Below, in pieces: positions 1 to 64,000 of a DNA stretch of 64,000 nt. This DNA comes from Citreicoccus inhibens (GTDB taxonomy: Bacteria > Myxococcota > Myxococcia > Myxococcales > Myxococcaceae). Position 1 is the first letter of the stretch; each line of letters starts with the position of its first letter. The notes beneath the pieces were generated by a model. That model saw only the letters and a program-made list of their open reading frames with translations, made no database searches and was not told the DNA's origin. The translations under genes were made by a program, and so were the position numbers. The stretch is taken from positions 62,001 to 126,000 of the forward strand of contig NZ_JAHNZT010000023.1 of the NCBI RefSeq assembly GCF_019039035.1, read 5' to 3'.

Positions 1-4
1 CTCC

Positions 5-1219
5 ATGGAAGAGAGACGTCGGTACCGGAATGGGGAGGCGATGGTGGCCCTGGGCAACCCGTCTTTCGAGGCGGCGCGGCGGCACGGGGTCATTGACCTG
101 AGCGTCCACCACCTGGGTGGGGGGCGCCTGGGTCTGGAGGACGGACGCGAGTTCCTCAACCTCTCGTCCTGTTCCTATCTGGGGCTGGACGCGCACCCGG
201 CCGTCCTGGATGGCGCCATCGAGGCGCTCCAGCAGGAGAAGCTCATCGACACGGGCATCTCGCGCGTGCGGGTGCGGCTGTCACTCCTGGACGCGCTGGA
301 GCAGGAGCTGGGCGCGCTCTGGCGCACGCGCGCCATCACCGCCGTGTCCGCGAGCGCGGCCACCGCGGGGCTGCTCCCCTTGGTGGCGGGAGGCCAGCTC
401 TGCGACGACGGCCAGCCGCGGGTGATGGTGTTCGACAAGTCCTGCCACTTCTCGATGAACCTCATCAAGCCCATCTGCGCCGACGAGGCGCCGGTGCTGA
501 CGTGTCCCCACAATGATTTGAACTTCCTGGAGGACGTCTGCCGCAAGCACCCGCGCGTGGCCTACGTGGCGGACGGCTTCTACTCCATGGGCGGGGCCGC
601 GCTGGTGAAGGACCTCCTGGCGCTCCAGGAGCGCTACGGCCTCTATCTCTACTTCGATGACTCGCATGGCCTGTCCGTGCACGGCGAGCACGGCGAGGGC
701 TTCGTGCGCTCGCTCCTGGGCGAGGAGATCCACCCGCTGACCTTGGTGGTCGCCTCGCTGGCGAAGGGGTTCGGCACCTCGGGCGGCGTGGTGATGTTGG
801 GCGCGCGCCACCTGGAGGACCGCGTGCATCGCTTCGGTGGACCGCTGGCCTGGTCGCAGGGCCTCAACGTGGCGTCCATCGGCGCGGGGCTCGCCTCCGC
901 GAAGCTGCACCGCACGCCCGAGCTCGGCCGATTGCAGGGCGCGCTCCGGGCGAACCTCCAGCGCTTCGACGCGCAGGTGGAGGCGCCCAACCGGGGCAGC
1001 CTGTCGCAGATCCGCGTGGTGGAGGTGGGCGCCGAGGAGCAGGCCGTGGAGCGCTCGCGGCACATGCTGGACAAGGGCTTCTACACCTCGGCGGTGTTCT
1101 TCCCCATCGTCGCGCGGGGGCGCGCGGGCCTGCGGGTGATGCTGCGCGCCAACCTGTCCGATGACGACATGAACCGGCTGTGCAACGCGGTGCGCGCCGT
1201 GGCGGGCAAGGCCGCATGA
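5..1219 (+). CDS. alpha-oxoamine synthase family PLP enzyme (AONS/KBL/SPT-like)
   Basis: A 404-residue fold-type I PLP enzyme that by family condenses an acyl thioester with an amino acid, releasing CO2 and CoA. Visible residues: H148 in FDKSCHFS (PLP-stacking His), D190 in VADGFYSMGG, the FDDSHG motif at about 217-222, and the PLP lysine K254 in SLAKGFG. The length fits AONS, KBL and SPT members. I see no specific tie to biotin, because no bio genes are adjacent, so the product is open; a lipid or secondary-metabolite amino ketone is possible. The ATG lies at the window edge and the frame is open upstream, so the gene could begin earlier. Its stop overlaps the next start (ATGA), so the two genes are probably co-translated. 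Confidence 0.85.
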   Translation: MEERRRYRNGEAMVALGNPSFEAARRHGVIDLSVHHLGGGRLGLEDGREFLNLSSCSYLGLDAHPAVLDGAIEALQQEKLIDTGISRVRVRLSLLDALEQELGALWRTRAITAVSASAATAGLLPLVAGGQLCDDGQPRVMVFDKSCHFSMNLIKPICADEAPVLTCPHNDLNFLEDVCRKHPRVAYVADGFYSMGGAALVKDLLALQERYGLYLYFDDSHGLSVHGEHGEGFVRSLLGEEIHPLTLVVASLAKGFGTSGGVVMLGARHLEDRVHRFGGPLAWSQGLNVASIGAGLASAKLHRTPELGRLQGALRANLQRFDAQVEAPNRGSLSQIRVVEVGAEEQAVERSRHMLDKGFYTSAVFFPIVARGRAGLRVMLRANLSDDDMNRLCNAVRAVAGKAA

Positions 1220-2226
1220 GGAAGCCGGGCCTGGAGCAGGAGCGCATGCGCGCGGTGGTGATGGAAGGCACGGGCGGCCCCGAGGTGCTGCACGTGCGCG
1301 AGGTGACGCGCCCCCGCCCTGGCCCGGAGGAGCTGCTCGTGCGCGTGCGCGCCTCGGCGCTCAACCGCGCGGACCTCCAGCTTCGCGCGGGGGAGTTCCC
1401 CCTGCCCTCGGGCATGACGCCCATCCTGGGGGTGGAGGTTGCGGGCGAGGTGGTGGGCCTCGGCATGGACGTGCGCGGCTTCGAGCGCGGGCAGCGCGTG
1501 GCGGGGCTCGTCAACGGCGGGGGCTACGCCGAGTACTGCGTGATGGACCACCGCATGGCCCTGCCCGTGCGCGAGGGCGAGTCGTTCGCCCGCGCCGCGG
1601 CCCTGCCCGAGGCGCTCGTCACCGCGGACGAGGTCCTCTTCGAGCTGGGCCGGCTGCGCGCGGGCCAGTCGGTGCTCGTCCACGCGGGCGCCAGCGGCAT
1701 GGGCAGCATGTGCATCCAGATGGCCCACCACGCGGGTGCCACCGTCTATTTCACGGTCAGCACCGCGGAGCGCCTGCGCCGCGCGCGCGCGCTGGGCGGG
1801 GACGTGGGCATCCTGCGCGGCGCCGAGGACTTCGCGGGCGCGGTGCTCCAGCACACGCAAGGCGCGGGCGTGGACGTGGTGGTGGACTTCGCGGGCGGCG
1901 CCACGCTCTCGCGCAATCTGCAGGCGCTGAAGATGGGGGGCTGCCTGGTGCTCGTGGGGTTGTTGGAGGGCGAGCGCGCGGAGCTCGACGTGGAGGCGGT
2001 GGTGATGCGCCGGCTTCAGCTCAAGGGCACGGCCTTCCGCGGGCGACCGCTGGAAGAGAAGCGGGCCATCACCCACCGCGCGTGGGCGCGGTGGGGGCCC
2101 GAGCTGGAGGCCGGACGGGTGAGCCCCGTCGTCGACTCCGTCTTCCCCTTCGAGCGGGTGGCCGAGGCCCATCGCCACATGGCCGACGGCACCCACTTCG
2201 GGAAGATCCTCCTCGCGCTCGAGTAG
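1216..2226 (+). CDS. zinc-independent NAD(P)H:quinone oxidoreductase (MDR family)
   Basis: A 336-residue medium-chain dehydrogenase/reductase of the zeta-crystallin/QOR type. It has an N-terminal GroES-like domain (PEELLVRVRASALNRAD, then ILGVEVAGEVVGLG) and a Rossmann domain with the VHAGASGMGSMCIQMA nucleotide-binding loop. The catalytic zinc ligands of alcohol dehydrogenases are not evident. Start: the ATG at 1216 overlaps the preceding stop by four bases (ATGA); an internal Met ten residues later (MRAVVMEG) aligns best with family N-termini and is an alternative. Coupling to the oxoamine synthase suggests reduction of the ketone or enone product of that enzyme, which is inference. Function is assigned at family level only. 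Confidence 0.85.
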   Translation: MRKPGLEQERMRAVVMEGTGGPEVLHVREVTRPRPGPEELLVRVRASALNRADLQLRAGEFPLPSGMTPILGVEVAGEVVGLGMDVRGFERGQRVAGLVNGGGYAEYCVMDHRMALPVREGESFARAAALPEALVTADEVLFELGRLRAGQSVLVHAGASGMGSMCIQMAHHAGATVYFTVSTAERLRRARALGGDVGILRGAEDFAGAVLQHTQGAGVDVVVDFAGGATLSRNLQALKMGGCLVLVGLLEGERAELDVEAVVMRRLQLKGTAFRGRPLEEKRAITHRAWARWGPELEAGRVSPVVDSVFPFERVAEAHRHMADGTHFGKILLALE

Positions 2227-2256
2227 CGCGAGGCGTCAGCGAGGTGCAGACAGCGC

Positions 2257-2958
2257 CTACTTGGTGGACGAGCCGCTGCCGCCGTAGCCCTGCGCCGACT
2301 CCTGCTTCTGCTTCCAGTCCGCGCGGGCCTGCTGCTCCTGCTGGCGCTGCGCGTCCACGTCGCGCTGGGCCTCCTCCTCCTTGCGGCGGGCATCGGCCAG
2401 CTCGGCGTCGAACTTGGAGGCGTTGAGCTTCTGCGCGCGCACGTCGCCGCTCTTCTTGAGCGCCTGGTACTGCTCCTGCGCGAGCTGCGCATCCGCCACC
2501 GAGCGCTCGCGCTCACGCAGCGTCCGCATGGCCTCCTTGGTGGACACCGCGCGCTTGCGGTAGGCGACCTCCGACGACGCGGCCGCCACGCTCGCGTTCG
2601 CGTCCTGGAGGTCGTTCTGGGCCTGGCTGATGGCCTCCGCGCGCCCCTTGGACATGGCGGCCTCGAGCGTCTTCTGGCTCGCGGCCCGGCGGCTCTTGGC
2701 CGCGTCCTCATTGTGCTTGGCCGCCGACTCGGCGCTCTTCGCGTCCTCCACCTCGACCGCGGCGCGCTTGACGCTCTCGTCGGCCTTCTGTTGCGCCATC
2801 TGCGCCTGGCGCACGTCTCCCAGCTGCGCGTCCGGGACGCGCGCCATCCACTCGTCATTCACCTTCGCGTTGGCGCGCGACGTGCTGCAGCCTCCGAGCA
2901 CCAGCAGGCCCGCCCCGAACATCCCCACGAGTCCTCGACGCCAGGTCGAACAAACCAT
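2257..2958 (-). CDS. coiled-coil lipoprotein
   Basis: A 233-residue predicted lipoprotein of unknown function. The N-terminus MVCSTWRRGLVGMFGAG plus the lipobox LVLGGC marks a type II signal peptide. The rest is almost entirely Ala/Glu/Lys/Gln-rich heptad-like sequence (for example RRAASQKTLEAAMSKGRAEA and RKEEEAQRDVDAQ), so a long alpha-helical coiled coil at the inner or outer membrane face is expected. It ends in a short Gly/Ser-rich tail. The longest frame begins 48 bases upstream, but the Met at 2958 puts the lipobox at the usual distance. It converges with the upstream oxidoreductase. I recognise no named family. Confidence 0.75.
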   Translation of the reverse strand: MVCSTWRRGLVGMFGAGLLVLGGCSTSRANAKVNDEWMARVPDAQLGDVRQAQMAQQKADESVKRAAVEVEDAKSAESAAKHNEDAAKSRRAASQKTLEAAMSKGRAEAISQAQNDLQDANASVAAASSEVAYRKRAVSTKEAMRTLRERERSVADAQLAQEQYQALKKSGDVRAQKLNASKFDAELADARRKEEEAQRDVDAQRQQEQQARADWKQKQESAQGYGGSGSSTK

Positions 2959-3104
2959 GCGCTCCTCCCTGAGCGGTGTTGTGCACCCCACAGGGTAGGC
3001 ACGCATGGACCGGATGACAGGCCGTCATTCCTCGGGACAGGCCACGAGGAGCGCGTGGGCCCGGGGGTCGCTCCCCTGTCCGCCCCGCCCTTCGGGTGGA
3101 CCCG

Positions 3105-4109
3105 TCACGCCACGGCGGGAAGCTCCGGCGCCGCGCGAGGCACGCACGCCGCCGCGGCCACCACGACCTCCGGACCCGCTCCCGCCTTGTGGGCGTTCTC
3201 GCTCAGGTGGCGCCGCCACGCGCGCGCGCCGGACAGGCCCTGGAAGAGGCCGAGCATGTGGCGGGTGATGGCGCCCAGCGGCGCGCCTCGGACGCGCTGC
3301 GCCTCGATGTACGGCAGCATCGCGTCCACCACCTCGTGGCGCGTGAGCGGCACCTGCGCGCTGCCGAAGAAGCGCCGGTCCGCGTCCGCCAGCAGGTACG
3401 GCGTCTCGTAGGCCGCGCGGCCCACCATCACCCCGTCCACGTGTTGGAGCTGCTCGGCCACCGCGTCCAGCGTCTTGATGCCGCCGTTGATGGAGATGTC
3501 CAGGTGGGGGAACTCGGCCTTGAGCCGGTGCACCAGCTCGTAGCGCAGCGGCGGCACGTCGCGGTTCTCCTTGGGGCTCAGGCCCTTCAGCCACGCCTTG
3601 CGCGCATGCACGATGAAGCGCGTGCAGCCCGCGGCGGACACGCGCCGCACGAAGTCCTCCAACGTGGGCCACTCCTCCATCTCGTCGATGGCGATGCGCG
3701 ACTTCACCGTCACCGGCACCCGCACCGCCTCGCGCATCGCCGCCACCCCGCGCGCCACGGTGTCCGGCTCCGCCATCAGGCACGCGCCGAAGCGCCCGGA
3801 CTGCACGCGGTCGCTCGGGCAGCCGACGTTGAGGTTGATTTCATCGTAGCCCCACGCCTCGCCAATGCGGGCGGACTCCGCCAGGTCCGCGGGCTCCGAG
3901 CCACCGAGCTGGAGCGCGACCGGGTGCTCCTGGGGCGAGAAGCCCAGCAGGCGCTCGCGGTCCCCATGGAGGACGGCGCCCGTGGTGACCATCTCCGTGT
4001 ACAGCAGCGTGCGGGGACTGATGAGCCGCAGGAAGTACCGGCAATGGCGGTCCGTCCAGTCCATCATCGGCGCGACACACAGCGGCATGGGCGAGGCGGG
4101 CGTCGTCAT
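3105..4109 (-). CDS. dusA: tRNA-dihydrouridine synthase A
   Basis: A 334-residue FMN enzyme that reduces uridine to dihydrouridine in the tRNA D-loop. The N-terminus matches DusA closely: CVAPMMDWTDRHCRYFLRL, then LLYTEMVTTGAVLHGD and HPVALQLGGSEPADLA. The catalytic cysteine sits in EINLNVGCPSDRVQSGRFGA. FMN-phosphate motifs (VTVKSRIAID, ISINGGIKT, DGVMVGRAAYE) follow in the expected order. The start at 4109 is preceded by GGGAGGGGCG, a good ribosome binding site; the longer open frame upstream overlaps the cysteine synthase gene and is not credible. It lies 43 bases downstream of that gene on the same strand and may share its transcript. Confidence 0.95.
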   Translation of the reverse strand: MTTPASPMPLCVAPMMDWTDRHCRYFLRLISPRTLLYTEMVTTGAVLHGDRERLLGFSPQEHPVALQLGGSEPADLAESARIGEAWGYDEINLNVGCPSDRVQSGRFGACLMAEPDTVARGVAAMREAVRVPVTVKSRIAIDEMEEWPTLEDFVRRVSAAGCTRFIVHARKAWLKGLSPKENRDVPPLRYELVHRLKAEFPHLDISINGGIKTLDAVAEQLQHVDGVMVGRAAYETPYLLADADRRFFGSAQVPLTRHEVVDAMLPYIEAQRVRGAPLGAITRHMLGLFQGLSGARAWRRHLSENAHKAGAGPEVVVAAAACVPRAAPELPAVA

Positions 4110-4152
4110 CGCCCCTCCCATATCCGGACTGACGCCCCACGGCCAGGGGACT

Positions 4153-5157
4153 TCAGCCCCCCTGTCCGGTGAGCCGGAGCGGACGGACCTCCAGCTGCTT
4201 CGTCGCGAGGAACTCTGGGTTGAACACCTTCGAGGCGTACCGGCTGCCGTGGTCGCACAGCAGGGTGACGATGCGCAGCCCCTCGCCCGCGTGTTGGCGG
4301 GCCACTTCCCAGGCCGCTCGGACGTTGAGCGCCGCGGAGGTGCCCACCACGAGCGCGTCCTGCCGGGCCAGGTGGTACAGCATCTCCAGCATGGCCTGGT
4401 CATCCACCCGGACGGCCTCGTCCACCCGCGCGCGCCGGAAGTTCTCCGTGATGCGCATGATGCCAATTCCCTCGGTGATGGAGCCGCCCGTCGACTCGAG
4501 CTTCCCCTCCCGCACGTAGCAGTAGAGGCCCGAGCCCAGCGGATCCACCAGCACCACGCGCAGCGCGGGATTGCGCTCCTTGAGGTAGCGGCTCACCCCG
4601 GACAGGGAGCCGCCACTGCCCACCGAGGCCACCAGCACGTCCACCCGGCCCTCGCACTGCTCCCAGATTTCGGGCCCCGTCGTCTCGAAATGAAAGTCAC
4701 CGTTCGCGGGGTTCTCGAACTGGTTGGCCCAGAACCAGCCGTGCTGCTCGGAGAGGAGCCGGGCCTGATGGAAGAAGTGATTGGGATTGGCGAAGGGCAC
4801 GACAGGGACCTTGCGGACCTCCACGCCCATGGCCTCCAGGAGCTCGTATTTCTCGCGGGCCTGGTTGTCCGGCATGGTGACGACCACGCGGTAGCCGCGC
4901 TCGCGGCCCAGCAGGCCCAGGCCGATGCCGGTGTTGCCGGCGGTGCCCTCGACGATGGTGCCCCCGGGCTTCAAGAGCCCGTCCTGCTCGGCGCGGCGGA
5001 TCATGCCCTTGGCTGCCCGGTCCTTGATGCTGCCGCCGGGGTTCATGAACTCGGCTTTGCCCAGGATGTCGCAGCCCGTGGCGTCGCTGAGCGAGCCGAT
5101 GCGCAGGAGGGGCGTGTTGCCCACCGCGTCCCAGAGTCTTCCAATGCGTGGCGCCAT
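4153..5157 (-). CDS. cysK: PLP-dependent cysteine synthase (O-acetylserine sulfhydrylase family)
   Basis: A 334-residue fold-type II PLP enzyme. K45 in NPGGSIKDRAAK is the Schiff-base lysine. The substrate loop is EGTAGNTGIGL (about 70-80) and the phosphate-binding glycine run is SVGSGGSLSG. The C-terminal DHGSRYASKVFN motif is typical of the subgroup that includes fungal mitochondrial and many proteobacterial CysK-like proteins. The family makes cysteine from O-acetylserine and sulfide; some members use other acceptors, so the substrate is inferred. GGGGA lies a few bases before the ATG. It is upstream of dusA on the same strand and divergent from the permease at 5294. Confidence 0.88.
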   Translation of the reverse strand: MAPRIGRLWDAVGNTPLLRIGSLSDATGCDILGKAEFMNPGGSIKDRAAKGMIRRAEQDGLLKPGGTIVEGTAGNTGIGLGLLGRERGYRVVVTMPDNQAREKYELLEAMGVEVRKVPVVPFANPNHFFHQARLLSEQHGWFWANQFENPANGDFHFETTGPEIWEQCEGRVDVLVASVGSGGSLSGVSRYLKERNPALRVVLVDPLGSGLYCYVREGKLESTGGSITEGIGIMRITENFRRARVDEAVRVDDQAMLEMLYHLARQDALVVGTSAALNVRAAWEVARQHAGEGLRIVTLLCDHGSRYASKVFNPEFLATKQLEVRPLRLTGQGG

Positions 5158-5293
5158 GTCAGGTTCCCCGAGGGAAAAGGGCAGGCCTCCCCCGTAATGG
5201 AGTCCGCCGGCCCAGGCAACCCCTCCCCCACGCGACGCCTCGGACAGAAGCTGGTATCCCTGTCATCCCCCCTCACCCCATCGCGAGCCCGCT

Positions 5294-6571
5294 TTGACAG
5301 ACACCGACGTGGCCCTACCCGCAACGCCCTCCGCGCGCTGGTCCTGGCCGCCCCTGTTCGCCCTGCTCGACTTCCAGTTCGGCGCCGCGGTGGGACTGAT
5401 GCAGACGGCGGTGCCGTACTGGCTGGCGAAGGACGGCTTGAGCCTGGCGCAGATTGGCGTCCTGTCCGCCACCGCGTTCACCCCCCACGCGTGGAAGCTC
5501 CTGTGGGTGCCGCTCATCGACCTGGGGCCCTGGCGCCGCGTCTGGTACTGCGTCAGCGCGCTGCTCACCGCCGGGCTCCTGCTGGCGTGCACGCTCATCT
5601 CCGAGCCGACTCAGCACTTGGGGCTGCTCACCGTGTTGCTCACCGCGCTGCAGGCCGTGGCCACCACGGGCCACGCCGCGCTCAATGGGTTGATGGCCAA
5701 CACCACACGCCCCGAGGACAAGGGCAAGGCGGGCGGCTGGCAGATGGCGGGCAACGTGGGCTCGACGAGCCTCCTGGGCGCCATGGCCATCTGGATGGCG
5801 AGCGCGTTCTCGCGGCAGGTGGCGGGCATCAGCCTCACCCTGCTGGTGCTCGCCACCAGCGCGGGCATCTTCTGGATTCACGAGCGCGAGGACGCCACGC
5901 AGCGCCCCCGAGAGCCGCTGCTGCGCGCCGCCGTCGCGCGGGTGAAGGGCATCGTGACGGACCTGCTGCGCACGGCGCTCAGCCGCGACGGCATCATCAT
6001 GCTCGTGCTGTGTCTGGCGCCGGTGAGCTGCGGCGCGCTCACCAACCTCTTCAGCGCCATGGCCGGCGAGTACCACGCCCCCGAGCACCTGGTGGAGCTG
6101 GTGAACGGCCTGGGCATGGGCATCAGCGGCGCGCTGGGCTCGCTGGCGGGCGGCTGGCTGTCGGACCGGATGAACCGCAAGCTCGCCTACGCGCTCATGG
6201 GCGGCACCACGGGGCTGTGCGCCTTCGCCATGGCGCTGGCGCCCATGACGCCCGCCACGTACACCTGGGGCACGCTGGCCTACAGCCTCGCCAATGGCGC
6301 GGCCTTCGCGGCGTTCGCGGGCATGGTGCTGGAGATGGTCAGCGCGGGCGCGGCCATCACCACCAAGTACACGCTGTTCGTCGCCGCCTCGAACTTCGCC
6401 ATCAGCTACACCACCGCGCTCGATGGCCGGGCCTCGGGCTTCCGGGGCATGGGCGCGCGAGGCAGCATCGCGTTCGACGCGCTCATCACGATGGGCGGCA
6501 TCTGCGTGGTCATCGCCGTGTTCGTGCTCTTCCTGCGCAAGAAGCCCCAGGCCGCCGTCGCCACGGCCTGA
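5294..6571 (+). CDS. MFS permease, AmpG-like
   Basis: A 425-residue integral membrane protein with about 12 hydrophobic segments. The N-terminal pattern (FQFGAAVGLMQTAVPYWLAKDGLSLAQIGVLSA, split here by the membrane turn, then HAWKLLWVPLIDL) resembles AmpG/PAT-type permeases that import muropeptides or acetyl-CoA. Charged loops with GGWLSDRMNRK fit the MFS motif between TM2-3/8-9. The start is a TTG (TTG ACA GAC) without a clear ribosome binding site; a GTG five codons in (5309) is equally possible. It is divergent from the cysteine synthase. Substrate is unknown; peptidoglycan fragments would be the family-based guess. Confidence 0.8.
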   Translation: MTDTDVALPATPSARWSWPPLFALLDFQFGAAVGLMQTAVPYWLAKDGLSLAQIGVLSATAFTPHAWKLLWVPLIDLGPWRRVWYCVSALLTAGLLLACTLISEPTQHLGLLTVLLTALQAVATTGHAALNGLMANTTRPEDKGKAGGWQMAGNVGSTSLLGAMAIWMASAFSRQVAGISLTLLVLATSAGIFWIHEREDATQRPREPLLRAAVARVKGIVTDLLRTALSRDGIIMLVLCLAPVSCGALTNLFSAMAGEYHAPEHLVELVNGLGMGISGALGSLAGGWLSDRMNRKLAYALMGGTTGLCAFAMALAPMTPATYTWGTLAYSLANGAAFAAFAGMVLEMVSAGAAITTKYTLFVAASNFAISYTTALDGRASGFRGMGARGSIAFDALITMGGICVVIAVFVLFLRKKPQAAVATA

Positions 6572-6589
6572 GGCCCTCGCGGCGCTCGC

Positions 6590-7471
6590 TCACACGACCG
6601 ACGTGAGCAGCGCCTCGAAGAGGTCGCGCGGATCCAACCCCGGCGGCAGCCCCGAGACGCCGCCGTCGTTCACCTCGACCACGGCCCAGCCACCGTCCTG
6701 GAGCATCGCCACGTCCATCGTGAAGAAGGGCGAGTCGATGCGCCGCGCCAGCGGGGTGAAGGCCGTGAAGTCCGGCACCTCCACGTCGAACTCGTGGTAC
6801 GGCTCCGCGGCCAGCAGGCCCCGCCGGGAGAAGAACAGGCGGAACTCCAGGTGCGCGGGGCCCGTGGGCGTGCGGCCCATCACCTTGAGCGGCAGGTAGC
6901 GGCGCACCACCAGTCCCCGCTCGAAGCGCTCACCGCGCGCGTCCACCAGGTTCTCGCACGTGCGGGAAAAGTCCTCCGCCGAGGCGCCCTCGGGCACGTA
7001 GCAGGCCTCGGCCCACTGCTCCTTGGCGGACTTCACGTGGTCCTTGAGGATCCACGGCGGCGGCCCCAGCGATTGCGCGAGCCGCCACGCCTCGGCCGCG
7101 TCCGTCCCCTCCGTCCACACCGAGCGGGCCGTGTAGCGCGCCAGCTTCGGGTACCAGTGGGGCAGATAGAGCGCTCCGGCGTACTGCGTGGGGGACGTCA
7201 TCAGTCGGTGCCCTCGCTCGGCCACCGCCTCGGCCAGCTCGCCGTACTCCTCCTCGGTGAGCATCCAGCCCCGGTAGAGCATTCGCAGGCGGCCTCGCGC
7301 CGGGAGGTGCTCGACCGCGCGCGCGGCGTCTCCGGACAGGAGGGCCGCGAGGTCCACCGGATACGTCTCGACCCCGAGCGCCTCCGCCGCGTCCGCCTCC
7401 ACGTCGAAGGGGTCGGACTGGTGGGGGTTGCGCCCGAACACGATGGCGACCCCCTGGCGTGACGGACTCAT
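6590..7471 (-). CDS. ATP-grasp domain protein
   Basis: A 293-residue protein of the ATP-grasp superfamily, which ligates a carboxylate to an amine or thiol through an acyl phosphate. Seen: a nucleotide-binding strand WILKDHVKSAKE, an acidic EFRLFF strand, and the terminal metal-binding segment VVEVNDGGVSGLP. The layout resembles stand-alone ATP-grasp proteins of the DUF4343/R2K type found in many bacteria without a known substrate. The start is well supported by GAGGAGG about five bases before the ATG. It converges on the permease gene with 18 bases between the stops. The reaction partner is not identifiable from sequence or neighbours. Confidence 0.75.
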   Translation of the reverse strand: MSPSRQGVAIVFGRNPHQSDPFDVEADAAEALGVETYPVDLAALLSGDAARAVEHLPARGRLRMLYRGWMLTEEEYGELAEAVAERGHRLMTSPTQYAGALYLPHWYPKLARYTARSVWTEGTDAAEAWRLAQSLGPPPWILKDHVKSAKEQWAEACYVPEGASAEDFSRTCENLVDARGERFERGLVVRRYLPLKVMGRTPTGPAHLEFRLFFSRRGLLAAEPYHEFDVEVPDFTAFTPLARRIDSPFFTMDVAMLQDGGWAVVEVNDGGVSGLPPGLDPRDLFEALLTSVV

Positions 7472-7658
7472 CGCCCACCTCCTCGCGCCACCTCCCCGTT
7501 CAAGACAGCCACGGCAGGGAGAACACCCGGACCATCACCGACACAGGAGACACGCGGCATCGAGAGCGCCTTTCGCCTGGAACAGCGGGGGGCGCACTCC
7601 GACGAGGCCTGCCGCAGCACCTGACACGCCCGGCGACAGAAAAACCGAGTCATTCAAT

Positions 7659-7688
7659 TTGGTATTTTTCTTGTTTTGCTGCTTTAAT
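7659..7688 (+). promoter_or_regulatory. candidate sigma-70-like promoter of the RCC1 lipoprotein gene
   Basis: In very GC-rich surroundings there is a local AT-rich stretch with TTGGTA (7659-7664), an 18-base spacer and TTTAAT (7683-7688), 29 bases before the ATG at 7718. Matches to consensus are moderate. No operator-like repeat is evident. Confidence 0.4.
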
Positions 7689-7717
7689 GACACACGGCCG
7701 CGAGCGAGGATGCGCCC

Positions 7718-9166
7718 ATGGCAAGTTCACGCATGTGGAGTCTGGCGCTGCTGTGCGCCGGGTTGGGTTGCTCGGACGTCGCGGTCCCCTCGCCGGAGGA
7801 TTCGTCGGGCGTGGAGCCCCGGGGCGCGCTCACCGCGGATGGCGGGAGCGAGCCGTCCGATGGGGGCGCGGGCTCGGTGGCGTTCAGCATCCACACCGCC
7901 GAGTACCAGGCGTTCTATCTCGTGGACGGCAAGGTGCTGGGCATCGGCTCGAACCGGCTGGGACAGCTCGGGTTCGGCACCTCGGTGGCCTACAACCAGG
8001 TGCCGGCGGCGCCCATCGCGGTGGACCCCGCCCTGCGCTTCCAGGGCGTGTGGGGCGGCGGATACCAGAGCATCGCGCTGGATGTGCTCGGGCGCGTGTG
8101 GACGTTCGGGGACAACCGCTTCGGTCAGCGGGGCGACGGGACGACGAATGACCTGCCCAACTCGCCCGCGCCGGGCAACAACGGCATCCCGTACGTCATC
8201 CCGCAGGACGCCAGCGGGCAGCCCTTCAACGGCGTCATCGCGGTGCGCTCGGGGCTCCTGTTCAACCTGGCGCTGAAGCAGGACGGCTCGGTGTGGGTCT
8301 GGGGCCTGAATGGCACGGCCGTCGGCAACTCGATCGGCATCGCGGGCGACGGCGACACGGTGGGCCGCAACATGACGCGGCCGTTCAAGGTGCCCCTGCC
8401 CACGGGCACGCGCATCGTGGACATCGAGACCAACGACTTCATCGTCTTCGCGCTGGATGACCAGGGGCACGCCTGGTCCTGGGGCGGCGGCGCCATTGCC
8501 CAGGAGAACCTCGGCACGGGTCGCCCCACCGAGTACGCCCAGCCGCGCCAGGTGGCCATCACCTCGCGCATCGTCCAGCTCGCCCCGGGTGGGGACGCGT
8601 TCGCATACGCGCTGGACGACCAGGGCCGCCTGTGGGGCTGGGGCGTTCGCGGAACGTATTTGGGCCTGGGCAGCGCCACGGGCGGCTGGAACCCGGTGGC
8701 CACGCCTCGGCTGCTCTCCTTCCCCGAGTTCGGCGCGCATCGCGTCGTGCAGGTCGCGGCCTCCGGCCACACCACGCACGTCATCCTGGATGACGGGACG
8801 CTGTGGGGGTGGGGCGACTCCGCCATGGGCGAGGTGGGCAATGGCGCCATCCTCGACTTCGCCGCGTACCCCACGCCCTACCGGTGGGATTGGGGCCTGT
8901 TCGAGAAGCTCGTCTTCCGGCCCGTGCAGATCGCCCCGGGCGTCACCTTCCAGAGCATCTCCACCACGAGCGAGTCCTTCTATTGCTACGCGGTGGCCAC
9001 CGACGGCCGCGTGTTCTCCTGGGGGCGGAACAAGACGGGCATCCTGGGCAACGGCGTGCTCCCCACGGGTGACCTCGCCAATCGGCCGGACAGTTGGAAC
9101 GTGGCGACCGCCACGCCCGTGCCCGCCCATCTGCTGACGACCGCGACGCCCACGCCGAGCCGCTGA
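7718..9166 (+). CDS. RCC1-repeat lipoprotein
   Basis: A 482-residue predicted surface lipoprotein. The signal ends in the lipobox CAGLGC (Cys18), followed by a Ser/Asp/Gly-rich linker. From about residue 50 on there are RCC1-type repeats, each with a W/F-G-x-N-x-x-G-Q-L/R-G core: GSNRLGQLGFGT, FGDNRFGQRGDGT, WGWGVRGTYLGLGSA, WSWGGG, WGWGDSAMGEVGNGA and SWGRNKTGILGNG. This predicts a single seven-bladed beta propeller. RCC1-repeat lipoproteins are common and multicopy in myxobacteria; the ligand is unknown. GAGGA lies nine bases before the ATG. The gene ends 10 bases from the convergent SWIM gene. Confidence 0.88.
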   Translation: MASSRMWSLALLCAGLGCSDVAVPSPEDSSGVEPRGALTADGGSEPSDGGAGSVAFSIHTAEYQAFYLVDGKVLGIGSNRLGQLGFGTSVAYNQVPAAPIAVDPALRFQGVWGGGYQSIALDVLGRVWTFGDNRFGQRGDGTTNDLPNSPAPGNNGIPYVIPQDASGQPFNGVIAVRSGLLFNLALKQDGSVWVWGLNGTAVGNSIGIAGDGDTVGRNMTRPFKVPLPTGTRIVDIETNDFIVFALDDQGHAWSWGGGAIAQENLGTGRPTEYAQPRQVAITSRIVQLAPGGDAFAYALDDQGRLWGWGVRGTYLGLGSATGGWNPVATPRLLSFPEFGAHRVVQVAASGHTTHVILDDGTLWGWGDSAMGEVGNGAILDFAAYPTPYRWDWGLFEKLVFRPVQIAPGVTFQSISTTSESFYCYAVATDGRVFSWGRNKTGILGNGVLPTGDLANRPDSWNVATATPVPAHLLTTATPTPSR

Positions 9167-9176
9167 GCCTCGGCGC

Positions 9177-11135
9177 TCAGTCCTCCAGGAGCGCCAGACG
9201 CACCGCGGCGTGGGCCCAGTCCCACGCGGCCTCGCGCCCCGCGACAATCGACTCCGCGAGGCGACGCAGCCGCAGCCCGAGGTCTCGCAGCCCCGCGTCC
9301 TCCAGGGTCACCGCGAGGGCGCGGGCACGCCCGGGATAGTCCCCCTCCAGGTGGCGCAACCCTCGGTGCATGGCCTCTTCCAGCAGGCCCGCCATGGCAT
9401 CGATGCGAGCACGCAGCGGCTCCGCCGCATCCCTACGCGAGGGGCCTCCGAGCAACGGGCGCACGGCCTCGCCCGCGTCCAGGTCCGGCACCACCACGCG
9501 GTCCGCGGTGAGCAGCGTGGGCTCCAGCTCCAAGCCCGAGCCGCTCCACCGCATCGGTCCCGCCACCCACACCACGGGGCCGTGGTCGCCATTCAGCGTC
9601 GCCGAGAGGACCTCCAAGGCCCGCGGCGCCGCCGCCCGAAAGCCGCGCACCAGCGTGAACGATTGTCCGTGGGCGTCCTCCAGCGTCGCGCGCACTTCCT
9701 GACGGGCCGAGTCGAACGCCACCTCGTGCACGGCCCCGACGAGCACGGCGTGGACGTCCTCCGCGCGGGCCTTGGGGCGGAGCATTCGAGGGGGCCTCGC
9801 GAGCCACGACTCTCGCAGCGCGCGCACGTCGTCCACTCGCACGGGCGGGGGCAGGGACTCGAAGTCCCCGGTCTGGAGCGTCACCGAGGTGGCCACGATG
9901 CGGCTGCCCTCCAGCCGCACCTCGCGGTTGGCGCGGCGCACCGCCGCCTGCGTCACCACCTGTCCCCGCGCGAGCACGTCCCACGTGGCGCCCGCGACGC
10001 GACGCCGCCCCAGGTCCGGTCCCTCCGGCAGCGGCTCCCCCTCGGGCGTGTCCCAGGCGTGCTCCATCGCGAACACCGAGGCCATGTCCGGATCCGCCAG
10101 GAACACCTCCAGCGTGCGCCGCCGCCCATCCGAGTCCACCCGCGCGCCCAGCGACACCCAACGCACGCGATCCAACCGCGTCTCCAGCGCCTCGCCCTGT
10201 CCCACCACGGCGCGCGCGGGCAGCTCGCCTCCGGGTGGCGATGCGGCCCGCACCCGGGCGAACAGCTCAGCCAGCAGGAAGCGCAGCTCCGCCGCGCGGT
10301 AACGCGCCGAGCGCGCCCGGTGCCACCCCAGCGCCTGCTCGATGTCCTCCAAACCGAACGCCAGCCACGTCGCGCCAGACAGCTCCGCGCGAGCCACCGC
10401 GAAGGACTGCCCGAGCGACGCGCGCGACTGGTCCACGCCCTCACGGAGCAGCATCACCGCAGGCTCCAGCGCCCGCGCCCACCCGGCATCATCGGCCGTG
10501 GGCGCCTCGCCGTCCTTGAGGTCCAGCAACAGCGACTCTCGCGAGGCATCTCGACGGTCCGCCTCACGCATGGCCCAGCACGCCAGGGCCACGTGCACGC
10601 AGCCCCCACCCGTCACGCAGTCACAGCGCGCGTGCGCCAGCTCCGCGTGGGCCAGGAAGCGCACCGTGGCCGAGGGCAATCGCACCGTGGGCACGTCGCT
10701 CGCTGCCCCGGGACGAAGGACTTCGCACAGCACGCCGCGTCGCCGGGCACTCCGTGCATCGCTCATCACCCGAGCGCCGAGCACCGCCTCCAGCGCGGCA
10801 TCCGCCAGCGTGCCGGGTGAGCTGTCCTGGCGCGTCTCAGGCGCATCGGGGGGAGCTGCCTCTTGGGCGACGCGGGCATAGGCCAGGACGAGCGCCACGC
10901 GGTGACGACACACGAGCCTCGCGTTGCAGCCGCAGGGGGCATCCTTCAGCGCCTTGCCGGGCGGAAGGCGCGTGACGACGCCATCGGCGAAGGTCCCCAC
11001 CACGGTGCCATCCGGCTCTTCGTGGACCTGGGGCCCCTTGCCCTCCTGGAGCTCCTTCTGGGCGCGCTTGACCACGCCCACGTTCGCCAGCGCGGCGAGC
11101 GACTCGGCCGTCAGCGTCAACAGGTCGCTTCGCAT
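9177..11135 (-). CDS. SWIM zinc-finger protein (YehQ-like), last gene of MoxR-vWA operon
   Basis: A 652-residue protein with two SWIM-type C-x-C-x(5)-C-x-H motifs: C68/C70/C76/H78 (CGCNARLVCRH) and C171/C173/C179/H181 (CDCVTGGGCVH). SWIM fingers bind zinc and usually contact nucleic acid or protein. The rest is Ala/Leu/Arg-rich with no catalytic motif I recognise. It is the fifth and last gene of a tight operon; its ATG shares one base with the vWA stop (TGATG). In E. coli the corresponding set is yehI, yehL, yehM, yehP, yehQ, and the length is close to that of YehQ. The family function is unknown; a role as nucleic-acid or target sensor for the MoxR-vWA machine is inference. Confidence 0.85.
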   Translation of the reverse strand: MRSDLLTLTAESLAALANVGVVKRAQKELQEGKGPQVHEEPDGTVVGTFADGVVTRLPPGKALKDAPCGCNARLVCRHRVALVLAYARVAQEAAPPDAPETRQDSSPGTLADAALEAVLGARVMSDARSARRRGVLCEVLRPGAASDVPTVRLPSATVRFLAHAELAHARCDCVTGGGCVHVALACWAMREADRRDASRESLLLDLKDGEAPTADDAGWARALEPAVMLLREGVDQSRASLGQSFAVARAELSGATWLAFGLEDIEQALGWHRARSARYRAAELRFLLAELFARVRAASPPGGELPARAVVGQGEALETRLDRVRWVSLGARVDSDGRRRTLEVFLADPDMASVFAMEHAWDTPEGEPLPEGPDLGRRRVAGATWDVLARGQVVTQAAVRRANREVRLEGSRIVATSVTLQTGDFESLPPPVRVDDVRALRESWLARPPRMLRPKARAEDVHAVLVGAVHEVAFDSARQEVRATLEDAHGQSFTLVRGFRAAAPRALEVLSATLNGDHGPVVWVAGPMRWSGSGLELEPTLLTADRVVVPDLDAGEAVRPLLGGPSRRDAAEPLRARIDAMAGLLEEAMHRGLRHLEGDYPGRARALAVTLEDAGLRDLGLRLRRLAESIVAGREAAWDWAHAAVRLALLED

Positions 11136-12274
11136 CAGCGCCCCATCTTCTCGGCGAGCCAGCCCACGAGCTGCCCAGGCGTCATCGCCGCCACCTCGGC
11201 GCCTGCCTCCACCAGCCGCGCCGCGAGCGCTCGGTCAAAATCCGGCACGGCCTCCGCATCGAGCGCCGCCAGCCCGAGCACCTTCGTCCCCTGCCCCACC
11301 AGCGCGCGCACGCGGCGCACCAACCATTCGGGGCTCGTCCCCTCGTAGAAGTCGGAGATGAGCACGACGACCGCGCGGCGCGGCGCGTCCACCAACTCCT
11401 GCGCGTACTCCACCGCCTGCTGGATGTCCGTGCCGCCGCCGAGCTGCACGTTCATGAGCAACTCCACGGGGTCCACCACATCGCGCGTCAGGTCCACCAC
11501 GTGGGTGTCAAAGGCCACGAGGTGCGTGCGCACGCCCGGCAGCCCCCAGAGGCACGCCGCCGTCACCGCGGAGTGGATGACGGACGTCACCATGCTCCCG
11601 CTCTGGTCCACGAGCAGGATGACCTGCCACGGCTCCAACATGCGCCGCGAGCGCGAGAAGAACCGAAGTCGATCCAGGTACAGCTTTCGCTCGTCGGGGC
11701 GCCAGTTCTTCAGGTTCCGCGCGAGCGTGCGCTTGAAGTCGAGCTGCGCCGCCACCTTCCGAGTGCCCGGTCTCCGCCGGTCCCGCGTGCCGCCGAAGGC
11801 CTGTCTCACCTCCGTGCGCAGCGTCTCCATCAGCTCACGGACCACCTCGGCGACGAGCGCGCGCGCCAAGGCCAGGACCTCGGGCTTGAGCAGGTGGCGG
11901 GTGCGAAGCACCGCGGCGAGGAGCGAGGTGCTCGGCTGGGCGCGCCGGAGCACCTCGGGGTGCGTCACCATCTCGTCGATGCGGAAGCGCTCCACCGCGT
12001 CGCGCTCCAATCGTTCGATGGTCTCCCGCGGGAAGAGGCGGTGGACGGCGTTCACCCAATCCGGCACCGACAGCGTCGAGTCCCCTCGACCGCCCTCGCG
12101 GGTGTCGCCCCGGTGGATCTCACGCTCGCCCAACGTCTCATCTCGGCCGTAGAGCCACTCCAGCGCGCTGTCCATGGCGCGGGCGTCGTCCGACACGCCA
12201 CAGCCCAGCGCATCCTCCGCCGCCTCCCCCAGGATGAGCCGCCAGCGCGCAATCGGTGGAAGTCCGCCCGTCAT
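11135..12274 (-). CDS. vWA-domain protein (YehP-like) partner of MoxR
   Basis: A 379-residue protein with a C-terminal von Willebrand A domain carrying a complete MIDAS: D223-Q-S-G-S227, T282 in GGGTDIQQAV and D308 in VVLISDFYEG. It therefore should bind a divalent ion and act as a metal-dependent protein-protein adaptor. The N-terminal about 200 residues are helical and family-specific. Start chosen at the ATG at 12274, which overlaps the upstream stop by four bases (ATGA); 13 further in-frame residues upstream lie inside the previous gene. MoxR ATPases typically work with vWA proteins as chaperone-like pairs, and the two are two genes apart here. Confidence 0.88.
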   Translation of the reverse strand: MTGGLPPIARWRLILGEAAEDALGCGVSDDARAMDSALEWLYGRDETLGEREIHRGDTREGGRGDSTLSVPDWVNAVHRLFPRETIERLERDAVERFRIDEMVTHPEVLRRAQPSTSLLAAVLRTRHLLKPEVLALARALVAEVVRELMETLRTEVRQAFGGTRDRRRPGTRKVAAQLDFKRTLARNLKNWRPDERKLYLDRLRFFSRSRRMLEPWQVILLVDQSGSMVTSVIHSAVTAACLWGLPGVRTHLVAFDTHVVDLTRDVVDPVELLMNVQLGGGTDIQQAVEYAQELVDAPRRAVVVLISDFYEGTSPEWLVRRVRALVGQGTKVLGLAALDAEAVPDFDRALAARLVEAGAEVAAMTPGQLVGWLAEKMGR

Positions 12275-14607
12275 CCACGCACCTCGGAGTCCGCGGCGTC
12301 GGAGAGCCCCCATCTCGCGGCCAGCGCGCGCGCGCGCGTCTCCAGCGCCATGCCACGCGCGACCTGACCGGCCTCCATGTCCAGTGCCAGCAAGGTGTGC
12401 GCGGCGCCTTCGTCCGCGCCCTCCAGCCGGAGGACGGTACGCGCCAGGGTCGCGCGCTCCATGGGCGGGAAGAAAGAGAACGCCAGCCGCAGCGCGGGCA
12501 GTGCCGTCAGGAAGTCCGCCTCCGTCATCGCCTTGACGACGTCATGGACGGAGCCCAGCAGCACCTGCGATTGCAGCATCTGCGCACGCGCCACCGCCGC
12601 GAGGCCCGCCAGGAAATCCCCCAGCGTCGCGGGCAGTCCCAGGGCCTGCATCGCACGCACGGCCGTCACCTCCGCGGCGCCGTCCACGAAACGTCCCAGA
12701 CTCCACAGCGCACCCAGACACGCGCCTCGCACCTCGGGCGCCGCCGCCGCATCCAGCGTCTTGCGCGTCCAGACGCCATCGGCCCGAACATCCAGGGCGC
12801 GCGCCCGGTCCGGTCCTGCGCGCAATGCATCTCGCAGCGCCACCACCGCCGCGACCACACGCCCCTCGGCCGTGCTCCCGGCCCCCTCCAACAACCACAG
12901 CCCTCGGTCCACCGCCTGGGTCACCAGCGGCTCGAGCTGCGGCGCCCGAGCCGCCCCCAGCAAGACCCCGTGGTGCCACACGTCGAGCAACGTCCCGAGC
13001 GCGGCCCCCAGCTCACCAAGCGAGGACTCCGTGCCCACCGTCCCCGCCGCGCGGCCAACCACCTCCAGCGCGAGCCCCTCCAACCCCACGAACACCGCCT
13101 GAAGCAACGTGTCCGCGAGCGCCCCCAATCTCCCCTCGGCCTGAAGCAGCCGCTCCTCCAACAACACCCACGCCGCCGACTCCAACGTCGCGCCGTGCGC
13201 TCCCGCTTGGATCAACGCCGACAGTTGCTCCGGATGCGTCCCCACGTCCCAACGCTCTTCCAGGACGACACCCGTGGGGGTGCTCGGCCCTTGGCTGCGC
13301 GCGAAGCCGGGGATGCCCAGGACGCGCAGGCGATGCAGGACGCGGCTCTTCTCCCGGGCCTCGGACTCGGTGAGCACCAGCTTCACCGGGCGACTCGGAC
13401 TCGCGGGCTCCAGGTCCCACTTGCGCAGCACGTCCGCGACGTCCCGCACGAGCGGTGGATGGGGCGTGCGCGCGTCCAGCTCCCCACGCGCGTCCCCCGC
13501 CAGCGCCGCGACCATCTCCACGAACAGCGGCTCCGTGCGAGGAGGCAACGGCCCGCGCCCCGCCCAGGGCGGCGGGACCTCCAGCCCCTCCTTCACCAGC
13601 GCGGCGGACAGCCCATCCAACACATCCGTGCGCGCCAGGGCCGCATGCCCCCGCAAGCGAGCCAGCCCCTCCGCATGGGTGCGCGCCGCGATGAGGTCCG
13701 CCGTGCTCACCGGCTGGCCCTTGTCCCGCAGCCGCCGAGCCACCCGCGTCAACAAAGCCTCGGCGGCCACCTCCGGCCCGTGCTCGTGCACCAGCGCGTA
13801 GAACCCCGGTGATGGCATCCCCGCGTCGTACCCCGCGAAGGCGTCCATCTGCTTCGAGTCATACGGCACCAGGAAGCTTCCCCACCGCGCCCCAGACGCC
13901 GGTGGAGGCGCCACGGGGAAACGGTCCCGCACCCGCCCCCGCGCCAGGTGCTCCAGCGCCGGCGCATGGAAACCACCGCACACCACCACCACCCCATCCC
14001 GACCATCCGCGCGGCGAGCGACGTCGCCTTCGGCCCACGCCACCGCATCGGCCATGAAGTCCTCGCGCGGACCGTCCCTCGGACCTCCGGGCGCGTCGCC
14101 TCGCAGCAGCGCGAAGTACTGGCGCAGGCGCTCGCGCAAGACCTGCGCATCACACGGCAGCTCGAAGAGGTGGTCCCACAGCGCGTCCTCGTCATTCAGC
14201 CGGTAGTGGCGCAGCAGCGCCTCCAGCCACAGCCGCGTCCGCTCGCGCCCGGCCTCGCCTCGCCGGTCCGCGAAGCGATTGGTCACGCCGGTGAAGACGT
14301 CGTGCCACGCGGGCAGGTCGATGAAGCGCGCCTCGGCCCCCACCTCCTCCGCGGCCTCCAGCGCCACCCACTCGGGAGACCCCGCGCAGAACGGGCTCCA
14401 GCTCGCGCGGGAGCGCCCCTCGAGATGCAGGTAGGTGAACACCGCGATGGGCAGCCGATGCCCCAGCCGCAGCTCCGCCCACCGCGCGTTCATGTCCGAG
14501 GGCCCCTCGATGAGGACATGCCGGGGGCGGACCTCACGAATGACCTGCCGCACCACGCGGGCGCAGCCCGGACTGTGGTGCCGGATACCGAGGACGTGGA
14601 GCGTCAT
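12271..14607 (-). CDS. DUF5682 family protein (YehM-like)
   Basis: A 778-residue protein of a family without known activity, found with MoxR, vWA and SWIM genes. The N-terminus has the family signature MTLHVLGIRHHSPGCARVV followed by RHVLIEGPSDMNARW. Further in there are YVLQ-like aromatic runs, VVVCGGFHAPALEHLARG and FLVPYDSKQMDAFAGYDAGM, then a long Ala/Leu-rich helical C-terminal half. No signal peptide or membrane segment is seen, so it should be cytoplasmic. The start at 14607 shares ATGA with the moxR stop; the longer frame would overlap moxR by over 130 bases. Central position and strict coupling suggest a stoichiometric subunit of the complex. Confidence 0.85.
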   Translation of the reverse strand: MTLHVLGIRHHSPGCARVVRQVIREVRPRHVLIEGPSDMNARWAELRLGHRLPIAVFTYLHLEGRSRASWSPFCAGSPEWVALEAAEEVGAEARFIDLPAWHDVFTGVTNRFADRRGEAGRERTRLWLEALLRHYRLNDEDALWDHLFELPCDAQVLRERLRQYFALLRGDAPGGPRDGPREDFMADAVAWAEGDVARRADGRDGVVVVCGGFHAPALEHLARGRVRDRFPVAPPPASGARWGSFLVPYDSKQMDAFAGYDAGMPSPGFYALVHEHGPEVAAEALLTRVARRLRDKGQPVSTADLIAARTHAEGLARLRGHAALARTDVLDGLSAALVKEGLEVPPPWAGRGPLPPRTEPLFVEMVAALAGDARGELDARTPHPPLVRDVADVLRKWDLEPASPSRPVKLVLTESEAREKSRVLHRLRVLGIPGFARSQGPSTPTGVVLEERWDVGTHPEQLSALIQAGAHGATLESAAWVLLEERLLQAEGRLGALADTLLQAVFVGLEGLALEVVGRAAGTVGTESSLGELGAALGTLLDVWHHGVLLGAARAPQLEPLVTQAVDRGLWLLEGAGSTAEGRVVAAVVALRDALRAGPDRARALDVRADGVWTRKTLDAAAAPEVRGACLGALWSLGRFVDGAAEVTAVRAMQALGLPATLGDFLAGLAAVARAQMLQSQVLLGSVHDVVKAMTEADFLTALPALRLAFSFFPPMERATLARTVLRLEGADEGAAHTLLALDMEAGQVARGMALETRARALAARWGLSDAADSEVRG

Positions 14608-15719
14608 CCCGGCAGGAGGAAGCGCGCTTCGTAGAGCGCCCGCCAGTGCGCGCCCGTCCGATGGCCCACGCGCTGCTCCAGGTAGCGGCGGATCTTCTTC
14701 AGGTCCTCCGCGTTGTCCTTCGCCGCCGTGCCCGCCAGACACTCGACCACGTCCGCCGGAGTGCCCCCATCCCCGCGCAGATACCAGCCGCGCACGCCCA
14801 CCGCGTGCGCCACGGACACCGCCTCCGCCGTGGACAGCACCGTGGAGAGCTTCTCCACGGCTTGCCCATCCTTCACCTCGCCCGTGCGCAGCTCGCGGAA
14901 CGTGCGCACCAGCACCTCCAGCACTTCATCGGGGGGCGTCACCGGCACCCCCGAGCGAGCCAGGAGTCGCGCGGACTCCTCCTTCACGAGCTGAAGCTCC
15001 GCGTCCGCATCGAGGATGGGAAAGAGCGTCTCGAAGTTGAAGCGCCGCTTGAGCGCGGCGGACATCTCATTGACGCCCCGGTCCCGCGTGTTGGCCGTGG
15101 CGATGATGTTGAAGCCCTCACGCGCGAACAGCATGCCCTCGGGCCCCTCCAGCTCCGGCACCGCCAGCACCCGCTCGGAGAGCAGCGACAGCAGCGCGTC
15201 CTGCACCTCCAGCGGGCAGCGGGTGATCTCCTCGAAGCGCACGAGCTGCCCCTGCTTCATGCCCAGGTACATGGGCCCTGGCACCAAGGCGCGCGGCGAG
15301 GGGCCCTCGTTGACCAGCAGGGCGTAGTTCCACGAGTACCGGATGTGGTCCTCCGTCGTGGCCGCTCCTCCCTGGATGGTCAGGGTGGAGACGCCGGACA
15401 CGGCCGCCGCCAACAGCTCGGACAGCAGGGACTTGGCCGTGCCGGGCTCGCCCACCAGCAACAGGCCCCGGTTGGTGGCGAGCGTCACCATGCAGCGCTC
15501 GACGAGCGACGGCGGACACACGAGCTTGCGCCGCAGTCCCTTGGCCGCATCGCCCAGGATGAAGGCCCGGACGGCCTGCAGCGACAACTGCCACCCCGGA
15601 GGGCGCGGCCCCGAGTCCTCGTCGCGCAACCGCGCCAGCTCCTCCGCGTGGAGGACCTCGGCCGGGGGGCGCTGGAGCGCCGGAGCCTTCGCCGCTTCGT
15701 TTCGTCGCGCGCGCGTCAT
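14604..15719 (-). CDS. MoxR-type AAA+ ATPase (YehL-like)
   Basis: A 371-residue AAA+ ATPase. Walker A GEPGTAKS at 90-97, Walker B RFEE at 161-164, sensor 1 asparagine in IIATANT (N210), and the arginine-rich AALKRRF segment after it. The sequence QGGAATTEDHIRYSWNY is typical of the YehL/MoxR branch rather than of DnaA or RuvB. MoxR proteins are remodelling chaperones that act with a vWA partner. It is preceded by the WGR-DUF4132 gene with a nine-base gap and overlaps the next gene by ATGA, so all five genes should be made together. The ATP-driven step of the system is almost certainly here. Confidence 0.92.
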   Translation of the reverse strand: MTRARRNEAAKAPALQRPPAEVLHAEELARLRDEDSGPRPPGWQLSLQAVRAFILGDAAKGLRRKLVCPPSLVERCMVTLATNRGLLLVGEPGTAKSLLSELLAAAVSGVSTLTIQGGAATTEDHIRYSWNYALLVNEGPSPRALVPGPMYLGMKQGQLVRFEEITRCPLEVQDALLSLLSERVLAVPELEGPEGMLFAREGFNIIATANTRDRGVNEMSAALKRRFNFETLFPILDADAELQLVKEESARLLARSGVPVTPPDEVLEVLVRTFRELRTGEVKDGQAVEKLSTVLSTAEAVSVAHAVGVRGWYLRGDGGTPADVVECLAGTAAKDNAEDLKKIRRYLEQRVGHRTGAHWRALYEARFLLPG

Positions 15720-15728
15720 GCGGGTGCC

Positions 15729-18700
15729 CTAGGCCTTCAGCCGCTCGATGTCGAGCATCAGCTCGGAGAAGACCACGGGGTCCAGGTCCTGGAGCGCGCA
15801 GGTGTCCAGCCGCAGCTCGCCCAGCGTCTGCGTGGCCTCTTCCGTGTCCATGCCGACGACGAAGCCCGGCTCGAAGTGCACCCAGGCCATGATGGGCCGC
15901 GCGTTGGGCCGATCCACGACGCAGTAGTACGTGGAGATGCCGCCGCCATCGCTGATGTCCCGCGACCAGCGCCGCGACTCCAGTCCGCGCAGCGCCTTGG
16001 TGGGCACCTTCGCGCCCTGGAAGCGGCGGCACACGTTCCCCTTCTCCGTGGCCTGCGGCACGAAGACAGGACGGACAAGCTGTGGGAACGGAGCGATGAG
16101 CTCATAGTCCGCGAACACCTGTCCCCAGGCTGCCTGCTGCGCGGCCTCCACATGAACCGGGTGCGCCACCACCACGCGCCCATCCGCGGGCAGCGTGAAG
16201 GCGTCGTCCTTCACCGTGGCGAAGGTGCCGTCCTCGGCCACCCGGAAGGGCACGCGCCGAGCGCCGTCCACCACCGCCCAGAGCAGGCGCCGCGTGAGGT
16301 GGAACACCAGCGGGTGCTTCACGAAGTACGCGACGAAGTCCGCCGCGGCCACGCTCCGCTGCGACATGAGCATGCGCTCCAGGCGCTTCACCTGGAGGCT
16401 CGCCACGGACCGCACGTCCTTCTTGAGCCCCGTGAACCGCGCCGCCGCGTCCTTCGCCTTCGCCGCGGCATCGGCCTTCGCCGGCTTGGGCAGGTCCTTG
16501 AGCAGCTCGCCCGCGTCGTTGCGCACCAGGGGCCTCAGCGTCTCGTCGAAGCTGACGAAGAACCTCCTCGGCCCGAAGTCCAGCACCGTGCCGCCCGCGT
16601 CATCCAGACCGAAGGTGGGCACCAGGCGGTCCGCCAGTTCGTCCGCGGTGAGCCCACGCCGACGCGCGAGCAAGTCGATGCGCTCGCGCGCCGCGGTCTT
16701 GAACGCGGGGAAGCGAGACTTCTCCGCCAGCAGGTTGATGAGCACCAGCGCCGTCTCGCTGCCCTGGTTGTAGAGCGCGTCCAGCGCCGCCTCGGCGCGC
16801 TTGCTGGCGTTCTCGCCGGGCCACTCCCGAGCCAGCGCCGTCAGCTTGCGCGCGCACTCCGCATCGCCCAGGAAGCCCACCGCCTGGAGGCACCAACCGT
16901 GCCTGGCGTCGTACTTGGCCTTTCCCCACGCCTCGAACAGCGTCCAGGCGAAGGCGGCACGCGACGCCTCGGTGAGCGTCTCCCGTGCATGGAGCACCCC
17001 CGGGTGCGGTTCATCCGAGACCGAGAACGCCAACTGCACGAGCAGCGTGTCCACCTCCGCCGCGGACAGGTGGCGTCCATCGCGCGTGGACAGCGCCGGC
17101 AACTTCGCCGCCGAGGCATAGGCGGGCAGCTCCGGCTTCTTCACCTTGGGCCCCGCGAGAGGATCCGCGTCCAGCAGCGCCGTGACGGCCGCCACATCCT
17201 TCGCCCCGCCCTGTGCGGCCAGCTCCAGGATGAGCCCGCGCTGCTCCATGGACGCCAGGTAGCGGAGGACTCGCGTGGCGGCGTCCTGCTCCGCGCCCGA
17301 GCCATCCAGCGCCAGCGACAGACAGCCTGCGGCGGCGATGCGCGGATGGCGCATCAGCCACGCACGCGCGCGCGGCTTGTCCTTCTTTCCCGCGAACCAC
17401 GCGGCGAAGTACGGCACCAGCGACAGGTGTCCGAGTGGCAGGAGCGCGTTGTTGAACGCGGCCGCGGCCACATCCATCGCCCACGGGAGCACGTCCAGTC
17501 CGTACCTGGCGATCCACGTGCCCAGCCGGTTGAAGTCATAGGAGGCCGAGCCATAGGGGAGCTGCACCAGTCGCAGGACAAGCTCGCGCGGAAGCAGCCC
17601 GACGCCGTAGTCCGGCACCTCCAACTGGTAGCGCTCCAGGTGGGCCACGTAGGCCTCGGTCTCCGCCCGGTCGAGCTTGCTCAGCGGCTTGCCGTCCCAC
17701 TCCTGCTCATGGCCTCCGCCGTCGTCCCCCGAGGGCAGATATCCCAGGCGCTCCTCCTCGTCCCGCCAGACGATGGCGGGCTCGGCGGTGAAGCGGAACG
17801 ACACGGACCTCCGAACATAGGGCTTCGCCTCTTTCGGCACGGTTCCCACGTACGAGTCCACGGGGACTCCTTCCACATGCACATCGTCGCCGGAGCCAAT
17901 CACGGGGGCGTGGACGTCTCGCACGCGGAACGTCAGGGGCAAGGAAGAACCGTTGGTGATGGACAGTGCCGCCGCCTTCGCGCGCTTGTCCCCCGCCGCC
18001 TCCAGCAGCCGCAGCACCCGAGCGCGCTGCACCTCGGCGGCGACATGAAGCGCGGCGGTCGCCCAGGGCGCCTCCGCCGTCTCGCGCTTGAGGTGCTTGA
18101 TGAGGGTCCCAATCGCGGCGTCGTCATCGATGTGCGCCAGCACGAAGCAGTACAGCCCCTGGTAGTGGCCGTCGTCCTCCCACGGGTCGCCCACCTGGAG
18201 CTTGATGAGTCCCTCCAGCGCGCCCTTGCCCTCCAACTCGAGCAGGCCGGTCAGGTAGAGCCGGTGCGACTGATCGAACGACCAGAACTCGTGGCGCACC
18301 TTGCGGTTCTTCCGGCAGAACGCCTCCAGGCACGCCGCGCCTCCCGCCGACAGGACACAGGCGTGCGTGACGTCGAGGTCCCCGAACTCGCCCACGGCCT
18401 CCAGGGCCGCCTCCAGCGCGGCCTCTTCTTCCTCGCCCGCCCAGGGCCCCACCGGGAACAGGAACGAAGCAGCGCTCAGCAGATCATTGGCCGCGCCCTC
18501 ATCCTTTTCGCGGATGGCGGCGGCGCATGACGCGAAGACGGGCAAGCACGTGGCCCGCAGGGAGCGATAGGTGGCCTCGTCCGTGAGGCTGAGCAACTCA
18601 CGGAACCGGGCGAAGAGGCCCACTCCCGTGTAGGGCAGCTCGTCGTCCATCGCGCGGACGCTGCGCAGGATGGCCTGCTCCAGCCCCACCGTGGCCACCA

Positions 18701-19481
18701 GGAAGTCCGCCACGCGCTCGTGCTGCGACTCCGCGAACCAGTTGGCGGGATAGCGGTACTGGACGAACAGGTCGCGCACCAGCGCCATGTCCTCGGTCTC
18801 GGAGCCCACGCGAGGCGTCAGCGAGTCGAAGCGCGCCGCCAGCGCGCGCTCGGTCGCGGAGAAGGACGTGCGCCACTGCCACTGCCGAGGCTTGTCAGTG
18901 GAACTGCCATCCTTCAGCTTCTCGACCGCCATGAGGTCCTGCGCCAGGAAGGAGCGGCGCACGGCGGCCCACGCCACCTCGACGCTCGGCACCGGCCGCA
19001 CCACCGCGCGCAAGCCACCGGGCCGGGGCACCAGCAGGTGGCGCAGCGCCGGCGTCCAGTACACGCCCTTCACGCGCTCCGTGGGCAGCTCCTCCGGAGT
19101 CCACTTCTGCACCGGCCCACGGTCCTCGGCGGGTGGGGACACCTCGGCGGGCGAGGCCTCCTTGGCGGGCGGGGCCACCTCGGCCTGTTTCGCCTGGGCC
19201 TTCGCCCCCTTCACCGCGGCGGCACCAGGAGCCTCGGGCTCCATTGGGACGGGCACCGCGGCGGCGGCCAGCGCGCCCGCCACCAGCGAGTATCCCTTCT
19301 TCACCTTCTCCGCGACGAGCTTGTCGTGCTCGGTGCGAGCCTTGTCCTCGGACGCGAAGGACTTCTCCTGCGTCTGGCCTTGGGTGCCCTGCCGCCCAAA
19401 CCGCACGGTGAACGACGCGCCCTGGAGGGTGATCTCCCAGAACTTCTGCGAAGTGCCTTCGGTGAATTCGTAGCGAGCCAT
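15729..19481 (-). CDS. WGR-domain DUF4132 protein (YehI-like), first gene of MoxR-vWA operon
   Basis: A 1250-residue cytoplasmic protein. Residues 1-80 form a WGR domain: MARYEFTEGTSQKFWEI, then FTVRFGRQGTQGQTQEKSF and EHDKLVAEKVKKGY. WGR domains in PARP proteins contact DNA ends. An acidic/Ala/Pro linker (about 80-130) follows, then a long helical HEAT-like region and the C-terminal DUF4132 segment. E. coli YehI has the same order and similar length. The start is the ATG at 19481, where the WGR domain begins; more than 100 in-frame codons upstream are low-complexity and lie across a divergent gene. As the promoter-proximal gene it may supply the recognition step, which is inference. Confidence 0.87.
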   Translation of the reverse strand: MARYEFTEGTSQKFWEITLQGASFTVRFGRQGTQGQTQEKSFASEDKARTEHDKLVAEKVKKGYSLVAGALAAAAVPVPMEPEAPGAAAVKGAKAQAKQAEVAPPAKEASPAEVSPPAEDRGPVQKWTPEELPTERVKGVYWTPALRHLLVPRPGGLRAVVRPVPSVEVAWAAVRRSFLAQDLMAVEKLKDGSSTDKPRQWQWRTSFSATERALAARFDSLTPRVGSETEDMALVRDLFVQYRYPANWFAESQHERVADFLVATVGLEQAILRSVRAMDDELPYTGVGLFARFRELLSLTDEATYRSLRATCLPVFASCAAAIREKDEGAANDLLSAASFLFPVGPWAGEEEEAALEAALEAVGEFGDLDVTHACVLSAGGAACLEAFCRKNRKVRHEFWSFDQSHRLYLTGLLELEGKGALEGLIKLQVGDPWEDDGHYQGLYCFVLAHIDDDAAIGTLIKHLKRETAEAPWATAALHVAAEVQRARVLRLLEAAGDKRAKAAALSITNGSSLPLTFRVRDVHAPVIGSGDDVHVEGVPVDSYVGTVPKEAKPYVRRSVSFRFTAEPAIVWRDEEERLGYLPSGDDGGGHEQEWDGKPLSKLDRAETEAYVAHLERYQLEVPDYGVGLLPRELVLRLVQLPYGSASYDFNRLGTWIARYGLDVLPWAMDVAAAAFNNALLPLGHLSLVPYFAAWFAGKKDKPRARAWLMRHPRIAAAGCLSLALDGSGAEQDAATRVLRYLASMEQRGLILELAAQGGAKDVAAVTALLDADPLAGPKVKKPELPAYASAAKLPALSTRDGRHLSAAEVDTLLVQLAFSVSDEPHPGVLHARETLTEASRAAFAWTLFEAWGKAKYDARHGWCLQAVGFLGDAECARKLTALAREWPGENASKRAEAALDALYNQGSETALVLINLLAEKSRFPAFKTAARERIDLLARRRGLTADELADRLVPTFGLDDAGGTVLDFGPRRFFVSFDETLRPLVRNDAGELLKDLPKPAKADAAAKAKDAAARFTGLKKDVRSVASLQVKRLERMLMSQRSVAAADFVAYFVKHPLVFHLTRRLLWAVVDGARRVPFRVAEDGTFATVKDDAFTLPADGRVVVAHPVHVEAAQQAAWGQVFADYELIAPFPQLVRPVFVPQATEKGNVCRRFQGAKVPTKALRGLESRRWSRDISDGGGISTYYCVVDRPNARPIMAWVHFEPGFVVGMDTEEATQTLGELRLDTCALQDLDPVVFSELMLDIERLKA

Positions 19482-19562
19482 GGAGTGGCGCGACCATAGC
19501 CACTCCAGGTGACAAATGCGCCACCCTACCCTCCAAGGGGTATCCAGGATTAGGGTCATTGC

Positions 19563-20048
19563 ATGACTGACCCGATGCGCCGGCTGCGTCCGTTCCTGAT
19601 GACGACGGACACGCTGTTTCTCGCATACTGGCTGGCCACGAGCCTGGCCGCGCTGGGAGTCTTCGCGCCGCCCGAGGGGTGGCTGTTCAAGGACTACCAC
19701 GACGCGCGGGTGGTGGCATGGAACTGGTCCTTCCTCCCCCTCGATGTGCTCTTCGCGCTGACCGGATACCTGAGCGTGTATCTCCACGGACGAGGCCAAG
19801 CAGAGTGGCGCGCCATGGCGTGGGTCTCCTTGACGCTGACCTTCTGCGCGGGGCTCATGGCGGTGGCGTACTGGGCCATCCTGGGCGAGTTCGATCCCAC
19901 GTGGCTGCTGCCGAACCTGGCCGTGATGCTGTGGCCACTGTTCTTCGTCCGCCCGCTGCTGCGCGCCCCCGAGGCGACCGTCGCCAGCCCCTCGCGCCCG
20001 AGCCTCTTCGAGGCGCTGGCGACGTGCCTGTGTGGCGCTACGCGCTAA
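19563..20048 (+). CDS. small four-helix membrane protein (YvaD/DUF5360-like)
   Basis: A 161-residue protein with four hydrophobic segments (about 15-35, 50-68, 83-103 and 112-128). The short conserved loops DYHDARVVAWNWSFLPLD and LTLTFCAGLMAVAYWA resemble the YvaD/DUF5360 family of unknown function; this match is from memory of the pattern and is tentative. The C-terminal 30 residues are Ser/Pro/Ala-rich and probably cytoplasmic. It is divergent from the WGR gene with 81 bases between starts. No ribosome binding site stands out. The 197 bases up to the convergent emrA gene show no convincing gene. Confidence 0.6.
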   Translation: MTDPMRRLRPFLMTTDTLFLAYWLATSLAALGVFAPPEGWLFKDYHDARVVAWNWSFLPLDVLFALTGYLSVYLHGRGQAEWRAMAWVSLTLTFCAGLMAVAYWAILGEFDPTWLLPNLAVMLWPLFFVRPLLRAPEATVASPSRPSLFEALATCLCGATR

Positions 20049-20245
20049 GCACCCGGTTCAGGGAAGGGGGACGCAGTGCCCGCGCCGAGCGCACCGCGAC
20101 TGCGCGTCATGGCCACGCGAGTCCTCCACCACCCCGTTGCTGGAGGAACCGAAGCCCGTGCGCCCAGGGCGCAGGTTGCAGCGGCGGCACGTGTAGCCCG
20201 CCGAGCCGCCACACCTGAGCGCCCGAACAGCCCAGGCATACCGCG

Positions 20246-21478
20246 CTACTTCGTGTGCACCGTCACTTCGGCGGACAGGCCCGCGCGCAGCGCCAGTCCC
20301 TGGGGCGCATTCACCCAGGCGATGCGCACCGGCACGCGCTGCACCACCTTCACGAAGTTGCCCGACGCATTGTCCGGAGGCAGCAGCGAGAAGCGCGCGC
20401 CGGTGCCGCCCGACAGGCTCTCCACCGTGCCCTCCAGCTTCTCGCCCGAGTACGCGTCCAGCACCACCTCGACGTGCTGCCCGGGCACCATGCGCCCCAC
20501 CTGGGTCTCCTTGAAGTTGGCCACCACGTAGGTGCGCGACGGCACCAGCTCCGCGACCGACTGGCTGGGCGACAGCAGCTGCCCCACGTGCACGGACAGC
20601 TTGGACGCCTGACCGTCCGCGGGCGCCACGATGCGGGTGTCCTCGAGCTGGAGCCTCGCCTGCTCCAGCGCGGCCTCGGCGCCCTTCACGCGCGCATGCG
20701 CGAGCGACGCGCTGGCCTGGGCCGCGGCGATCTTCTCGTCGATGGGCGAGCTCATGTCGAGGTTGCCTCGCGCCTCGGCCACCTTGCTCTCCGCAGCGCG
20801 CCGGCCTTCCTCGGCCACCGCCAACTGCGCCCGCGCCCCTTCGAGCGCCGCCAGCGCGGTGTCCTGCCCCGTCTGCGCGTCATCCAGCGCCTGCTGCGAC
20901 ACCACGTTCTGCGCGTGGAGCTGACGGGCGCGGTCCAGGTCCAGCGCCGCCTTGCGCGACTGGGCCTCCGTGCGAGCCACCGCCGCGCGCGCCGAGGCCA
21001 CCTGCGCCTCCGCGCTGCTCACCGCCGACGTGCTGCTCGACACCTGCGCGCGCGCCGTGGACAGACCGCCCTTCGCGCCCGCCGCCGCCACCGTGGCCTG
21101 CGCATCCGCCGCCACGGCCTGCGCGCGCGCCGACTCCAGCTCCGCCTCGGCCTGCTTCACGCGCGCCTCATACGGACGCGGATCAATGCGCACCAGCACG
21201 TCGCCCTTGTGCACCTGCGCGTTGTCCACCACCTCCACCGCCACCACCGGGCCAGACACGCGCGCGGCCAGGGGGACCACGTCCGCCTCCACCTGGGCGT
21301 CGTCCGTGGTCTCCTGCCCCGCGGTGATGACCTTGAACCCGCCCAGGGCCACCAGCACCGCCACCACCACGCCGCCGAGGATGAAGAAGCCACGCTTGCC
21401 GCGCTTCGCCGCCGCCTCGGCCGCGGGTGCTCCCGCCTCGGGCTTCACGAGCTGGGGCGCTGTCGTCGTCGTCGTCAT
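20246..21478 (-). CDS. emrA: HlyD/EmrA-type membrane fusion protein
   Basis: A 410-residue periplasmic adaptor of a tripartite drug exporter. One N-terminal membrane helix (about 30-46, GFFILGGVVVAVLVALGG) anchors it. The split lipoyl/barrel-sandwich domain is marked by AARVSGPVVAVEVVDNAQVHKGDVLVRID and the returning half RIVAPADGQASKLSVHVGQLL, each read in two parts. Between them is a long Ala/Gln/Arg coiled-coil hairpin. The C-terminal beta-barrel ends in AGLSAEVTVHTK. It is three bases after emrB. No outer-membrane channel is in this operon; the TolC-like gene at 55550 is far away and belongs to another operon. Confidence 0.92.
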   Translation of the reverse strand: MTTTTTAPQLVKPEAGAPAAEAAAKRGKRGFFILGGVVVAVLVALGGFKVITAGQETTDDAQVEADVVPLAARVSGPVVAVEVVDNAQVHKGDVLVRIDPRPYEARVKQAEAELESARAQAVAADAQATVAAAGAKGGLSTARAQVSSSTSAVSSAEAQVASARAAVARTEAQSRKAALDLDRARQLHAQNVVSQQALDDAQTGQDTALAALEGARAQLAVAEEGRRAAESKVAEARGNLDMSSPIDEKIAAAQASASLAHARVKGAEAALEQARLQLEDTRIVAPADGQASKLSVHVGQLLSPSQSVAELVPSRTYVVANFKETQVGRMVPGQHVEVVLDAYSGEKLEGTVESLSGGTGARFSLLPPDNASGNFVKVVQRVPVRIAWVNAPQGLALRAGLSAEVTVHTK

Positions 21479-21481
21479 GTC

Positions 21482-23110
21482 TCAAATCTCCACGTCGATG
21501 TGGGGCTTCTCTTGAGGAGCCCCGCCGCTGGGCGCGGCCTTGAGGAAGTAAACGAGTGGCAGCACCACCACGAACAACGCCGCCGCCAGCACGAAGAGTC
21601 GGTCGAAGGCGAGCACCGCGGCCTGCCGCGAGACACTGCCCGCCAGCATCTGGAGGCTGGCTGCCTTCGCGCTCACCACATCCAGACCGCGCGCCATCAG
21701 CCCCTTCTGCATCATGGCCACGCGGGCGGCGACCTCCACGCGCTCGGGCGTCAGGTGCGCGGCGATGGCCGCCTTGGCCTCCACCGTGTGGCGCGTCAGC
21801 ATGGTGGCGAAGATGGCCAGACCCACCGAGCCACCAATCTGGCGCAGCAGCGAGTTGAGGCCCGTCGCGTCCGCCATGCGCTCACGCGGCACGTTCGACA
21901 GCGCCGTGGCGCTCAGCGGAACGAACAGGAGGCTGAAGCCCACGCCCTGCAACGCGATGGCGCTGATGATGTTGCGCGCGCCCGTGTCGAGCGAGAAGCC
22001 GCCCATCTGGTAGGCCCCCAGGCCCGCCAGCACGATGCCCGCCACCACCATCACTCGCGCCGGCACGCGGCCATACATCCGGCCCGCCAGCGGCATCATC
22101 GCCAGCATCACCAGCGTGCGCGGCATCAGCGCCAGACCCGACTGCGTCGCGGTGAAGCCGAGCAACTCCTGCATGAACAACGGCAAGAGGAACATGCTCG
22201 CCATCAGCACGGCGAACACCACCGAGTTGAGCATCGTGCCCGACGCGAACACCGGGTCCTTGAACAGGCGCAGGTTGACCGCCGGCGCCACCGCCGTCAG
22301 CTCGCGGATGACGAAGGCGATGAGGCACGTGACGGCCAGCAGCGTGCAGCCCGTGATGAGCGCCGAGTCGAACCAGTCATGGCTCTGCCCCTCCTCCAGC
22401 AAGTACTGGAGCGCGGCCAGGCCCACGCACAGCAGGATGATGCCCGCCCAGTCCATGTGCTTGCGCTGCCTGGCGGCCTCCGCCTGCGCCGCGGCGCGCA
22501 GGTCCTCGTCCTCGTGGACGAAGCGCACGACCATGAAGAAGCCGAGGATGCCCACCGGCACGTTGATGAAGAAGATCCAGGACCAGTGCCAGTTGTCGAC
22601 GATGTAGCCGCCCAGCGTGGGACCAATCGCCGGCCCCACCATCACCGCCATGGCGAACACGGCCATCGCCGTGCCCTGCTCCTTGGGCGGGAACGTCTGC
22701 CGGAGGATGGCCTGCTCGGTGGGCTGGAGCGCGCCGGCCCCCAACCCTTGGAGGAAGCGGAAGAGCACCAACGTGGGCAGGTTCCACGCGAGCCCACAGA
22801 GGAACGAACCCGCGACGAACAACACCAGGCACGCCAGGTACACCCGCTTCTGTCCGAAGAGGCGCCCGAGGAAGCCGGTGAGCGGCATCACCATCACCGT
22901 GGCGATGACGAAGCCCGTGCTGGCCCAGGTGATCTCCTGCACCGTGGCGCCCACCGCGCCGCGAATCTGAGGGAGGGCCACGTTGACGATGGACGAGTCG
23001 ATGGCGCCCATCAACGTGCCGAACGTCACCGACAACGTGACCAACCACTTGTTGACGGGCCGGCGCGGCGCGGCGGCCACCGGCATGGGCAAGGCGGCGG
23101 ATACAGCCAT
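21482..23110 (-). CDS. emrB: DHA2-family (EmrB/QacA) drug:H+ antiporter
   Basis: A 542-residue, 14-helix major facilitator exporter. Motif A-like GFLGRLFGQKRVYL, motif C-like segment in helix 5 (GPAIGPTLGGYIVDNWHWSWIFFINVP, in two parts) and the acidic DSSIVNVALPQI of helix 1 (motif D1) are all present, as in EmrB. By family it exports hydrophobic compounds using the proton gradient, working with the EmrA adaptor encoded next. The start is two bases after the tetR stop, so regulator, pump and adaptor form one transcript, which predicts autoregulated induction. Confidence 0.93.
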   Translation of the reverse strand: MAVSAALPMPVAAAPRRPVNKWLVTLSVTFGTLMGAIDSSIVNVALPQIRGAVGATVQEITWASTGFVIATVMVMPLTGFLGRLFGQKRVYLACLVLFVAGSFLCGLAWNLPTLVLFRFLQGLGAGALQPTEQAILRQTFPPKEQGTAMAVFAMAVMVGPAIGPTLGGYIVDNWHWSWIFFINVPVGILGFFMVVRFVHEDEDLRAAAQAEAARQRKHMDWAGIILLCVGLAALQYLLEEGQSHDWFDSALITGCTLLAVTCLIAFVIRELTAVAPAVNLRLFKDPVFASGTMLNSVVFAVLMASMFLLPLFMQELLGFTATQSGLALMPRTLVMLAMMPLAGRMYGRVPARVMVVAGIVLAGLGAYQMGGFSLDTGARNIISAIALQGVGFSLLFVPLSATALSNVPRERMADATGLNSLLRQIGGSVGLAIFATMLTRHTVEAKAAIAAHLTPERVEVAARVAMMQKGLMARGLDVVSAKAASLQMLAGSVSRQAAVLAFDRLFVLAAALFVVVLPLVYFLKAAPSGGAPQEKPHIDVEI

Positions 23111-23112
23111 GG

Positions 23113-23736
23113 TCAGACCTCGATGCCTTTCAGGAAGAGGCGGACCACCTCATCGGCCCAGATACCCAGTATCTCCTCCGCCCCCAGCTCCTCGCGGCGC
23201 TGCATGACCGAGCGCACCATGCCCATGAGCAGCGTGGGATAGAACGCGCGCCCCTCGGGACGGACCTCGCCGGCGCGGATGCCCACGTCGAGCACCTCCT
23301 CCATCCGGCGGTGCAACTCGGCCAGCGTCTCCGCGTAGCTCGCGTTGCGCACCACGGCCTCGTGCTGCTGCATGAGCAGCCGGGCGAACGCGTCCTTGTT
23401 GCAGACGTGCGCGAAGAGCGCGTCCACCAACGCTCGCAGTTGCGTCTGGAAGGGCTGCCCCTTCAGGGACTCCAACGTCTCGTCCAGGCGGTCGAACAGC
23501 CACTGGCGACGCTGCGTCCTGAGGGCCTCCAGCAAGGCCGCTCGGTCCGCGAAGTGGTTGTAGAGCGTGCCCACCGACACGCCCGCCCGCTCCGCGATGG
23601 ACTCCATCCGCGCCGAGTGGAGCCCCTGGTCCACGAAGACCTCGGCCGCCGCCTTCAGGATGGCCTCGGCGGTGGCCTCCTTGATGCGCGAGCGCAGTTT
23701 CTGGACAGGCGCCTCAGATTTTGAATCCGGATTCAT
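23113..23736 (-). CDS. TetR/AcrR-family transcriptional regulator
   Basis: A 207-residue repressor. The N-terminal helix-turn-helix spans about 30-70 (EVFVDQGLHSARMESIAERAGVSVGTLYNHFADRAALL, read in two parts) with the family hallmark GTLYNHF. The C-terminal ligand domain is helical. It heads the emrB-emrA operon, so it most likely represses its own operon until a pump substrate binds. A perfect 14-base palindrome covers its first five codons and may be its operator. Confidence 0.92.
   Translation of the reverse strand: MNPDSKSEAPVQKLRSRIKEATAEAILKAAAEVFVDQGLHSARMESIAERAGVSVGTLYNHFADRAALLEALRTQRRQWLFDRLDETLESLKGQPFQTQLRALVDALFAHVCNKDAFARLLMQQHEAVVRNASYAETLAELHRRMEEVLDVGIRAGEVRPEGRAFYPTLLMGMVRSVMQRREELGAEEILGIWADEVVRLFLKGIEV
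23722..23735. promoter_or_regulatory. palindrome overlapping the tetR start, candidate operator
   Basis: TGAATCCGGATTCA is a perfect 14-base palindrome beginning one base inside the start codon of the TetR gene (start at 23736). Sites of this size next to tetR-pump operons are usually the repressor's own operator. A second, imperfect repeat (TCATT...AATGA, 23732-23749) overlaps it. Confidence 0.45.
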
Positions 23737-23868
23737 TTTCTGAGCAATGATTTACCCGGCCTCGGACTTCCGTCAAGCGTGCAGCTCGGCCGCCGAGTGA
23801 GGGAGCGAGGGTGCCCACGCCGTCCAGCGGCGCACGGCTCAGGCACCCGGGCGCCTCGGCGGGTGCTG

Positions 23869-23910
23869 AAAAGGCGACGCGCCGTGCCCTGCGAAGAGGG
23901 GACGGCGCGC
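23869..23910 (-). terminator. Rho-independent terminator after the reductase gene
   Basis: Read on the minus strand, a GC-rich stem CGCGCCGTCCC pairs with GGGCACGGCGCG (one bulge) around an eight-base loop and is followed by TCGCCTTTT. It lies 26 bases after the stop of the reductase gene (23936) and insulates the tetR-emrBA promoter region. Confidence 0.55.
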
Positions 23911-23935
23911 GGCGGTGACACCCCGGTGCGGGTGC

Positions 23936-24568
23936 TCAGTAGGCGACAGTGAAGCGCTTGCGCAGGTGCTTCGGCTTCTCCAGTTCGTCGACGAGCGCGA
24001 CGGCGTAGTCCTCGGCGGAGATGCGGCTCTCGCCCTTGGCGTCGACCACGAGCTGCTCGGTGCCCAGGCGGAACCTGCCGGTGCGCTCGCCGGGCTGGAT
24101 GAGCGCGGCGGGGCTCAGCGACGTCCATTCGAGGGGACACTGGCGAAGCACCTCGAGCGCGTCCCGATGCGCGAAGGCGATGGGCTTCCACCCCGCGGGG
24201 AACTCGGGGGCGTCCACGAGTTGCTTGCCCGGGGCCACCTCCAGGCTGCCCGCGCCGCCCACCATGAGGAGCCGGCGCACTCCCGCGCGCTGCACGCCAT
24301 CGATGAGCGAGCGAGTCAGTCCGACGAGCGAGCCGGGGTTGTTCCCATCCGGCCCGAGCGCGGAGACGACCACGTCCTGCCCCGCCACGTGACGGGCCAC
24401 GTCGGCGGGGTCGTTCGCGTCGCTGCGGGCGCTCGTCAGCTGGGGGTTCTTCAGGTCGAGCTTGGACGGGTCTCGCGAGAGGGCGAGGACCTGATGGCCT
24501 CGCGACAGGGCCTCCTGGGCGATGCGACGGCCGAGGACGCCGGTGGCTCCATACAGGGCGATCTTCAT
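23936..24568 (-). CDS. NAD(P)-binding reductase, atypical SDR (NmrA/YwnB-like)
   Basis: A 210-residue Rossmann-fold protein. The N-terminus MKIALYGATGVLGRRIAQEA carries the G-x-x-G-x-x-G dinucleotide motif at the extreme N-terminus, as in NmrA- and YwnB-like atypical short-chain dehydrogenases. D-x-D-x-D/P at SDANDPADVARHVAGQDVVV and LLMVGGAGSLEV follow. There is no canonical YxxxK, so it may be a redox sensor or a reductase with an unusual active site. The start at 24568 places the motif at residue 7; the longer frame is spurious. It is divergent from the pyruvate oxidase gene with 225 bases between, including an imperfect hairpin CCAACC/GGTTGG at 24683-24703. Confidence 0.82.
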   Translation of the reverse strand: MKIALYGATGVLGRRIAQEALSRGHQVLALSRDPSKLDLKNPQLTSARSDANDPADVARHVAGQDVVVSALGPDGNNPGSLVGLTRSLIDGVQRAGVRRLLMVGGAGSLEVAPGKQLVDAPEFPAGWKPIAFAHRDALEVLRQCPLEWTSLSPAALIQPGERTGRFRLGTEQLVVDAKGESRISAEDYAVALVDELEKPKHLRKRFTVAY

Positions 24569-24793
24569 GGAGGAATGCTGAGCCGTCCGCTCGGGCGATG
24601 ACACTTGCCCCGCGGGTGGGCGCGCTGTCGGAAAGCCAACACAGGCGTCTCCGACCGCATGGGTCGGCCACATCGTCCGCTGTCCAACCGTCGCGTGGGT
24701 TGGGTGACCGAGCGGCCCGTGAGTTGGCGTGGAATCACCGCGAGCGCTCCGATGGCGGCTCGGGTTCAGGCCGGAGCGGGCGAGGCGCACCGC

Positions 24794-26530
24794 ATGAAGA
24801 CCACCGTGGCGGAGCAGTTCGTGGAGACCCTGGCGCTGGCCGGAGCGAAGCGAATCTACGGCGTGGTGGGGGACAGTCTGAACGCGCTCACGGACGCCCT
24901 GCGACGGCGCGGGGACATCGAGTGGGTCGCCCTGCGCAACGAGGAGGCCGCGGCCTTCGCGGCGGGCGCGGAGGCGCACCTCACCGGCACCCTCGCCGTC
25001 TGCGCGGGGAGCTGCGGGCCGGGCAACCTGCACCTCATCAACGGCCTGTTCGATTGCCACCGCAGCCGCGTTCCGGTGCTCGCCATCGCGGCGCAGATTC
25101 CGTCGCCGGAGCTGGGCTCGGGGTACTTCCAGGAGACCCACCCCGAGTCGCTCTTCCGCGACTGCAGCCACTACCGCGCGCTGGTGTCGTCCGCGGAGCA
25201 GATGCCTCGGACCTTGGAGATCGCCATCCGCGCGGCGGTAGGCCAGCGGGGCGTCTCGGTCGTCGTGATTCCTGGCGACGTGGCGCTACAGAAGGCGACG
25301 GCCGCGCGCATGCCGAGCGTCGAGTCCCTCACCCTCCCCGCGCCCCACGTGCTCCCGAGCGCGACGCTGCTGGAGTCCGCGGCCACGCTGCTCAATGGCG
25401 CGGCCCGCGTCACGCTCTTGTGCGGCGCGGGCTGTGAGGGCGCGAGCGAGCGCGTCGTGGAACTGGCGCGCAAGCTGAAGGCGCCGGTCGTCACCGCGCT
25501 GCGCGGCAAGGAATACCTGGAGCCGGACAACCCTTGCTTCGTGGGCCTCACCGGGCTCATCGGCTACGCGTCCGGATATTGGGCCATGCTCGACTGTGAC
25601 GTGCTGCTGATGCTCGGCACGGACTTTCCCTATCGCCAGTTCTATCCCGACGCCGCGAGCACCCGCGTCCTCCAGGTGGATGTGCGCCCGGAGAACATCG
25701 GACGCCGCGCGCCGGTGGACCTGGGCCTGGTGGGCACCGTGTCGGACACGCTCGGCGCCCTGCTGCCGCTCCTCGAGGAGAAGACGCAGCGGGAGCACCT
25801 GGACCGGGCGCTCGCGCACTACCAGAAGACCCGCGCGGAGCTGGATGCGCTGGCGGAGGGCACGCCCGGCAAGACACCGCTGCATCCCCCGCAGGTGGCG
25901 CGCGCCTTCAGCACCCACGCCACCGAGGACGCCATCTTCACGTGCGACGTGGGCCTGCCCACTGTCTGGGCCGCCCGCTACGCGACCATGACGCGCCAGC
26001 GCCGCTTGCTCGGCTCGTTCAACCACGGCTCCATGGCGAGCGCGCTCGCGCAGGCCATTGGCGCGCAGAAGGCGTTCCCTGGACGGCAGGTCATCGCCTT
26101 CGCGGGCGACGGAGGCTTCACCATGCTGATGGGCGACGTGCTCAGCCTCGTGCAGCACGGGCTGCCCATCAAGGTCGTCATCTTCAACAACGGCTCGCTC
26201 GGGTTCGTGCGGATGGAGCAGCAGGTGGCGGGCCTGCTCGACATGGGCACGACGCTGCGCAACCCCGACTTCGCGGCGCTGGCTCAGGCCATCGGCATGC
26301 GCGGCATCCGCGTGGAGGACCCGGCGGACGTCGACGCCGCGGTGGCCGAGGCGCTCGCCACACCGGGCCCCGCGCTCGTGGACGCCGTCGTGAGTCGCTC
26401 GGAGCTGGTGATGCCTCCGCGCATCACCGCCGCCATGGCCGCGGGCTTCACGCTCTTCTCCGTGAAGGCCCTCTTGAGCGGCCGAGGCGACGAGGTCCTG
26501 GAGCTGGCGCGCACGAACCTCTGGCGCTGA
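24794..26530 (+). CDS. poxB: thiamine-diphosphate pyruvate oxidase/dehydrogenase (PoxB-like)
   Basis: A 578-residue ThDP enzyme, close to the 572 residues of E. coli PoxB. Domains in order: N-terminal PYR domain with the catalytic glutamate in RNEEAAAFAAGAEA; the central FAD/DHS-like domain (about 190-330, RVTLLCGAGCEGAS); and the C-terminal PP domain with GDGGFTMLMGDVLSL plus FNNGSLGF, the ThDP-Mg motif. PoxB oxidises pyruvate to acetate and CO2 and passes electrons to ubiquinone at the membrane. The C-terminal about 25 residues that bind lipid in E. coli are present as KALLSGRGDEVLELARTNLW. The start at 24794 (MKTTVAEQFVETL) matches the family; the 63 upstream in-frame codons are low complexity. 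Confidence 0.9.
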   Translation: MKTTVAEQFVETLALAGAKRIYGVVGDSLNALTDALRRRGDIEWVALRNEEAAAFAAGAEAHLTGTLAVCAGSCGPGNLHLINGLFDCHRSRVPVLAIAAQIPSPELGSGYFQETHPESLFRDCSHYRALVSSAEQMPRTLEIAIRAAVGQRGVSVVVIPGDVALQKATAARMPSVESLTLPAPHVLPSATLLESAATLLNGAARVTLLCGAGCEGASERVVELARKLKAPVVTALRGKEYLEPDNPCFVGLTGLIGYASGYWAMLDCDVLLMLGTDFPYRQFYPDAASTRVLQVDVRPENIGRRAPVDLGLVGTVSDTLGALLPLLEEKTQREHLDRALAHYQKTRAELDALAEGTPGKTPLHPPQVARAFSTHATEDAIFTCDVGLPTVWAARYATMTRQRRLLGSFNHGSMASALAQAIGAQKAFPGRQVIAFAGDGGFTMLMGDVLSLVQHGLPIKVVIFNNGSLGFVRMEQQVAGLLDMGTTLRNPDFAALAQAIGMRGIRVEDPADVDAAVAEALATPGPALVDAVVSRSELVMPPRITAAMAAGFTLFSVKALLSGRGDEVLELARTNLWR

Positions 26531-26534
26531 GGCC

Positions 26535-27185
26535 CTACCCCGTGAGGGCGATCCACTGCTTGAAGTTCTCGGGCGTGGCGGTGTTCGCCAGGCGGTGCTG
26601 ATCATCCACTTCGATCAACCGCGCGGCCCGAGGCGCCACCAGCGCCCGCGAGTGAGCCAGGGGCACCGTCTCATCCTGGCGCCCATGCACCACCACGATG
26701 CGGGACACGTCGCTCGGCAACGCGGGCGCGATGTGCCCCACCCGCTCGGCGACCAGCCGTTGCGCCGGGCACAGCAGCACGGTGCGTCCCGTCCACGCGC
26801 CGCGCGCCAGCAACTCCAGCGCGATGGCACCGCCGAACGAGGAGCCGACCACCACGTCCACGGGATACGACTTCAGCATCGCGAGCTGCACGTCGATGCT
26901 GCGCTGGACGGTGCGTCGCACGAGCCAGCGCTTCGCGAAGGGCTGAAGCCCCAGCAGGACCGCGCCCGCGACGAGCGCGCCCACCCATCCGAGCGCCCAT
27001 GTCGCCACGCCCAACACCCCGAGCGCCACCAGCACCGTGCCAATCACGACCGGGTCGCGCACCACCGCCGAGCGGTTGCAGGGCATCTGCGCGGACACCA
27101 CGCGGAAGCCCGCCTGCTCCAGCATGCGCGCCTTGGTTCCCCTCGGCCCCGATTCGAGTCCGTGGACATAGAGAACGGTGGTCAT
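26535..27185 (-). CDS. alpha/beta hydrolase (YqiA/UPF0227-like) with a hydrophobic insert
   Basis: A 216-residue small hydrolase. MTTVLYVHGLESGPRGTKARML has the HGLxSxxxSxK-type start of the YqiA/PhaC-like esterases. The nucleophile motif is VVGSSFGGAIALELL (G-S-S-F-G), the acid is probably D in VVHGRQDETVPLA, and the histidine is in DDQHRLANT. Unusually, residues about 48-78 form a strongly hydrophobic hairpin (VVIGTVLVALGVLGVATWALGWVGALVAGAVLL, in parts), which would anchor the enzyme in the membrane. It converges with poxB, with only four bases between the stops. Substrate unknown. Confidence 0.8.
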   Translation of the reverse strand: MTTVLYVHGLESGPRGTKARMLEQAGFRVVSAQMPCNRSAVVRDPVVIGTVLVALGVLGVATWALGWVGALVAGAVLLGLQPFAKRWLVRRTVQRSIDVQLAMLKSYPVDVVVGSSFGGAIALELLARGAWTGRTVLLCPAQRLVAERVGHIAPALPSDVSRIVVVHGRQDETVPLAHSRALVAPRAARLIEVDDQHRLANTATPENFKQWIALTG

Positions 27186-27261
27186 CGCGAGCCTTATAGC
27201 CGGCCGGACCACGCCCCATGCAATCCGCGCCGTGCGAAAGGACCATCCACCCGAGCGAACG

Positions 27262-28227
27262 TCACGCGCGCGTGAAGCCCGGCCGCACCACGTTGTCCAA
27301 GGGCTGGCCGGCGGCGAGCCGAGCGAGCTGCGCGCGCAGCAACCGGATGGCACGCGGCGCGAACGCCGAGGTGTCTCCGCCCAGGTGCGGCGTGATGAGC
27401 ACGCCCGGCGCGGTCCACAGCGGATGACCCGGCGGCAGCGGCTCGGGCTCCATGACATCGAGCGCGGCGCGCAGGCGCCCCTTCAGCACCTCCGCGGTCA
27501 GCGCCGCGGTGTCCACCACCGGGCCTCGCGCCACGTTGACCACCAGCGCGCCATCCGGCAGCGCCGCGAGCACGCGCGCATCGACGAGGCCCCGCGTCGA
27601 CTCGGTGAGCGGCGTGATGACGACGAGAATCTCCGCGTCACGGGCCAGCGCCACCAACTCCGTCACGCCGTGCACGTGCCCGTCCGCGTCGTCTCGCGCG
27701 TGCGTGCCCACGCGCGCCAGCGTCACCTCGAAGGGCGCCAGCCTGCGGGCAATCTCGCGCCCGATGCCGCCCACGCCCACGAGGAGCACCTTGCGGTCGG
27801 CCAGCGACGTGCGGGTGACGTGGTTCCAGCGGCCCTCGGGTTGATCCCTCGCGGCCAGATCGATTCCGCGCAGCGAGGCCAGCATCAACCCGATGGCCAG
27901 CTCCGCGGTGGACGCGGCGTGGACTCCCGACGCCGTCACCACCGTCACGTCGTCGCCCACCGCGGCGAGCACGCCGTCATAGCCCGTGGTCAGCGTGTGC
28001 ACGAGGCGCAGGCGCGGCACCCGCTGGAGCGCGGGCAGTCGCTTCACCGCGCCGATGTACGGCAGCACCACCGCCTCGATGTCTCCGAGCGCGAGGCCCT
28101 GGGGCTCCGACTGGAGGTCCCAGAGCCCGACGCGCAGCGCCGGAGGCAGTGGCTGGAGCGCATCCAGCAGCCACTGCTCCGGCAACGTGACGTGGCGAAT
28201 CAGCGAGGCATCGGGGAGTGTCACCAT
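27262..28227 (-). CDS. D-isomer-specific 2-hydroxyacid dehydrogenase
   Basis: A 321-residue NAD-dependent oxidoreductase. The Rossmann motif is VLLVGVGGIGREIARRL. The catalytic arginine is in VNVARGPVVDTAAL, the glutamate in LDVMEPEPLPPGHPLW and the acid-base histidine in ITPHLGG. The hydrophobic fingerprint of the family is complete, so it should be active. It resembles glyoxylate/hydroxypyruvate reductases and phosphoglycerate-dehydrogenase-like proteins but is too short for SerA. Substrate cannot be told from sequence. It is 76 bases upstream of the small hydrolase gene on the same strand and may be co-transcribed with it. Confidence 0.9.
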   Translation of the reverse strand: MVTLPDASLIRHVTLPEQWLLDALQPLPPALRVGLWDLQSEPQGLALGDIEAVVLPYIGAVKRLPALQRVPRLRLVHTLTTGYDGVLAAVGDDVTVVTASGVHAASTAELAIGLMLASLRGIDLAARDQPEGRWNHVTRTSLADRKVLLVGVGGIGREIARRLAPFEVTLARVGTHARDDADGHVHGVTELVALARDAEILVVITPLTESTRGLVDARVLAALPDGALVVNVARGPVVDTAALTAEVLKGRLRAALDVMEPEPLPPGHPLWTAPGVLITPHLGGDTSAFAPRAIRLLRAQLARLAAGQPLDNVVRPGFTRA

Positions 28228-28269
28228 CCCCGAAGTCTACCCAGGGCCCCGTGCCCGGGGCACGACGCC

Positions 28270-31200
28270 TCAGCGCATGCCGAGCGTGGGGGCGGGGATG
28301 TCCACGGACACGTCCTGGGTGAGCGAATCCGGGGCGTGGTAGCCCTTGGTGCTCACGTCCGCGCCGCGGTACAGCGCCCAGCCCTGAAGGCCGCGCTGAT
28401 AGGCATGCGTCATGTGCCACAGCTCCAGGCCGCTGTTGGCCAGGAACAGATACAGCGCGCGCTTGGGGTTCCACGGGTTCGGCAGCGCGATGGCCAGACC
28501 GTCATCGGCGCGGCCATACGTCTTGCCCTGCCAACGGAAGAAGCGACGCCCCGCCTCCAGCGGCAGCTTCTTCTCCGCGGCCAACCGAGCGATGAGCCCG
28601 TTGTCCTCCGCGCCGCCGAAGACGACCAGGTCTCGCTCCGCCAGGTCCGCGTCCGTCACCTCGGCGTCCGGCTTCACGTTGGCGAGGATCTCCGCCGACG
28701 CGTCCGCGAGCGCCTCGCGGTAGCCGAGCGCCAGCGTGCGCTGAGACTCCACCTGCCGCGCCGAGCCATAGACGAAGAGCAGGCGGTCCCAGTCATCCAC
28801 CGTGTTGCCCAGCGTGTAGAAGCGCTCGCGGCGCACCGGGATGTCGCTGGACGCGTTGAACACCACGCGCACCGGCTTGTCCGCCGTGCGCACCGTGAAG
28901 GTGTCGCTGCCGCCCTTCACCTCCACGCGCTCGAACACCGAGCCCTTGTCCGTCTGGACCTCCACCAGCGTGGAGAAGCGCCACGGCGCGCCGGACTGCT
29001 CCACCTTCAGCGTCACCTCGAAGCCCTCCTTCGCCTTCACCGCGCGCGTGGAGATGCGCGGCTCGGGCAGCCCGCCGCGCTCCACCCACTGGCTGATGAC
29101 GGGCTTGAGGTCGCGGCCCGCCACCTCGTTCGCGGTGCGCACGAAGTCCGCCGTGGTGAACTTCTTTCCCCCGAAGCGCGTGTGCACCGTAGTCATCACC
29201 TGGGCGAACTGCTTGTTGCCCAAGAGGAGCCGGAGCTGGTGCAGGAGGAAGGTGCCCTTCACGCGCGGCACCAGATAGGCGCCATAGCGGCCGTAGTCAG
29301 TGCGAGCCGAGCCCGCCACCACATCGCCCTCGCGCGAGGTGACGTAGAGGAAGCGCGTGTTCAGGTCCGATAGCGCGTCGCGCTGCTGCTCGAAGGCCTT
29401 GTCCAGCTTGTCCTCGCCCTCGGGCAGGTCCTTCAGGAGGGTCCAGTACGCGGCCGAGCCACTGGAGAACCAGTTGTCGGCATCCGTGGCGGGGAACACC
29501 GTGTTGGCCCACAGGCGCTTCTCGTCGAAGCCCAGCGACTCCTTCACGCGTGACAGGTCTCGCTTGGGCGTCTCCACCTTCGGCTCGGCGGCCTGGCGGG
29601 CCTTGGCCGCCTGGAGCTTCTCCGCCACGAAGATGGGGCTGAAGGCCGTATAGCCCAGCGACAGGTGCGGCGTGGCGCCGGGCAGGTCGGGAATCCACCG
29701 GCCGCCCACCATCTTCTCGCGCAGCGTCGTCTTGCCGTAGTGCGCGAGGAACATCAGCTTCTCGGTCATCTCCGACGTGGTGATCTTCCCGTCACACGCG
29801 TGCGGCCGGTTGATGGGGCTGGAGGCCATCATCCGCGTGGCCACGTCCACGTCGATGCCGCCCTGCCCGTTCTTCGCGTAGAAGTCCCAGAAGGCGATGT
29901 CGCGGTTCCAGGTGTTGAACGCCAGGTCCACCGGCGCGTTGCTCGGGTTGGGCACGTACTCCTTGCGGACCTCGGGGTCGCGCGTGTTGTTGTTGGCCCA
30001 GATGAAGTCCTTGAGGTTGCCCGGCGTGTCGCTCGTCTTGCCATTGCCGCCCGTGCGCCACAGCTTCGTCTTGTTCGTGCCGAGCAGCAGGCACGCGCCC
30101 TCGTCGGACTTGGTGTCGGCCAGGGTCCAATCGTTGGTGTAGAGACCGTTGTTGCGGTCCTTGAGGATGCGCTCCACGTCATCGATGGACGAGGCGTACT
30201 GCGCCGCCTTGCGGATGCGGTTGGACTGGGGCGTGCCATCCGCGTTGAACGGCGTCTGGCCCACCGTCGTCTCGCCGATGACGATGCCCGCGTCGTTGAT
30301 GAACCAGTCCGCGCCGCTGTGGATGCCGCCCGGGAACGTCTGCATCACGAAGCGGTGGCCCTTGGTGGGCTGCACGTCCAGCACCACGTCCCAGTGGACG
30401 CCGGTGTAGCCGTTCCACATGAAGATCTGGCCCATGACGACCCGGCCGCTCTTCGTCGCGGACTTCGTGGCGACAAAGGACGAGCAGTGGTCGCCCTCTC
30501 CGGCCCTGCCGTTCTCATCCTCGCCCTTGACGAAGTTGCGGCCGGTGAGCGGCGACGCCGTCACCTTGTTCGCGGACTCCAACTGGCTGATGTCCACCGC
30601 GGAGTTCAGCGCGACGATGTCGAGCAGCTCCAGGTCGCGGTCCTTGAACTTCGCGCCGCCCTTGTTGGCGCCATCCGCGATGCCCTTCATCTCCTCCAGG
30701 TACTCGGTGTCGTACTTGCGCAGGAAGAGCGAGTCCGCGAGCAGGCGCGTCTGCTCCCACCCCTTGCTCGCATCCGACTTGTCCTTCTGGATGCCCAGCT
30801 TCTCGATGTAGCGGACGATCTCCTGCGAGGCGAGCTCACCGAACTGCTTGCCGCGCTCGTAAGGCTCGCCCTCGACGTGGACGTAGATCCACCCGCCGTC
30901 GTCGTACCGGAAGCCCTTGCCCGCCCAGCGCACGCTCTCCATCGGGATGTACGCGGTGATGTCGTCCACTTCCTCCACACGCACGTCGTCGAACCACGCG
31001 GTGCCGGTGGCCTTGCCGTTGTGGCCCAGGTAGGCGCGCACGTGGTCCTGCGCCTGGGTGGCGAAGAACATCACCGACACGCGCCCGCTCGCGTCCGCAC
31101 CCTGCGGCGGCGTGCAGTTGGTGAAGGGGAAGCTCTTCATCGCCAGACATGCGCCCACCGCCGTGGGGTAGCGGGCCTGCGGATCCGCCTGCACGCCGCG

Positions 31201-31518
31201 CGTGCGCACCCAGGCGCTCAGCCGGTACAGCCGGCCCACCTGGAGCTTCAGCGGCTCGGACTGGACGGAGGTCTCACCGCCGCCCGCCGGGTTCTCGATG
31301 ACGAGGCTGCGCCCTCCTTCCGAGCGCGACTCCGAGCTGGCGGACACCTTGCCGGACCCGGTCGCGGTCCACCCGGCCGGAATCCCATTTCCGGTCAGGG
31401 ACTCGAAGCCGGCGTTGCTCACCGGCACGGATGCGGCCCACGCGGGGCCCGCGAGGAACATCACCACCGCCGGCAGCAACAGGCCCTGGCGAGTCAAACT
31501 CAGACGGAAGTCGGTCAT
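28270..31518 (-). CDS. large secreted Ntn-hydrolase (C45/phospholipase B-like) with M1-type C-terminal segment
   Basis: A 1082-residue exported protein. A signal peptide ends at PAWAA (residue 29). Residues about 30-185 are a jelly-roll CBM4/9-like domain (VSNAGFESLTGNGIPAGW). From about 210 to 650 lies a C45-type Ntn-hydrolase: the likely autocleavage nucleophile is C345 in GEGDHCSSFVATKS, followed by HWDVVLDVQP and the GGIHSGADWFIND and GETTVGQTPFN strands seen in phospholipase-B-like and acyltransferase enzymes. Residues about 740-830 resemble the C-terminal helical part of M1-type peptidases (DFVRTANEVAGRDLKPVISQW) but no HExxH is present. The last 180 residues match no domain I know. Start: ATG at 31518; the longer frame adds low-complexity sequence. 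Confidence 0.72.
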   Translation of the reverse strand: MTDFRLSLTRQGLLLPAVVMFLAGPAWAASVPVSNAGFESLTGNGIPAGWTATGSGKVSASSESRSEGGRSLVIENPAGGGETSVQSEPLKLQVGRLYRLSAWVRTRGVQADPQARYPTAVGACLAMKSFPFTNCTPPQGADASGRVSVMFFATQAQDHVRAYLGHNGKATGTAWFDDVRVEEVDDITAYIPMESVRWAGKGFRYDDGGWIYVHVEGEPYERGKQFGELASQEIVRYIEKLGIQKDKSDASKGWEQTRLLADSLFLRKYDTEYLEEMKGIADGANKGGAKFKDRDLELLDIVALNSAVDISQLESANKVTASPLTGRNFVKGEDENGRAGEGDHCSSFVATKSATKSGRVVMGQIFMWNGYTGVHWDVVLDVQPTKGHRFVMQTFPGGIHSGADWFINDAGIVIGETTVGQTPFNADGTPQSNRIRKAAQYASSIDDVERILKDRNNGLYTNDWTLADTKSDEGACLLLGTNKTKLWRTGGNGKTSDTPGNLKDFIWANNNTRDPEVRKEYVPNPSNAPVDLAFNTWNRDIAFWDFYAKNGQGGIDVDVATRMMASSPINRPHACDGKITTSEMTEKLMFLAHYGKTTLREKMVGGRWIPDLPGATPHLSLGYTAFSPIFVAEKLQAAKARQAAEPKVETPKRDLSRVKESLGFDEKRLWANTVFPATDADNWFSSGSAAYWTLLKDLPEGEDKLDKAFEQQRDALSDLNTRFLYVTSREGDVVAGSARTDYGRYGAYLVPRVKGTFLLHQLRLLLGNKQFAQVMTTVHTRFGGKKFTTADFVRTANEVAGRDLKPVISQWVERGGLPEPRISTRAVKAKEGFEVTLKVEQSGAPWRFSTLVEVQTDKGSVFERVEVKGGSDTFTVRTADKPVRVVFNASSDIPVRRERFYTLGNTVDDWDRLLFVYGSARQVESQRTLALGYREALADASAEILANVKPDAEVTDADLAERDLVVFGGAEDNGLIARLAAEKKLPLEAGRRFFRWQGKTYGRADDGLAIALPNPWNPKRALYLFLANSGLELWHMTHAYQRGLQGWALYRGADVSTKGYHAPDSLTQDVSVDIPAPTLGMR

Positions 31519-31701
31519 GTCATTCCCATCCCGGTCGGGTGCCGGGGGTGGTGCGGAGACGGACGCGGCAACACTTCTCACGCCTCCTTCTTCCCAGGTC
31601 AACCCGCGCGCAGAGTCTCAGCGACTGACGCGACGCGGCGCCCTGCCCCGAGCTGCTACGGTGCGCGCCGATTCCGAGGTCCCCTCGGGCGAGGTCATCC
31701 C

Positions 31702-32202
31702 GTGCCGCACCTGCGCACCACGCGTCTGGAGTTGAAGCCGTTCACGCAGCACCTCGCGCGCGAGGCGATGGAGGATCGCCGGCGCTTTGAGTCCGCGCTG
31801 GGGGTTCGCGTGCACCCGGCCTGGCCGGGGCGCGACGTCGCCGAGGCCCTGCCCTTCTTCGCGAGCCAGCCCGCGCTCGGCGAGTGGGACACGCTGCTCG
31901 TGCACACCCGGGACTCGGTGCTCGTGGGGGACATGGGCTTCAAGGGGGGCCCGGACGAGCACGGCGACGTGGAGCTGGGCTACTCGGTGGTGCCCGAGTA
32001 CCGCCAGCAGGGCCTGGCGACCGAGGCGGCCCGCGCCATGGTGGCGTGGGCGTTCCAACAGCCGGGCGTGCGCGCGGTGGTGGCCGAGTGCACGCGCGAC
32101 AACGCGGCCTCCATCGGCGTGCTGCGCCGCGTGGGCTTCCGCCCCGTGCCGAACGAGGATCCGCTGCTGTTGCGCTGGCGAATCACGTCCGGCCGGGACT
32201 GA
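31702..32202 (+). CDS. GNAT acetyltransferase (RimJ/RimL-like)
   Basis: A 166-residue N-acetyltransferase. The N-terminus [12 protein letters not shown] is the RimJ/RimL/Acetyltransf_3 signature. [24 protein letters not shown] holds the acetyl-CoA pyrophosphate loop (R/Q-x-x-G-x-A). [13 protein letters not shown] is the motif-B helix. The start is GTG at 31702 with GAGG seven bases upstream; the very long open frame that contains it is an antisense shadow of the Ntn-hydrolase gene and is not used. Acceptor unknown. Its stop lies 10 bases from the convergent menB stop. Confidence 0.87.
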
Positions 32203-32212
32203 AGAGGCTTCG

Positions 32213-33115
32213 TCAGTACGACCAGGGGAAGCGCTTGAAGTCGCGCTTGCGCTTCTGGACGAACGCGTCGCGGCCTTCCTGGGCCTCGGGGGTGCCATAG
32301 GCCAGGCGCGTGGCCTCGCCCGCGAAGAGCTGCTGCCCCACCATGCCGTCATCCGGCAGGTTGAAGGCGTACTTGAGCATCTTGATGGCGGTGGGGCTCT
32401 TCGTGTTGATCTCCGCGGCCCACTTCAGCGCGAACTCCTCCAGCTCCGCGTGCGGGACGACCGCGTTGACCATCCCCATGTCGAAGGCCTCCTGCGCGGA
32501 GTAGTTGCCCCCGACGAAGAAGATCTCCCGGGCGCGCTTCTGGCCCACCTGCCGCGCGAGCAGCGCCGAGCCATAGCCACCGTCGAACGAGGCCACGTCC
32601 GCGTCCGTCTGCTTGAAGACCGCGTGCTCCTGGCTCGCGATGGTCATGTCGCAGACGACGTGGAGGCTGTGCCCACCGCCCACCGCCCAGCCCGGCACCA
32701 CCGCGATGACGGCCTTGGGCAGGAAGCGGATCTGGCGCTGCACCTCCAGGATGTGCAGGCGGCCCAGCCCCGCGGGGTCCGACGCGCCTTCGTCGCCCTC
32801 GTACTTGTAGCCGTCCTTGCCGCGGATGCGCTGATCGCCGCCCGAGCAGAACGCCCAGCCCCCGTCCTTGGGCGAGGGGCCGTTGCCCGTAATCAACACG
32901 CAGCCCACGTCCGTCATGAAGCGCGTGGCCTCGAGCGCCTGGGACAGCTCGTCCACGGTGCGCGGGCGGAAGGCGTTGCGCACTTCGGGGCGGTTGAACG
33001 CGATGCGCACCGTGCCCTGGTCCACCGCGCGGTGGAAGGTGATGTCCTTGAATTTGAAGCCGTCCACGGTCCGCCAACGCGCGGGATTGAACAGCGGCGA
33101 GATGGAAGAAGTCAT
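32213..33115 (-). CDS. menB: 1,4-dihydroxy-2-naphthoyl-CoA synthase
   Basis: A 300-residue crotonase-fold enzyme of menaquinone synthesis that closes the second ring of o-succinylbenzoyl-CoA. MenB-specific features are present: [30 protein letters not shown] with the oxyanion-hole glycines, and [16 protein letters not shown] with the catalytic Asp/Ser region. The C-terminal [13 protein letters not shown] tail is typical. The start at 33115 gives the normal length; a longer frame runs into the divergent gene. No other men gene is adjacent, as is common when the pathway is dispersed. It implies a menaquinone-using respiratory chain. Confidence 0.95.
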
Positions 33116-33169
33116 GGGCGCGGACCCTACCAGTTCCCCCCTCACCGCGCGCCGGTTAGCCTCGCGCGC

Positions 33170-33487
33170 ATGCCCAACAGCCTGCTCGTCATCCACGTCG
33201 CGGTGCACGTCAAACCCGAGTTCGTCGACGCCTTCCTCCAAGCCACCCTGGCCAACGCCCGCGAGAGCGTGAAGGAGCCCGGCATCGCGCGCTTCGACGT
33301 GGTGCAGGACACCGAGGACCCCACGCGCTTCGTGCTCGCCGAGGCCTACCGCTCCGCCCAGGCCCCCGCCGCGCACAAGGAGACGCCGCACTACCTCACC
33401 TGGAGGGACACCGTCGCGCCGATGATGGCCGAGCCGCGGACCAGCCGCCGCTTCGTCAACCGCTTCCCCGACGACGCGGGGTGGTGA
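33170..33487 (+). CDS. antibiotic-biosynthesis-monooxygenase-domain protein
   Basis: A 105-residue ABM-fold protein (ferredoxin-like dimer). The pattern [20 protein letters not shown], then [20 protein letters not shown] and [22 protein letters not shown], is that of LsrG/YgiN-like small monooxygenases and isomerases; the histidine in AHKETPHY is conserved. It is cofactor-free in known members. The stop is one base before the start of the iron alcohol dehydrogenase, so the two are one operon and probably act on the same small molecule. Divergent from menB. Confidence 0.85.
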
Positions 33488-33488
33488 C

Positions 33489-34652
33489 ATGAGCATCGCC
33501 TTCGAGTTCGCCACCGCCGCGCGCGTCGTCTACGGCCCGGGGCGGCTGGCGGAGGCCCCCGAGCTGGCGCGCGGACTCGGCGCCACCCGCGTCCTGCTCG
33601 TCACCGGCAAGGACGGCGCGCGCGCCCAGCCGCTGCGCGAGGGCCTCGGTCGGCTCGGCATCGTCACCACGGACTTCGCCGTGGACGGTGAGCCCACGGT
33701 GGAGTTGGCGCGCGAAGGCACGGCCCGCGCCGTGGCCGCCCGCTGCGACGCGGTGGTGGCCATGGGGGGTGGCAGCGCGCTGGACGCGGGCAAGGCCATC
33801 GCCGCGCTCGCCGCCAACGGAGGCGACCCGCTCGACTACCTGGAGGTCATCGGTCGAGGCCAGCCACTCACGAGGCCCTCCCTGCCCTTCCTCGCCTTGC
33901 CCACCACCGCCGGCACGGGCTCGGAGGTGACGCGCAACGCGGTGCTGGGCTCGAAGGAGTCGCGGGTGAAGGCCAGCCTGCGCAGCCCGCACATGCTGCC
34001 GCGCGTGGCGCTCGTGGATCCCGACCTGCTCCAGGGCGCGCCCCCGGCCGTGCTCGCGGCGGGCGGACTGGACGCGCTGTCCCAGCTCATCGAGCCCTTC
34101 GTCTCCGCGCGCGCCAACCCCGTCACGGATGCGCTGGCGCGCGAAGGCATCCGCCGCTCCGCGCGCTCGCTGCGGGCGGCCGTGCTGGAGGGACTGGACG
34201 CGCCTCGCCGCGAGGACCTCGCCCTGGCGAGCCTCCTGGGCGGCCTGTGTCTGGCCAACGCGGGGCTGGGCGCGGTGCACGGCTTCGCGGCGCCGCTGGG
34301 CGGAATGCTCGGTGCCGCACATGGGGCGCTGTGCGCCGCGCTCCTCGGCGCCACATTGGAAGTGAACCTGCATGCCCTGCGCACCCGGGCGCCCCAGCAC
34401 TCCGCCCTGCCGCGCTTCCAGGAGGTGGCCGAGCTGCTCACCGGCCGGGCGGAGGCTCGCGCCGAGGACGGAATCGCGTGGGTGCGAGAGCTGGTGCACG
34501 CGCTCCGCGTCCCTGGCCTCGGCGCCCAAGGGCTCACCGACGCGGACGTGCCCACGCTCGTGGAGAAGGCCCGGGCCGCGAGCAGCATGAAGGCCAATCC
34601 CCTGCCCCTCACGGACAGCGAACTGCGCGAGCTCGTCACGCGCTCGATGTGA
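33489..34652 (+). CDS. iron-containing alcohol dehydrogenase (maleylacetate-reductase-like)
   Basis: A 387-residue group III dehydrogenase. NAD(P)-binding VVAMGGGSALDAGKAIA and PTTAGTGSEVTRNAVL are the family signatures. Metal ligands can be placed at D in AGGLDALSQLIEPF and the histidines in GAVHGFAAPLGG and GAAHGALCAALL. The length is slightly long. ABM-domain partners next to maleylacetate-reductase-like enzymes occur in aromatic degradation operons, but no ring-cleavage gene is near, so the substrate is uncertain. Translation is probably coupled to the preceding gene. Confidence 0.88.
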   Translation: MSIAFEFATAARVVYGPGRLAEAPELARGLGATRVLLVTGKDGARAQPLREGLGRLGIVTTDFAVDGEPTVELAREGTARAVAARCDAVVAMGGGSALDAGKAIAALAANGGDPLDYLEVIGRGQPLTRPSLPFLALPTTAGTGSEVTRNAVLGSKESRVKASLRSPHMLPRVALVDPDLLQGAPPAVLAAGGLDALSQLIEPFVSARANPVTDALAREGIRRSARSLRAAVLEGLDAPRREDLALASLLGGLCLANAGLGAVHGFAAPLGGMLGAAHGALCAALLGATLEVNLHALRTRAPQHSALPRFQEVAELLTGRAEARAEDGIAWVRELVHALRVPGLGAQGLTDADVPTLVEKARAASSMKANPLPLTDSELRELVTRSM

Positions 34653-34710
34653 CCCGCCCCACTCTCGCGATGACGGCCAGCGCGCCGCCGGTTACCTTCT
34701 CCCGGTCCCC

Positions 34711-35352
34711 ATGAAACCCACGCCTCCGCCCATTCCTGAGTTGCTCCATCGCCTGCGCGAGAAGTACCCGGACGCACGCTACGAGCTGAACTGGTCCACG
34801 CCGTTCGAGCTGCTCGTGGCCACCATCCTGGCGGCGCAGTGCACGGACGAGCGCGTCAACCGCGTCACCGCCACGGTGTTCCCCAAGTACCCGGGCCCAC
34901 GCGCCTTCGCGGACGCGGACACCGCCGAGTTGGAGGAGGACCTCAAGCCCACCGGCTTCTTCAAGCAGAAGACGAAGACAGTGCAGGCCATGAGCCGCGC
35001 CCTGCTGGAGGACTTCGGGGGCGAGGTGCCACGGGACATCCAGCAGCTCATCCAGCTGCCGGGCGTGGCGCGCAAGACCGCCAACGTGGTGCTCAACACC
35101 GCGTTCAACATCCCCTCGGGCATCATCGTGGACACCCACGTGGGCCGCGTCAGCCAGCGGCTGGCCCTCACGAAGCAGGAGAAGGGCGAGGCCATCGAGA
35201 AGGACCTGATGGCCCTGGTGCCGCAAGAGGATTGGACCTTCTTTGGGCCTGCGGTGGTGCTGCACGGTCGCTATACGTGCGTGGCGCGCAAGCCCAAGTG
35301 CGACGCCTGCATGCTCGCGGACATCTGCCCCAAGGTCGGCGTCGAGCGCTGA
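34711..35352 (+). CDS. nth: endonuclease III (DNA glycosylase/AP lyase)
   Basis: A 213-residue base-excision repair enzyme that removes oxidised pyrimidines. The helix-hairpin-helix LPGVARKTANVVL contains the catalytic lysine, and the catalytic aspartate is in IIVDTHVGRVSQRL. The C-terminal iron-sulfur loop C-x6-C-x2-C-x5-C is complete (CVARKPKCDACMLADIC). The length equals E. coli Nth. There is no obvious operon partner; the next gene starts 23 bases later. Confidence 0.96.
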   Translation: MKPTPPPIPELLHRLREKYPDARYELNWSTPFELLVATILAAQCTDERVNRVTATVFPKYPGPRAFADADTAELEEDLKPTGFFKQKTKTVQAMSRALLEDFGGEVPRDIQQLIQLPGVARKTANVVLNTAFNIPSGIIVDTHVGRVSQRLALTKQEKGEAIEKDLMALVPQEDWTFFGPAVVLHGRYTCVARKPKCDACMLADICPKVGVER

Positions 35353-35375
35353 CCGCTCTCTTTCGGAGCCCCATC

Positions 35376-35924
35376 ATGCGCACCACGCTCGTCACCGCCC
35401 CGGCCGAACTGGAGCAAGTGCTCACCCTCCAGCGCGAGAACCTGCGCGGCCACGTGTCACCCGAAGAGGCCCTGGAGCAGGGCTTCGTCACGGTGGCGCA
35501 TACGCTGGACACGCTGGAGCGCATGCACGCGGTGGCCCCGAGCATCATCGCCCGGGATGGCGAGCGGCTCGCCGGCTATGCGCTGGTGATGCCCGTGGAG
35601 ACGCGCGCGTTCATCCCCATCCTGGAGCCCATGTTCCAGCTCTTCGACACGCTGTCGTGGAAGGGCAAGCCCCTGGGCGACTACCGCTATTACGTCATGG
35701 GCCAGGTGTGCGTGGCGCGTGACTACCGCGGCCAGGGCATCTTCGATGCGCTCTACCGCGAGCACCGCGCGAGCTACGCGGATCGCTACGAGCTGTGCCT
35801 CACGGAGATCGCCTCGCGCAACACGCGCTCCATGCGCGCCCATGCCCGCGTGGGCTTCCAGCCCGTCACCACCTACCGCGACGACACGGACGAGTGGGTC
35901 GTGGTGGCGTGGGATTGGAGCTGA
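35376..35924 (+). CDS. GNAT acetyltransferase
   Basis: A 182-residue GNAT-fold protein. VMGQVCVARDYRGQGIFDALYREHR is the acetyl-CoA binding strand and loop (R-G-Q-G), followed by LTEIASRNTRSMRAHARVGFQPV, the motif-B helix. The N-terminal ELEQVLTLQRENLRGHVSPEEALEQGFV is typical of a myxobacterial/Bacteroidetes subgroup with no known acceptor. CGGAG is eight bases before the ATG. It follows nth by 23 bases and converges on a lipoprotein gene with seven bases between stops. Confidence 0.85.
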   Translation: MRTTLVTAPAELEQVLTLQRENLRGHVSPEEALEQGFVTVAHTLDTLERMHAVAPSIIARDGERLAGYALVMPVETRAFIPILEPMFQLFDTLSWKGKPLGDYRYYVMGQVCVARDYRGQGIFDALYREHRASYADRYELCLTEIASRNTRSMRAHARVGFQPVTTYRDDTDEWVVVAWDWS

Positions 35925-35931
35925 GTCGGCC

Positions 35932-36774
35932 TCAGTGCACTTGCAGGGCGATGGCCAGCGCGAGCTTCCAATCGAGCCCGAGCTGAATGCCGAAGTACGA
36001 GCCGCCCACCGACGTGGTGCCGAACGCCACGCCGATATGGGCGAGTTCCCCGAGGATGAGCTTCATGCCCACCTCGCCGCCGACGTTGAACTCGGGACGG
36101 TTGTCATGCCAGCCCGAGCCCAGGAACATCCGGGCGTAGGGCGCCGCCCAGCTCGTCAAGAAGTGCTGATAGCCCACGTAGGAGTTCAGCTCCGACTTGA
36201 GGTGCGTCATCGCGGTCATGTTCAGCCCCAGGTTGATGCGCCGGGCCAGGAAGGCCATGGGCTGAACGTGGATGTCGAACATCATGCCCGTCTCGCCCCC
36301 CAGCCCCAGGCGAGCCCCGAGCACCGCCTCCACGAGTGACTTCTCCACGGCGAGCGCCGCCCAGCGCAGGTGCTCGGCCTCCGCCGTGTCGCCTCGCGCC
36401 GCGCGGAGGTCCGCCAGCGCCAGCGTGGCCTCCTCGTTCTCCGCGTCGACGCCCTGACGCAGCGGCGGCTCGGCGCCGTCCAGGTCGCCGTGCTCCATGC
36501 GGATGCGGCCCGCGGTGATGCACGACGCGACATCGCCCTGATTGCACGCCTTGGCGAAGGCATCGGCGGCGTCCACCACGTTCCCCTCCCCCATCCGCTG
36601 CCCGCCGAGCACCTGACACGAGGACACGCGGCCCGCGTCACACTCGGCCTGCAAGTCCGGGGGAGGCGGGGGCGGCCTGGGGACGGTGACGCAGGCCGAG
36701 AGCGCGCCCAGGAGCAACGGACACAGCCAGCGGACGAGCACAGGACGAGCGAGCGAGGGGGGGAGAGCCAGCAT
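35932..36774 (-). CDS. lipoprotein with Sel1/TPR-like repeats
   Basis: A 280-residue predicted lipoprotein. The signal MLALPPSLARPVLVRWLCP ends in lipobox LSAC, then a Pro-rich linker. Residues about 45-150 hold degenerate Sel1/TPR units with paired cysteines (CDAGRVSSCQVLGG, ACNQGDVASCITAGRI). The C-terminal 120 residues are glycine- and aromatic-rich alternating strands (ARRINLGLNMTAMTHLKSEL, GGSYFGIQLGLDWKLALAI), which look like part of an outer-membrane barrel. A GTG six codons upstream (36792) is an alternative start. Function unknown. Confidence 0.7.
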   Translation of the reverse strand: MLALPPSLARPVLVRWLCPLLLGALSACVTVPRPPPPPPDLQAECDAGRVSSCQVLGGQRMGEGNVVDAADAFAKACNQGDVASCITAGRIRMEHGDLDGAEPPLRQGVDAENEEATLALADLRAARGDTAEAEHLRWAALAVEKSLVEAVLGARLGLGGETGMMFDIHVQPMAFLARRINLGLNMTAMTHLKSELNSYVGYQHFLTSWAAPYARMFLGSGWHDNRPEFNVGGEVGMKLILGELAHIGVAFGTTSVGGSYFGIQLGLDWKLALAIALQVH

Positions 36775-36826
36775 GAACGGCGATTCAATCACGGGACGGT
36801 GCGGGCTGCTCGTCCGGCGTCGCGCC

Positions 36827-37816
36827 TCACCCCGCCAGTCGGGTGCCCCCCCACGTCCCCTCCGGACGCGCCCCGACGCCCTCTCCGCGCGCGGGGAAGT
36901 GCTGGTTCGCCCAGCGCACCAGATGCTCCACCGCCCGCTCGCCAGCGCCCCCCGTCGTGAAGATGTGGTTGGTGCCGGTCAGCTTGAAGCGCGACACGTT
37001 GGGGTGAGGCAGGTGCGCGAGCGCGGCCTGGTGGATGCGCTCGAAGAAGACATCGCGCAGCTTCCCCTCCGCGGTGAGCACCAGCGCGGGCGTCCCGCGC
37101 TGCACCACCCGCTGCCATGCCTGCACCAACGGCACGTTGGCCACGTCGGGCAGGACGTCGCGGTCGAGCAAGAGGTCGAGCAGCGCCTGACGCGGGAACG
37201 GCACGTAGCGGAACAGCCGCGAGTACTCATTCTCCAGCGTGAGCATGCGCATCCAGCCCCAGAAGGAGAACACCTTGGAGGTGACGCGCCGCACCCGGCC
37301 TCGCCACCGCTCCCGGCGGCCTTGCGGGCGCGATGCCTCGGGCGGCGCCTCGTCCTGGACGGGCTCCGTCACATAGAACTCGGGCTCGAAGAGGAAGACA
37401 CCTCGGACGCCGCGCGGGTCGCGATCCGCCAGATACGTGGACGTGGTGGCCGCGCCGCACAGGCCGCCGAGCACCAACCCGTCCAGGCCATGGCGCTGGC
37501 ACAGCGCCTCCACCAACTCGAGCGACACGGGCACGAAGCCGCCGTCACACACCTGCCGGTACAGCTCCGCGGTCGTGTCCGGCAGCGGCCCCTCGGTGTC
37601 CCCCAGGCCCGGCAGGTCCACGCGGAAGCACGGATAGCCCTGCGCGGACAGACGGTCCGCGGCGCGCGCGGACAGGCCCGCGTGCCCGTCGCGAGGCACG
37701 TGCCCTGGGTTCAGGAAGAGGAAGCCCACCGTGCGGGCCGGGGTGCCAGCGGGCACCGGATGCGACGTGCCCCAGAGTCGGTGCCCGAGCACATCCACCT
37801 CGAACAGCTCCCTCAT
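36827..37816 (-). CDS. alpha/beta hydrolase resembling exosortase-A-system hydrolase 1
   Basis: A 329-residue alpha/beta hydrolase. The nucleophile elbow reads VLGGLCGAATTSTYLA, that is G-L-C-G-A with Cys in place of Ser. This is the pattern of the hydrolase-1 partner in exosortase A/EPS clusters (G-L-C-D-A). DGFRVDLPG-like strand CFRVDLPGLGDTEG and a late histidine in LTGTNHIFTTGG complete a plausible triad. A basic insert PQGRRERWRGRVRRVTSK is unusual. It overlaps the upstream hydrolase by ATGA, so the two are made together. No exosortase or EPS gene is visible nearby. Ser-less nucleophile and pairing argue for a specialised acyl or ester substrate. Confidence 0.72.
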   Translation of the reverse strand: MRELFEVDVLGHRLWGTSHPVPAGTPARTVGFLFLNPGHVPRDGHAGLSARAADRLSAQGYPCFRVDLPGLGDTEGPLPDTTAELYRQVCDGGFVPVSLELVEALCQRHGLDGLVLGGLCGAATTSTYLADRDPRGVRGVFLFEPEFYVTEPVQDEAPPEASRPQGRRERWRGRVRRVTSKVFSFWGWMRMLTLENEYSRLFRYVPFPRQALLDLLLDRDVLPDVANVPLVQAWQRVVQRGTPALVLTAEGKLRDVFFERIHQAALAHLPHPNVSRFKLTGTNHIFTTGGAGERAVEHLVRWANQHFPARGEGVGARPEGTWGGTRLAG

Positions 37817-38643
37817 GACACCGCCTCCTGCGCCTGGGTTCGCGCGCTCGCCTCGGCAATGAAAGTCAGCCCGTCCTCGAAGACCTGGGACATGTCCGGC
37901 AGCAGCTTGTTGCTCGCGGTCCAGAAGAAGGGCCGCGGGATGCGCGCGGAGAGGCTCCGCCCGGGCACGAGGCACTTCTCCGCCGGGCGCCCGTCCAGGT
38001 GCACCACCCGCCACGGTCGCGCGTCATCGCGCGTCGGCAAGGCGAGGCCATAGGACTCCGTGCTGCGCCACAGCTCGCGCGACCACGGATAGCCCTCCAC
38101 CTCCATGAGCATTCCGGACTCCAGCTCCGCCACGTAATCCTCACGCGAGCGGCGCGGTCCCCCCGTGCCCTCCAGGTTGTCCGAGGCCACCTTGCGCCGC
38201 AGCAAGTCCATCAAGTGCGCGCGGCCGGACTCGGGCGGGTCCCACATGAGCAGGCCCGCGAGCCCTTCATCCGCGAACACGCGCGCCCCCAGCAACGCGC
38301 CCAGCCGCAGGCCGTGCACCACCACCGGCACACCAGGACAGGAGGCCCGCAGGTGCCCGAGCGCGGCGCGGACATCCTCTTCCCACCGCGCCAGCGTCAT
38401 CTGCTCGAAGCGCCCCGTGCTCTCGCCCACGCCGCGATAGTCGAAGCGCAGGACCTCCACGCCCCGCTGCGCGAGATGGCGCGCCCAGCGAGCCCAGACG
38501 ACGTAGCCGTGCGTCCGCTCCAGGGCCATGGGCCCCACCAGGAGCACCGCCGCCCGGCTCGGGCCCACGGCGTGGTGATGCACGAAATAAAGAGAGTCCG
38601 CGCCCTGGGGCAGGTACCCAGGCGTTTCCGGAAACGTCTGCAT
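37813..38643 (-). CDS. alpha/beta hydrolase resembling exosortase-A-system hydrolase 2
   Basis: A 276-residue alpha/beta hydrolase. RFDYRGVGESTGRFEQM and LLVGPMALERTHGY are typical, but the nucleophile elbow is VVVHGLRLGALLGARV: G-L-R-L-G, with arginine where serine is expected. The same GLRLGA string is, as I recall, characteristic of exosortase-associated hydrolase 2, so this is a family trait and not decay. The protein may be catalytically altered or a partner of the downstream hydrolase. The ATG at 38643 is preferred over an in-frame TTG eight codons upstream. It is the first gene of the pair; 344 bases upstream lie the DUF5916 promoter region. Confidence 0.7.
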   Translation of the reverse strand: MQTFPETPGYLPQGADSLYFVHHHAVGPSRAAVLLVGPMALERTHGYVVWARWARHLAQRGVEVLRFDYRGVGESTGRFEQMTLARWEEDVRAALGHLRASCPGVPVVVHGLRLGALLGARVFADEGLAGLLMWDPPESGRAHLMDLLRRKVASDNLEGTGGPRRSREDYVAELESGMLMEVEGYPWSRELWRSTESYGLALPTRDDARPWRVVHLDGRPAEKCLVPGRSLSARIPRPFFWTASNKLLPDMSQVFEDGLTFIAEASARTQAQEAVS

Positions 38644-38822
38644 GTCTTGAACAGCCCCCTCGGCCAAGCGCGATGGTAGGGACGCGCCCCCAGTCCGGTC
38701 AAACCCTCACGCTCCGTTTATAAGCCCTTCATTCCCAGACATCCCGGTGATTCAGACCCGTGGATATCCCGTAGCCAGCGCGGGGCCCGACCTCGCGAGC
38801 CACCAAAGTACGAAGCCCTTCG

Positions 38823-38850
38823 TTGACTTCTACGAATCAATTCGTAGATA
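38823..38850 (+). promoter_or_regulatory. promoter with embedded palindromic operator before the DUF5916 gene
   Basis: TTGACT (38823-38828), a 16-base spacer and TAGATA (38845-38850) form a near-consensus sigma-70 promoter. The spacer and first three bases of the -10 box are occupied by CTACGAATCAATTCGTAG (38830-38847), a perfect palindrome with 8-base arms and a 2-base centre. A bound repressor would cover the promoter. The site is about 137 bases before the ATG at 38988. The rest of the 344-base gap (38644-38987) shows no gene. Confidence 0.6.
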
Positions 38851-38987
38851 AGGGCACACGGGCTGCGAGTCCGCGCGCGGTTGGAGTCGGCGCTGACTCA
38901 ATCCCTGCGAAATGAAAGTTCATCTGGAGCGTTTGCGGCGATGCGCTGCCGCGGCTTGGGGGCGGAGCGCGCGCATCGAGGAGCGGC

Positions 38988-41546
38988 ATGTCGTCTGGAG
39001 TGATGAGGGGTTGCGCACTGGCGGTGTTGTTGGGGGCCACGGTCGCGCAGGCAGCGGAGGCCATTCAGGCCGTGAGGGCTGACGGGCCGCTGCACGTGGA
39101 CGGCCGTCTCGATGAACCCGCGTGGGCGAAGGCGCCCGTGTTCGACGCCTTCGTGGAGCGCTTCCCGGTGTCCGGGCGTACTCCCAGTGAGCGCACCGAG
39201 GTCCGGGTCCTCTACGACGCGGAGACGCTCTACGTGGGCATCGTCGCGCACGACTCGCAGCCCGCGCTCATCGACCGGCGCATGGGGCGGCGAGACGACT
39301 TCCCGTACTCGGACGCGGTGCGCCTCATCATCGACCCGATGAACGACCGGCGGACCGGCTACGGCTTCGCGGTCAACGCGGGCGGCATCCAGGAAGACGG
39401 CCTGTATTACGACGACCGCAACTACACGACCGACTGGGGCGGCGTCTGGGACGCGGCCGTGGGCAACGTGGAGGACGGCTGGGTCGCCGAGTACGCCATC
39501 CCCCTGTCGCTGCTGCGCTTCCCCGAGGCGCCGGTGCAGTCATGGGGCTTCTCGGTGCGCCGGGACATCGCGCGCAAGAACGAGGAGCTGGAGTCCGTCG
39601 AGAACCCGCGCGAGGCGGCCGCGAACGTGTCGCGGCTGGGGCGGCTGACGGGGCTCGTGGACCTCCAACCCCGGGGCCGCTGGGAGCTGGTGCCCTACGT
39701 GGCGGCACGCGGGGTGATGCGGCCGCAGTTCTCGGACGCGGCGCAGCCCACGCCCCGGATGATGAGCCCCGTGCTCGACGTGGGCCTGGATGTCCGAGGC
39801 GCGCTGAGCAGCGGGCTGATGCTCAACGCCACGTTCAATCCGGACTTCGGCGAGTTGGAGGCGGATCAACTCCTGCTCAACCTCTCCACCTTCGAGTCCT
39901 ACTACAGCGAGCGCCGGCCCTTCTTCACCCAGGGCATGGAGCTGTTCCAGCCGGTGGGCTGGGAGGGCGGGCGCTCGCCGCTGACGATGTTCTACTCGCG
40001 GCGCGTGGGGCTGGAGACGCCCATCCTCGGCGCGGCGAAGCTGACCGGCACGGTGGGGCCGGGCGTGCAGGTGGGCGTGCTGGACGCGCTCGTCGCCGGG
40101 CCCTGGCAGGCGCAGGACGAGGCGAACCCGGACCGGCGGCTGCGCGTGCACCCCAGCCGGCCGCTGCACCTGGGGCCGGACGCGGAGCTGCCCGGTGCGC
40201 CGCTGGCCACCACCAACTTCCTGGCCGCGGCGGCGCGCGCCCCGGTGGGGACGGCCTCGCGCGTGGGCGTGAGCTTCGCGTCGGCGCTGCCCATGGCCGG
40301 GCTGTGTCGCGAGGAGGACGCGGCCCTGGACGACGCGCGCCAGCCCGCCGAGTGCCGGACGCGCGGCGGCAACGTGCTGGGCATGGACTTCGACCTGCGC
40401 TCGGCGAACCGCGAGTGGGCGGTGTACGGCCAGCTCAATGCCTCGCAAGTGGTGCGGGGCCTGCCCGAGCGGACGCTGCACGACGGAACGGTGCTGCGGC
40501 GCGGGGACATGGGCGTCGGCGGCTATCTGCGCGCCGGCCGCTTCAGCGGCAACGGGTTCCGCGCGGACGTGGGCGTCGACTTCGCGTCGCCGACGCTGTC
40601 GCTCGTGGCCACGGGCTTCCAGCGCGCGCAGAACGAGCAGACGCCCCGCTTCACCCTGCGCTACGAGCGGCAGGACGGACTGGGGCCGCTCAAGCTCTTC
40701 CGGGCCATTGTCACAGGTGGCGCGAAGTGGACCGCGGACTCTCGCGCCACGTTCCGGGGCGCGTTCATGGACCTGAACCTCATCGCCATCCTGCCCACGT
40801 TCGACCTCATCGAGCTGGACGTGGGCACCGACGTCGGCGGCTACGACGTGCGCGCGCTCGACAGCACCGGCGTGCCGCTGGAGCGCGAGGGCAGCCACTA
40901 CGTCAACTTCTACGTGGAGAGCAACGCGAAGCGCGCGATGTCCATCGGCGGCAACGCGTCCATGGCCCTGCACCGCGCCGGCGGTCCAACCCCGGCGCGC
41001 GTGGGCTGGGGCGGTGACGTGTTCGTCTCCGTGCGGCCCCATCCGTCGCTGGAGACGCGCGTGGAGGTGGGCAATGACCGGACGCCCTACGTGGCCCGCT
41101 TCGTGGAGAACCTGGGCAACTCCCACTTCATCCTGGGCGACCTGAAGTCCAACTACCTGTCGCTCACGCTGCGCCAGCAGTGGATCCTCACGCCGCACCT
41201 GACGCTCCAGGGCTACGCGCAGCTCTTCACCGACTACGGCGTCTATGGCCGCTACTTCAGCGCCAGCTCGAACGAGGCCAAGGCCCCCATCCGCCTCGCC
41301 GACCTCACCCCCGTCGACCGCGCCGACGCGGACAGCTTCTACGACACGGCGCTGAACGTGAACGTGGTGCTGCGCTGGGAGTACCGCCTGGGCTCCACGC
41401 TGTTCCTCGTGTACTCGCGCGCGCAGCAAGGACTGCCGGCGGCGGAGGGAGATCGCCCCGCCGCCTCCCTGCTCCCGAAGCGGCTGCTCGCGGGTCCGGC
41501 CAACGACGCCGTCCTCCTCAAGTGGAGCTACTACTGGGGCGCGTGA
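38988..41546 (+). CDS. DUF5916 outer-membrane protein with N-terminal CBM9-like domain
   Basis: An 852-residue envelope protein. The signal peptide ends at AQAAEA. Residues about 28-215 form the carbohydrate-binding family 9-like domain (DGRLDEPAWAKAP, VLYDAETLYVGIVAHDS, DDFPYSDAVRLIIDP, GGIQEDGLYYDDRNYTTDW). The remainder is DUF5916, alternating short amphipathic strands of a large beta-barrel (FNPDFGELEADQ, SYYSERRPFFTQGMELFQ). It ends in a charged loop and VLLKWSYYWGA. The family is often near TonB-dependent and protease genes but has no proven role. GAGGAG is five bases before the ATG. A strong, palindrome-controlled promoter lies upstream. Confidence 0.85.
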   Translation: MSSGVMRGCALAVLLGATVAQAAEAIQAVRADGPLHVDGRLDEPAWAKAPVFDAFVERFPVSGRTPSERTEVRVLYDAETLYVGIVAHDSQPALIDRRMGRRDDFPYSDAVRLIIDPMNDRRTGYGFAVNAGGIQEDGLYYDDRNYTTDWGGVWDAAVGNVEDGWVAEYAIPLSLLRFPEAPVQSWGFSVRRDIARKNEELESVENPREAAANVSRLGRLTGLVDLQPRGRWELVPYVAARGVMRPQFSDAAQPTPRMMSPVLDVGLDVRGALSSGLMLNATFNPDFGELEADQLLLNLSTFESYYSERRPFFTQGMELFQPVGWEGGRSPLTMFYSRRVGLETPILGAAKLTGTVGPGVQVGVLDALVAGPWQAQDEANPDRRLRVHPSRPLHLGPDAELPGAPLATTNFLAAAARAPVGTASRVGVSFASALPMAGLCREEDAALDDARQPAECRTRGGNVLGMDFDLRSANREWAVYGQLNASQVVRGLPERTLHDGTVLRRGDMGVGGYLRAGRFSGNGFRADVGVDFASPTLSLVATGFQRAQNEQTPRFTLRYERQDGLGPLKLFRAIVTGGAKWTADSRATFRGAFMDLNLIAILPTFDLIELDVGTDVGGYDVRALDSTGVPLEREGSHYVNFYVESNAKRAMSIGGNASMALHRAGGPTPARVGWGGDVFVSVRPHPSLETRVEVGNDRTPYVARFVENLGNSHFILGDLKSNYLSLTLRQQWILTPHLTLQGYAQLFTDYGVYGRYFSASSNEAKAPIRLADLTPVDRADADSFYDTALNVNVVLRWEYRLGSTLFLVYSRAQQGLPAAEGDRPAASLLPKRLLAGPANDAVLLKWSYYWGA

Positions 41547-41558
41547 GCCCGCGAGCCC

Positions 41559-44500
41559 CTACAGGGTGAACCAGTAGGCCAGGCCGTTCAGGTCCGCGAG
41601 GGACAGCGACACCGTCAACCCTCGCAGCGCCCCGCCATCCTGGAACGGTGACTCGCGCACGCCGACGCTCACGCCCAGGCGGTCCTGGAGAATGGCGGCG
41701 TGCGCCGCGAAGCCCCAGTCGAAGCGGCGCTCGCTCCCCGCCCAGTGCACCGAGGCGCGCGGCCCCAGGCCCAGCGACACGCCGTTGATGTGCACGGTGG
41801 GCCGAAGCCCCACGGTGCTCGACAAGCGGTTGTGCTCGCTCTCGAAGTCGATCGGCTCCACCTGGGACACCAGGGACAGGCTCGGAGACAGGCGCAGCGC
41901 GGGCTCCAGCCAGGCCGCCGCCACGCCGCCGTTCGCGGCATCGAACGCCACGCGATAGGGCAACAGGTGCAGCGCCCACGGCTTCCACGGGGAGGCCCCC
42001 GGCGGGGCGGTCCTCGGCACGCTCGACGGATCCAACTCGAAGCGCGGCGTCGGGCCGTTGAGGGCCGAGCGCCGCGTCCAGAGCTGGCCCGCCGCCAGCA
42101 CCCAGCGCACCCCATCCCTCGCCGTGGACGGGGGCGCGTCCGGCGCGTTGTTCGTCTCCTGAAGCTCCACCACCGTGGCGCGATCCACCACGCGCCGCAG
42201 CGTCGTCCCCCACCAGCGCGCGGGGTCCTCCAGCGCCAGCTTCATGCTCGGGTCCTGAGCCTGGAAGCCCTGCGCGCGCAGCCCCGCGAGGAACGCATCG
42301 AAGCCGGGGTCCTCCAGGCACAGCGCCTCCGTGTCGCGCTCACCGCAGGCCCGCCGATGCGAGCGCGCCGCGGCCAACGCCGCCGCCACCGAGTCCCCGT
42401 GGGGCAGCGACACGTCCCCGCTCGCCCAGGCCCACCAGGACTCGCCCAGCAGGGCGTCCGCCTGCGCGCGACTGCCCAGCGTGGCCGCCAGCTCCTCTCG
42501 CGCGAGCGTCACCAGCACGTGCCTGCCGCGTGGTGAGGCCAGCAGCCCCATCCGCTCGGCGAGCACGTGCATCCCCTGCCCCACGCACCGCTGCGTGTCG
42601 GGCGCGGCCAGATCCAACTCGTCCGAGGGCGGTGGGCGCCGCACCGGGATGGGCGAGCCCCGCGCATAAGGGTCCTGTCGCGCGCACGCCTCCACCGCGA
42701 AGGAGTGCACCGCATCGTAGATGCCCGAGTAGTAGTCCAGCTCGCGCAGCGGCCTGTCCAGGAAGCCCGCGAAGTTGCCCAGCTGGGAGCTGGCCAGCGG
42801 CGCGAAGCGCGTGGAGACGAACAGCCGCCGCTCCGGAGAGCGCCCACCTTGGAGCGCCTGGGCCTGCTCGGCGAGCGACTCCAGCGACGCGGCCCGAAGC
42901 TGAAGCGCGGGCACCAGCCCCACCAGCGTGCCCAACAGCCGGGTTCGGTGCGCGAGCAGCGCGGGGTCCGCATCGTGCGCGGTGCCCCCTTCGGGCTCGC
43001 GCTGGAGCGCCGCGACCTCCTCATCCACGAGCAGCGCCAACCCGGCCTCCACGACGCGGCTCGGGGCCTCGGGCGCGAAGAGCACGCCGGGCGGCTTGGA
43101 CCGGAGCGCCTCGCGCGCGTCGTGCGCGGGCATGGCCACGGACGACAGCGGCATGGACTCCATGCCCTGGAGCTGGGAGTCCAGCACCGCGTTGGCCAAG
43201 AGGTTCGTCGCGAACGAGAGCCCTCGGCACAGGCGCATCACCTCCAGCATCGAGCCGCGCAGGCGGACCTGCTGAAGCTCGGTGAGGCCGCCGCGCACCA
43301 TGGACTCCAGCTCGCCCGCGAAGAACTCCAGCGTGGAGGCGCTCAGCTCCACGCCGTCGCGCACCACGTCCTGGATGCGCAGGCGGTCCACCCCGGGCAT
43401 CCACGACGCGGTGAGCGGTGCATCCACCTGACGCCGGAAGGCGTTGCCCTCGCTGAACATCGCCGCCAGCGCCGTGCCCAACTCCACCAACTCGTCCATT
43501 GAGAGCCGCGTCCCCACGCGCGCCACCTGCGCGGCATCCGCTCGCAAGGGGTCCACGCCAGACTCGCCGCGCAGCGCCCGCGCGCAGTCTCTCAGCAGGG
43601 CTTCTCCAGCGGGGCCGCTCATCGCGCCGCGCAGCCGGCTCACACAGGAGAACAGCAGCCGGCCGCGATACAGCCGAGCATCCACGGTGAGCCGCGGACG
43701 GGGGTCGGGCGCATCGAGCATCCGCACCGCCTCCAGCTTCTCGTGCGCCAGGTCGGACAGCACGCCATGGAGGCGCGCGTACTGGCGGCTCTCATACGCG
43801 GCCCGCAGCAGCAGGTCTCTCGACGTGCGGTTCCACTGCATCGCGCGAGCAGCGCGCCCCAGCTCCGAGTTGCGCGCGGTGGTGACCAGCCCGGCGAACA
43901 GGTCGAGGCTGCCCGCGAGGCTCGCGTCGGACGTGGGCTCCTGAGCCGGCCCCGCGCCGAGCCCACCCTGCAAGCGCCGCACATCCGGATCCACGAAGAC
44001 ATACGTCACCGGCCACCACGGGCGCGCGGTCCGCGTCGACTCCGCCAGCTCGATGGCCAGCCCCACCGGCGCGTTGTCGAACACACCGCCATCCACGTAG
44101 GGCCGTCGGCACAGCGTCACCTCGTGCCCCGGCGTGGAGCGCGCGGCGCACGTGAGTTCGGTGAGGGACTCGCCCGCCACGGGCCCAGGACAGGTGCCCC
44201 GGCGGACCTGCTGCGACACGGGACAGGCCGCCGCGCAGTCGCACAGCTCGCGAGGACTGAAGGCCAGCGGGAACGCCGCCGAGGACATCAGCGCCTGACT
44301 CACCTGCGCGGGGCTCACCGCGGTGCCCGGCGCCTCGGGGTCCGGGCTCTCTCCGAGCGACAGCGCGCTGGCCGCCAGATCGCTCCCCTCGGGCAGCGGC
44401 TGATAGCGCAGGCGGACGCGGCCCGTGGGCGTCACCTCGAACAGCAGCGGCACCACGAAGCGCTGGGTCACCGAGGGCAGGCCCGCGATGTTGCGCACCT

Positions 44501-45038
44501 CGGGCGACAGGCGCGTGACGCTGAACCCGAGCGGCACCACGCAGCCCGGACGAAAGCGCCGCAACCCTTGCGGCTGGAAGACCTTCGCGCGCACGTCCGC
44601 GAGCACCCGCTCCAGCGCGGCCCGCGTCAGCAGGCCGTCATCCGCGCGATAGCGCCTCGCGTCCTCGGGCAACAGGTCATCCAGCCCCACCGGCAACCAC
44701 GTGTCCCGCATCAGGTTGGAGTCCACGCTGTCATCCGCGGTGGAGTCCGGGGCCTGGCACCACAGCGCCGCCGCGAGCAGCGCGTTGATGCTGCCCGCGC
44801 TCGCGCCCGTGACGCCCGCGAGGTGCGGCTGGATGGCGGGCGCGCCGGACGCGGGCGACTGGAGCAGCCGCAGAAAGCGCACCGAGGCCCAGGTGAGCCC
44901 CGCCTCGTAGGCCCCCAGACTCACCCCACCGCTGATGGTGAGCGCGATGTCTCCCCGCGCGGGCGGCGACGACTCGGCCGCCAGCGCCACGCACGCCAGC
45001 AGCCAGACTCCCAGCGTGATTCCCCGGAACTGCCGCAC
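41559..45038 (-). CDS. large exported patatin-like phospholipase with C-terminal barrel-like domain
   Basis: An 1159-residue protein. A signal peptide ends near ALAAES. The patatin domain (about 30-370) has the glycine-rich oxyanion loop SGGVSLGAYEAG, nucleophile S80 in GASAGS and catalytic D316 in YVDGGVFDNAPVG. The full Ser-Asp dyad predicts lipid acyl hydrolase activity outside the cytoplasm. About 600 helical residues follow with no recognised domain. The last 170 residues are alternating strands ending in LADLNGLAYWFTL, like the closing strand of an outer-membrane barrel. The start codon is GTG with GGGAGG five bases upstream. It converges on the DUF5916 gene. A cysteine-rich insert (about 266-310) is unusual for patatins. 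Confidence 0.83.
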   Translation of the reverse strand: MRQFRGITLGVWLLACVALAAESSPPARGDIALTISGGVSLGAYEAGLTWASVRFLRLLQSPASGAPAIQPHLAGVTGASAGSINALLAAALWCQAPDSTADDSVDSNLMRDTWLPVGLDDLLPEDARRYRADDGLLTRAALERVLADVRAKVFQPQGLRRFRPGCVVPLGFSVTRLSPEVRNIAGLPSVTQRFVVPLLFEVTPTGRVRLRYQPLPEGSDLAASALSLGESPDPEAPGTAVSPAQVSQALMSSAAFPLAFSPRELCDCAAACPVSQQVRRGTCPGPVAGESLTELTCAARSTPGHEVTLCRRPYVDGGVFDNAPVGLAIELAESTRTARPWWPVTYVFVDPDVRRLQGGLGAGPAQEPTSDASLAGSLDLFAGLVTTARNSELGRAARAMQWNRTSRDLLLRAAYESRQYARLHGVLSDLAHEKLEAVRMLDAPDPRPRLTVDARLYRGRLLFSCVSRLRGAMSGPAGEALLRDCARALRGESGVDPLRADAAQVARVGTRLSMDELVELGTALAAMFSEGNAFRRQVDAPLTASWMPGVDRLRIQDVVRDGVELSASTLEFFAGELESMVRGGLTELQQVRLRGSMLEVMRLCRGLSFATNLLANAVLDSQLQGMESMPLSSVAMPAHDAREALRSKPPGVLFAPEAPSRVVEAGLALLVDEEVAALQREPEGGTAHDADPALLAHRTRLLGTLVGLVPALQLRAASLESLAEQAQALQGGRSPERRLFVSTRFAPLASSQLGNFAGFLDRPLRELDYYSGIYDAVHSFAVEACARQDPYARGSPIPVRRPPPSDELDLAAPDTQRCVGQGMHVLAERMGLLASPRGRHVLVTLAREELAATLGSRAQADALLGESWWAWASGDVSLPHGDSVAAALAAARSHRRACGERDTEALCLEDPGFDAFLAGLRAQGFQAQDPSMKLALEDPARWWGTTLRRVVDRATVVELQETNNAPDAPPSTARDGVRWVLAAGQLWTRRSALNGPTPRFELDPSSVPRTAPPGASPWKPWALHLLPYRVAFDAANGGVAAAWLEPALRLSPSLSLVSQVEPIDFESEHNRLSSTVGLRPTVHINGVSLGLGPRASVHWAGSERRFDWGFAAHAAILQDRLGVSVGVRESPFQDGGALRGLTVSLSLADLNGLAYWFTL

Positions 45039-45096
45039 GGCGCCTCCCCAACGGGACGAAAAGTGCGGCGCAGTCTATCCGGACCCGCTCCCACGG

Positions 45097-46413
45097 CTAC
45101 CGCGACGGTCCTCGCGTCAGCACCAGGGGCGAGGCATCCAACACGCGCGCATCCGGCGTCACCCGACGCGCGAGGATGAGGTGGGGCGCGAACACCTCGT
45201 CCACCTCCGAGAAGGCCGCATAGGGGACGAGGAAGCGGCCTCGACCACACGCGCCCACCACCGGGCGGTACTCGTCGCGGTGCTCATTCTCCGAGAACCA
45301 CAGCCCCTCGGCATCCCGCACCACGCCGCGAGTCGTCAGCCGCGCGCCTCGGATGCGGCGCCCGCGCGACGCGCCGTCCTGCCAGACCACGAGGGACCGT
45401 GACTTCTGGTGCGCCACGGAAGGAAAGCGCTGGTCCTCAGGCCCCGTCGCGATGGCGATGCCCTCCGGATCCACCACGTGGCCCTGCCGCTCCACCCGCG
45501 CGCCGTAGATGTCCCAGTCCGAGCCGTGGCGCTGGTCCTCCCACACCACGAGGAAGCGCCGGCCCGTCCAGGTGACTTTCGGATTGCGCTGTGCGCCCGG
45601 CGCCGCGCCGATGGGGAAGCCGCCGTCCTCCATCACGATGCCATCGGGCCTGACCCGCGCCCCGTAGATGTCCGGCGCTTCGAGCCCCCCGCGCGAGTCC
45701 GTCCAGGCCACGAGGAACTCCCGGCCATTCCACGCCACCGCGGGCTCGCCGCTCAGCCGCGCGCCCGAGAGGGGATTGGGCTCGGGGTCGAGCACCTCGC
45801 CCGTGCGCGGAGACACCCGCACGAAGCCCAGGCTGGCGCCCACCTCATCCTTGAGCATGAACACGACCAGGCACACGTCGCGACCACAGGCGAGCGCGGG
45901 GATGTCCACGACTTGATGGGACGTGATGACGGAGAAGGGCTGGACCTGCGCACCGCTCCGGTCGAGCCGCGCGCCCGCCACGCCGTCCGTCGCCTCCCAC
46001 ACCACCACGAACGAGTGGCCCGCATCCGCGACCGCGGGCGCCCCACCGGGACGCGTGGTGGGGTTGAGCCGCATGCCCATCGGCTCGGGGGAGCTGCCGT
46101 CCGCGCGCACGCGCTGGCCGTAGACGCCGCCGTCGCGCACGTCCCACCACGCCACCAGCGCGTCGCGGCCTCCCGACGTCACCGCGGGGCCCAGCAACGC
46201 GAGCGGTCGGCCCTCAGCGCCCTGGGACTCGTGTACCGGCCCCTCGCCCACGCGCAGCGGCTCCGCTGTTCGCGGGGGAGCGGGGTCCTCCTCACGAGGG
46301 CTCGCCTGCTCGAGGGCCCCCTCCACCGGCGCGGCTTCGCACGCCAGCACCAGCGTTCCCAGCAGCACGCCTCCCCGCCAACCGAGCCCCGTGGTCCGCC
46401 GCGTCGCCGCCAT
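45097..46413 (-). CDS. propeller-repeat lipoprotein
   Basis: A 438-residue predicted lipoprotein with lipobox LVLAC after MAATRRTTGLGWRGGVLLGT. The mature part has about six repeats of roughly 55 residues with the core F-L-V-x-W-x-D-x-R ... I-Y-G-A-R-V ... D-G: VAWWDVRDGGVYGQRV, LVAWTDSRGGLEAPDIYGAR, LVVWEDQRHGSDWDIYGARV and LVVWQDGASRGRRIRGARL. This predicts a beta propeller. Such proteins are common among myxobacterial surface lipoproteins; function unknown. The start at 46413 gives a normal signal peptide. It follows the patatin gene's upstream end by 58 bases but points the same way. Confidence 0.78.
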   Translation of the reverse strand: MAATRRTTGLGWRGGVLLGTLVLACEAAPVEGALEQASPREEDPAPPRTAEPLRVGEGPVHESQGAEGRPLALLGPAVTSGGRDALVAWWDVRDGGVYGQRVRADGSSPEPMGMRLNPTTRPGGAPAVADAGHSFVVVWEATDGVAGARLDRSGAQVQPFSVITSHQVVDIPALACGRDVCLVVFMLKDEVGASLGFVRVSPRTGEVLDPEPNPLSGARLSGEPAVAWNGREFLVAWTDSRGGLEAPDIYGARVRPDGIVMEDGGFPIGAAPGAQRNPKVTWTGRRFLVVWEDQRHGSDWDIYGARVERQGHVVDPEGIAIATGPEDQRFPSVAHQKSRSLVVWQDGASRGRRIRGARLTTRGVVRDAEGLWFSENEHRDEYRPVVGACGRGRFLVPYAAFSEVDEVFAPHLILARRVTPDARVLDASPLVLTRGPSR

Positions 46414-46558
46414 GTGCAGTCCCCCCAAGCCCCAGGGAAACCTCGCCCCCTCGGCGGGGGACGGCAATCAGGCCCGCACGGGACGCCAGGGGCTCGCCCA
46501 CCCGCCCGCGACACACCCGAAGGTCGATGCGCGGGCGGGGACCGGACGTTGCCCCGCG

Positions 46559-47125
46559 CTAGCTGTCGAGCATGGGCTTGCCCTGGTGCGCCACGAGCAA
46601 GTCATGCATGTCGTTGGCGTGCTCCTCCTCCTTGCTGAGGAGGTCTTCCAAGAGCCGCCGCGTCGTCGGGTCGTGATTGGCGAAGTAGCGGATCATGTCG
46701 CGATAGGTCTCCACGGCGATGCGCTCGGCGACCAGGTTCTCGCGGATCATGTCCACCAGGTTCGAGCCCTCGACGTACTGGCTGGCGCTGCGCGACAGCA
46801 GGCCCTCGGGGTTGAAGTTGGGCTTGCCCCCGAGCTGGTTGATGCGCTCGGCCAGCCGCATCTCGTGCTCCTGCTCCTCGCGCGCGTGCGCGCCGAACTC
46901 GGCCTTCACCGCCTCGCTCTGGATGCCCACGGCGCTCACGTAGTGGAACGTGTAGCGCAGCACGCAGACGACCTCCGTGGCGAGCGCGTCATTCAGGAGC
47001 TTGAGGGTCGTGTCCACGTTGCCCTCGTAGTTCGTGGTCCGCGCGCCCTCCTCCAGGTGCTCGCGCGCGCGACGACGGATCTCCTTGATGTCGGAAACGA
47101 ACGGCTGGGTCTGCGTGGTGGCCAT
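46559..47125 (-). CDS. ferritin-like/bacterioferritin-type protein
   Basis: A 188-residue four-helix-bundle protein. Helix B carries FGAHAREEQEHEMRLAERI and helix D carries LLSKEEEHANDMHDLL, the two E-x-x-H di-iron motifs; further ligands are the glutamates in ALATEVVCVLRY and ENLVAERIAVETYRDMI. It should bind and oxidise iron, and the RxHHExxH-like pattern is closer to bacterioferritin than to Dps. The start at 47125 has GGGGAGG six bases upstream. In M. xanthus some ferritin-like proteins are encapsulin cargo; I see no clear cargo-loading tail here. Confidence 0.87.
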   Translation of the reverse strand: MATTQTQPFVSDIKEIRRRAREHLEEGARTTNYEGNVDTTLKLLNDALATEVVCVLRYTFHYVSAVGIQSEAVKAEFGAHAREEQEHEMRLAERINQLGGKPNFNPEGLLSRSASQYVEGSNLVDMIRENLVAERIAVETYRDMIRYFANHDPTTRRLLEDLLSKEEEHANDMHDLLVAHQGKPMLDS

Positions 47126-47276
47126 GACGTCCTCCCCTGATACGGCGATGCGTTCGGCCGCAAACCTATGAAGTGCCGCCAGGGGTCGCCCACCCCTCGC
47201 ACCGAGCCACGCACCGCCCCCGCGCCTGCCAGCCCCAGCCACCAGGGAGAGGCGACCCGGGCGCCGAGCGCTGAGC

Positions 47277-48281
47277 TCACCTCGGCCGGTGTCCTTCAGG
47301 ATGCGACGCGGAGTGGCCGTGCGACGGCGGCGGGCTCGACGGCGCTTCGGTGTGCTCCGAGGCTGGCGGATGCGCGGGGGCCGGCGGATGCGCGGGCGCC
47401 ACCTCCGAGGGATGCGAGGGGGCCGGCGGCGGATGCGCCGGATGGACCGGCGCCACGGGCCTCGTCGGAGGCGCGGACGGAGGCGGCCTCGCGGGCGCGG
47501 GAGTCCGAGCCGAACCGTGAGGAGCACCACCTCGCGGAGCGGGAGTCGGCTCCGGGGGACGAGGGCGCAGCGCCGTGGGAGGCGCGGACGGCGGTGCGCG
47601 AGGCGGCGGCTGGCCCGTGGCGCGCTCAATCTCGCGCGGCGCGGGCCCTCGCGACCACGCGCCCCGGAAGCCCTGCACGCGCTCCCCCACCGGCACGGTC
47701 CTCGGCAGCAGCTCCACCACCCGCGCTCTTGGAACGACGAAGAGGAACAGGTTCGGCTGCACCAGATCCGCGAGGGTCACGAAGCTCCAGAAGGGCGCGA
47801 GCGTGAGCCCCGGAGGTGGCACGGGCTCCCAGCCCACGAAGCCATCGCCCCAGCGCCAGTCCACCCACGCGGGCGCCCACTCCTCATCCGGCCACCACAC
47901 CCAGCCATACCCCGGCTGGACGAACCACCGGCCGTAGTGGAACGGCGCCCAGCCCCAATCCCATTGCGTCTGGAAGACCCACCCCCGGTCGCTCTCCATC
48001 CACTGCCCGCCGGTGACGTACGGCACGAAGTCCGCCCCGACGATGGAGGGATCCGGCCGCCACACCCACCCCACCGAGGGGAGGTTCACCCACTGGCCCG
48101 CGTCCCCCAGCACATCCCGGAAGGTGGCCACTGACTGCCCGAGCCCCGTGGACTGCGCCGACGCCTGAGGCCCGAAGTCCAGCTCCTCCTGAGGGCCCGT
48201 GCAGCCCATCATGGCCATGGTGACCAGCGCACCGAGTCCGCTCGTGCGGCACCACCGCGAGATTCTCTTCCTGGCGCGCAT
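47277..48281 (-). CDS. DUF6600-type tryptophan-rich exported protein
   Basis: A 334-residue exported protein. The N-terminus MRARKRISRWCRTSGLGAL runs into lipobox-like AMMGC, so a lipoprotein is likely. Residues about 55-145 have repeated aromatic units (WVNLPSVGWVWRPD, GWVFQTQWDWGWAPFHYGRW, GYGWVWWPDEEWAPAWVDW), the hallmark of DUF6600. The C-terminal 130 residues are Pro/His/Ala-rich low complexity (APAHPPAPAHPPASEHTEAP) and probably extended in the cell wall or periplasm. GGAAGGAGA is five bases before the ATG. It is divergent from the CHAT gene with 281 bases between; no further gene is evident there. Confidence 0.75.
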   Translation of the reverse strand: MRARKRISRWCRTSGLGALVTMAMMGCTGPQEELDFGPQASAQSTGLGQSVATFRDVLGDAGQWVNLPSVGWVWRPDPSIVGADFVPYVTGGQWMESDRGWVFQTQWDWGWAPFHYGRWFVQPGYGWVWWPDEEWAPAWVDWRWGDGFVGWEPVPPPGLTLAPFWSFVTLADLVQPNLFLFVVPRARVVELLPRTVPVGERVQGFRGAWSRGPAPREIERATGQPPPRAPPSAPPTALRPRPPEPTPAPRGGAPHGSARTPAPARPPPSAPPTRPVAPVHPAHPPPAPSHPSEVAPAHPPAPAHPPASEHTEAPSSPPPSHGHSASHPEGHRPR

Positions 48282-48562
48282 GGCGTCTCCTTCCGGGGGG
48301 ATTGAGTCTCGGGACCTCACTTCGAAGGTGTGTCGTCTCTCGCGCCCTGGAGGCCCTCGCGTCCCGAGCCTCTCCGGCACGACTCCCCTGCGGACTCGCC
48401 ACCCGGGCCTCGCTCTGCCCGCCGCCGTCCAGGTTCGACGCAGCGGGACATGGCGAGCGCGCGAGAAAAAGCGGACTCCCTCCCTGTCCGGGCTTCGCCT
48501 CTTGGTCCTACAATCCGGCTCGGAGTTCGCGACGAACATCGGGGGTAGTCGGAGGTTCCTGC

Positions 48563-51322
48563 ATGGCGGGGAAGCAGGCCGAGCCGCGGAATGTGGCCGG
48601 TCGCGCGGGAGGCGCACGTTGGGCCTTGAGCCTCGGGGTGCTGCTCGGCCTGGGATTCTGGGGGCTGTCGTGGCGCAAGCTCGGCGGCCAGCGCGATGCC
48701 CCCGAGCTGTGGCGCGCCTCGGAGCCCACCCGCCCGCTGGAGGCGCGGCTCAGCGTGCCCGCCGCGGATGTCTACCGCCGCTACGCGCCCCCGCACGGCC
48801 CCACGTCCGACACCATGCCCGTGCCCCTGCGCGCGCTCGCGCGACTGGAGTCCCGCGACGACTCCCTCGCCATCGCGGCGGCGTACCTCACGCATGGGGA
48901 CATCGAGCAGGCCCTCGCCCATCTGCGACGAACGCCGGCCTCGCTCGCGCGCGACAACGACCGCGCGGCCGCGGCCTTGATGGGCGGGCACCTGGACGAA
49001 GCCCTGACCCTGCTGGACGCCGTGCTGGAAGAGGAGCCGGGACATCCGCAGGCGCTGTGGAACCGCGGCCTCGTGCTGCGCGAGCTGGGTCTGCCGCTCA
49101 TGGCCGCCCAGTCCTTCGAGGCCCTGGCCGCCAAGGCGGAGCCCGGCTGGAGTGACGAGGCGCGACAACTCGCGACCCTGCTGCGCACCCGCCTGCGCGA
49201 GCGAGCCCAGGCCTGGAGCGTCACGCACGAGGCGCTCATCGCGCGCCTCACCCGCCCCAGCGCCCCCGTGCCCGTCGAGGCCGCGAGGCGATTCCCGGGA
49301 CATGCCCGCGAGCTCTTCTATGAACTCGTGCGCGCCGCCCCGGACGCGCGCGCGGTCCAGGCCCTGTTACCGCTCGCCGCCGAGTTGGATCATGTCTCGG
49401 GGACGGAGCTGCTCACCGAGCACGTGCGCGAGGCCGCGCAGCGGGACTTCTCGAAGCGGGGCGCGTTGGCGCGCGAGTACGCGCAGCTCGCGCTGGACAA
49501 GCACCCCTCCCCTGAGTCGTTCGTGAAGCGCCTGCGCGCCGCGGACGTGCCGGACCTGCTCCTCGGCGCGCTCCTCCACAATCCACTGCTCGCCGAGAAC
49601 CTCGAGGAGCTGGAGGCTCTCGTTCGCGACTCACGCGACCCGTGGCTACGCCTGCGCGTCGAGGAGGAAGCCGCGCGATTGGAGGACCTCGCGGGCCAGG
49701 GGCTGCGCGCCAGCCAGCGCCTGCGCGAGGCCCTGATGAGCTGCCGCGCGAGCAAGTTGCCCCTGCGGTGCCTGGACCTGATGGCGCAGATGAGCCTGCG
49801 CGCCACGACCGCGAACCGCCTGTCCGAAGCCGAGGAGTTCGCCCGCGCGAGCTGGACCGAAGCCACCGCTCTGGGAGAGTGGGAGCGCGAGGAGCTGGCG
49901 CTCTACATGCTCGGCAATGCCGCGCGCTTCCAGGTCCGAATCGCCGTGGCCCGCGCCGTCCTCTCCGAGGCGCTGGCGCGCGAGCCCGAGAGCTGCCGCA
50001 TGCGGACGGCACTGCACCGCATCCAGGCCTCGCTCGCACTGATGCGGCTGCGGCCCCGTGAGGCGCGTCGCGAGCTGGAGGACGCCCTCTCTTGCGGTCA
50101 ACCCCCGGGGTTGCTCGGCGCGTGGATCCTCGCGGACCTCGCGCGCTTGGAGCCTCGTCCCACCGATGAGCCTCGGCTGCGAGACGCGCTCGCTCGCGTC
50201 TCGCCCGCCAGTGAGTCCCCCGGTCGCCGGGTGCTGGCCACCCTCATCCAAGGCCGCTTCCAGGTCGAGCGCGACTGGCGCGCCGGACAAGCCACCCTGC
50301 GCCGCGCCATCTCCGAGGCCGAGCCACTGCTCGCCATCGACGCGGACGCCCGCGACGCGCGCGCCGTGGCCTATCAGACGCTGGCGGTGAGCGCGGGCAA
50401 GGCGGGCGCATTCTCCGAGGCCCTGTCGATCATCGCCGAAGGTCTGCACGTCCAGATCCCCGATGGCTGTGTGGTCGCCGCCTCGGTGGAAGCGGAGCGC
50501 ACCGTCGCCGTGGTGCGCGGCGCGGATGGTCAGGTGCGAGGCCACTTCGACGCCGCTCGCCGAGCGCCCTTGCCCGATGACCTCTCGGGACTGGTTCCCG
50601 CGGACCTCGTCTCACGCCTCCAGGATTGCACGCGTGTCGCAGTGCTCGCCGCGCCGCCCTTGGATACCCGCGCGGGACTCCTGCCCTCGCACCTCGCCTG
50701 GAGCTACCACGTGGGCCCCGGCGAGCGCGTGGCTGCGCCCGCTCGGCCGCCGCTGCGCCTCATCGTCGCCAACGTGGACACGCCGCCGTCGCTGCGGTTG
50801 CCCCGCCTCCCCGCGTGGGAGCCCGAGGCCCCCACCGTCCCCCACGCCGTCGAACTCACCGGCGCGCAGGCCACGCCCGAGCGCGTGCTCACCGACATGG
50901 AGGACGCCACGGACATCGAGATCCACGCACACGGCATGGTGGATCGCAGCCTCTCCGACGCCACCGTCATCGCGCTCGCACCGGACCCTGGCGGGCGCTA
51001 CGCCCTCACCGCCGAGGCCCTGCGCCGCATCCACCTGAACGGCGCCCCCATCGTCCTGCTGGGAGCCTGCGGCGCGGCGCGGCTGCCGCCCATCCTCCAC
51101 CAGACGTCCTCGCTCCCACAGGCCTTCGTCGCCTCGGGCGCGCGCGCCGTGTTCGCGGCCACGCAGGACATCCCGGATGCCTCGGGCCGCTTCTTCCGCG
51201 ACGTGCGCGAGCGAATCCTGGCCGGCGCCGAGCCCGCCCTCGCACTGCGCGATGAGCGGCTCCACTGGCTCCAGGAATCGCCCGACGCGCAGTGGGTGGA
51301 CACCGTGCTGCTGTACCAGTGA
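48563..51322 (+). CDS. membrane-anchored TPR protein with C-terminal CHAT protease domain
   Basis: A 919-residue protein. One membrane helix lies near the N-terminus (about 20-38, ALSLGVLLGLGFWGLSW). Residues about 85-560 are helical TPR-like repeats (IEQALAHLRRTPASLARD, LDEALTLLDAVLEEEPGHPQ, LWNRGLVLRELGLPLMAAQS). The C-terminal domain is a CHAT caspase-like peptidase: the dyad is H790 in IEIHAHG and C836 in LLGACGAA, followed by the family's FVASGARAVFAATQDIPD. CHAT-TPR proteins include separase-like and gasdermin-activating proteases; here the membrane anchor places the protease close to the membrane. The start at 48563 has GGAGG seven bases upstream. Ends seven bases from the convergent hydroxylase cluster. 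Confidence 0.87.
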   Translation: MAGKQAEPRNVAGRAGGARWALSLGVLLGLGFWGLSWRKLGGQRDAPELWRASEPTRPLEARLSVPAADVYRRYAPPHGPTSDTMPVPLRALARLESRDDSLAIAAAYLTHGDIEQALAHLRRTPASLARDNDRAAAALMGGHLDEALTLLDAVLEEEPGHPQALWNRGLVLRELGLPLMAAQSFEALAAKAEPGWSDEARQLATLLRTRLRERAQAWSVTHEALIARLTRPSAPVPVEAARRFPGHARELFYELVRAAPDARAVQALLPLAAELDHVSGTELLTEHVREAAQRDFSKRGALAREYAQLALDKHPSPESFVKRLRAADVPDLLLGALLHNPLLAENLEELEALVRDSRDPWLRLRVEEEAARLEDLAGQGLRASQRLREALMSCRASKLPLRCLDLMAQMSLRATTANRLSEAEEFARASWTEATALGEWEREELALYMLGNAARFQVRIAVARAVLSEALAREPESCRMRTALHRIQASLALMRLRPREARRELEDALSCGQPPGLLGAWILADLARLEPRPTDEPRLRDALARVSPASESPGRRVLATLIQGRFQVERDWRAGQATLRRAISEAEPLLAIDADARDARAVAYQTLAVSAGKAGAFSEALSIIAEGLHVQIPDGCVVAASVEAERTVAVVRGADGQVRGHFDAARRAPLPDDLSGLVPADLVSRLQDCTRVAVLAAPPLDTRAGLLPSHLAWSYHVGPGERVAAPARPPLRLIVANVDTPPSLRLPRLPAWEPEAPTVPHAVELTGAQATPERVLTDMEDATDIEIHAHGMVDRSLSDATVIALAPDPGGRYALTAEALRRIHLNGAPIVLLGACGAARLPPILHQTSSLPQAFVASGARAVFAATQDIPDASGRFFRDVRERILAGAEPALALRDERLHWLQESPDAQWVDTVLLYQ

Positions 51323-51329
51323 CGAAGTC

Positions 51330-52205
51330 CTACCCGGGAAACGGGGTGAGCTCGGGCTCTCCGTCCAGGTCGGCCCATCGGACATTGCGCGCCGGTGTCG
51401 CGAAGCCCTCGAACGAAATCCCCACGCAGGCCCCGGGCGCGTGAAGCGCGTACCACCACCCCACTGGAATCAAGAGCAGCTCGCCTGGAGCCAGCGCCAC
51501 CTCGAGTCGAAACGGGGCCCGCCCCTCGGGGTCAGCGCCCTGCACACGCATCCACTCGAACGCGGGGACCAGGCTGAGCTCGAGGCGGCCCTGCACCTGC
51601 CCGAGCAAGAGGTTGTGTCGCGAGACACGCAACGGCGCTTCGGCCCCACCCGGCGTCCACCACAACTTGGGCTCGGACGCGCGTGCCGGATCCGCCACGT
51701 AGCCGCGAGGCAAGGTCAGCGTGTCGCGCAGGGACGCGAGGCGCGCATCCTCGAACAAGGGAAGACAGACCGAGTCCGAACCCAGCAACTCCGCCACCTG
51801 CTCCACGGCCCACGCGGACGCACTCGGTCCCCCCGCCCACGCCTCGGGGCCCAGGACCACGGGCAGGTTCTGGAAGTAGTACCGCGCGAAGAACGCCTCG
51901 GGTGAAAGCGAAGCATGACGCGCGACCTGGGCCGGGGACGCGCCCTGCCGATGGAGGTCCGCATACACATCCAACAGGCCCTCCAGCTTGCGCTGCCGCT
52001 GCACCGCGCGCAGGGCGCCTTGGAGATGAGGCTCGGCCTGCTCCACCGCCACGGCCTCACGCGCGCGGGCCTCCGGCACGCCCGCGCCCATCAACTCCGC
52101 CACCAGGTCTTCCGGCGCGGTGCCCCGCAGCAGGTTCTCCACCAGCCACTGACGCCACTCCGGCGCCAACGCACGGCGCGAGTCACGAGAAACAACGTCT
52201 GTCAT
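51330..52205 (-). CDS. JmjC/cupin-like paralogue lacking metal ligands (copy A)
   Basis: A 291-residue protein homologous to the next two genes. The N-terminal helical domain (WLVENLLRGTAPEDLVAELM) and the double-stranded beta-helix (FFARYYFQNLPVVLGPEAW, GQVQGRLELSLVP, APGELLLIPVGWWYAL) are conserved. The H-x-D iron-binding site of the paralogues is replaced by SRHN, and the distal histidine of GWWH is tyrosine. It should therefore not bind Fe(II) in the usual way, yet the frame is intact and the fold residues are kept. It overlaps copy B by ATGA and may be a regulatory or substrate-binding partner. It is the last gene of the cluster. Confidence 0.8.
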   Translation of the reverse strand: MTDVVSRDSRRALAPEWRQWLVENLLRGTAPEDLVAELMGAGVPEARAREAVAVEQAEPHLQGALRAVQRQRKLEGLLDVYADLHRQGASPAQVARHASLSPEAFFARYYFQNLPVVLGPEAWAGGPSASAWAVEQVAELLGSDSVCLPLFEDARLASLRDTLTLPRGYVADPARASEPKLWWTPGGAEAPLRVSRHNLLLGQVQGRLELSLVPAFEWMRVQGADPEGRAPFRLEVALAPGELLLIPVGWWYALHAPGACVGISFEGFATPARNVRWADLDGEPELTPFPG

Positions 52206-53233
52206 CGGCCCACCTCGTCGGGCACCGGCCCCAGCCAATAGTCCCGCCAGTATGTGTTGCGCGAGGGCACATCGAAGTTCACGAATGTCACGGACAGGCT
52301 GACGTCCAGCGCGCGCACCGCGTGCCACCAACCCACCGGGAGGAGCAGCGCATCCCCGGGCCCCACCTCGCAGGTGGACAGGGTCGCCCGAGCGAACTCC
52401 GGGAAGCGCTCGACATCGGGCGACTCGATATCCACGTCGCTGTACAGGCCCTGCCCGTTCGCCAGCCGCGGCGTCTCCCAGGATGGAATCAGCCAGATTC
52501 GCTTGCGGCCGACCACCTGGCAGAAGAGGACGCTGAGGTGATCATGATGCAGGTTGGACAGAGTCCCCGCGGGACCGAACCACAGGTGCGCGCACTCGGG
52601 CGCGTGGACCGCGGGGTGGATGATGCCCGCGGGAGCAAGGACGTCTGACAACAGGCCGCGAAACGGCTCACGTTGGAACAGGCTGTTGCGCGCCACCAGA
52701 TAGACGTCATTCGTCGGGCCCTCGCGCAGGCGCGCGATGAACTCACCGAAGGGAACCGTGCGGCGCAGTCGCTCGGCATGGAGATCCGGCGAGGGCTCCG
52801 CGTCTCGGCCGGACATCACCTCCACGGGGGCATCACCGAAGCGCGAGCGCAGGCCCTCCAACGTCCAACGGGTCAGGGCGGGCCAATCCTCCAACCAGCC
52901 CTCGACGATGACCGGCCGGTTGCGAAAGTAATAGCGCTCGAAGAATTCCTCTCGTGACAGCCCGCGACGCCGCTCCACCTCGGCCCCCGCTCCCGACTGG
53001 GAATGCAACACCGAGCGAGTCCTCAACCAACTCTCCACGCGCCCACCCTGCGAGGCTCGCGCCCGAGCGACAGACAGAGAGGGGTGAGCCATGGCTTCGC
53101 GAACCATCTCGACCGCGACAGAACCCGTCAGACCGGCCTCGGACAATCGAGCCACCAGACGTTCTGCTGACACACCTCGCGCGAGGTTCTCCGCGACCCA
53201 GGCCCGTCGCGCAAGGCCCATTGTTTCATTCAC
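52202..53233 (-). CDS. JmjC/cupin-8 Fe(II)/2-oxoglutarate hydroxylase-like protein (copy B)
   Basis: A 343-residue protein with an N-terminal three-helix domain (WVAENLARGVSAERLVARL) seen in other bacterial 2-oxoglutarate oxygenases, then a cupin-8/JmjC domain. The H-x-D motif is in NLHHDHLSVLFCQVVGRK and the distal histidine in LLPVGWWHAVRALDVSLSV. The FRNRPVIVEGWLEDWPA entry strand is typical. JmjC hydroxylases of this kind modify Asn, Asp, His, Arg or Lys of proteins or tRNA wybutosine. Start is a GTG at 53233; an ATG four codons later is possible. It overlaps copy A (ATGA) and follows copy C by 217 bases. Confidence 0.85.
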   Translation of the reverse strand: MNETMGLARRAWVAENLARGVSAERLVARLSEAGLTGSVAVEMVREAMAHPSLSVARARASQGGRVESWLRTRSVLHSQSGAGAEVERRRGLSREEFFERYYFRNRPVIVEGWLEDWPALTRWTLEGLRSRFGDAPVEVMSGRDAEPSPDLHAERLRRTVPFGEFIARLREGPTNDVYLVARNSLFQREPFRGLLSDVLAPAGIIHPAVHAPECAHLWFGPAGTLSNLHHDHLSVLFCQVVGRKRIWLIPSWETPRLANGQGLYSDVDIESPDVERFPEFARATLSTCEVGPGDALLLPVGWWHAVRALDVSLSVTFVNFDVPSRNTYWRDYWLGPVPDEVGR

Positions 53234-53296
53234 AAACAGCCCGCATCCGGTGCGTTATACAGCCAGGGCCTGTCTCCCTGTCGACGAGGGCAGTTC

Positions 53297-53440
53297 ATGA
53301 GTCCGTCTTCGAGTCTCCCCATCATCGTCCCCAACCCATCGCCCGCGCCCATGCGTCCGCACGAGGCACCGAGCGCCCTGCCCCATCGGCCCCCGCCGAC
53401 CCGGCCGCCATCGACGCCGCCGTTCCCTCCCGGACCATGA
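53297..53440 (+). CDS. 47-residue proline-rich peptide inside the JmjC cluster
   Basis: An open frame too short for usual annotation. The ATG at 53297 has GAGGG about six bases upstream (GACGAGGGCAGTTCATG), and TTATAC at 53255-53260 could be a -10 box. The peptide starts MSPSSSLPIIVPNPSPAP and ends STPPFPPGP; 19 of 47 residues are proline, with four arginines and two histidines. It runs against the two flanking hydroxylase genes and diverges from the start of copy B, so it occupies a regulatory slot instead of being an accident at a gene end. Whether it is a substrate, a leader peptide or chance is open. Pro-rich frames arise easily in GC-rich DNA, which limits confidence. Confidence 0.35.
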   Translation: MSPSSSLPIIVPNPSPAPMRPHEAPSALPHRPPPTRPPSTPPFPPGP

Positions 53441-53450
53441 CGTCGAGCAC

Positions 53451-54440
53451 TCACGCCGCGAAACGCCACCACGTGTTGCCACCAGGGACGTCGAGTTCCT
53501 GAAACGTCACCGAGACACTGACGTCGAGCGCGTGGACCTGATGCCACCACCCGGCGGGGATGAGCAACATCTCGCCGGGCTCGACGACAGCCTCGTGAAT
53601 GTGCGCTTTCTCGAACGCGGGGAAGCCCACCGGGTCCGGATGCTCAGCGTCCACTTCGCTCCAGACGGAATGGTGGTTGTAGACGCGCTCCGTCTGAAAT
53701 GAAGGCACGAGCCAGAACCGCTTGCGCCCGGACACCTGTCCGAACAACACCGAGCCCAGGTCATGGTGCAGCGCGGTCCGAGTGCCCGCGGGGCCGATCC
53801 ACAGCTTGAATGCCCCATGCGCGGACGAGGGCCGCAGGAACCCCGTCGGGAAGCGCAGGTCATCGCGCAGCGACTGCAACTCCTGGCGCTCCAGCGCGAA
53901 GTTGCGCGCGGTCAGGTACAGGTCATTCGTCGGGCCCCCCTCCAGGATGCGGCGGATGAAATCCCCCAGCCGCATCCGCGTGCGACATGGCTCGGGCTCC
54001 AGGTCGTGATCCGCACGAGCCTCGCGGCCCATCATCACCTCCACCTCCACATCGCCATGCGAGCGCATCAACGCGTGAGGCTGCCAGCGCGCCATCAACG
54101 GCCAGTCCTCCATGAAGCCCGTGAGGATGACGGGCCGGTGCGGCAGATAGAACCGCTCGAGGAACTCGGGCGCGGAGAGGCCGCGGACCCGCTCCACGCG
54201 GGAGCGCGCTCCCGCCTGCCGGGACAGCACGGAGCGCAGGTCCATCAACGCGCGAAGCTCGCGCCCCAGTCGGCTCCGCTCCGAGGCCGCGAGCACCGCG
54301 GGATGTACCCGCGCCGCCGCCGCCGCCGCCCGCGCGACGGAGACCTCTGTCCCTCGGCGCACCAGCTCGCGAACGAGCACGTCTGCGTCCACGCCCCGGC
54401 TGAGGTTCTCCGCCAGCCAGACTCGAAGTGCGTCGTTCAT
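53451..54440 (-). CDS. JmjC/cupin-8 Fe(II)/2-oxoglutarate hydroxylase-like protein (copy C)
   Basis: A 329-residue paralogue with the same plan: N-terminal helical domain (VWLAENLSRGVDADVLVREL), then a JmjC/cupin-8 fold. The H-x-D site is in TALHHDLGSVLFGQVSGRKR and the distal histidine in LIPAGWWHQVHALDVSVSV. KRFWLVPSFQTERVYNHHS holds the likely 2-oxoglutarate-contacting strand. The YLPHRPVILTGFMEDWPL segment matches copy B. It is the promoter-proximal copy and lies divergent from the secreted Cys-repeat gene, with 185 bases between starts. Start at ATG 54440; the 99 in-frame codons upstream are low complexity. Confidence 0.85.
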   Translation of the reverse strand: MNDALRVWLAENLSRGVDADVLVRELVRRGTEVSVARAAAAAARVHPAVLAASERSRLGRELRALMDLRSVLSRQAGARSRVERVRGLSAPEFLERFYLPHRPVILTGFMEDWPLMARWQPHALMRSHGDVEVEVMMGREARADHDLEPEPCRTRMRLGDFIRRILEGGPTNDLYLTARNFALERQELQSLRDDLRFPTGFLRPSSAHGAFKLWIGPAGTRTALHHDLGSVLFGQVSGRKRFWLVPSFQTERVYNHHSVWSEVDAEHPDPVGFPAFEKAHIHEAVVEPGEMLLIPAGWWHQVHALDVSVSVTFQELDVPGGNTWWRFAA

Positions 54441-54625
54441 GGGGCGGCCTCTCGTGCGTGCTCGGCCCGGGCACTGTAGGGCTCGGCCGAGGACAGGCAC
54501 CAGGGCACCGAGCGCCCCATCTCGAGCTCCCCGTGGAACAACCGAGACGGGCCGGCCAGACGGGCGACCGCGCCCCCGTGAACGAGGGGCAGCGCACGAC
54601 CTACGTTCAGTCCAGGAGGTGCGCG

Positions 54626-55039
54626 ATGGCGCCACGAGACAGCCGGTGGCAGCGCCTCCGGAGCGCGAGCGGGTGGGTCTCCCTGGGGAGCGCCCTGGTG
54701 CTCGGCGTTCCGGCGGTGAGTCGAGCCGAGGAGCCACCGCAGCTCTCCTGCTTCGAGGCGGCGAGACAAGGCGGGCTGGTGAGCGACACCACGGCCTCCC
54801 AACTGTGCCAGGGCGCCAGCTCCGAGGCCCCCGCGCGCTGCTTCCTGCGCGTCCAGCACCAGAGCTTCCTCGACGAGCCCCAATCGTTGCAGCTGTGCCA
54901 GTACGCCTCGCCGCGAGACGACCCCGCGAGCTGTTACCTGCGCACCAAGGCGCAGACGTTCTTGGACGAGGCTCGAATCGTCCAGCTCTGCCAGCCTCCC
55001 GTCACCCAGCTCCTGCAACACTTTCCCTACGGCCCGTGA
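54626..55039 (+). CDS. secreted cysteine-repeat protein
   Basis: A 137-residue exported protein with a signal peptide (SLGSALVLGVPAVSRAEE). The mature 95 residues are tandem units of about 36 residues: SCFEAARQGGLVSDTTASQL with CQGASSEAPARCFLR, then FLDEPQSLQLCQYASPRDDP with ASCYLR, then FLDEARIVQLCQPP. Cysteines recur as C-F/Y-L-R and L-C-Q, so disulfide-linked helical hairpins are likely. AGGAGGT lies seven bases before the ATG, the best ribosome binding site in the window. The family seems confined to myxobacteria; function unknown. It shares an intergenic region with the JmjC cluster, so co-regulation is possible. Confidence 0.72.
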   Translation: MAPRDSRWQRLRSASGWVSLGSALVLGVPAVSRAEEPPQLSCFEAARQGGLVSDTTASQLCQGASSEAPARCFLRVQHQSFLDEPQSLQLCQYASPRDDPASCYLRTKAQTFLDEARIVQLCQPPVTQLLQHFPYGP

Positions 55040-55112
55040 GCAGGTCGGCCGGATCCGCGCGGCCCGTGCGGGCGGTGCGGTGCGCCCCTGAACACTCAGG
55101 GCCCGCGCCTGC

Positions 55113-55140
55113 CATCACAGTGTGATGTCCGCCATCACAG
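55113..55140. promoter_or_regulatory. palindrome with extra half-site upstream of the metal operon
   Basis: CATCACAGTGTGATG (55113-55127) is a perfect palindrome with a one-base centre; a third half-site CATCACAG follows at 55133-55140. It lies 140-170 bases before the first gene of the heavy-metal operon. It may be an operator of a metal or global regulator. Confidence 0.4.
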
Positions 55141-55280
55141 CTCGCCCCCGGGTCTGGGTGCGCCAAGGGCGCCACCCCTCGTCGATTCACGGGGTTGCGC
55201 GCGAGGACATCCTGGCCCGGCGCTTGCTCTTCGGGGGCGAACTCACTGGCGGCCTCGCCGCCCAGCCCTCTGAGAGTCAC

Positions 55281-55553
55281 ATGCGTCCAACACTCTGCCT
55301 CCTCGCGACCCTCTTCTCGCTCTCGGCCCTGGCGGACACGCCCCCCTCCCATGCGGGTGGCGCACACGCCGCCGCGACGCCCGACGCGGGCACGCAGGTC
55401 TACTCCTGTGAGATGCACCCCGAGGTCCGCGCCGACAAGCCGGGCCGCTGCCCAAAGTGCGGCATGAAGCTGATGCCCGCGGCGCCGGCGGACACGAACG
55501 CGAAGCCACAGGGAACGGGGACCTCCGGGCACGACCACGGGGCCCATCCGTGA
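55281..55553 (+). CDS. exported heavy-metal-binding-domain peptide
   Basis: A 90-residue exported peptide: signal sequence ending SALADT, then a heavy-metal-binding domain (YSCEMHPEVRADKPGRCPKCGMKLMP) with ligands C43, H46, C57, C60 and two methionines. This small domain is found on CusB and copper ATPases and on its own in copper operons, where it should bind Cu(I) or Ag(I) in the periplasm. It ends in a His-rich HDHGAHP tail. Its TGA overlaps the GTG of the TolC-like gene by four bases (GTGA). It opens a three-gene operon. Confidence 0.85.
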   Translation: MRPTLCLLATLFSLSALADTPPSHAGGAHAAATPDAGTQVYSCEMHPEVRADKPGRCPKCGMKLMPAAPADTNAKPQGTGTSGHDHGAHP

Positions 55554-56977
55554 AGAATGCCGCATTGCTGTCCCTCGCGCTGCTGGCGGGAGGCTGTGCC
55601 TCCATGCAGAAGGAGCGAGGCCACCAGGAAGTGGCCGCGCTCGTCGAAGCGCGAACCGGACTGAAGACCCGGTGGGATCAAGGCACGCCCGAGGACGCGG
55701 AGGTCTCGCGACACCTCGACACGTTGCTTGGCGAGCCACTCTCCTCGGACCGAGCGGTGGAGGTGGCCCTGCTCAACAACCCGGCGCTCCAGCAGACGTA
55801 CGAGGAGCTGGGCGTGTCGCAAGCCGACATGGTGCAGGCGGGATTGCTCAGCAACCCGGTGTTCAGCGGGAGCATCGGGGTGCCCATCGGCAACCTGGGA
55901 ATCACCGAGCACGAGTTCTCGCTCGTTCAGGAGTTCGTGGACCTCTTCACCCTGCCGCTGCGCAAGCGCGTCGCGAAGGAGCAGTTCATCGCGGACACGT
56001 TGCGCGTGGCACACGAGGCGCTCTCGACCGCGGCGGACGTGCGCAAGGCATTCCGTGAGTTCCAGGCGCGCCGCCAGTTGGTCGAGCTGCGCCGCGAGGT
56101 CCTCCTGGCCGCGGAGGTGTCCGCCGAGTTCGCCGCCCGACAGCGAGAAGCGGGCAACATCACCGAGTTGGAACTGGCCACGGAGCAGGCCACCGCCGAG
56201 CAATCGAAGCTCGACCTGTCGCAAGAGGAGCTGACCCTGGTCGAGGACCGGGAGCACCTCAACCGCCTGATGGGGCTCTGGGGCCCCAGAATCCAGTGGA
56301 CCCTCTCCGAGTCCCTCCCGGAGCTGCCCGCGAAGGAAGCGCCGCTGGAGCACCTGGAGACCACGGCCATCAAGCAGCGTCTGGACATCGACGCGGCCCG
56401 CAAGCAGGCCTCGCTGATGTGGAACGCGCTGGAGCTGGCCAAGACGACGCGGTGGTTCGGCCGAGTCGAAGTCGGCGTGCACACGCACCGAGACTCGGAT
56501 GGGCCGCGGCTGTTCGGACCGACGCTGTCGTTGGAGTTGCCCATCTTCGATCAGCGACAGGGGCTGATTGGCAAGTTGGAGGCGCAGTATCGGCAGAGCG
56601 AGCGAAGGCTGACGGAACTCTCCGTCAACGCGCGCTCCGAGGTGCGAGCCGCGCGGGCCCGCTTGCAGTCCTTGCGGATGCAAGCCGAGCACTACCGGAC
56701 CACGGTGCTGCCCTTGAGAGACAAGGTCATCGCGCAGTCGCAGCTCCAGTACAACGCGATGCAGATTGGACTGACGCCCCTGCTCACCGCGAAGAAGGAG
56801 CAGGTGGAGTCCTACCGAGGCTACCTCGAAACCGTCCGCGACTACTGGATGGCCAGGGCGGAGCTGGAGCAGTTGCTCGGAGGACGGCTCCCCGGCTCCA
56901 CCGAGGCGCCAGTGTCCCCCGCTCCGCCTCCAGCCCCCGCCGCGCCCGAGCATTCCCATGAGCACTCGCATCCCTGA
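55550..56977 (+). CDS. TolC-family outer-membrane efflux lipoprotein
   Basis: A 475-residue outer-membrane factor. Lipobox LLAGGC at residue 16 indicates acylation, as in CusC and OprM. Two repeats of the TolC fold are visible: AVEVALLNNPALQQTYEELG and IKQRLDIDAARKQASLMWN, each starting a helix-turn-strand unit. The C-terminal helix carries a His-rich tail EHSHEHSHP that could bind metal. Start is GTG at 55550, overlapping the preceding stop. No RND pump or membrane fusion protein is in the operon; it may join a pump encoded elsewhere. The multicopper oxidase start overlaps its 3' end by 20 bases. Confidence 0.9.
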   Translation: MKNAALLSLALLAGGCASMQKERGHQEVAALVEARTGLKTRWDQGTPEDAEVSRHLDTLLGEPLSSDRAVEVALLNNPALQQTYEELGVSQADMVQAGLLSNPVFSGSIGVPIGNLGITEHEFSLVQEFVDLFTLPLRKRVAKEQFIADTLRVAHEALSTAADVRKAFREFQARRQLVELRREVLLAAEVSAEFAARQREAGNITELELATEQATAEQSKLDLSQEELTLVEDREHLNRLMGLWGPRIQWTLSESLPELPAKEAPLEHLETTAIKQRLDIDAARKQASLMWNALELAKTTRWFGRVEVGVHTHRDSDGPRLFGPTLSLELPIFDQRQGLIGKLEAQYRQSERRLTELSVNARSEVRAARARLQSLRMQAEHYRTTVLPLRDKVIAQSQLQYNAMQIGLTPLLTAKKEQVESYRGYLETVRDYWMARAELEQLLGGRLPGSTEAPVSPAPPPAPAAPEHSHEHSHP

Positions 56978-58748
56978 GTCCGGCGCCATGTCCACACATC
57001 AGCCCAACCCCACCGAGCCCCACCCGATGCGAGAGCCCACCGACACCTCCACTGCGCCTGACGGAGCCACGGCCCAGCCCTCGACCTCCGGCGCGAACAA
57101 CAGCTTCACCTCTCTCACGAGAGCGTCGCAGGCCAGCGCCCCCCACGAAGGCGCCCCTGACGCCGCCCCAAGCAACACGCGAGAGACGACCATCGCGATA
57201 GCGCAAAGCGCACAAGCGGGTGCAAGCACAGCCACCGCCCAGGTGGCCCGAAGCGACACGAGAGGGGCCGCCGGAGACGCCCTCGCAAACACGCCAGACA
57301 GGTCCCGAGACGACCGCATCGCAAGCAACACAGACCGAGCGAACACAGCAAGAGCGCAAGGTCACGAAGCCGCGCCCTTCTTCGAGGCCCCCCCGCCGCA
57401 GGGACTGGGCTCGCTCACACGGCGAGGAATCTTGTCCACGGCTGGAGCCGCCTTGGCAGGAGGCGCGCTGCTGCTGAGAGGAGCGCGGGCCGAAGCCCAG
57501 CCAGCATCGCCGCCCAAGCCGGAGACTCCCAAGCGAACCAGCTACACCGGGGCGCCGCCGGGAATGCCGCATCGCGACTACCAGCCGGTGGTGGTTCCAA
57601 ACGGCTCGGTCCTGCCCTGGAAGCTGGTGGATGGGGTGAAGGTCTTCCACATGGTGGCGGAGGAGGTCGAGCACGAGTTCGCCCCCGGGCTGAAGGCGCT
57701 CTGCTGGGGCTACAACGGGCAGGTGCACGGACCGACCATCGAGGTGGTGGAAGGCGACCGCGTGCGCTTCTACGTCACCAATCGGCTGCCAGCGCCGACG
57801 ACAGTGCACTGGCACGGAATCCTGCTGCCGAGCGGAATGGACGGAGTCGGAGGGCTCAACCAGAAGCCCATCGATCCGGGCGAGACGTTCCGTTACGAGT
57901 TCACGTTCCGCCAGTCCGGCATGGGCATGTACCACTCGCACCATGACGAGATGACGCAGATCGCGATGGGCATGGTGGGGCTCATCGTCATCCACCCCAG
58001 GCATCCGACGGGGCCGAAGGTGGATAAGGACTTCGCGTTGATGCTGCACGAGTGGCGCATCGACGCGGGGACGCGCCGCCCGAATCCGAACGAGATGACG
58101 GACTTCAACATGCTGACCTTGAACGCCAAGGCCTTCCCGGCCACGGCGCCGCTGGTGGTGCGCAAGGGTGAGCGAGTCCGAATCCGCCTAGGAAACCTAG
58201 GCCCGATGGACCACCACCCCATCCACTTGCACGGCTACCACTTCCGCGTGACGGAGACGGACGCAGGAAGAATCCCTGAGTCCGCGCAGTGGCCCGAGAC
58301 GACGGTGTTGGTGCCAGTGGGGAGCACGAGGACGGTGGAGTTCGTGGCGGACGTCCCAGGCGACTGGGCGATGCACTGCCACATGACGCACCACGTGATG
58401 AACCAGATGGGGCATGCCTTCCCGAACGTGATTGGAATGAAGCCAGGAAGCCTGGACGCCAAGGTCCGCAAGCTCTTGCCGGGCTACATGACGATGGGTC
58501 AGGCAGGAATGGGAGACATGGGCGAAATGGGAATGCCGGTGCCCGAGAACTCCATCCCGATGTCCGGAGGTGAAGGCAAACACGGCTACATCACGATGGG
58601 AGGCATGTTCACGGTCCTCAAGGTGAGGGAACACACCAACGGCCAAGAAGACCCAGGCTGGTACGAGAATCCCCCTGGAACCCAAGCCACCACCGCCACC
58701 GCCGCCGAACTCCAGCGAGACGGAATCGAAGCCCCCAAGCCCAGCTAA
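56958..58748 (+). CDS. multicopper oxidase (copper-resistance type) with long N-terminal extension
   Basis: A 596-residue Tat-exported multicopper oxidase. Copper ligands are complete: HWH at 284-286, HSH at 326-328, HPIHLH at 420-425 and HCH at 473-475, with a Met-rich segment (MTMGQAGMGDMGEMGMPVP) near the C-terminus as in CueO/CopA. It should oxidise Cu(I) in the periplasm. Its Tat motif LTRRGIL is at residues 153-159, with A-E-A cleavage near 180, so about 150 Ser/Thr/Ala-rich residues precede the signal. No good start lies closer: only GTG at 57246 (still 56 residues before the motif). Codons in the extension are less GC-biased than in the rest of the gene. Confidence 0.85.
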   Translation: MSTRIPESGAMSTHQPNPTEPHPMREPTDTSTAPDGATAQPSTSGANNSFTSLTRASQASAPHEGAPDAAPSNTRETTIAIAQSAQAGASTATAQVARSDTRGAAGDALANTPDRSRDDRIASNTDRANTARAQGHEAAPFFEAPPPQGLGSLTRRGILSTAGAALAGGALLLRGARAEAQPASPPKPETPKRTSYTGAPPGMPHRDYQPVVVPNGSVLPWKLVDGVKVFHMVAEEVEHEFAPGLKALCWGYNGQVHGPTIEVVEGDRVRFYVTNRLPAPTTVHWHGILLPSGMDGVGGLNQKPIDPGETFRYEFTFRQSGMGMYHSHHDEMTQIAMGMVGLIVIHPRHPTGPKVDKDFALMLHEWRIDAGTRRPNPNEMTDFNMLTLNAKAFPATAPLVVRKGERVRIRLGNLGPMDHHPIHLHGYHFRVTETDAGRIPESAQWPETTVLVPVGSTRTVEFVADVPGDWAMHCHMTHHVMNQMGHAFPNVIGMKPGSLDAKVRKLLPGYMTMGQAGMGDMGEMGMPVPENSIPMSGGEGKHGYITMGGMFTVLKVREHTNGQEDPGWYENPPGTQATTATAAELQRDGIEAPKPS

Positions 58749-58769
58749 TCAACACAGCAACAGCAAGAA

Positions 58770-58799
58770 GCCTGCGATCTGAACGCCCCGGTCGCAGGC
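58770..58799 (+). terminator. hairpin after the multicopper oxidase
   Basis: GCCTGCGA (58770-58777) pairs perfectly with TCGCAGGC (58792-58799) around a 14-base loop, 22 bases after the stop. A T-run is missing, so it may act as a weak or Rho-assisted terminator. Confidence 0.45.
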
Positions 58800-58879
58800 C
58801 GCAACAAAGCACGACTCGATGGCCCACCACACGTGCAGCCCAGCGTAGCGGAGCGCTTCGCTCGTTCTCTCCATCTCGA

Positions 58880-58950
58880 GCGCAACTGCGCGGCTCTGCA
58901 ATCCCGCGCTTCTTCGCGCTCGCGTGGCTCGACGACCTGCATTGCGTGAA
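58880..58950. repeat. decayed 72-bp repeat, copy 1
   Basis: Shares GCGCGGCTCTGC...TCCCGCGCTTCTTCGCGCTCG with copies at 59281 and 62081 without large gaps. Copy 3 lies at the 5' end of the IS66 transposase remnant, so this is probably a leftover of the same element. The surrounding gap 58800-59280 contains no convincing gene. Confidence 0.5.
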
Positions 58951-59280
58951 ACTCGCCTCCAGGGCCGGGGCGGCAGGAACGAATACAACGGCGAGCAGTT
59001 CGATTCCAGCGACGCTGGCGCCCCGTCAAGTCCGCTACCGTTTCCCCGCCTCAAATTCAAACAGGCTCCAATAACCGTACAAAGCCGATCACTCGCATGC
59101 CAGTGACATGCCCTGGGGTTCTCGGACCTCCTGAAGCTTGAGGGGATGCCGCTCCAGGCACAACGAAGGCTGGTGGTGAAGAGAGTCGGCTCAGCGAAGC
59201 GCAGCTGGTCGAACATCCACGCCTACAGCCTTGCGTGATCCAGGGCTTCCCTATCGCTAGTTTAGTTTCCTGCACCTTGA

Positions 59281-59352
59281 GCGCCGCGGCGCGGCCCTTC
59301 ACTCCCGCGCTTTTCCGCGCTCGTGACGTTCGAAGACCCGCGCCTCTTGAAG
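59281..59352. repeat. decayed 72-bp repeat, copy 2
   Basis: Matches 62081-62152 over all 72 bases with roughly seven mismatches and no gaps. Copy 3 borders the IS66 transposase remnant. The two copies and copy 1 are the same way round. Confidence 0.65.
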
Positions 59353-59370
59353 ATCTTCTCCCTTCTCACT

Positions 59371-59700
59371 TCACAAATAGCCCCAGGCATATGGGTCGGC
59401 TGGGGCAGGAACAACAACCAGCGATTCAAACACACCATCCCTAACATCGACTCTCGCCCACAACTCCGCCATACACATGCCACATCTACCAATGCCATAC
59501 GCCCAGAAGCTCCGGCTCTCCAAATGCGACGAGGGACCAACCCGAGGAGGCAAATGCAGAGGCCTTCGGCCAAAAACATCATCGCCCACACAAAAAATCT
59601 CGTAATCCAAAACACCAACATACGCCTGAAAAACGACCTCCAACTCCACACCACAAACGAAACATACCACCCGAGACAAGCATTCATTATATCTACCCAC
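59371..59700 (-). CDS. hypothetical protein with two CxxC pairs
   Basis: A 109-residue frame in lower-GC DNA. It has VVCFVCGVELEV near the start and CGMCMAELWARVDVRD near residue 75, so a zinc-binding pair of C-x-x-C motifs is likely. The middle (VLDYEIFCVGDDVFGR) is amphipathic. The start is a GTG without ribosome binding site, and the frame is closed by a TGA some 20 codons upstream; a frameshift at the 5' end is possible. It lies among IS debris and near toxin/immunity pieces, so an immunity-type protein is a guess. Another minus-strand frame ending at 59693 overlaps its start by eight bases. Confidence 0.4.
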   Translation of the reverse strand: MGRYNECLSRVVCFVCGVELEVVFQAYVGVLDYEIFCVGDDVFGRRPLHLPPRVGPSSHLESRSFWAYGIGRCGMCMAELWARVDVRDGVFESLVVVPAPADPYAWGYL

Positions 59701-59867
59701 AAGCCACCCACCATCTCCAAGCGATGTCCAACATCCACGTCACCATGCATCCATGACTCAAGAGGAAGTCAACAAATCTCCGATTGGACGTCGCATACGA
59801 AATACCCAGTTCCTCCCCACACGAAGCGCCTATTCCTACAGTTGTAATTCGGAAGAAGCGTGAAGTT

Positions 59868-59892
59868 CCCTTCTGTTGAAGGAACAGAAGGG
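59868..59892. other. perfect 10-bp hairpin beside the IS3 end
   Basis: CCCTTCTGTT and AACAGAAGGG (59868-59877 and 59883-59892) form a perfect stem with a five-base loop, 18 bases outside the left IS3 end. It could be a bidirectional terminator or an insertion hot-spot. There is no T-run. Confidence 0.45.
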
Positions 59893-59939
59893 GGGGAGGC
59901 GCGATGCCTCTGACCTGCCTGGATTCTTCGGACCACTGA

Positions 59940-60869
59940 TTACGTGAGAGGCTCCGCCCGGGATGGGTTGGGTACCACTGCTTCGCACTTGCATCGAAAT
60001 TCCAGAGGCGTGAGGTAGCCCAGGCTCGAGTGTGGCCGGACCTGGTTGAAATGCAGGCGCCACTCCTCGATGACGGCCCGCACCTCCGCCCTGGAGCGAA
60101 ACCATTCCATGCTGAGGCACTCGTCGCGAAGGCGTCCGTTGAAACTCTCGTCGGTGCCGTTCTGCCAGGGCTTGCCGGGTGCGACGTGCGCCAGCTCGAT
60201 GCGAGCTTCCGCGACCCACTGCAGGATGGCCGAGGCCACGAACTCCGGTCCGTTGTCGCTGCGCAGGTGCCTCGGGGCCACTCGCTCGCTGACAATCCTC
60301 GACAGCACCTCCTCCGGTCCGTTGTCGCTGCGCAGATGCCTCGGGGCCCCTCGCTCGCTGACAATCCTCGACAGCACCTCCACCACTCGCACGGAGCGGA
60401 TGGCCCCCGCGACGTCGATGGCGAGGCACTCTCGCGTCCACTCGTCCACCACGGTGAGGCACTTGAGCTGTTGCCCGTTGGCGCAGCTGTCGAAGACGAA
60501 GTCATAGGCCCACACCTGGTTGGGCCCGGTTGCCGCTAACGAGTGGGGGCGGCTGCTCGCCACGCGCCGCCTGGGCCTCTTGCGCGGCACTTGCAGCCCC
60601 TCCTGCGTCCAGAGTCGGTAGGCCCTGTCAGGACACATGGGGTGCCCGTCGCGCCCCAGGAAGATGCGGATGCGACGGTAGCCGTACCTTGGGTACTACA
60701 GGGCAAGCTCACGCATCCGCTCCACCACGGGATTCTCCCGCTGTGCCCTCTGGGACTTGCACCCCAGCGCCGAGCGCGCCACCCGCAGCAGCCTGCATGC
60801 TCGCCGGGTGGACAACCCCATCGCGCGGGCATGCTCCACCTGCTGCCTTCGCGCGGGGGCGCTCACCAT
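59940..60869 (-). pseudogene. IS3 orfB (DDE transposase), nonsense and tandem duplication
   Basis: Reading from ATG 60869 (MVSAPARRQQVEHARAMGLS) the frame runs through an HTH-like segment to MRELAL and meets TAG at 60696-60698, exactly where an intact copy would read through to [17 protein letters not shown]. Beyond it the rve/DDE core is intact: VWAYDFVFD, the D-N-G-P-E motif, and [13 protein letters not shown]. In addition 69 bases (60244-60312, repeated at 60313-60381) are duplicated in frame, so VLSRIVSER...[10 protein letters not shown] appears twice. Both lesions make it inactive on its own. Confidence 0.85.
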
Positions 60870-61125
60870 TTTTTGCTTGGATTTCCTTCAGCACCTCGAT
60901 GTCCAAGTCCCGCTCGGCCAGCAGCTTCTTCAACCGGGCATTCTCCGCCTCCAACTGTTTCAGCCGCTTCGTGTCGTTGGCGTCCATGCCCCCGAAGCGC
61001 TTGCGCCACGCGTACACCGTTGGCTCACTCACGCCGTGCTTCTTCGCGGTCTCCGGTACCGAGGTCCGCTCCGCCTCGCGCAGAATCGCGAGCCTCTGCT
61101 CCTCGCTGAACCGACTCTTCTTCAC
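60709..61125 (-). CDS. IS3 orfA (HTH transposase subunit)
   Basis: KKSRFSEEQRLAILREAE and ETAKKHGVSEPTVYAWRKRF form the N-terminal helix-turn-helix of IS3 orfA, followed by a leucine-zipper segment (LKQLEAENARLKKLLAERDL) that ends DIEVLKEIQAKNG. The frame then passes the A6 run, where a -1 shift would give the orfAB fusion, and reads about 45 further residues out of the family. The start is GTG 61125 with GGAGG six bases upstream. The gene is intact but its partner orfB is not. Confidence 0.82.
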   Translation of the reverse strand: MKKSRFSEEQRLAILREAERTSVPETAKKHGVSEPTVYAWRKRFGGMDANDTKRLKQLEAENARLKKLLAERDLDIEVLKEIQAKNGERPRAKAAGGACPRDGVVHPASMQAAAGGALGAGVQVPEGTAGESRGGADA

Positions 61126-61399
61126 CGCCTGCCTCCGTTGTACCCGGAGCGGCATCCTCCCACGCGGCAGGTGGTCCGACAATCCCAGGGCATGCCACAT
61201 GCTTCCATCGATCGTGGCTCACGCGGCCTAAACACTCGACTTACCAAGTTGTTTTCCAGACATGAGACCAGGGACACCCCCAATCAAACACAGCACAAGG
61301 TCGAACTCTCAAATCACCACATCACGGCACATCTTTCTTCCAACCTGGACGATAAGGCCGAGGCTCACGCGGAAGCTCCCCCTGAGACACAACTCTCTG

Positions 61400-62170
61400 C
61401 TCTCGCCACCAACGAGAGGAACGTCCACAGGTAGCCCGTCCTCGTCTTCTCCGGGGCCTGCACTTTCAGGGGCGTTTCGTCCGTCTGCACCACCTGCTGC
61501 GTGGCCTCCTTCTTGAGCAGGCAGTCGCAGACAGGCGCGAGCTCCGTGGCCGCACGGTGGAAGAGGTCCGTCATGGTGCTGCGCGCCACCGGGAGTCCCT
61601 CACGCGCGAGTGCCTTCTCCAGTCGGTGCAGGGGCAGGGAGTCGGCGCATTTCGAAGTGACGAGGTGGGCGATGAAGCCGGAGCCGTAGCCCGTCTTCTC
61701 GGCGACACGGGGTGGCCCCAGGGCAGTCACGACACTCTCGCCACACACGCAGACGAGGGTTTCTCGTACGTGCACCTGCTTCTCGAAGCGGCCAGGGATG
61801 TACTCATACAGGACGCTCTGCCGACCCGGCCCCATCGGGTGGAAGTCTGTCCCGTTGCAGCGGGGGCACCGCTGGTGCTCTCGGGGGACTGGGTGGAAGA
61901 CGGTGCGCGACGGCAGATCCTTCTTCACGCCCGCACGCTCGTGACGCTTCAGGAGCGCGGCCTCCGCCTGGGCCTTCTCGTCGCGAGGAGCCTCTTTGCG
62001 CAGCTCCTCCGTGGGCGGAGGCAGCTTCTCCGACTTCTTGCCGAAGACGGTGCGGGTGAGCGTCGCGACCTGCTGCTCGAGCGCCGCTGCGCGGCCCTTC
62101 ACTCCCGCGCTTCTCCGCGCTCGTGTGGCTCGAAGACCCGCGCTTCTTGAAGGTCGTTTCCATCCAAGAG
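61400..62170 (-). pseudogene. IS66-family transposase (tnpC) remnant
   Basis: Within a longer minus-strand frame, family sequence runs from AAALEQQVATLTRTVFGKKS and EKLPPPTEEL through the zinc-finger-like CPRCNGTDFHPMGPGRQ and VRETLVCVCGES to the first catalytic aspartate in VVQTDETPLKVQ and GYLWTFLS. It stops there at about 61410, so the second half with the remaining catalytic residues is missing. N-terminal sequence upstream of about 62160 is unlike IS66. The 72-bp repeat copy 3 (62081-62152) lies at its 5' end. It sits between the IS3 element and the immunity-like genes. Confidence 0.75.
62081..62152. repeat. decayed 72-bp repeat, copy 3
   Basis: The best-preserved copy, GCGCCGCTGCGCGGCCCTTC and onward, overlaps the start region of the IS66 transposase remnant. 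Compare 59281 (about 90 percent identical) and 58880 (more diverged). Confidence 0.65.
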
Positions 62171-62323
62171 GTGCGCGGGCTTCTGTTGGCCCTGCTCCGA
62201 CGCGCTGTGGCCCCCCATTGAGCACGCCTTGGCGTGGAGTCGCTGGCGCCGCCACCATCAAGCCGTCGCCATCGTCTGCCATTTCCGGACTCACGGCGCT
62301 CGCCTCAATCTGCGACTGTAGGA

Positions 62324-62731
62324 CTAAGCATCCGGCCCAACATACAGAGCACGCTCGGCCGGTGGCGCAACCTGTGGCCAGTTCATTCTCTCGAGGAGTA
62401 GCCTTGCCGTTGCCCTTATCTCGCTCCATTCAGGAGCCCCCTCCAATGCTTCATCCGTCCAAAACTGCTTATTTTCGGCGCCACTTATCGCCGCGAGGTG
62501 ACGATCCAACTCCCGAATCGCATCTACCTGCCCTGGACTAAACACGGCTGCAAGGCCAGAGTCCGCAAACCCCTGAAGACACTCATCAAACTCCAACGCA
62601 AGCTCATCAGGAACACAGACAAACCAAGGAAACAAACAGAATTGCACACCGGCATCCTGAGCGAGCGCCTGAACACTCCACTGAAAACGAAGCAAATCGC
62701 TGGCACGGCCAAGCGACTGTCGATCACTCAT
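62324..62731 (-). CDS. putative immunity protein (toxin partner), type unknown
   Basis: A 135-residue acidic cytoplasmic protein in lower-GC DNA. It begins MSDRQSLGRASDLLRFQWSV, with hydrophobic core FCLFPWFVCVPDELALEFDE and a helical C-terminus RATARLLLERMNWPQVAPP. I do not recognise a named family. The ATG overlaps the stop of the gene above by one base (TAATG), the usual arrangement of a polymorphic-toxin tip and its immunity gene. This context, not homology, is the basis for the call. The 150 bases between it and the IS66 remnant hold nothing clear. Confidence 0.5.
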   Translation of the reverse strand: MSDRQSLGRASDLLRFQWSVQALAQDAGVQFCLFPWFVCVPDELALEFDECLQGFADSGLAAVFSPGQVDAIRELDRHLAAISGAENKQFWTDEALEGAPEWSEIRATARLLLERMNWPQVAPPAERALYVGPDA

Positions 62732-62994
62732 TAAGTCTTCTCTCCAACAATCAGAGCTGTGGCCTTCTCACCTGGCGTCGGCTTGTACGTCGTGGGTTCA
62801 ACGACTTCGACAATCCCGCTATTGGTCGACAAGTTCACATAGACCCCACCATGCCTGCCTCCTCCTGGATGCACCCGAATCTGAGCAACTTCGCTATGCC
62901 CCTTAATCTGCACAAACACTGCCTTTCCCGAGCCCTGGTCGACTGGCGTGACCTGCCTGATGTCGAACGAGATTCGCGATTCTTGGCCCAGCAA
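62731..62994 (-). CDS. orphan C-terminal toxin-tip-like fragment
   Basis: About 87 residues from a TTG at 62994 (frame open seven codons further up to a TGA overlapping the preceding gene). The sequence SRISFDIRQVTPVDQGSGKA, then VAQIRVHPGGGRHGGVYVNL and GEKATALIVGEKT looks like a compact alpha/beta tip with an RHGG motif. No signal peptide, ribosome binding site or start is convincing, as expected for the displaced 3' end of a large polymorphic toxin gene. It is immediately followed by the gene starting at 62731. The activity is unknown; a nuclease or RNA-targeting fold would be a guess. Confidence 0.45.
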   Translation of the reverse strand: MLGQESRISFDIRQVTPVDQGSGKAVFVQIKGHSEVAQIRVHPGGGRHGGVYVNLSTNSGIVEVVEPTTYKPTPGEKATALIVGEKT

Positions 62995-63007
62995 TAAGAA
63001 CGCACCC

Positions 63008-63253
63008 TCAGAGCCAGGGCTTCAACATGTCATTGAACTGCTCATCGCTAAGGTGCCCCTCCCCCACTCGCGACCAAGCGCCTGTTTCGATCAACACCCG
63101 CAGAGGAATCGACGGGAACGCGCGCTTAAAATAGAATATAATCCGCAAGCAAGAAAGCTCACCAACAAGCCCGCTCAAGACCTCCGCAACTCCTACCGGA
63201 GTGAGCCTCCCTTGCCCCGCGCGGAGCGCACTCAAGACATCCTCGTCATTCAT
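63008..63253 (-). CDS. putative immunity protein of the upstream toxin remnant
   Basis: An 81-residue protein: MNDEDVLSALRAGQGRLTPV, then LRIIFYFKRAFPSIPLRVLI and GAWSRVGEGHLSDEQFNDML with KPWL at the end. This pattern (FYFK-AFP-IPL-VL-AGAW-R, LSDE-FN-LL-PWL) recurs, as I recall, in small immunity-type proteins next to proteobacterial polymorphic toxins. The ATG overlaps the stop of the toxin remnant by four bases (ATGA). The next frame starts 13 bases after its stop. It appears intact. Confidence 0.6.
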   Translation of the reverse strand: MNDEDVLSALRAGQGRLTPVGVAEVLSGLVGELSCLRIIFYFKRAFPSIPLRVLIETGAWSRVGEGHLSDEQFNDMLKPWL

Positions 63254-63457
63254 TTCAGAAACTCCACAACCACTCGCTTATTGAGTTCATCCAACTCGAC
63301 AAGCCTAAAATCAGCATATCCACTCCTGCCTGCCATACACCCGGCAAACATACAAGTCTTTGCCACAACCTTCCGGAGAGAGCCCCTCCTTCACCACCCC
63401 AATGAGTCTACTATAATCATCAACAGGCTCGCCTTTGCCAAGCCATGTGCCACGCAC
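63250..63457 (-). pseudogene. C-terminal toxin remnant, frameshifted and cut by an IS3 fragment
   Basis: Reading left from the IS3 end: GTWLGKGEPVDDYSRLIGVV, KEGLSPEGCGKDLYVCRVYG, then a frame change and RSGYADFRLVELDELNKRVV with VEFLK before the stop at 63250. Without the shift the first frame ends QEWIC. The two frames join if one CAGG of a tandem CAGGCAGG (near 63325) is removed, which gives VYGRSGYADF. The upstream toxin was lost when the IS3 copy landed at 63458. The stop overlaps the immunity gene start. Confidence 0.55.
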
Positions 63458-63719
63458 TGACCTGCCTGGATTCTTCGGACCACTGATTACGAGAGAGGCT
63501 CCGCCCGGGATGGGTTGGGCACCACTGCTTCGGCACTTGCGTCGAAATTCCAGAGGCGTGAGGTAGCCCAGACTCGAGTGTGGCCGGACCTGGTTGTAAT
63601 GCAGGCGCCACGCCTCGATGACGGCCTTGGCCTCCGCCCTGGAGCGAAACCATTCCATGCTGAGGCACTCGTCGCGAAGACGTCCGTTGAAACTCTCGTC
63701 GGAACCGTTCTACCAGGGT
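63458..63719 (-). mobile_element. IS3 fragment (orfB 3' end), second copy
   Basis: Begins with the same terminal sequence as the element at 59911 (TGACCTGCCTGGATTCTTCG) and carries the orfB C-terminus ([34 protein letters not shown]). It is about 90 percent identical to the first copy and is cut off after the ESFNGRL region, where IS256-like sequence begins at about 63720. A few frameshifts are present. Confidence 0.8.
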
Positions 63720-63720
63720 T

Positions 63721-64000
63721 CCCTGAAGTGGACGATACCGAGTTTGCCGCGCCCTCACACGAAGAGGTGCGTACCGACGTGCGAGCGCTCTTCCTGGGAG
63801 CCATCCGCATGACGCTGGAGGTGTTGCTGGAGGAGAAGATTCGAGGCTTGGTGGGCGCGGGGCGCTGGCAGCAGGTGGCGGGGCGCAAGGAGCGGCGCAA
63901 TGGCAGCTACCTGCGCGGCCTGCTGACGTCCATGGGGCACCTGGAGGGGCCGTGCCCCGGACGCGGGCCAGCGGCTCCGCGGAGGCCGTACTGGGGCGCT
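63721..64000 (+). pseudogene. IS256-family (mutator) transposase, 5' part, runs off the window
   Basis: Plus-strand frame: EEVRTDVRALFLGAIRMTLE, VLLEEKIRGLVGAGRWQQVA, then RKERRNGSYLRGLLTSMGHL. The R-x-R-R-N-G-x-Y-x-R motif before a G-x-L segment is the IS256 signature. At about 63950 the family sequence shifts to another frame (VPRTRASGSAEAVLGR), so at least one frameshift is present. No start codon is clear, and the upstream boundary abuts the IS3 fragment, so it may have inserted into it. Confidence 0.7.

Follow-up and report, generated by a model that had tools for sequence, protein, structure and literature searches.

A conserved proline-rich peptide gene, probably encoding the target of neighboring JmjC hydroxylases in soil myxobacteria

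Genes and features of the locus

The window analyzed here is a 64,000-nt stretch of Citreicoccus inhibens DNA. As a preliminary description had proposed, it contains three paralogous Cupin_8/JmjC-type genes, all of which were found on the minus strand and are termed A, B and C below. C follows directly after B, with stop and start codons overlapping in ATGA. The same description had noted a proline-rich mini-ORF, and its length of 47 aa, its 19 prolines, the GAGGG site at 53286-53290, the ATG at 53297 and the TTATAC box at 53255-53260 were all recovered. It had been placed between C and B, however, whereas it actually occupies the interval separating A from B (53234-53450). The features are, in order of position:

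48563..51322, plus strand: TPR-CHAT-like gene with an N-terminal hydrophobic segment, convergent with C
51330..52205, minus strand: copy C, predicted pseudoenzyme of the same family, metal ligands replaced here by R, S and Y
52202..53233, minus strand: copy B, JmjC/Cupin_8, start GTG 53233 or ATG 53221, oriented divergently from the peptide gene, HxD...H intact
53255..53260, strand-neutral: TTATAC / GTATAA symmetric box, candidate -10 for the peptide gene (plus) and B (minus)
53286..53290, plus strand: Shine-Dalgarno-like GAGGG, 6 nt ahead of ATG 53297 of the peptide gene
53297..53440, plus strand: Pro-rich peptide gene ('VPNP peptide', proposed substrate), 47 aa, MSPSSSLPIIVPNPSPAPMRPHEAPSALPHRPPPTRPPSTPPFPPGP
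53324..53338, plus strand: IVPNP motif at residues 10-14 of the peptide
53396..53425, plus strand: C-terminal element of the peptide, PTRPPSTPPF here (consensus PTPPPxTPPL), by which it is proposed to dock on the JmjC enzyme
53451..54440, minus strand: copy A, JmjC/Cupin_8 with N-terminal helical domain, HxD...H intact

In pairwise comparison, B is 48% and C 36% identical to A. Against the Cupin_8 profile (PF13621; curated cut-off, 27.4 bits), A and B score 163.4 bits (1.2e-47) and 142.5 bits (2.9e-41), respectively, and C remains under the cut-off with 19.5 bits. An AlphaFold2 model of A (pLDDT 91.7) places helices at residues 3-14, 19-28, 33-44 and 47-75, bearing out the helical domain previously suggested for the N terminus. 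The best Foldseek match of this model was human JMJD5 (E 6.0e-21, 31% identity, TM (target) 0.84), to which B is also related by sequence (phmmer, 1.3e-33).

The HxD...H iron triad is kept in A (40/40), in B (42/42) and in a fourth paralog, D, encoded elsewhere in the genome (8/8). It is missing from 41/41 C genes, which retain the fold and the N-terminal domain; in one genome (G063), the copy at the C position keeps the triad. Without this metal site, C is best regarded as a pseudoenzyme and not a hydroxylase, that is, judged from its residues, a conserved and catalytically dead paralog. Of the hydroxylase trio envisaged at the outset, A and B can be enzymes and C drops out. The local duplication inferred along with it stands insofar as the three copies are paralogous, but the event is an ancient one: each of the three has a clade of its own that is older than the genera, with the rooting unresolved. 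One genome (G088) has B and C without A or the peptide, so these two copies may also serve a different function.

The proline-rich ORF is a real, conserved gene

We compared 40 loci containing A and B from seven genera. In 40/40, an intact peptide homolog with the IVPNP motif and the PTPPPxTPPL tail occurs at the same place, always opposite B and with the two start codons 48-126 nt apart. An SD-like site precedes the ORF in 39 of the 40 relatives. A peptide profile (A3) gave exactly one match per genome, always at the A-B place and with E values down to 9e-18. It matched 40 of the 41 genomes having an A-type JmjC; in the 41st, the locus is split by a contig edge and a partial peptide is present there. 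No peptide was detected with this profile in the other 55 genomes of the family, which do not have an A-type JmjC. Peptide gene and A are distributed alike over the genomes, and the absence or frameshift in relatives that was named beforehand as a refutation was not encountered. A phylum-wide search with a VPNP profile added one weak, partial match (G049, E 6e-5).

The substitution pattern agrees with the synonymous bias predicted for a coding sequence: in a sister species (G001), 16 of the 19 differences within the mini-ORF fall on codon position 3 (binomial P = 7e-6). Because an antisense frame has the same wobble phase, this test alone cannot choose the strand. The choice is made by the reading frames themselves, as the peptide frame is open in all 40 loci and the three antisense frames are open in only 25-26. 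Values of pN/pS were 0.07, 0.53 and 0.45 in three genera, and the VP[ND]P motif is encoded by 24 different nucleotide spellings. We also considered and rejected two noncoding candidates. The first, that the ORF merely mirrors in antisense a 74-aa Gly-rich frame overlapping the A stop and the B start, was ruled out, as stops interrupt the Gly-rich frame in many relatives and the Pro-rich frame in none; a conserved noncoding element or promoter as the sole explanation was excluded by codon bias, variable motif codons and SD sites. The TTATAC/GTATAA box may be a promoter element shared by the peptide gene and B, a function that is inferred. A GTGCGwTATAyM box is kept in g1, g23 and g16 and is not recognizable in g26.

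Peptides beside paralog D and distant JmjC genes

The arrangement recurs at D, which has its own divergent peptide gene in 45 of 49 loci, laid out as at A-B. These peptides carry a VKxxYVxC motif and a tail similar to that of the A-B peptide, and their profile gave one match per genome, beside D. No recognizable peptide was found at three uncut loci among the 49 examined. In Micromonosporaceae, D-clade JmjC genes come after a VKxxYVxC peptide, which in Micromonospora rubida contains three tandem copies of the motif. In Sorangium and other Myxococcota, JmjC genes come after lipoproteins with PPMPPP repeats, of which Sorangium has many units, and with a tail-like element in the signal peptide. 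Across distant JmjCs, a repeat-bearing ORF was present at most 1 kb upstream in 26/51 cases versus 31/289 control windows (p = 4e-10). VPNP peptides were found neither near D nor near distant JmjCs, where different motifs occur instead, and in many Pseudomonadota and Cyanobacteriota no peptide is evident beside the JmjC genes.

The A-B and D peptides have only the tail in common, and the element also appears in signal-peptide n-regions of lipoproteins beside other JmjC genes. With a matrix built from Myxococcaceae peptide tails alone, the region upstream of 12/51 distant JmjCs scored higher than 99% of controls. Tail similarity reached hhalign E values of 4e-5 to 4e-4. These matches, on which the inferred docking role of the tail depends, are short and Pro-rich, and low complexity inflates their significance. 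A link that formerly relied on position alone is now replicated at D and, through Pro-rich repeat peptides and the shared element, at distant JmjCs, and we consider the partnership between JmjC and peptide genes strongly supported.

A proposed enzyme–substrate cassette and its alternatives

We propose, with a probability of roughly two in three, that A and B, the divergent mini-gene, its docking element and its variable motif form a cassette in which the peptide is a dedicated substrate; both the substrate role and the hydroxylation are inferred. A and B would act as Fe(II)/2-oxoglutarate-dependent JmjC (Cupin_8, JMJD5-like) hydroxylases. The mini-gene would yield a short, probably unstructured peptide, recognized by the enzyme complex through PTPPPxTPPL and presenting one or more IVPNP target motifs, in which Asn or a flanking Pro would be hydroxylated. 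In the D system, the modified residue might be Lys or Asn of VKxxYVxC. C, dead but folded and with its N-terminal domain, would probably bind B or the peptide or act as a scaffold for either. The purpose and the fate of the product (finished protein, processed peptide or signal) are likewise matters of inference. As to the original suggestion of a modification system made up of a hydroxylase cluster and a small peptide belonging to it, the partnership holds at 40/40 loci, at D and at distant JmjCs, but C is not an enzyme and catalysis is deduced only.

A and B share the JmjC fold and the HxD...H triad with JMJD5/KDM8, an arginyl C-3 hydroxylase, and the related JMJD7, JMJD6, FIH and TYW5. They differ from this group in being bacterial and in having an N-terminal helical domain, an adjoining dedicated peptide gene and a dead paralog. 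JMJD5 is an arginyl hydroxylase (PMC5862942); the IVPNP motif has no Arg, and Arg residues outside the motif are not conserved among the peptides. Biphenomycin-type RiPP clusters likewise encode JmjC/cupin-like hydroxylases, the ornithine hydroxylases PbsQ and BpmG (PMC12257519) and BipG (PMC12707348), together with a ribosomal precursor. Those clusters feature an FRF motif in the peptide plus an MNIO, a B12-radical SAM enzyme, an arginase and a protease, whereas the present cassette consists of JmjC and peptide, usually without other recognized modifying enzymes, and uses IVPNP, VKxxYVxC or PPMPPP motifs. No FRF motif was found in any A-B or D peptide, and no MNIO or radical SAM gene in the scanned neighborhood of the window. 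The substrates of the YcfD/RIOX ribosomal oxygenases are unlinked ribosomal proteins, whereas the candidate substrate here is a linked, taxon-specific peptide. These oxygenases are likewise bacterial cupin/JmjC hydroxylases with a protein substrate (PMC4295552). The literature searched contained no mention of the peptide motifs or of a JmjC-peptide pairing; this is weak evidence, as most subscription journals lay outside the search.

There are no biochemical data, and partnership is no proof of a substrate; a binding partner or an inhibitor would look alike. The peptide could thus be a regulator, adaptor or inhibitor whose Pro-rich tail binds the JmjC enzyme or dead C, so as to tune activity on another cellular protein, such as that of the TPR-CHAT neighbor, or direct it there. 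That only the tail is shared between A-B and D peptides, that C is retained though dead, as expected of a binding module, and that TPR-CHAT genes recur beside both A-B-C and D loci would suit such a role. We nevertheless hold it to be unlikely: conservation of the central motif is good and some genomes have multiplied it, with three VKxxYVxC in M. rubida, many PPMPPP in Sorangium and two or more IVPNP copies in the peptides of 18 relatives (three in one, L104), and repeated modification targets fit this better than a single-site regulator. Moreover, TPR-CHAT genes occur at 36 of the 40 A+B loci, and the remaining four retain the peptide.

A strict RiPP pathway, in which the tail or signal-peptide element is leader-like and the motif is a core that, once modified, is excised, perhaps through the CHAT protease, and exported as a small natural product or signal, appears quite unlikely. 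JmjC/cupin hydroxylases are known from RiPP pathways (PMC12257519, PMC12707348), tandem cores occur, and a conserved precursor-like gene adjoins a candidate modifying enzyme, with modification itself inferred. A CHAT-type protease gene also stands beside most clusters, and 42 of 43 TPR-CHAT proteins contain HAHG and L[GA]AC motifs with the His and Cys. Yet the leader/core boundary typical of precursors is not evident, nor is there any sign of a cleavage site or a product; in the Myxococcaceae peptides, recognition would rely on an element at the C terminus; the CHAT gene is recurrent without being obligatory; and the neighboring genes scanned with Pfam included no recognizable radical SAM, MNIO or ABC transporter family. 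That the ORF is a noncoding artifact, either a shadow of the opposite Gly-rich frame, whose shared wobble phase leaves the sister-species bias undecisive, or a conserved regulatory region, is scarcely tenable given opposite frames interrupted in 14-15 loci, near-universal SD-like sites, the profile E values and the diverse motif spellings.

Returning to the enzyme–substrate cassette, the odds appear even that it belongs to a post-translational modification system that is general among bacteria and has not been described. This would comprise an N-terminally extended JmjC clade in Myxococcota and Actinomycetota (possibly also Bradyrhizobium, Nocardioides and others), each member having a cognate peptide or lipoprotein with LTPxPxxPPL docking and a lineage-specific, often repeated target motif, with a conserved dead partner in Myxococcaceae. 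Most bacterial Cupin_8/JmjC proteins have unknown substrates, and here the genome points to candidate cognate substrates across an entire clade, some of them (several) carrying tandem target motifs, which makes enzyme, motif and docking element testable in E. coli. If correct, the proposal would give dedicated prolyl/asparaginyl hydroxylation a bacterial counterpart, supply peptide engineering with hydroxylases and add a new family of very small proteins; conserved C offers a test case for the workings of pseudo-oxygenases.

Among the surrounding genes, A, B, C, two TPR-CHAT proteins and a zf-HC2/TPR protein had no match to PADLOC defense models, and membership in a known anti-phage defense system was rejected on this basis. 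No link between a CHAT protein and a JmjC enzyme is described in the literature searched. An ECF sigma factor with the zf-HC2/TPR protein is a recurrent neighbor of the A-B-C and D loci.

JmjC paralogues and their metal sites

On contig C39 of the 9.05-Mb Citreicoccus inhibens genome, whose relatives are the Myxococcaceae, we found the three JmjC-like paralogues that the preliminary description had placed in one cluster (A, B and C, all on the minus strand), accompanied by a proline-rich open reading frame (mini-ORF).

48563-51322, TPR-CHAT-like gene with a hydrophobic N-terminus, convergent with C
51330-52205, minus, C, weak Cupin_8/JmjC match (19.5 bits, under the cut-off)
52202-53233, minus, B, strong Cupin_8/JmjC match (142 bits)
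53297-53440, plus, mini-ORF, with GAGGG six bases 5' of its ATG and TTATAC at 53255-53260
53451-54440, minus, A, strong Cupin_8/JmjC match (163 bits)

B and C are 48% and 36% identical to A, and the stop codon of B overlaps the start of C (ATGA). Phylogenetic analysis recovered A, B and C as each monophyletic across genera; the triplication is, therefore, older than the genera. The structural model of A (pLDDT 91.7) shows a JmjC fold preceded by a helical N-terminal domain, with human JMJD5, an arginyl hydroxylase (PMC5862942), as the best PDB match (E = 6e-21), and the C model (pLDDT 80) has the same layout. Active sites are intact in A and B and lost in C: the iron-binding HxD...H triad is present in 40/40 A and 42/42 B sequences and gone from C in all 41. 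Nine genes were labeled D, a fourth paralogue, in this count, one being the C-position copy of another genome, G063 (L100:9334-10278). Because this copy retains HxD...H and occupies a basal position in the C clade, the metal site of C was most likely lost after the split from it. The G063 gene would represent an evolutionary intermediate preceding C as a pseudoenzyme. Divergent from A, a small secreted-looking Cys-containing protein (SCxxAxQGGL...LC; 54428-55039, plus) without Pfam match was also observed, and it occurs in Myxococcus as well (L083:12024-12461).

A conserved small gene between A and B

The coordinates, GAGGG and TTATAC elements previously described for the mini-ORF were confirmed, with the correction that it lies between A and B rather than between C and B, the earlier copy labels possibly being reversed. 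It is oriented tail to tail with A and divergently from B. Compared to the sister species, 16 of 19 differences over 144 bases fall at codon position 3 (P = 7e-6), with 15 codon changes synonymous and three not. Since the opposite-strand frame has the same wobble phase, all relatives were compared. The proposed check, whether a small ORF persists in relatives keeping the hydroxylases, came out positive: all 40 A+B loci (seven genera) carry a VPNP ORF of 42-65 aa in the corresponding position and orientation, preceded in 39 of them by a Shine-Dalgarno (SD)-like site. The mini-ORF frame is open in 40/40 loci, each of the three antisense frames in only 25-26. Pooled pN/pS values in three genera were 0.07, 0.53 and 0.45 for the peptide and 0.23, 0.40 and 0.38 for gene A, and 24 different nucleotide strings encode VP[ND]P among relatives. 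These data establish the mini-ORF as a real, conserved gene. Examples of its product include the Corallococcus-type MTPPENSYKIVPNPNPPCDPAQEDLSRKRIPEPPAPTPPPSTPPLPETPKDENLNG and Myxococcus-type MTTSKDPAPKIVPNPPPNPATRIAPRIVPNPGGHSAPPEERAVPTPPPTTPPLEK; 18 peptides carry at least two motif copies, and one carries three.

The peptide is paired with A. Of 96 family genomes, 40 contain a match to its profile, exactly one apiece and without exception between A and B; named carriers include Myxococcus, Pyxidicoccus, Corallococcus and Hyalangium. A-type genes occur in 41 genomes, namely these 40 and G078, in which a contig edge splits the cluster and bears a partial peptide. No family genome has A without the peptide, and a metagenome-assembled genome (G088) with B and C lacks both. 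As the genes are adjacent, this co-occurrence is not independent of linkage.

JmjC–peptide pairing at other loci

The fourth JmjC copy, D, has its own divergent small gene encoding a peptide with a different motif.

G000:C101:234002-234973, D in the C. inhibens genome; at locus L038, 5964-6992, plus
L038:5662-5850, minus, D peptide (VKxxYVxC motif, PxPPPxxPPL tail)

Of 49 D loci, 45 have this gene, in every case on the strand opposite D and usually behind an obvious SD (AGGAG, for example); one of the four remaining loci (L284) is truncated by its contig end. The consensus consists of MTPG..., PHVKxxYVxC, a basic stretch and PLPPPxxPPL. The D-peptide profile matched once, next to D, in 46 family genomes, G070 yielding a single weak extra match, and in the own-genus pair position 3 holds 16 of 22 differences. 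A-B and D peptides align in the tail only (hhalign E = 3.6e-5); two JmjC loci within one genome, therefore, have peptides that differ in motif but share a tail. The pairing is thereby replicated with new motifs and a shared tail.

Further candidates lie directly upstream of more distant JmjC genes, including PAHVKxxYVxC peptides at Micromonosporaceae D-clade genes and, in Sorangium, Sandaracinaceae and other Myxococcota, same-strand lipoprotein-type proteins with (I/V/T)PPMPPP repeats.

L209:5708-5960, Micromonospora rubida, one ORF with three tandem FPAHVKxxYVxC units
L214, L216, L222, L226 (Sorangium), L190, L191, L200, L237 and L243, lipoprotein-type ORFs containing numerous IIPPMPPPMPPP repeats
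L205:5626-5934, L210 and L217, other repeat peptides (PEDALLPTAAKPD in Bradyrhizobium; PEPGVPPVGP in Nocardioides and Nitrospira)

The signal-peptide n-region of the repeat lipoproteins has LTPxPxxPPLVRR, resembling the small-peptide tails (hhalign E = 8e-5 and 4e-4). A tail matrix trained only on Myxococcaceae exceeded the 99% control quantile upstream of 12 of 51 distant JmjCs, ten of which surpassed the highest of 385 control windows. ORFs with repeated 5-mers, among them the Bradyrhizobium, Nocardioides and Nitrospira repeats listed above, occurred in 26/51 upstream windows versus 31/289 controls (p = 4e-10). Pairing in these distant cases is suggestive; Pro-rich sequence is of low complexity, and controls came from the same contigs without gene-for-gene matching. 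The M. rubida ORF resembles a multi-core precursor. In Catellatospora, a second VKxxYVxC ORF (L195:9942) lies ~3 kb past the JmjC gene, which is the only JmjC seen in that stretch.

Proposed mechanism and neighboring genes

We infer that the peptide is probably the substrate of a JmjC enzyme, with its tail docking, one residue within the motif becoming hydroxylated and C putatively acting as a scaffold; which residue of IVPNP or VKxxYVxC would be modified cannot be deduced from sequence. JmjC enzymes acting on ribosomal peptides are already known, a precedent being the JmjC/cupin-like PbsQ, BpmG and BipG that hydroxylate Orn in biphenomycin precursors (PMC12257519, PMC12707348). A literature search for these motifs or the JmjC–peptide pairing, which did not reach most subscription journals, found no linking paper. 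The breadth of the system (several motif types, a putative common docking element and a dead partner) could support a stronger claim after biochemistry.

The TPR-CHAT-like gene is present in 36 of 40 A+B loci, with CHAT His and Cys motifs in 42 of 43 full-length copies. As it is not obligatory, it was kept out of the core mechanism. In Myxococcus (L083:6903-8629) and G063 (L100:4698-6520), two conserved genes (~446 and 110-136 aa) that match no Pfam family and are missing from the window follow it. D is likewise flanked on one side by a TPR-CHAT gene (Pfam CHAT, 3.8e-16); on the other side lies an ECF sigma factor, after which comes an anti-sigma-like zf-HC2/TPR protein (L038:4143-5764), and these possibly form a regulated-proteolysis unit with it.
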